Below are positions 1 to 18,167 of a stretch of 18,167 bases of DNA, in pieces. The DNA is taken from contig NHCT01000054.1 in NCBI GenBank assembly GCA_002167605.1, positions 2,229 through 20,395 of the forward strand, in the 5' to 3' direction. The stretch comes from Verrucomicrobia bacterium TMED40 (lineage in GTDB: Bacteria > Verrucomicrobiota > Verrucomicrobiia > Opitutales > Seribacteraceae). A program made the translations under genes and the position numbers. The notes below the pieces were generated by a model. The model was given only the letters and a program-made list of their open reading frames with translations, was not told the origin of the DNA and searched no databases. The stretch's first letter is position 1. The number at the start of each line of letters is the position of its first letter.

Positions 1-2093
1 CCACCGCCACCCATTCCACCATCTGAACCTCCGGTCATTCTCTGGATGGTTCCCTGTGTAACCTCGTAAAATTCAGTTTCCATAGGCTTTCCCTTAAAAG
101 AGCCCCCGGCTTTAGATATGGTCACTGCGGGGCCATCTATGTCAAAACTCCAGTTCACCGCTTGTGTGATGAATTCGATCATTTGACGCAAAGACATAGA
201 ATTCAGGGTAATCGTAACCTGAGGAGGTGGCTCATCGTTATCAGGCAAAACTACGATTTGTACGCCTTTCAAGGCGGGGTCCGATTCAGTAAGGTCAAAT
301 TGGCGAGCTTGTCTCATAAGCTCTGCAGCAACCTCCGGTAGGGGTGTTGCGAAGAATTGAACTCCGGATATTTGAATAAGATCTAGTTTTTCCTCCAGCT
401 TACTGGAACTTTCCTTTACATCTTGAATTTCTTCAACTTGCCTGTCAAAAACCTTTGGTCTTTCCCACTCTCGTTCGATCTCTTCGAGCATTTCTTGTCG
501 AGTCTTTAGATACCCCAAATAACTTTCCTGCTCTTTCATTTGTGAAATTCGCTTTAGCATTTCCTTGGCTTCAAAGTTTTCTGAAAATCTGGTCTCAATT
601 ACACGATAACTCTCGATCGCCCCAGTAAGGTCTCCGTTCACAAATTGCACCTTCGCTCTCATGAGTAATTCTTGCAACTGGGCCTGCTGCTCTTTCCAAT
701 TCGCAGTATATTCTGTTATATCCCGCTGAAAAGGATCCTTCATGTCATCCTCAAGTTTTTCCTCTTCTTTATCAGCAAGCCCAAGCTCTCTTTCAACGGC
801 TTTTGTTCCTCGGGTTTCCTTAAGTCCGGGCCTTCCGTAGGTCAGGGTATCTCCTTGAATGTCTCGATCCTGATAAAAAGAAGTTCTGAATGAATCCAAA
901 TGTTTTTTTGCCCCTTCCCAATCTTTATTTTCTCTTGCATCTTCAGCTTTTGATAAAAATAGGCGGTTTTTCATCAGGGCAGCTTCAAGAATTATCGGCC
1001 AAGTCAGAGTATTAGGTTCGAGAAAGTTTTTTATTTTGAAAAGGATTTCATCAGCTTTATCGTAGTTTTTCTTCTTTATTTCTGCCTTGGCATCATAAAG
1101 CATATTATCGGCGAGTTTGGCTTGTTCCTCGTTCTTTTCCTGTGCCTTCGCAATTTCGGCATCAAAGTCAATTTCTTGACCTGCACCCATTGTATCTGTT
1201 TCCGCTTTTCGACGTGAGTCTTCGATTTTCTTGTACTCCAAGACAAGTTTTTGCACATCGGATACCTGACCTCTAAGCATGGCTTCTCCCATTTTATACC
1301 AAACGACTTGCTGCTTCGCTTTGAAAAGATCACTTATTAAAGCTATCGTTGAGGTGTTAGCGGGTAAGTTGGCGAACGCCTCGTCAATATGGGCCAGAGC
1401 AAGATCATACCTAGCGTTTGCACTTTCATTTCTTGCTTTTAGCAAGAGTCTTTCAGCCTGCCTGGAGTAAAGAATTACCTTGGACTTTTCCTCCGCCATA
1501 AGTTTTTCTAAATCAGGCTTTGCATCATCGATTGGCAAACCCGCCTTGGCCCTAATTTCAGCCAAGTCTTTTTTGGCATTATCCAGCTCTTCTACCAAGC
1601 GACCAACCAGAGAAACATCCTTGGGCATTGCCGCATTCACTTGAACCTCTCTTTGAATTTTACGTTCACTTAATTCAAGAGCCACATTTTCTCGATATCT
1701 TTCCAAAAGCTTACTTGCCAGTGAAAAGTTCTTTTCTTTCATTGCTAAATTAGCACGAGCAAAATAAAGCCTCGTTTCCTCTTTTCGAATTTGCCTTAGG
1801 TAAAAACGGGATGAGTCGGTATCCTCAATTTTTTCCAATGCTTCAGTTGCAAGCTTTTGCGCCTCTGCCAAAGAACCGGCTGAAGACTTCTCTCTGATCT
1901 TCTCCAAAAGAGCCAATAGGTTGGTATCATTACCAATTCCGGATGATACTTTTTGATCATTTGCCTTAAGGATGGTTGGCGGTGTTTCCTGAGAAGGAAT
2001 AATGACGGTAGGTAATTCCACATCCGAAGATGACGCTGAAGAAATTCCAAACGCCAAAAGTAATAAAATACAAAAGACTGGTTTGAAATTCAT
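1..2093 (-). CDS. Secretin, Amuc_1098/PilQ-like outer membrane pore (partial, C-terminus off window)
   Basis: The frame is open from an ATG at 2093 to the left edge (697 codons, no stop), so the pore-forming beta domain lies outside the window. A signal peptide opens it (MNFKPVFCILLLLAFGISSA), followed by a very long charged alpha-helical region, about residues 45-555, with A/L/K/E-rich helical hairpins like TPR repeats. About residues 570-662 (roughly 386-110 in the window) look like an STN/N0 secretin domain: a segment ending QVTITLNSMSLRQMIEFI, then VNWSFDIDGPAVTIS. The chain then reads METEFYEVTQGTIQRM and enters a Gly-rich linker at the edge. It is the last gene of the 7169-to-1 cluster, 165 bp after the PilP-position gene. 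Known: the Amuc_1098 family is the outer membrane pore of the Akkermansia pilus-like system. Inferred: it forms the outer membrane channel for the upstream proteins. I am sure of the reading frame and fairly sure of the family. Confidence 0.85.
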   Translation of the reverse strand, partial: MNFKPVFCILLLLAFGISSASSSDVELPTVIIPSQETPPTILKANDQKVSSGIGNDTNLLALLEKIREKSSAGSLAEAQKLATEALEKIEDTDSSRFYLRQIRKEETRLYFARANLAMKEKNFSLASKLLERYRENVALELSERKIQREVQVNAAMPKDVSLVGRLVEELDNAKKDLAEIRAKAGLPIDDAKPDLEKLMAEEKSKVILYSRQAERLLLKARNESANARYDLALAHIDEAFANLPANTSTIALISDLFKAKQQVVWYKMGEAMLRGQVSDVQKLVLEYKKIEDSRRKAETDTMGAGQEIDFDAEIAKAQEKNEEQAKLADNMLYDAKAEIKKKNYDKADEILFKIKNFLEPNTLTWPIILEAALMKNRLFLSKAEDARENKDWEGAKKHLDSFRTSFYQDRDIQGDTLTYGRPGLKETRGTKAVERELGLADKEEEKLEDDMKDPFQRDITEYTANWKEQQAQLQELLMRAKVQFVNGDLTGAIESYRVIETRFSENFEAKEMLKRISQMKEQESYLGYLKTRQEMLEEIEREWERPKVFDRQVEEIQDVKESSSKLEEKLDLIQISGVQFFATPLPEVAAELMRQARQFDLTESDPALKGVQIVVLPDNDEPPPQVTITLNSMSLRQMIEFITQAVNWSFDIDGPAVTISKAGGSFKGKPMETEFYEVTQGTIQRMTGGSDGGMGGG

Positions 2094-2173
2094 AGGTTGT
2101 GAAATCTTTGTAAACATCAAATGAGGGGCAATTCTAAAAAGAATAGGGTTGTTGATGATTCCATCGAATACTT

Positions 2174-2202
2174 GGGTTTGGTCAACCTTGAAAACAAAAC
2201 CC
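2174..2202. repeat. Short imperfect inverted repeat between PilP-position and secretin genes
   Basis: GGGTTTGGT at 2174-2182 pairs with ACAAAACCC at 2194-2202 apart from one mismatch, leaving an 11-nt loop. It lies in the 165 bp gap, about 57 bp after the stop of the upstream gene. No T-run follows on the minus strand, so it is not a standard terminator; it might be an attenuating hairpin or an mRNA processing or stabilising structure, or chance. A second small palindrome, ATTCT/AGAAT, is at 2131-2144. Confidence 0.25.
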
Positions 2203-2258
2203 ACAGAGGTAAATATTTATGTAAACAGTAATTGCCAGATGACAACACGCTTTCCGTA

Positions 2259-3557
2259 TTAAAGTGGATTGACTGGGGACAATGAAAGTATAATTTTCTG
2301 AGGCGGTTGCGTAATCATACCCTCTTTTGAAATGAGTACGCTTTTGCCTTCAATATCAATCTTCTCTATCTGGTATCTCCTGCTTTCATGCTCAAAAGCA
2401 GTACCATTTTGATCTTCAGAAAATTCAAACTCTTTCATTGGAAGGCCGGGCAGAACAAAACGTAACTTAATGCTGTAATCTCCGGCAAAAACTTCTTTCA
2501 TGAGACTGTTTATTTCAAAGGGGTTAGTATCTAACTTATGATCCCTGACCATTGCCCTTCCTACAAGCATGCTACCACCTGATTTTGTTTTTAATTGTTG
2601 AACTGTGAAGTACTCGATGGAAACTTTTGCGTCAGGATGATTTTTTTCACATTCTACCAAAGATGATTCTCCTGCTTTGCGACCAAGATTTGGCCTGTAT
2701 GTTTTACCCACCTCAAGGCGATTAAAAACATTTTGTTTAGAATTAGGCGATATGAGGGTGTTTAGGTCTTCAAAATATGGGGTGTTTCCGATCCATCTCT
2801 TAAGTACATGAGGATATGGACGTTGAGAGAAATCTATTAATTCGAGCCCGAAAGGTTCTTTTTCGTTTTCTTCAATGGGTTCTTCTGGCAATTTCGCAGT
2901 AAGTCTACCATTCACAAGATAAATAACAGGGGGAGTAAAAGTGTCATAAATCGAAGCGTTCGTATCTTCAGATTTCTTTTGCCATTTTACCCTCTGCGAC
3001 AGATCATCTTGGGGTTTACTAAATTTCTTTGGTTGGTATGTGCTTATGGTTGCCTTTTCTAAATCTATCGAAGTGGCAGAAGGTCCAAGTGAATAGATTC
3101 CGCTCCCACTAATTTTTTCCACTTTTGAAAAGGCAATTGATTTTGTCCCGTCTTCAGCATCGACATTTATGGTGCCTTTTCGGTTTTTCCAACCACTCTT
3201 AATAAATAAGTCTTGGTTGGGGGAGACTCTGCCTTCTATTTTCATCCCGTCATTAAGAACAACCAAGAGTTTCGATCGTTTCTTGAAAGAGGCACTCTCA
3301 ACCACTATTTGCTCAGTTTTTCCAGATTCTAAGGTCGCGAAAATAAAGTTTCCCGGCATAAGCTCAATATTTCCTAAGAAGGTAATTTCCACATTCGATT
3401 TATTTTTTTGAATCTCAAAAAAGCTGTTTCTAGAATAATCCTTTTTGAGATTGTCGTTATCATCTTCGAAAAGAAAATGGACGACGAAGATACCAATCAA
3501 AAGAAACAGTGATAGAGCTAAAATGATTTTTTCGTAATGAGCTTTTAGAATCTTCAT
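2259..3557 (-). CDS. Amuc_1099-like pilus-system protein, occupying the PilP position
   Basis: A 432-residue protein with a single N-terminal membrane anchor (about residues 10-30, IILALSLFLLIGIFVVHFLF) and a periplasmic remainder rich in predicted beta strands. Residues 54-155 look like one beta domain. After a Lys/Pro-rich linker, DTFTPPVIYLVNGRL (about 205-219) and FGLELIDFSQRPYPHVL (236-252) begin a second. The C-terminus (about 377-410, containing RRYQIEKIDIEGKSVLI) reads like the small beta domain that PilP and GspC proteins present to a secretin. Its ATG overlaps the stop of the upstream PilO-type gene in an ATGA at 3554-3557, so the two are translationally coupled. Placement between PilO-like and secretin genes supports a PilP-equivalent role, but PilP is usually an under-200-residue lipoprotein and no lipobox is seen here. 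The functional assignment is inference from synteny. Confidence 0.75.
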   Translation of the reverse strand: MKILKAHYEKIILALSLFLLIGIFVVHFLFEDDNDNLKKDYSRNSFFEIQKNKSNVEITFLGNIELMPGNFIFATLESGKTEQIVVESASFKKRSKLLVVLNDGMKIEGRVSPNQDLFIKSGWKNRKGTINVDAEDGTKSIAFSKVEKISGSGIYSLGPSATSIDLEKATISTYQPKKFSKPQDDLSQRVKWQKKSEDTNASIYDTFTPPVIYLVNGRLTAKLPEEPIEENEKEPFGLELIDFSQRPYPHVLKRWIGNTPYFEDLNTLISPNSKQNVFNRLEVGKTYRPNLGRKAGESSLVECEKNHPDAKVSIEYFTVQQLKTKSGGSMLVGRAMVRDHKLDTNPFEINSLMKEVFAGDYSIKLRFVLPGLPMKEFEFSEDQNGTAFEHESRRYQIEKIDIEGKSVLISKEGMITQPPQKIILSLSPVNPL

Positions 3558-4669
3558 TTCAAAAGAAATTCTTTTGTTTTTCTAACGAGATCTTCATTCC
3601 CCGAATCAATGAGAAATTTATCGAAGATCTCTACATCAATATCTTCCCAAAAAAACTTATTTTCATAGAGTGCTAGTATGCCTTTTCGTGTAGTTTTAAG
3701 GTACTCTATCAGAATAGTAAAATCAGACTTTACATCAGTAACAATTGGTAAAAGTTTCTTTGCACTGTTTTTATCTTCATTACTTTCCCCGAATGTAGGT
3801 GAATTTTCGCTCCCTTGGAAGGAAGAGAATTGAGTATCACCAAGCAATCTTTCCACTCTTAGGTTACGTACGAGAAAAGGAGGCCTGAGTTGATTAATAA
3901 ATAGGCGAGCATGTGAAGTATGTGATCTGAATTTCAGCTCAAAAACGAAACTTTCTAATGCAACATTACTTCTTAGTAAGAAATTATTCTTACCTTCGAG
4001 GTTAATTTTGTCAGAGCCTATGTGTTTGTTGTCAGTTGGACCAACTGCTTCCCTTTTAATTTCCAAAAGAAAAAGGGAGTGTAATTTGTTGGTTGAATTG
4101 CAGAGCAGGCTAACTATCTCTTTAATTATCTTTCCTTGAATACTCAAACTCTTTGATTCATTACTGTCAATGCTGGGCCAGAAACCGTCGTAGGATGAAA
4201 GACCAAACCCATAAGATTTCACTTCCCCCTCAGTACCTCCGGTAAAGCCTGTATCAAATGAGTTCAAGGAGGACGGTAAGTTCAGGTTTGCCACTTCACA
4301 TTGGTTCTTTAGGCTAGTGAAAAGTTTGGTGATTTCAGCATTAACGGATTCAGAAGATTGTTGTTCCCAATTAGAATAATGATTTTCCTTTTCATTAAGG
4401 AGTGTTCCCCAATATATCTGCTGTTCCTTTTCCACCTTGGCAAGATTTTCCAAATCTTTGACGGCAGATTTATAATCTAAATCAAGCGATGAATAAAGTG
4501 AAGTTTCTTCATTAATAGAATCTATTTTTTTGTTTAGCTGAGAAAGTTTAGCCATGGATTCTTTAATTTCTTTTGATGAAGAATAGCTAAGATAAAATAG
4601 CGTACTAAAAACTATTATTAATAAAAGTACTATTAAATTAAACAGTTTATGCTGTTTTATAAAATTCAT
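3554..4669 (-). CDS. Amuc_1100-like PilO-type inner membrane protein
   Basis: A 371-residue protein with an N-terminal transmembrane helix (residues 10-29), a coiled-coil stretch (about 33-120) and a periplasmic alpha/beta domain. Landmarks parallel Amuc_1100 as I remember it: LFTSLKNQCEVANLNLP (117-132), then a helix IIKEIVSLLCNSTNKLHSLF (181-200), then ESFVFELKFRSHTSHARLFI (239-258) leading into the strand FLVRNLRVERL (265-275), and a late strand FTILIEYLKTT (317-327). This is the doubled ferredoxin-like arrangement of PilN/PilO. It is about 50 residues longer than Amuc_1100 (317 residues), mainly because of a tail after residue 328. It starts 1 bp after the PilM-PilN stop and overlaps the next gene by 4 bp. 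Known: Amuc_1100 is the abundant Akkermansia outer-surface protein linked to TLR2 signalling. Any host effect for this homologue is not implied by the sequence. Confidence 0.82.
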   Translation of the reverse strand: MNFIKQHKLFNLIVLLLIIVFSTLFYLSYSSSKEIKESMAKLSQLNKKIDSINEETSLYSSLDLDYKSAVKDLENLAKVEKEQQIYWGTLLNEKENHYSNWEQQSSESVNAEITKLFTSLKNQCEVANLNLPSSLNSFDTGFTGGTEGEVKSYGFGLSSYDGFWPSIDSNESKSLSIQGKIIKEIVSLLCNSTNKLHSLFLLEIKREAVGPTDNKHIGSDKINLEGKNNFLLRSNVALESFVFELKFRSHTSHARLFINQLRPPFLVRNLRVERLLGDTQFSSFQGSENSPTFGESNEDKNSAKKLLPIVTDVKSDFTILIEYLKTTRKGILALYENKFFWEDIDVEIFDKFLIDSGNEDLVRKTKEFLLK

Positions 4670-4670
4670 A

Positions 4671-6443
4671 TTAAAAGTTTAGCGTGAATTCATAAGAAAA
4701 ATGGGTAAAGTAACGATTAAATAAATCTCCCTTCCCATCTATGCTAAATATCTTATCATTTACTTTGGTGATTTGGGGAATATCCTGCAATCGTTGTGTT
4801 AATGCTTGTTGTTTTTTACTATTCAAATCGATGAGTATTTCCCTGAAGCGAGCAGTGTTGTCGTGATCCACCTCATCATATTCCTCTACCTTTACAAGAT
4901 ACCTGCCTGTAAGTTTTAGTTTAAATGTGGGTGTTTGCCTCATTGAGGTTCTTGTGTTTCGATTGTTTGGAGAATTTGCTGTTTCCTGAAGAATGTGAAA
5001 TTCATCATACCATGTATCTTGGACATATTCTTCCGAAATTGTATTTTGTAGATTGTTAATCAGGTTTATAACACTCCAGCAAGAATTCTGAGTTCGGAAA
5101 TACGGTTCGCTTAATGTGAAAACTTCGTAGGTTAATTTATCGATAAAGTTAAAATCTTTTTGTTTTTCTGATATTTCTGATAGTGATTTTTCTTCGTTTT
5201 TTAAAAGATTGTTAGTGTTTTTCTGTTTTACATTTATTGAATCAAGTTCATTTAAATTTGAAAGGTAAGAAGGCAGTGGTAAGAGCGAGATAACAAATGC
5301 TGAAATTGCGATAAAAGGCAGTTTTTTTCGCAAGCCTAAGTGAGATATTTTCGCAGATGGTAATAGATTTAATGTTTTTACAAAATCTTTGTTTTCATCT
5401 GAGAAAAGGTTCGATGCTAAACCTATTGGTTCGCTAAATACGAAAGGCAAAAGGCTTTGCATACCTTCGGGAATACCTTTTCCTAAAGTGAGTGCTTTTA
5501 CTGGATCGAAATAATCGATATCTAGTTGTTGCGTTTGGCTTATATATTCAGGAAGTCTATTTAAAAGCGACCCTCTTCCGGTAAGAAATATTTTTCGTGG
5601 TGACCTTCCCTTTTTTACTCTTTTGTATGTGACTATTGAGCGTGTAATTTCTTGGCTGGTCCGAGCAAGAAATTGTTTTGTGCAAGATTCCATTACTTGA
5701 ATATTGGGATCTTCGGGTGAAAAAACTACATCGCCTGAAAAATAACCTTTCTTGAGTTCCTCTGCTTTGGGGAAACTTATCCCTAAATTATCAGACAAGT
5801 TTTGCGTAAGGGCATTACCTCCTATGGCTATATTTCTAACCAAAAAGCCCGTAGGATTAATAAACAGCAGGTTTGTTGATTTTGCACCTACATTTACGAT
5901 TAATGTTTCGGGAGATGACTGGTCCAATTCTTTCATGGTTGCCTTGAGTGCATTGAAGTCCAGTACGGGTGCTGGGGTTATTTGAATTGGGTTTAGCCCA
6001 ATCCCAACAACCCTTTCGCAAAATGATTCAGCAACCTCAGGCTTAACCGCAAAAGCTAAAATCTCTTGCTCCACCCCATCATCATCAATGACCTGATAAT
6101 CCCAAATTAATTCCGATAGCGGAAACGGCATTTTCTGGGAAAGCTCAAAGGCCACAATCTTAGCTTGTTTTTCAATTTCTACTTTTGGAACCCTAATCGT
6201 TTTGGTTAGCAAAAGACTGCCCGGAAAAATGATTCTCGCGTCTCCCTTGAGCTTCATTTTTTCACCGAGCCTCTCGATACTTTCTGTAACTGAATCTAGC
6301 CACTGAGAATCATTGGAGTAATCGTGGCTCAGGGTTTCCATTTCTGCGTACTCCAACACCGTTGTGTCCCCATCCGAAATGAAAATCCCCCCTGTTATAT
6401 GGGAATTTCCGCAATTTATAATGATTTCTCTTCTCTTAGCCAC
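4671..6443 (-). CDS. pilM: Amuc_1101-like PilM-PilN fusion (actin-like ATPase fold plus membrane half)
   Basis: A 590-residue protein. Residues 1-355 are the PilM/FtsA-like actin fold: TLIVNVGAKSTNLLFI (180-195, phosphate-2 region), FLVRNIAIGGNALTQNL (200-216), then GISFPKAEELK (221-231), and the adenosine-motif region KIFLTGRGSLLNRLPEYI (284-301). Residues 356-362 read TLNLLPS, the signature PilN uses to dock onto PilM, followed by a basic stretch and a transmembrane helix (375-393), a coiled coil (about 395-432) and a PilN-like periplasmic domain to residue 590. The actin half is therefore cytoplasmic and the C-terminal half periplasmic. Odd: Asn10 and Asn184 occupy the nucleotide-binding positions usually held by an acidic residue. 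The gene is preceded by the Amuc_1102-like gene (54 bp gap) and followed 1 bp later by the PilO-type gene. Fusion and family are well supported; loss of ATPase activity is only a possibility. Confidence 0.88.
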   Translation of the reverse strand: MAKRREIIINCGNSHITGGIFISDGDTTVLEYAEMETLSHDYSNDSQWLDSVTESIERLGEKMKLKGDARIIFPGSLLLTKTIRVPKVEIEKQAKIVAFELSQKMPFPLSELIWDYQVIDDDGVEQEILAFAVKPEVAESFCERVVGIGLNPIQITPAPVLDFNALKATMKELDQSSPETLIVNVGAKSTNLLFINPTGFLVRNIAIGGNALTQNLSDNLGISFPKAEELKKGYFSGDVVFSPEDPNIQVMESCTKQFLARTSQEITRSIVTYKRVKKGRSPRKIFLTGRGSLLNRLPEYISQTQQLDIDYFDPVKALTLGKGIPEGMQSLLPFVFSEPIGLASNLFSDENKDFVKTLNLLPSAKISHLGLRKKLPFIAISAFVISLLPLPSYLSNLNELDSINVKQKNTNNLLKNEEKSLSEISEKQKDFNFIDKLTYEVFTLSEPYFRTQNSCWSVINLINNLQNTISEEYVQDTWYDEFHILQETANSPNNRNTRTSMRQTPTFKLKLTGRYLVKVEEYDEVDHDNTARFREILIDLNSKKQQALTQRLQDIPQITKVNDKIFSIDGKGDLFNRYFTHFSYEFTLNF

Positions 6444-6497
6444 TGATAAATGTCATTTCATTGAGCAAAGGTATCTTTATGGATATCAGTTATTAAC

Positions 6498-7169
6498 CTA
6501 ATTATCGGTTAGTTTGACCGGGCCCGTTCCATCAAGATAGTTTATGCTGACCGCATGAGCAGGTATGAGGACTCCATTGTTTCTTTCGCTATTGGCTTTT
6601 GCCTGCTCTTTGAACTTTTCTAGGATTTCTTCATCACGGTATTTTTCGAAAAATATTGAGTTGCTCATTTCGAAGGTGTTCCCATCTGAAGTAATTTCTA
6701 CTGCATATCCAATCAGATTAACATATCCGGTTAGGAATCCATCTCTTTCAGCAACCAATGTAGGAAATAAAAAGAATGCGTTTTTGGTAGCCCTGTCGAT
6801 CTCCACCGTGGTGAATTCCACCTCTGAACTGTAATATTGATAATATTGAGCGTCTGTGAGGTTTTGGGATCGAAGCAACTTCTTTTTGAACTCATTGCTA
6901 AAGCAGAGGTATACCTTCACTTTGAGATTATCCAAATATTCCGGGTTGTAGGCAGTATCCACCGAGGTGGGCCGGCTTGCAGAACCACCCGCCAATTTTG
7001 GGTGGGCCACCATATTGAAAGGCACAGTCACTTTTAACCACATATCCGAATCCTTCACCACTGTTACCTTGTTAGCCATCTTTACAATTTGATCTTCGAC
7101 CGCGCTGGAGGTGGAAAATGCAAAAAGGATGGTAATAAGCAGAAGGAAATGATAGCAGGTCTTTTTCAT
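6498..7169 (-). CDS. Amuc_1102-like secreted pilus-system protein
   Basis: A 223-residue protein with a clear Sec signal peptide (KKTC at the N-terminus, hydrophobic core 7-19, cleavage likely after SSA at residue 23). The mature part alternates short strands, for example DMWLKVTVPFNMVAH (42-56) and LDNLKVKVYLCFS (79-91), and later AFFLFPTLVAERDG (131-144) and LTGYVNLIGYAVEI (146-159), then a charged helix (about 175-195). This fits the immunoglobulin-like fold reported for Amuc_1102, although I cannot align it residue by residue. It is first in the minus-strand cluster, 54 bp ahead of PilM-PilN, the same position as in Akkermansia. No type III or class II pilin cleavage motif is visible, so it is probably not a canonical type IV pilin. 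The 73 bp divergent gap to the NUDIX gene must hold its promoter; no convincing -35/-10 pair or Shine-Dalgarno sequence was found. Confidence 0.72.
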   Translation of the reverse strand: MKKTCYHFLLLITILFAFSTSSAVEDQIVKMANKVTVVKDSDMWLKVTVPFNMVAHPKLAGGSASRPTSVDTAYNPEYLDNLKVKVYLCFSNEFKKKLLRSQNLTDAQYYQYYSSEVEFTTVEIDRATKNAFFLFPTLVAERDGFLTGYVNLIGYAVEITSDGNTFEMSNSIFFEKYRDEEILEKFKEQAKANSERNNGVLIPAHAVSINYLDGTGPVKLTDN

Positions 7170-7242
7170 GGGTATTGGGGGGTTTGAATTTATGACCTTA
7201 TATCCTTCCTTTACTTACAAGATGAAAACAAGCTTAAATTAA

Positions 7243-7728
7243 ATGCACCTAAAGTTATCTTGCTTATTGTTCATAAAACGCAAAGACGGCAAAATCCTTT
7301 TGCTAAAGCGTAATAAATCGCCAAATAAGGGCTTGTGGAGTCCACCCGGAGGTAAGTTTGATCTCTCTTCTGGCGAATCCCCTTTCGAATGTGCAAAAAG
7401 AGAGGCTTTGGAGGAAACCGGTTTGATTCTTGAAGATAATGACCTTAGAATCTTCGGCTATGTTTCCGAAAAAAATTACCAAAACTCGGGTCATTGGCTG
7501 ATGTTTCTATTCGAGTGCAGAAAGTTCATTGAAAATACTCCGAAATGTTTTGATGAGGGATCCTTTGCCTTTTTCAACCGCTTGGAAATAGATTCTCTTT
7601 CGATACCCCCAACCGATCATGAGTTCGTTTGGCCGTTTTACGACAAGAAAGAACTTGGTTTTTGGGGATTACGAGCAGATTGTTCTGAATCAACACCTAA
7701 AATAAAGATTGAAGCTTCGCCTTCTTAA
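7243..7728 (+). CDS. NUDIX hydrolase
   Basis: A 161-residue protein with a NUDIX domain from about residue 6. The NUDIX box is recognisable at GGKFDLSSGESPFECAK followed by REALEETGL, which gives the E-x7-REUxEExGU part exactly, with the metal-binding Glu pair in EET. The spacing between the first Gly and the next Glu is two residues longer than the classical Gx5E, because of the inserted DLSS turn. NUDIX enzymes cleave nucleoside diphosphates linked to another group; the substrate here cannot be told. The start is fixed by a TAA immediately before the ATG in the same frame. The stop is 29 bp from the pyruvate dehydrogenase E1 alpha gene on the same strand, so the genes are probably co-transcribed. 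No Shine-Dalgarno sequence is evident. Confidence 0.85.
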   Translation: MHLKLSCLLFIKRKDGKILLLKRNKSPNKGLWSPPGGKFDLSSGESPFECAKREALEETGLILEDNDLRIFGYVSEKNYQNSGHWLMFLFECRKFIENTPKCFDEGSFAFFNRLEIDSLSIPPTDHEFVWPFYDKKELGFWGLRADCSESTPKIKIEASPS

Positions 7729-7757
7729 AACGATAATACTTTTTCGATTTTAATACT

Positions 7758-8924
7758 ATGGAAGGATTACATCACGATACAATGGTTGAAAAAAACAATG
7801 AACCACCCAAGGAAGTTCCTGGCTCCACAGATCAGGAACAAATTGTTGAAACGGCCTCTGTTGCAGATAGCGAAAAAGATTTTTCTTCTACCTCTATGAA
7901 TGCTTCTTTGAGCCCTGAAGATAAAATTGAGCTTTTCAACCAAATGGTTCGTATAAGGAGATTTGAAGAACGATCATTGAGGGCCTATCAACAAGGTCAC
8001 ATTGGCGGCTTTTTGCACCTTTACATAGGCCAGGAGGCTGTGGCCGTTGGAGCAGTTTCTGTAATGTCTGATAATGACCATGTTATCACTGCCTATCGAG
8101 ATCATGGACATGCTCTCGCGGTTGGCATGGATATGGATGAATGTATGGCCGAACTTTTTGGTAAGAGGACCGGATGCTCTAAAGGCAAGGGTGGATCTAT
8201 GCATTTCTTCGCCCCAGATAAGAACTATTGGGGAGGGCATGGTATCGTTGGAGGACAAACGCCGCTTGGCCTAGGAATGGCTTACGCTCTAAAATATAAG
8301 GGGCTCAAGGGTTCATGTCTTTGTTTTATGGGCGATGGTGCAACCAACCAGGGTCCCTTCTATGAGTCATTAAATTTAGCTTCCCTATGGAATTTGCCCG
8401 TTGTTTATGTGATTGAGAATAACGGTTATTCAATGGGTACGGCCGAAGCCAGACACTCCGCAGGCGAACCACTTGCCCGACGGGGCGAACCCTTTGATGT
8501 GGATTGGTCAGTTTCATATGGTCATGATCTTTATGAAGTGCGGCAAACTATGGGAGATGCCATTCGGCAGGCACATGAAGCTTCCAAACCCTCGGTTCTT
8601 GAAATCATTACCTACAGGTATAGGGGGCACTCTGTTGCGGACCCTGATCAAACTTACAGAAGCAAAGAGGAGATCGAGGAGTATAAGAAAAGTAAAGACC
8701 CGATTAATCTCTTTAAGTCCAAACTTATTGATGAAGGTGTTCTTAGCGAAGAAAGCGCAAAGAGTATTGATGTTAAGGCCAAAGAAGAAGCCGATGCTTC
8801 TGCTGAATTTGCAAATGCCAGCCCCTACCCCGAACCCTCTGAGCTCATGGATGATGTTTATTGGGAAACGGATAATCCTTCGGAAAGAACTTCTGGTGGA
8901 ACGATGTTCTTTGAAAGTGTGTAA
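7758..8924 (+). CDS. pdhA: Pyruvate dehydrogenase E1 component, alpha subunit
   Basis: A 388-residue TPP-dependent E1 alpha subunit that, with E1 beta, decarboxylates pyruvate and loads the acetyl group onto the E2 lipoyl arm in the cytoplasm. The TPP/Mg motif runs from GDGATNQG (192-199) to IENNGYSMGT (219-228), the normal GDG...NN spacing. YRDHGHAL (113-120) and RYRGHSVADPDQTY (287-300, the conserved loop region of the family) are also present. Residues 1-48 are an acidic, Pro/Ser/Thr-rich extension before the conserved SPEDKIELFNQMVRIRRFEE core. Alternative starts are Met9 (7782) and Met47 (7896); none has a convincing Shine-Dalgarno sequence, so the true N-terminus is uncertain. It opens the pdhABC run, with E1 beta beginning 21 bp downstream. 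A 2-oxoacid dehydrogenase of different substrate range is possible but less likely given the close match to PdhA. Confidence 0.93.
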   Translation: MEGLHHDTMVEKNNEPPKEVPGSTDQEQIVETASVADSEKDFSSTSMNASLSPEDKIELFNQMVRIRRFEERSLRAYQQGHIGGFLHLYIGQEAVAVGAVSVMSDNDHVITAYRDHGHALAVGMDMDECMAELFGKRTGCSKGKGGSMHFFAPDKNYWGGHGIVGGQTPLGLGMAYALKYKGLKGSCLCFMGDGATNQGPFYESLNLASLWNLPVVYVIENNGYSMGTAEARHSAGEPLARRGEPFDVDWSVSYGHDLYEVRQTMGDAIRQAHEASKPSVLEIITYRYRGHSVADPDQTYRSKEEIEEYKKSKDPINLFKSKLIDEGVLSEESAKSIDVKAKEEADASAEFANASPYPEPSELMDDVYWETDNPSERTSGGTMFFESV

Positions 8925-8945
8925 TCTTTCTTATTACTTTTAGAT

Positions 8946-9923
8946 ATGCCTGAAATTACCTATAGAGAAGCCCTCAACCAAGCCCTCTCGGAAGAAATAG
9001 AACGAGACGAAAATGTCGTTCTGTTGGGAGAAGAGGTTGCTCAATTTAAAGGATCTTACAAGGTTTCTGAAGGTCTTTTGGAAAAGTTTGGTTCCGACAA
9101 GATCGTTGATACTCCTATCAGTGAAGCAGCTTTTTCCGGGCTCGCAGTCGGTGCTGCCATGATGGGTATGCGTCCAGTGGTTGAGTTCATGTTTTGGAGC
9201 TTTTGCTACGTTGCTTTCGACCAAATTTTTAACAATGCGGCTAATGTGCGCTACATGTCGGGCGGTTTGATAAATGTGCCGATTGTTTTCCGTGGACCGG
9301 CTAACGGTGGAACAAATGTTGGGGCGACCCATTCCCATACACCAGAAAATTTTGCCGCAAATACGCCTGGACTCAAGGTGATTTGTCCCTCTACTCCCGC
9401 TGATGCGAAGGGTATGCTAAAGTCAGCCATTCGGGATAATGACCCAGTTTGTGTAATGGAAAACACTATTTTGTACAATTTGAAGGGTGATGTGCCCGAC
9501 GATAATGAATTTATTATTCCCCTTGGACAGGCTAATTTGATCAGGGAAGGATCTGATTTGTCGATTATTGCTCACGGGAAAGCCGTCCATACATCGCTCG
9601 AGGTTGCACAAAGTTTAGAAGAAAAACATGGCGTTTCCACCGAGGTGCTTGATTTGCGTTCGATCCGACCTCTTGATACTGAGGCGATTCTTTCAACTGT
9701 CCGAAAAACAAATCGGGTTTTACTCGTAGAAGAAAACAAACCATTTTGTGGAGTGGGTGCTCAAATTTCCTTCCTCATACAAGAACAGGCATTTGATTAC
9801 TTGGATGCTCCCATAAAAAGAGTGTCCGCTATTGATGTTCCGCAGGCTTACAGTAAGTCGCTTGAAAGTGTCCAAATTCCTGATCACGATCGAGTTTTAG
9901 AAAAAGCACTCGAACTTATTTGA
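8946..9923 (+). CDS. pdhB: Pyruvate dehydrogenase E1 component, beta subunit
   Basis: A 325-residue E1 beta subunit of the usual family length. Conserved landmarks are EITYREALNQAL at the N-terminus, LLGEEVAQFKGSYKVSEGL, then IVDTPISEAAFSGLAVGAA with the TPP-contacting Glu, the GATHSHTPE segment that includes the active-site His region, and the C-terminal transketolase domain with STEVLDLRSIRPLDTEAI and VLLVEENKPFCGVGAQI. It pairs with the E1 alpha subunit encoded 21 bp upstream to form the heterotetrameric decarboxylase. The E2 gene starts 10 bp after its stop, so a single transcript is very likely. Nothing unusual is seen in the sequence. Confidence 0.95.
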   Translation: MPEITYREALNQALSEEIERDENVVLLGEEVAQFKGSYKVSEGLLEKFGSDKIVDTPISEAAFSGLAVGAAMMGMRPVVEFMFWSFCYVAFDQIFNNAANVRYMSGGLINVPIVFRGPANGGTNVGATHSHTPENFAANTPGLKVICPSTPADAKGMLKSAIRDNDPVCVMENTILYNLKGDVPDDNEFIIPLGQANLIREGSDLSIIAHGKAVHTSLEVAQSLEEKHGVSTEVLDLRSIRPLDTEAILSTVRKTNRVLLVEENKPFCGVGAQISFLIQEQAFDYLDAPIKRVSAIDVPQAYSKSLESVQIPDHDRVLEKALELI

Positions 9924-9933
9924 GATAAATACA

Positions 9934-11247
9934 ATGGCAACAATCATTGAAATGCCGAAGTTAAGTGACACCATGTCTGTTGGAACTTTGGTTAAGTGGC
10001 ATAAAGAGGAGGGTGATAGCGTAGAAAATGGTGATACTCTCGCGGAAGTCGAGACCGACAAGGCGACCATGGAGTTGGAAAATTTCGAAGATGGTGTACT
10101 TCTTAAAATTTTTGTTTCGGAAGGCAGTGAAGTACCTATTGGCAGTCCTCTTGCCGTCGTTGGTGCAGAGGGTGAGGAAATTCCCGAGATTTCCGAATCA
10201 CCAGCAAGCGAGCCTACAAAAGAAAAATCTCCAGATTTACCCCCTGACACCGTAGAGGAACCTGCGAGTGAAAGTTCAACGGACCCTGTTCATGATTCAA
10301 AGTCAGACCCAAACGAACCGCCGAGCAATCCGGTCGCAACAAAAGAAGCAGGCCGCATTTTGGCATCGCCACTTGCAAGAAAAATTGCACTTGAACGAAA
10401 TATCGATCTTTCACAAGTCAAGGGAACAGGCCCCAATGGAAGGATTGTAAAAAAGGATCTAAAGGCTCGCGAGGACAGTCAAGGAGGCGATGCTCAATCC
10501 GTTAAAGGTGGTGTACCTTTGCCTGTTATTTCTTCAAACCACGGAATAATCGAGGATAAGATCATACCTATCTCAAAAATGAGGTCCGTAATTGCCAAGA
10601 GGCTACTCGAGTCAAAGACTTCCATACCTCACTTTTATTTACAGAAGGAAATCAATGCACTGCCACTTAAGTTGGCCCGATCAAGAATCAATCAAAGGCT
10701 TGCGGATCGTAAGGATGGTTCTAAGGTAAGTATAAATGACTTGGTGCTTTATGCTTGTGCTGATGCGATAAAATGGTTTCCGGCAATTAATTCGAGTTGG
10801 CACGATCGGGAAATAAAATTTCATGGCAATGTGCACCTGTCCTTTGGGGTTGCCGTGGAGGACGGACTCGTTACTCCGGTTATTAAAAACGCTGAGTCCA
10901 TGAGCTTGGTATCTCTTTCAACAGAGGCTAAAAGCCTGATTGTAAAAGCTCGGACAAAAAAGCTTATGCCAGATGAAATGTCTGGCTCCACTTTTACAGT
11001 TACAAATTTAGGGATGTTTGGCATTGATTTTTTTAGCGGTATTATAAATCCACCAAACGCTGCTATATTATCTGTTGGAGCAAGCATACCAAAACCCGTT
11101 TTAGATCAAACCGGCTCTGTTGTTGCAGGTGAGACTTTGATGTTAGGATTAAGTGGTGACCACAGGTTGGTCGATGGTGCCATTGGGGCTGGTTTTCTTA
11201 AACTCCTTGCCGAAAACTTGGAAAACCCTGCGAGCCTTTTAGTCTAG
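9934..11247 (+). CDS. pdhC: Dihydrolipoamide acetyltransferase, E2 of pyruvate dehydrogenase
   Basis: A 437-residue E2 that transfers the acetyl group from lipoate to CoA. It has one lipoyl domain (residues 1-78) with lipoylated Lys43 in VETDKATMELE, an acidic Pro/Ser/Glu linker (81-138), a peripheral subunit-binding domain (about 142-176, with ASPLARKIA and GTGPNGRIVKKDL), a second linker, and the acyltransferase domain (about 208-437). The catalytic HRLVDG motif is at 410-415 (His410, Asp414). The binding domain implies an E3 partner, but no lipoamide dehydrogenase gene is in this window. The single lipoyl domain resembles alpha-proteobacterial and mitochondrial-type E2s rather than the three-lipoyl E. 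coli form, consistent with the split E1 alpha/beta genes. Its stop lies 4 bp from the stop of the convergent phosphoglucomutase gene. Confidence 0.95.
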   Translation: MATIIEMPKLSDTMSVGTLVKWHKEEGDSVENGDTLAEVETDKATMELENFEDGVLLKIFVSEGSEVPIGSPLAVVGAEGEEIPEISESPASEPTKEKSPDLPPDTVEEPASESSTDPVHDSKSDPNEPPSNPVATKEAGRILASPLARKIALERNIDLSQVKGTGPNGRIVKKDLKAREDSQGGDAQSVKGGVPLPVISSNHGIIEDKIIPISKMRSVIAKRLLESKTSIPHFYLQKEINALPLKLARSRINQRLADRKDGSKVSINDLVLYACADAIKWFPAINSSWHDREIKFHGNVHLSFGVAVEDGLVTPVIKNAESMSLVSLSTEAKSLIVKARTKKLMPDEMSGSTFTVTNLGMFGIDFFSGIINPPNAAILSVGASIPKPVLDQTGSVVAGETLMLGLSGDHRLVDGAIGAGFLKLLAENLENPASLLV

Positions 11248-11251
11248 CTCC

Positions 11252-13228
11252 TTAGGTGCCCCTGACTCGTTCGTGAGCATCTTCCACTAACCAAGAAGCA
11301 ATCCTTTCCACTTCGGTGTCAATGGTTTGCTTTGATGCCTCAAGGTCACTTACCATGGGCTCTCCGCACCCAAATAAATAATATTTTATTTTGGGTTCCG
11401 TCCCGCTTGGCCTTACTGCAATGGAGAATCCATTATCCAAATTCAGTTTTATAAAGTTTTCCTGAAGCAGGGGATCTTCGTCTTCGTCTATGAAGCCTGA
11501 ACTTAAAAAATCCTTCGTTTGGAATACACCGATATCCGCAACCTTCGATAATGGATTATCTCGGTAAGAGGATGCTAATTTTGATATCGTTGCACTTCCC
11601 TCCGCTCCCTCAAAATAAATATTTTCTGTGTGCTCTTTATGGTATCCGTATTTTTTGTAGAGGCTGTCCAGATAGTCAAAGGCGGAGGTGCCCGTTGAGG
11701 AGAGGAACGCGAATAGCTCGGCAATTGCGAGTGCCGATGCATTCCCATCTTTGTCTCTAACTAAATCCAAAGGCAAGTACCCATAGCTTTCTTCGGCTGC
11801 GAGAGCTACATAGGTTGAGTAGCGGGTTAGTACATCTATTCGCGCAAAAAGATCAGTGCCATCAAAATCTAAAGACAAACCTTCGTTTTCTTTTACCTCT
11901 ATTGACGCCGCATGCTCATACTTGGCAAGCTTTTCAGCCATCCATTTAAAACCTGTGGGTGTATTAATGCACCTTGCTCCATAAAGCTCGGCGATCTTTC
12001 CAAGCAGGGGTGTTGTTACAAAGGTTTTGAGAATTGCAAAACTTGAACCATTTTGTTCATCCAATAATTGCTTTCTTTTAAGTGTGGAGAGGCGGTACTC
12101 CCCCAGCATACTCGCCACCTGGTTTCCCGTTAAACAAATAAAGTCGCCCTTTGCTGCTTTTACCGCAACTCCAATTCGGTCGCAATCAGGGTCACTCCCC
12201 ATTACAAGCGCGGATTTGGTTTTCCTGGCGACAGCAATTCCAGCCTTCAGTGCTTCCGGGTTTTCCGGATTCGGTGACTTTACCGTTGAAAAATTAGGAT
12301 CATGCTTATTTTGTTCATCAACCACCGCCACATCGACACCATGATCCCAAAGAGCAGGAATCGCGGCTATTGCTCCCGTTCCATGAATGGGCGTAAACAC
12401 TAATTTCGGGGCATGCTTTTTCAACATTTCCGGATCTAAAACTGAATCTTCCAATGCAGCCCGGTAGGCAAGATCATCGCCGGTTTGCAAAATTGTCCAT
12501 GTTTGCGTCGGTTTCTCACTCATGAGCAAGGGCAATAGTTCGCCAATGGATATATCATTGTATTTTTCAACAACATTCCCCGCATGTGGGGGTACTAACT
12601 GTGCTCCATCATCAAAGTATGCCTTAAAGCCATTGTCATGATAGGGGTTGTGACTGGCCGTTATGACAACTCCTGCATGAGCATAGCGATTTCTCACAGT
12701 AAAACTCAACTGTGGTGTAGAGCGAGGACCATCGAAGAGCATCGCATAACCACCCAACTCACCCCAAGTGTAAGCAACCAATTCTGAAAACTTTTGAGAA
12801 AAATGACGAACATCGTGGGCTACCACCAAACGTGGTTGCTCCATAATTCCGCATTCTGCCATCCATTGCTTAACATATAAGAATAGTGCTTTTGTTGCCC
12901 TTAGTAGGGTTATTTCGTTAAGAGTATTGCTACCAACGGCTGCATATTTAGGTGTTTCCTTTTTTTGCACACCCCCTCTTTCTGCTTCGGTCACCACTTG
13001 TCCTATTGTTCGACCTCTCATTCCTCCCGTGCCAAAAGCCAAATTTTTATAGAACCTATCGTTTAACTCTTCCCATTTCGAAGCTTGGATAAGTTCACAG
13101 AGAGAATCGTCCACCCACTGAGGCAAATTTTCGTTATCAGAGAATTCCTTAATGTTTAGTAAAGTGCTTTCGAGCAATTTTCCCTCTTTTTTTGCTTCTT
13201 TCAAAGCATTTATTTCGTTTGATTCCAT
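11252..13228 (-). CDS. pgm: Phosphoglucomutase/phosphomannomutase (alpha-D-phosphohexomutase)
   Basis: A 658-residue four-domain phosphohexomutase. The phosphoserine loop VVITASHNPYHDNGFKAYF has Ser192, the Mg site is GSDPDCDRIGV (Asp346, Asp348, Asp350), the sugar-recognition region has EESYGYLPLD (479-488) followed by VRDKDGNASA, and the phosphate-binding loop is RPSGTEPKIKYY (606-617). AFGTGGMRG (64-72) starts domain 1. It interconverts hexose 1- and 6-phosphates for glycogen, nucleotide-sugar and envelope precursor synthesis. It is longer than most bacterial members (450-600 residues), partly from an N-terminal segment of about 60 residues and a long insert region around 370-400; this length resembles PGM2-type enzymes. 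It lies 59 bp after the FtsB-like gene on the same strand. Substrate preference (glucose versus mannose, or a ribose-type PGM2) cannot be decided from the sequence. Confidence 0.9.
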   Translation of the reverse strand: MESNEINALKEAKKEGKLLESTLLNIKEFSDNENLPQWVDDSLCELIQASKWEELNDRFYKNLAFGTGGMRGRTIGQVVTEAERGGVQKKETPKYAAVGSNTLNEITLLRATKALFLYVKQWMAECGIMEQPRLVVAHDVRHFSQKFSELVAYTWGELGGYAMLFDGPRSTPQLSFTVRNRYAHAGVVITASHNPYHDNGFKAYFDDGAQLVPPHAGNVVEKYNDISIGELLPLLMSEKPTQTWTILQTGDDLAYRAALEDSVLDPEMLKKHAPKLVFTPIHGTGAIAAIPALWDHGVDVAVVDEQNKHDPNFSTVKSPNPENPEALKAGIAVARKTKSALVMGSDPDCDRIGVAVKAAKGDFICLTGNQVASMLGEYRLSTLKRKQLLDEQNGSSFAILKTFVTTPLLGKIAELYGARCINTPTGFKWMAEKLAKYEHAASIEVKENEGLSLDFDGTDLFARIDVLTRYSTYVALAAEESYGYLPLDLVRDKDGNASALAIAELFAFLSSTGTSAFDYLDSLYKKYGYHKEHTENIYFEGAEGSATISKLASSYRDNPLSKVADIGVFQTKDFLSSGFIDEDEDPLLQENFIKLNLDNGFSIAVRPSGTEPKIKYYLFGCGEPMVSDLEASKQTIDTEVERIASWLVEDAHERVRGT

Positions 13229-13287
13229 TTATTATATTGGTTTGTGACTTGGGCCTATTCTATTAGTAGATTTCGGTTCCCAATTTC

Positions 13288-13593
13288 TTATTTTAATTCT
13301 TTATTTCCATCTATTTCTGGAAACCTGTAAAGCCTTTCGCCTGCGCTTCCATACCCTAATTCCTTGCGAGCAACAGCATCTTGGTATTGAGGGTCACGCC
13401 TTAAACGATCAAGGAATTCTCTATGGTTTTTGGCCTCTACTCTTAATTGTTCTAGTTCTTTTTCTAGGACGGCTTCCCTAGATTTCCAGTGAGTGTACTC
13501 TTCGAAAGCTGTTTTCCCCTCTAAAAAGAGATAGATGGAGGCAATCACACCAAGTGTGGCTATGGTTGCCAACAATACTTTTTTAGAGTCCAT
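13288..13593 (-). CDS. FtsB/DivIC-like septum formation initiator
   Basis: A 101-residue membrane protein with an N-terminal transmembrane helix (about residues 7-24), a coiled coil (about 30-68, with AVLEKELEQLRVEAKNHREF) and the family's C-terminal signature: RRDPQYQDAVARKELGYG, then GERLYRFPE. This matches the FtsB/DivIC septum initiator family, whose members bridge the cytoplasmic membrane and recruit the FtsQ/FtsL division complex. The gene sits between the arabinose-5-phosphate isomerase gene (59 bp away) and phosphoglucomutase (59 bp) on one strand, probably one operon. A purine-rich GGAAGGG about 7 bp before the ATG is one of the few good Shine-Dalgarno matches here. A TATAAT overlaps it just upstream, but a start of transcription from there would remove the ribosome site, so I do not call a promoter. 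Confidence 0.85.
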   Translation of the reverse strand: MDSKKVLLATIATLGVIASIYLFLEGKTAFEEYTHWKSREAVLEKELEQLRVEAKNHREFLDRLRRDPQYQDAVARKELGYGSAGERLYRFPEIDGNKELK

Positions 13594-13652
13594 GAATGAT
13601 CCCTTCCATTATAATGCAAATAATAGACTACTTGTTTTTTTGTACAAGTTTC

Positions 13653-14642
13653 TTAATTGCTTTGCGGTGTAAAGATGTCGTGAAGTCTGATCAACCCCAT
13701 TACCTCGGTCGTTTTCTCTTTAATTACAGGTAATACGGATATGGGTGAATGCCCACCTTCCATAATTTCCAAAGCTGAGCCAAGCGACATATTTGGCCTT
13801 ACGACCTGTGGTGATTTGCACATTATTTTCTCTGCCGTTAGTAGATTCAGGTCCTTGACCTCTTTCAGGGAGCGCCTCAAATCTCCGTCCGTTATTATAC
13901 CCACCAAATTACCACATTTTAAAACACACGCAGCACCAAGAGGCTTTTCTGTCATTTTTATTACGATGTCCTTTAAGGGTGTAGAAGGCTCTACAAATGC
14001 CACTTTTTCCGGGGTATGCATGACATTAGCAACACAAAGAATAAGATTTCTTCCCAATTGGCCGGCTGGGTGTGTCATCGCATAATCTGTTTCTGAAAAA
14101 TTTCTTCTTCTCATAAGAGCCGAAGAAAGTGCATCGCCTAAAGACGCGGCTACAGTAAAGCTGGCAGTTGGCACAATATTTAAAGGGTCCGCTTCAATGG
14201 AAACCGATGCATCTAAAAGGACATCAACTTTTTCCCCCAAGGGGCTGTCCACCTTTCCCAAAATCCCCAATATGCATGCAGTCCTTTGACGAAAAACTGG
14301 CTCTAATGCCAATAATTCTGGAGTAGCACCGCTGTTGGATAAAAAGATTACCGGATCACCTTTTTGATGAATTCCTAAATCCCCGTGCACTGCTTCCGAA
14401 GGGTGAAGGTAGGCCGCCGGTGACCCGGTACTACAGAAGGTTGCTGCTAACTTTTTTCCCAAATGTCCCGATTTTCCAATTCCTGTTACAATAATCTTAT
14501 TATCGTCTTTGTGAAGCAGATCAATTGCTTCTGAAAAGTTTTCCCCCAACCTTTTCGATGCCAGTTGTATCGATTCGGCTTCTATTTCTAATACATGCCT
14601 AGCTTCTGCTCTTTCTTTTTGTTTTGTGATCGATTTCTCCAT
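13653..14642 (-). CDS. kdsD: Arabinose-5-phosphate isomerase (KpsF/GutQ family)
   Basis: A 329-residue enzyme with an SIS sugar isomerase domain (about residues 35-195) followed by two CBS domains (about 205-325). It converts ribulose 5-phosphate to arabinose 5-phosphate, the first step to KDO for lipopolysaccharide. All four residues described as catalytic in E. coli KdsD (K59, E111, E152, H193) have counterparts at a constant offset of minus two: Lys57 in GIGKSGH, Glu109 in SNSGATPEL, Glu150 in SIEADP, and His191 in MTHPAGQLGRNL. The CBS part includes VGIITDGDLRRSL. Presence of this gene implies an LPS-type outer membrane. It leads the minus-strand run kdsD, ftsB-like, pgm and is divergent from the RelE-like gene with a 118 bp gap. 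The genome's main or only API role is likely but cannot be proved here. Confidence 0.93.
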   Translation of the reverse strand: MEKSITKQKERAEARHVLEIEAESIQLASKRLGENFSEAIDLLHKDDNKIIVTGIGKSGHLGKKLAATFCSTGSPAAYLHPSEAVHGDLGIHQKGDPVIFLSNSGATPELLALEPVFRQRTACILGILGKVDSPLGEKVDVLLDASVSIEADPLNIVPTASFTVAASLGDALSSALMRRRNFSETDYAMTHPAGQLGRNLILCVANVMHTPEKVAFVEPSTPLKDIVIKMTEKPLGAACVLKCGNLVGIITDGDLRRSLKEVKDLNLLTAEKIMCKSPQVVRPNMSLGSALEIMEGGHSPISVLPVIKEKTTEVMGLIRLHDIFTPQSN

Positions 14643-14706
14643 ACGATAAATTTAGATTTAGTTTTATATCAACAAAGTTTGAATGTGTGGATTTCGTTTG
14701 TTATTG

Positions 14707-14733
14707 TTGACCTAGTTTGAACAATTCTAAGAT
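14707..14733 (+). promoter_or_regulatory. Candidate sigma-70-type promoter for the RelE-like gene
   Basis: TTGACC at 14707-14712 and TAAGAT at 14728-14733 are separated by 15 bp, a little short of the usual 16-18. They lie about 28 bp before the ATG of the RelE-like gene in the divergent 118 bp gap. The -35 matches consensus in 5 of 6 positions and the -10 in 4 of 6. The spacing makes this weak evidence. Confidence 0.3.
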
Positions 14734-14760
14734 CCTTACCCTTATCCTACATCATACTTT

Positions 14761-15114
14761 ATGTTTCAAGTAACATTTTCAGAACAAAGCCTAGAAGTGC
14801 TCAGTTCCCTACCTCAAGTTGAGCAACTCGAATTGATCGAACGCTTAAGTTCTCTTTCCAATAGCATTCTTTCTGGTTCAGCTAACAACATTGGCCGGTT
14901 CCAAAGGAAGGGCAAATTGTTTTACAGGCTTAGGGTTGATGGCCTGAGGGTTTACTTTGAAAAGATAGATATCTCTCTTCATTGCCACTTTATGCTTCCT
15001 AAAAACTCACTCAATGATTTTCTTTTTCGATGCAAAATGCCTGCTTCAGATGAAGCGGTGCTCGAAGAACACCAAAGTTTTTGGGATTACTTAGAGTCAC
15101 TCACCAAAAATTAA
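14761..15114 (+). CDS. RelE/ParE-superfamily protein without a visible antitoxin
   Basis: A 117-residue protein whose first 85 residues follow the RelE/ParE outline: FQVTFSEQSLEVLSSLP, a helix pair with LELIERLSSLSNSIL, then GRFQRKGKLFYRLRVDGLRV (45-64) like the yRLRvgdyRVyy strand pair of RelE toxins, and a final strand (HCHFMLPKN). A C-terminal tail of about 30 residues (KMPASDEAVLEEHQSFWDYL and on) goes beyond the usual fold. RelE toxins cut mRNA on the ribosome and ParE toxins poison gyrase; which, if either, applies cannot be told. No antitoxin-sized gene precedes it (118 bp gap to the divergent kdsD) or follows it (252 bp to dnaN). It may be a domesticated, non-toxic member. The start ATG has no Shine-Dalgarno sequence, only a pyrimidine-rich leader. 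Confidence 0.65.
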   Translation: MFQVTFSEQSLEVLSSLPQVEQLELIERLSSLSNSILSGSANNIGRFQRKGKLFYRLRVDGLRVYFEKIDISLHCHFMLPKNSLNDFLFRCKMPASDEAVLEEHQSFWDYLESLTKN

Positions 15115-15366
15115 TACAGATGTAAACATCGCTAATGTTAATAGGGGGGGGATTTGTCGTTTTTTCTCACAATCTTCTTATACTTAAGGTTGTTACCTTT
15201 TTCTTTCTAACAAAATCTTTGCCCCTAAGCTGTTATCTAAAAATAGTTTATGGAATAATTATACTTCTTAACAAATATAATAAGAATACAATTTCTTTTA
15301 AGTCTATATATATCTAATATTTATAAGTTGTGAAAAGATTCAAATTCATTCAAAAAGATCATCAAA
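15115..15366. other. AT-rich leader region ahead of dnaN
   Basis: These 252 bp hold no credible gene. They contain a run of eight G at 15144-15151, two overlapping short inverted repeats just after the RelE-like stop (GATGT/ACATC, and AACAT at 15125-15129 with ATGTT at 15135-15139), and a strongly AT-rich stretch from about 15235 to 15330 with alternating TATATATAT. The dnaN promoter is presumably inside the AT-rich part, but no clear -35/-10 pair can be fixed. I found no exact DnaA box (TTATCCACA or a one-base variant in clusters), so there is no support for an origin here. Confidence 0.5.
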
Positions 15367-16506
15367 ATGAAATTTAAAATAAATCGTGATCATTTCAGCT
15401 CTGGCTTACAGTTTGTGACAAGCGTGGTTGGAGCAAGGAAAACCATGCCCATACTGCAAAATGTTCTCATTGAAGCAAGCGGATCAAATATACACCTAAC
15501 TACCACCAACCTGGATTTAGGTGCCAGGTGTACCGTAAAAGCTGAAGTTGAAGAAGGGGGCTCTGTAACCTTACCTGTCAAAGAATTAGGTCGAATAATA
15601 AGAGAATTGGCTGACATGGAGGTCAGTGTAGAAACCTCAGAAACACCAAAGGCGACCATAAGTACTCGCGGTTCGGTATTCAATGTCATTGGTATGGATA
15701 GTAAAGAATTTCCACCACTCCCAGAATTAGAGGAACGAAAGAATTTTACCATAAAGAGAAGTGAGTTGATTTCGATGTTAAAGAGCGTTTCGTACGCTCA
15801 ATCCGTAAATGAAGAAAGGTATATGCTCAAAGGTGTGTTTTTTCAGTTTGATAAGGAAAAGCTTTCGCTTGTTGCCACAGACGGAAGAAGATTAGCAGTA
15901 ACACAAAAATCAATCAATGCTACCGAGGAAGAACAGGGGGAGTTTATTCTACCATCTCTTACGGTTTCCGAAATAGAAAAAATGCCAGACATAGGCGAAA
16001 CCGTCCGGTTAGCTTTTACTGACCGCCAAGTTGCTTTTCAATTAGATGTAAGCGAGGGGAAGGACGAAAACCATGGTTTTATAGAAAACATTTATTTGGT
16101 TTCAAAAGTGGTGGAGGGGAAGTACCCCAATTATAAGCAAGTCATTCCCAGAGACGATTTTAATGTCGCAGAGGTAGAGCGTGAACTCATGCAGGAGTGC
16201 GTGCATAGAGCAGCACTGGTATCGGATGAAAAAATCACCTTAAGAATTAAACCCAAAGAAATGGAGATAACGGGGCAAAGCACATTGGGAGACGCCTGCG
16301 AATCTATGAACATATCTTATGTTGGTGAAGAAACTACGGTTTCCTTTAATCCACGTTTTATATTAGATCCTCTACGATACATATCGCAAGATAAGTTAAA
16401 ATTAGAATTTAGAGACGATATGAGTCCAGGTGTCTTTAGGGTGCTGGAATCAGAAAAATCAGATGTATCTATTCTTTGTGTGGTTATGCCCATTCGGACA
16501 GATTAA
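15367..16506 (+). CDS. dnaN: DNA polymerase III sliding clamp, beta subunit
   Basis: A 379-residue protein of normal length for the beta clamp, which encircles DNA and tethers polymerase III. All three clamp domains are recognisable: the first has MPILQNVLIEASGSNIHLTT and TNLDLGARC, the second starts near FTIKRSELISMLKSVSYAQS (positions about 126-145) and contains LVATDGRRLAVTQKS, and the third ends with SILCVVMPIRTD, the conserved MP-R C-terminus. It stands alone: neither dnaA nor recF is next to it, and it follows the RelE-like gene after 252 bp. The ATG is preceded by AAAAAGATCATCAAA, a weak Shine-Dalgarno at best. No terminator hairpin is obvious after its stop. Confidence 0.97.
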   Translation: MKFKINRDHFSSGLQFVTSVVGARKTMPILQNVLIEASGSNIHLTTTNLDLGARCTVKAEVEEGGSVTLPVKELGRIIRELADMEVSVETSETPKATISTRGSVFNVIGMDSKEFPPLPELEERKNFTIKRSELISMLKSVSYAQSVNEERYMLKGVFFQFDKEKLSLVATDGRRLAVTQKSINATEEEQGEFILPSLTVSEIEKMPDIGETVRLAFTDRQVAFQLDVSEGKDENHGFIENIYLVSKVVEGKYPNYKQVIPRDDFNVAEVERELMQECVHRAALVSDEKITLRIKPKEMEITGQSTLGDACESMNISYVGEETTVSFNPRFILDPLRYISQDKLKLEFRDDMSPGVFRVLESEKSDVSILCVVMPIRTD

Positions 16507-16528
16507 CTTCAAGGACTTTTTTATTTAA

Positions 16529-16696
16529 AAGCATGCATATACCCAGTGCAGGCAGAAAAGATGCACTAGAAATGTGATACTCATTAGTACAGGTATGCCG
16601 GTTGTAAGGGAAAAAGTTCAGGCAAAAAACTTTGCAACTAAAATACAACCTAATAAATTCATGGAAAAAGTTTTAGCGAAAGCTTCACTTAATTAA
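16529..16696 (+). pseudogene. Possible remnant of a response-regulator receiver domain
   Basis: In the 221 bp between dnaN and the thioredoxin-fold gene, one frame open from 16529 to the TAA at 16694-16696 ends in a pattern like the last part of a CheY-type receiver: a hydrophobic strand VILISTGM (from the GTG at 16574), then VQAKNFATKIQPNKFMEKVL resembling the A..F..KP....L..V close of a receiver. A second frame just upstream (16533-16577) reads AGRKDALEM, reminiscent of the helix that follows the G/A-KEAL pattern. Joining them needs a frameshift and a large deletion. The phosphoacceptor Asp region is absent. It could equally be a chance 40-residue ORF starting at the GTG at 16574 or the ATG at 16595. 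Very uncertain. Confidence 0.2.
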
Positions 16697-16727
16697 ATTG
16701 GTCGGAGGGGTTTAACCTAAAAGGACT

Positions 16728-17807
16728 TTGGTCATATCATCTATAATAAAAGCAAAAATAATATTGCCCTTCATCCTTTTAGGAGGAGAAAGGGCAGAAG
16801 ATATAGCTTTACCAAAATTTCTGCTTCCGGGGGTCAGTGGTAAATATTACAAGAATAACGATTTCAACAAAAGCGGTAATTTAGGAATAGTTTTCTTGTC
16901 AAATCACTGCCGAATCTCCCAAAAGTTTCAAGATTATCTTGTTGATTTGAAAAGCATGATGGATTCAACTGAAAATGATTTTTTTGTAGTCTCGCCGAAC
17001 AAAGAATCAGCCATTGATCCTGATGACCTAGCCTATTCAGACCTAGGTGACAGTTTTTTAGAAATGAAAACTCGTGCGAAACACAAAAATTATAACTTTT
17101 CTTATCTGTATGATGGTGAAAGACAGGAGCTGACAAATGCTCTAGATGTAAAAGTTACTCCTTCAGCATTTGTGTTCAACAAGAATAGGAAGCTAACTTA
17201 TTTTGGAAGGATTGGTGGGCTTGACGAAATCAAGGATTTAAACGAACTGGATTTCTACAAAGCTCTCATGCGGAATAACCTAGAAACGACATTAATTAAA
17301 ACGCCAGTTTATGGGTCAAAAGTAAAGGTAGCGGATGACATTAAAACAACGGAAGCAAAATTAAAAAGATACTCTAAAGAAACCGTAAAATTGTCAGTCC
17401 TAGAAAAAAGAAACATAGACTTCATAAAAAGAATTCAAATAGGGAAATTAAAATTGATTTATATCTGGGCAAATAATGATAAAGAGAAAAGAGATAACCT
17501 AATAGCAATATCAAATATTCATAAAATATACAGAAAGAGAGGTTTAGCTGTGATTACTGTATGTGTAGAATCGAGTGAAAATGCTAATTTAATTAGAAAT
17601 GAATTGGAGAAGGCTCAAGTGAGTGCATTTAATTTTTTAGTTGAAGGTCAAGATTTCTCTCCCCTGACATCCTTCGTCCCCAATAGCGTTAAATCTATTA
17701 CACCTCTATGTGTTTTAGTTAATAAACAGAAAGTAATACATCATCAAGGTGGTAAGGTGGAGAATCATATACTAAGAAGAAAAATCGTGGATTTTCTAGG
17801 CCTATAA
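16728..17807 (+). CDS. Exported protein with two thioredoxin-like domains, second one lacking CxxC
   Basis: A 359-residue protein. The N-terminus (residues 4-22) is hydrophobic with early Lys residues, a likely signal peptide. Domain 1 (about 30-185) is a peroxiredoxin/AhpC-TSA-like fold with VFLSNHCRISQKFQDYL (Cys61), a Met/Ala-containing helix (111-118), FSYLYDGERQELTNAL (124-139), and the cis-Pro strand VTPSAFVFN (143-151). Domain 2 (about 225-359) is a TlpA/thioredoxin fold: LKLIYIWANNDKEKRDNL (241-258) where active relatives have WATWCxxC, the cis-Pro strand ITPLCVLVNKQKV, and a final helix LRRKIVDFLGL. Domain 2 therefore has no redox pair and domain 1 only one cysteine. The start is a TTG: a TAA in frame at 16713-16715 excludes anything further upstream and the next Met is residue 77. 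The function is unknown; a redox or binding role in the periplasm is inference. Confidence 0.72.
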   Translation: MVISSIIKAKIILPFILLGGERAEDIALPKFLLPGVSGKYYKNNDFNKSGNLGIVFLSNHCRISQKFQDYLVDLKSMMDSTENDFFVVSPNKESAIDPDDLAYSDLGDSFLEMKTRAKHKNYNFSYLYDGERQELTNALDVKVTPSAFVFNKNRKLTYFGRIGGLDEIKDLNELDFYKALMRNNLETTLIKTPVYGSKVKVADDIKTTEAKLKRYSKETVKLSVLEKRNIDFIKRIQIGKLKLIYIWANNDKEKRDNLIAISNIHKIYRKRGLAVITVCVESSENANLIRNELEKAQVSAFNFLVEGQDFSPLTSFVPNSVKSITPLCVLVNKQKVIHHQGGKVENHILRRKIVDFLGL

Positions 17808-17822
17808 AAGGATAATTCAACG

Positions 17823-18167
17823 TTAACAAAACCAAGATAGAAGCAGATTTAAAAGCAATGTAGTGAGACAAAAACCAGGGAGGAATATAAGTTTAGCCTT
17901 AGTACTTTTAAATTTATAGAAAGTAAATAAAATCGTAAAAAAATAAAGAAAATGAAAATAATCATTTATCTCTAAATTTATTTTGACTATAGCGAATGGA
18001 AGTTTACCGGAATATTCAAGAAAGATATATACTAAATTATAAATATGATCAATAATAAAGAAAGTAATATCATTTTTAAAAATATATAAAGATGTGAGGT
18101 ATAATAATAGTACTATCATTATTATTCCTACAAAAGGTATCAGAAGGAGATTAATAAAAAATGAAAA
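17823..18167 (-). CDS. comEC: ComEC/Rec2-like DNA uptake channel, C-terminal part (partial)
   Basis: Reading in from the right edge, the minus strand stays open for 114 codons to the TAA at 17823-17825. The first residues, NLLLIPFVGIIMIVLLLY, match the NLLaiPlvgli helix of the ComEC competence domain, and LEYSGKLPFAIVKINLEI followed by FLYFFTILFTFYKFKS matches its later la.lP.a / yy.. pattern. The protein is nearly all transmembrane helices and ends shortly after, so there is no C-terminal metallo-beta-lactamase domain like that of Bacillus ComEC. ComEC carries single-stranded DNA through the inner membrane during natural transformation. It converges on the thioredoxin-fold gene with 15 bp between stops. 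The family call rests on a short hydrophobic stretch and could be confused with another polytopic protein. Confidence 0.65.
   Translation of the reverse strand, partial: FSFFINLLLIPFVGIIMIVLLLYLTSLYIFKNDITFFIIDHIYNLVYIFLEYSGKLPFAIVKINLEINDYFHFLYFFTILFTFYKFKSTKAKLIFLPGFCLTTLLLNLLLSWFC

Follow-up and report, generated by a model that had tools for sequence, protein, structure and literature searches.

Amuc_1100 of Akkermansia muciniphila is studied as a probiotic agent, and one report describes it as an outer-membrane pili-like protein (PMC5332112). A homologous cluster outside Akkermansia raises the question of whether the locus encoding this protein arose in the gut or belongs to older machinery. 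Here, the question is addressed with an 18,167-nt stretch of DNA (the window) from Verrucomicrobia bacterium TMED40, a member of the Opitutales and an environmental relative of Akkermansia. The five-gene cluster at its left end looks like an old component of type IV pilus machinery and not like something invented in the gut; this had been proposed from the letters of the window (the sequence-only reading), and the proposal holds in the main, given the recurrence of the gene order described below.

The ORF list confirmed the five minus-strand genes that had been claimed (6498-7169, 4671-6443, 3554-4669, 2259-3557, and 3-2204), which are named here after their Akkermansia counterparts. The first gene encodes a 1102-type protein of 223 residues (6498..7169) with, on inspection, an apparent cleavable signal peptide, and is followed by a 590-residue 1101-type gene with a GTG start (4671..6443). 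Next are the Amuc_1100-like 1100-type gene in the PilO position (3554..4669; 371 residues, N-terminal anchor by inspection) and the 1099-type gene in the PilP position (2259..3557; 432 residues, also with an N-terminal anchor). The last gene, encoding a 1098-type PilQ-like secretin, runs off the left end of the window, such that 1..2204 covers its N-terminal 734 residues; the full-length protein has 1,206 residues (L005:812-4432). By inspection, its start may lie closer to 2093. The two tight junctions noted earlier were also found, with the 1100- and 1099-type ORFs overlapping by 4 bp (3554-3557) and a single base pair (position 4670) separating 1101 from 1100. As the sequence-only reading had stated, homologous 1102-1101-1100-1099-1098 genes lie on one strand in the same order as in Akkermansia muciniphila Amuc_1098-Amuc_1102 (MUL2 plus PilQ), with a PilM-type 1101 and a secretin; the window thus carries an Amuc_1098-1102-type locus in the broader sense.

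The same reading had also mapped the cluster one-to-one onto pilM-pilN-pilO-pilP-pilQ, and this mapping fails, since the 590-residue gene comprises both PilM and PilN and the 223-residue gene matches no PilM model. The 1101 protein scores 67.3 bits against Pfam PilM_2 (cut-off 27) and 88.5 bits against TIGR01175 pilM (cut-off 133). In PDB searches, a single 1101 profile matched both Myxococcus PilM (3jc8_Ma, E 3.2e-58) and Myxococcus PilN (3jc8_Na, E 1.3e-8; profile positions 350-543); the Pfam PilN model matched 1 of 60 1101 members only (E 0.03). In the AlphaFold2 (AF2) model of this single protein (pLDDT 90), an actin-like PilM domain (residues 1-347; 5403..6443) is followed by a probable membrane-spanning helix (residues 363-387; 5283..5357), a long helix (residues 389-470), and a PilN-type periplasmic domain of strand-strand-helix-strand-strand order (residues 477-588; 4680..5015), all on the minus strand. 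Secondary structure here is that of the model, and the membrane role of the shorter helix is suggested by its sequence. The actin-like PilM of a type IVa pilus is present in 1101 by Pfam, PDB profile, and fold, and PilN is present by the 3jc8_Na match and the last domain of the model. Together, the PilM and PilN matches from one profile, the AF2 model, and the fold of the PilM part support a pilus reading.

For 1100, 1099, and 1102, kinship with the Akkermansia proteins was clearer than kinship with Pil proteins. Using unrelated protein pairs as controls, hhalign comparison with Akkermansia-type profiles gave 99.8% (E 5.5e-28) for 1100, 98.4% (E 4.6e-15) for 1099, and 97.5% (E 7.8e-12) for 1102; the proposed likeness of the 371- and 432-residue proteins to Amuc_1100 and Amuc_1099 is thereby borne out. 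Profiles built from Opitutales only had Amuc_1100 (6laf, E 1.9e-5; profile A7) and Amuc_1102 (7dsz, E 0.0018; profile A8) as their top PDB matches. With the 1102 protein, Pfam gave no match up to E = 1 and NCBIfam gave only a 12.5-bit one, with no pilMNOPQ counterpart in either search. PilO and PilP were likewise absent from the Pfam and PDB profile matches of 1100 and 1099, respectively. For these two, homology to the Akkermansia-type proteins is found, and the PilO and PilP identities are putative, suggested by gene position, with topology also fitting PilO in the case of 1100. The 1099 protein (AF2 pLDDT 89.4) is longer than the 337-residue counterpart in the Akkermansia-like locus L124, and residues 46-176 are probably an extra domain relative to such shorter relatives; the secretin likewise has 1,206 residues here and 907 there. 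That 1098 is a secretin is clear from the full protein (Pfam Secretin, 111.4 bits); a PilQ-like secretin is present in the cluster, with its secretin domain lying beyond the window. Scores against the Amuc equivalog families of NCBIfam were low for 1101 (NF045709, 236.9 bits; cut-off 650), 1100 (NF038287, 26.4 bits, E 4.1e-6; cut-off 180), and the 1098 fragment (NF042912, 80.8 bits; cut-off 750), and the window proteins are therefore homologues outside the Amuc_1098/1100/1101 families, not members. Compared with the type IVa PilMNOPQ systems of Myxococcus, Thermus, and Pseudomonas, the locus differs in its fused PilM and PilN, its extra first gene, and the lack of matches of 1100 and 1099 to the PilO/PilP models used.

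How widely is this arrangement shared? Strong 1101 matches (E <= 1e-30, counted by hand) were present in 214 of 240 genomes drawn from the phylum and in 84 of 135 drawn from the window's own order, the two draws having genomes in common. The claim of an alignment and secretin complex conserved across Verrucomicrobiota holds in the main, though strong 1101 is less frequent in the order to which the window belongs. Synteny was assessed in 80 named loci retrieved with the 1101 alignment alone, of which 79 had a recognised 1101 ORF, using labelling profiles iterated on the same ORF set. All five genes were in order in 61 of the 79, and 1101-1100-1099-1098 in 69; the 18 shorter loci reflected contig ends (13), an unrecognised 1102 (4), or both (1). 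In 10 extra loci, chosen from 10 further families outside the profile-building set, 1100 and 1099 were recognised in all and 1102 in eight. Both the 1101 fusion and a 1102 gene at the head of the cluster thus recur across the phylum. Much of this conservation is already in print: a 2026 paper reports it for Verrucomicrobiales (PMC13174399), and wider PilQ conservation was published in 2016 (PMC4960237). None of the papers searched was found to describe the PilM-PilN fusion, the extension to Opitutales, or a co-occurrence test.

This co-occurrence test concerned the PilC/GspF platform family (PF00482). When only genomes of at least 90% completeness are considered, PF00482 accompanied strong 1101 in 213/213 cases of the phylum draw and 83/83 of the order draw, and none of the seven such phylum-draw genomes devoid of PF00482 had strong 1101 (Fisher p 8e-8, uncorrected for ancestry, the seven representing two families). 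Where PilT was searched for as well, it nearly always accompanied strong 1101. The converse fails: of the genomes lacking strong 1101, 19 of the 26 in the phylum draw and 49 of the 51 in the order draw have PF00482, and the link is one-way. In sister genus g2, four of five genomes had weak 1101 matches only, yet carried PF00482 and PilT, and one same-genus genome (G093) had 1098-type secretin matches and no 1101 match; gaps in the assemblies, or a different alignment set, may account for both. G095 and G206 likewise have PilC and PilT and no strong 1101. The window's own draft genome (84% complete) has no PilB, PilC, or PilT above cut-off. This is probably assembly loss, because PilB/GspE-type (PF00437), PilC/GspF-type (PF00482), and PilT-type genes (the last above cut-off) occur in 8/8 same-genus genomes. 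Motor and platform proteins score equally as PilB/GspE and as PilC/GspF. All 20 genomes of group g70, termed Akkermansia-like because scores lie over or near the Amuc_1101 cut-off and the 1100 protein of L124 reads nearly like the Amuc_1100 PDB sequence, contain PilT; each has two PF00482 matches, which fits a single PilC. A second secretin is also present in Akkermansia-like genomes.

Judged by its genes, the cluster most plausibly specifies that portion of a type IVa-type pilus which spans the envelope (probability about 0.78). In this machine, 1101, 1100, and 1099 would form a periplasmic alignment cage coupling the cytoplasmic motors PilB and PilT and the platform PilC, all presumably encoded away from the cluster, to a secretin ring through which the pilus would cross the outer membrane; 1102 may serve as a periplasmic accessory subunit.

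Type II secretion is the likeliest of the rivals. GspL consists of an actin-like domain fused to a periplasmic domain, much as 1101 does, and the succession of anchored proteins and a secretin likewise recalls GspL-GspM-GspC-GspD; the machine would then secrete enzymes with a short pseudopilus. Two loci from other families have pseudopilin genes upstream, 73 bp from the cluster in L129 (H-I-J-K-like order) and about 0.9 kb from it in L135 (G-H-I-J-K-like order); such neighbours also speak for the pilus reading. Every equivalog score falls under cut-off, Pfam GspH reaches 22.1 (cut-off 21), and the K-position protein of L129 has no match. A GspG-type pseudopilin also adjoins PilC in the Akkermansia-like locus L125 (Pfam T2SSG 25.1, cut-off 21). 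No pseudopilin gene was seen on inspection of the window ORFs and L005. Against this rival, a same-genus genome (G041) has its own separate type II locus (L159), with best matches, all under NCBIfam cut-offs, to GspG (49.3 bits), GspK (77.5), GspM (20.1), GspD over PilQ (220.1 vs 107.2), GspE over PilB (527.4 vs 510.6), and GspF over PilC (248.3 vs 158.6); its L, C, H, and J were named from position. Moreover, GspG lies ~6 kb from a ~780-residue secretin in at least five of eight same-genus genomes, and PilT, present in the genus, exceeds cut-off in 62 of 66 genomes tested. Finally, the 1101 profile that finds PilM and PilN in the PDB finds no GspL at E <= 0.01, and T2SSL matches five of 60 1101 members (best E 0.021), making a type II assignment unlikely.

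A motorless glycan-import channel, in which secretin and cage would act without pilus motors, would suit both the term mucin utilisation locus, used for the Akkermansia cluster in PMC13174399, and the draft genome of the window, where T2SSF is unmatched and T2SSE appears as a 21.7-bit fragment only. The motor and platform families in every same-genus genome, and the PF00482 found wherever a searched genome at least 90% complete has strong 1101, make such a channel highly improbable. Nor is it probable that an ordinary pilMNOPQ operon resembles the Amuc cluster through shared pilus ancestry only. The equivalog scores far under cut-off point that way, whereas 1100, 1099, and 1102 match Akkermansia-type profiles, the first two match no PilO/PilP model, and the fused 1101 with its leading 1102 recurs phylum-wide. 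The sequence-only reading had named a separate pilMNOPQ set in the same genome as evidence against itself; the 1101/PilM search of this 84% complete genome found no second ordinary PilM. It returned two Amuc-type matches, one probably on a mis-binned contig, and a partial 23.9-bit match in a 409-residue frame, which was rejected as a second PilM and is probably FtsA.

The type IVa-type pilus reading bears directly on Amuc_1100. The cluster is ordinary in kind, yet the placing of 1100 in the putative alignment cage argues for Amuc_1100 as an inner-membrane-anchored assembly subunit, with host activity most likely a secondary property. A position in an old alignment complex, between the PilM-PilN fusion and 1099/secretin, predicts its cell location, its partners, and the effect of its loss on pili, makes its route to host receptors directly testable, and suggests free-living relatives as non-host controls. 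A bolder joint reading, offered tentatively and itself rather doubtful, would combine one inherited Verrucomicrobiota pilus subtype (fused PilM-PilN, extra 1102) with an Amuc_1100 that acts in assembly as a PilO-type protein of the inner membrane and at no time as a surface pilin, its host effects being those of released protein. In the window's branch, a dedicated, N-anchored C-type-lectin plus reprolysin-like metalloprotease encoded right after the secretin would then be displayed by the same machine as an adhesive, glycoprotein-cutting tip or surface partner.

The flanks of the cluster differ between the two lineages: NUDIX-pdh and the lectin-protease-like gene here, coaE-like and rho-like genes in the Akkermansia cluster. 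The NUDIX-type ORF, named by inspection, lies divergently beside the cluster on the plus strand (7243..7728). This flank is partly conserved, with a divergent, adjacent homologue in 34 of the 65 named loci in which 1102 is recognised and the upstream sequence extends for 700 bp or more.

As the sequence-only reading had described, the left end of the window carries five minus-strand genes, all present as ORFs and named here after their Akkermansia homologues Amuc_1102 to Amuc_1098: 1102 (6498-7169), 1101 (4671-6443), 1100 (3554-4669), 1099 (2259-3557), and the 1098 secretin (3-2204), which runs past the window edge to position 812 of locus L005 (L005:812). NUDIX-type and pyruvate-dehydrogenase-type genes, named by inspection, adjoin the cluster on the opposite (plus) strand. 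The source genome, G000, is a draft assembly of 2.49 Mb in 66 contigs (84.4% complete), and the window covers positions 2229-20395 of its contig C55. Among the relatives found by 1101 alignment, which carry the names Opitutales, Opitutia, Opitutae, Puniceicoccaceae, or just Verrucomicrobia, Opitutia bacterium UBA3151 is nearest (57% identity). A second full five-gene locus, accompanied by a NUDIX gene and the beginning of one resembling pdhA, was observed on contig C8 of the same assembly (L006; 11,148 bases); it lies nearer to another clade, and the contig is probably mis-binned. Elsewhere in the window, a RelE/ParE-like protein of 117 residues (by inspection) is encoded at 14761-15114, with a dnaN-like gene as its neighbour (15367-16506); in locus L029, a gene with a similar start lies at 16695.

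The homology of the cluster to a known complex is real and well supported. In profile-profile comparisons with Akkermansia-type profiles, 1100 aligned nearly end to end (99.8%, E 5.5e-28), and matches were also obtained for 1099 (98.4%, E 4.6e-15) and 1102 (97.5%, E 7.8e-12); two unrelated control pairs gave 0.3% and 0.9%. The top PDB match of an Opitutales-only 1100 profile was Amuc_1100 (6laf; E 1.9e-5), and that of 1102 was 7dsz (E 0.0018). The proposed kinship of 1100 and 1099 with Amuc_1100 and Amuc_1099 was thereby upheld, but neither protein matched any of the PilO or PilP models searched; these two names therefore rest on position and topology. In the window's branch, 1099 has 432 residues and contains a stretch additional to its shorter relatives: alignment A12 includes 40 proteins from the Opitutales side, and 27 of them are 286-337 residues long.

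The gene order was predicted to recur across Verrucomicrobiota, and the survey largely agreed. A recognisable 1101 ORF was found in 79 of 80 named loci; 69 of these 79 have the order 1101-1100-1099-1098, and all five genes stand in order in 61, with median intergenic gaps of 30, 3, 9, and 26 bp. Hand counts at E <= 1e-30 placed a strong 1101 in 214/240 genomes of the phylum and 84/135 of the window's own order. Ten loci from ten further families (L126-L135), chosen among genomes with a 1101 match and absent from all profiles, each contain recognisable 1100 and 1099 and a downstream secretin, with 1102 recognised in eight (missed in L127 and L128). Verrucomicrobiales-type loci have the identical order, 1102 going unrecognised in one of them (L155). 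Two or three tandem 1098-type secretin genes end the cluster in L126, L127, L130, L131, L132, and L157, which represent several families. Downstream of several Verrucomicrobiales-type clusters (L124, L136, L137, L152, L154) lies a coaE-like gene, in most cases together with a rho-like one, both named by inspection. In the window's genus, a similar pair, again by inspection, lies upstream of the ATPase-ATPase-PilC cluster (L024, L027). This shared pair hints that the two clusters descend from one ancestral pilus locus.

In published work, Amuc_1098 was named PilQ, with homologues in V. spinosum, Haloferula, and Lentisphaera (PMC4960237), and the cluster and the TLR2 activity of Amuc_1100 were described (PMC5332112). 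More recently, 1102 and 1101 were reported as MUL2A and MUL2B, with conserved synteny in 266/352 non-muciniphila Akkermansiaceae genomes; the locus was often kept in other Verrucomicrobiales families, less so in Chthoniobacterales, and was not detected in Methylacidiphilales (PMC13174399). In that paper, 1101 is termed a PilM protein, and the label uncharacterised is given to 1099 and 1100; a review mentions the mucin loci (PMC12418764). Neither a PilM-PilN fusion in 1101 nor the five-gene cluster in Opitutales was found in the portions of open-licence PMC papers searched. The anatomy of the complex is corrected here, and its spread is wider than those portions report.

Most likely, the cluster serves a type IVa-type pilus as its alignment complex and outer-membrane gate, as indicated by co-occurrence with platform and PilT families and by a separate type II locus in a same-genus genome (G041). 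The platform family PF00482 was present in all 213 phylum genomes at least 90% complete with strong 1101. It was absent from seven phylum genomes, none with strong 1101, and was still present in 19 of the 26 lacking strong 1101 (Fisher p 8e-8). These seven belong to only two families (G141, G172, G182, G199, and G261; G167 and G185), so few evolutionary events underlie this p value. Within the window's order, PF00482 accompanied strong 1101 in 83/83 genomes at least 90% complete and occurred in 49/51 without strong 1101. Thus, 1101 needs the platform, but the platform is often present where no 1101 is recognised. PilT exceeded the cut-off in 62/66 genomes, the exceptions being G000 and G167, together with G141 and G172 as judged by E-value; of the seven genomes above that lack PF00482, the three checked (G141, G172, G167) thus apparently had no PilT over the cut-off. 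Motors were not found in the 84.4% complete G000 draft; T2SSE, T2SSF, and PilT matches exceeded the cut-off in 8/8 same-genus genomes.

The main rival, type II secretion, draws on the fact that motors and platform score equally for both systems. In addition, type II-flavoured pseudopilin genes in (G-)H-I-J-K-like order lie upstream of 1102-1101-1100-1099-1098 in L129 (3199-7053) and L135 (304-6797), and another adjoins PilC in the Akkermansia-like locus L125, all under equivalog cut-offs. The separate type II locus of G041 argues that the cluster in the window's genus is probably no part of such a system. Strong 1101 was found in 7/8 other same-genus genomes and 1/5 of sister genus g2. Also counting against the pilus reading, it is absent from G093 (same genus; without any 1101) and G065, G076, G101, and G117 (g2) despite platform and PilT families; an assembly gap, gene loss, or a different alignment set may account for these cases. 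Furthermore, a second secretin is present in Akkermansia-like genomes; the one in L160 (7400-9925) is an 841-residue TPR-plus-secretin protein away from the pilus cluster. Hence 1098 is not their sole gate. In G000, contig C14 encodes a 693-residue secretin (L007:7760-9841) next to a gene for an MscS-like channel (by inspection); the 19 kb examined around it showed no secretion genes.

The proposed type IVa-type pilus may have a surface partner or substrate: in the window's branch, the secretin gene is directly followed by one for an N-anchored protein. The C-type lectin family Lectin_C exceeded its Pfam cut-off in 5/6 such proteins tested, and reprolysin-like metalloprotease models matched 5/5, exceeding the cut-off in two. 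Examples are L041:15387-19351, L074:17902-21057, and, left of the window, L005:1-474, where the contig reaches no further than residue 158 of the protein and the assignment is by position and appearance. Of 24 loci that have a long 1099 and a 1098, 13 carry a homologue of the L041 protein after 1098; these 13 represent 11 genomes (L026/L036 and L028/L074 being the same). Among the 11 lacking one, six have no same-strand ORF after 1098 in the stretch examined, L025 and the window have only unmatched fragments, and L127, L130, and L133, which come from other families, have different genes there.
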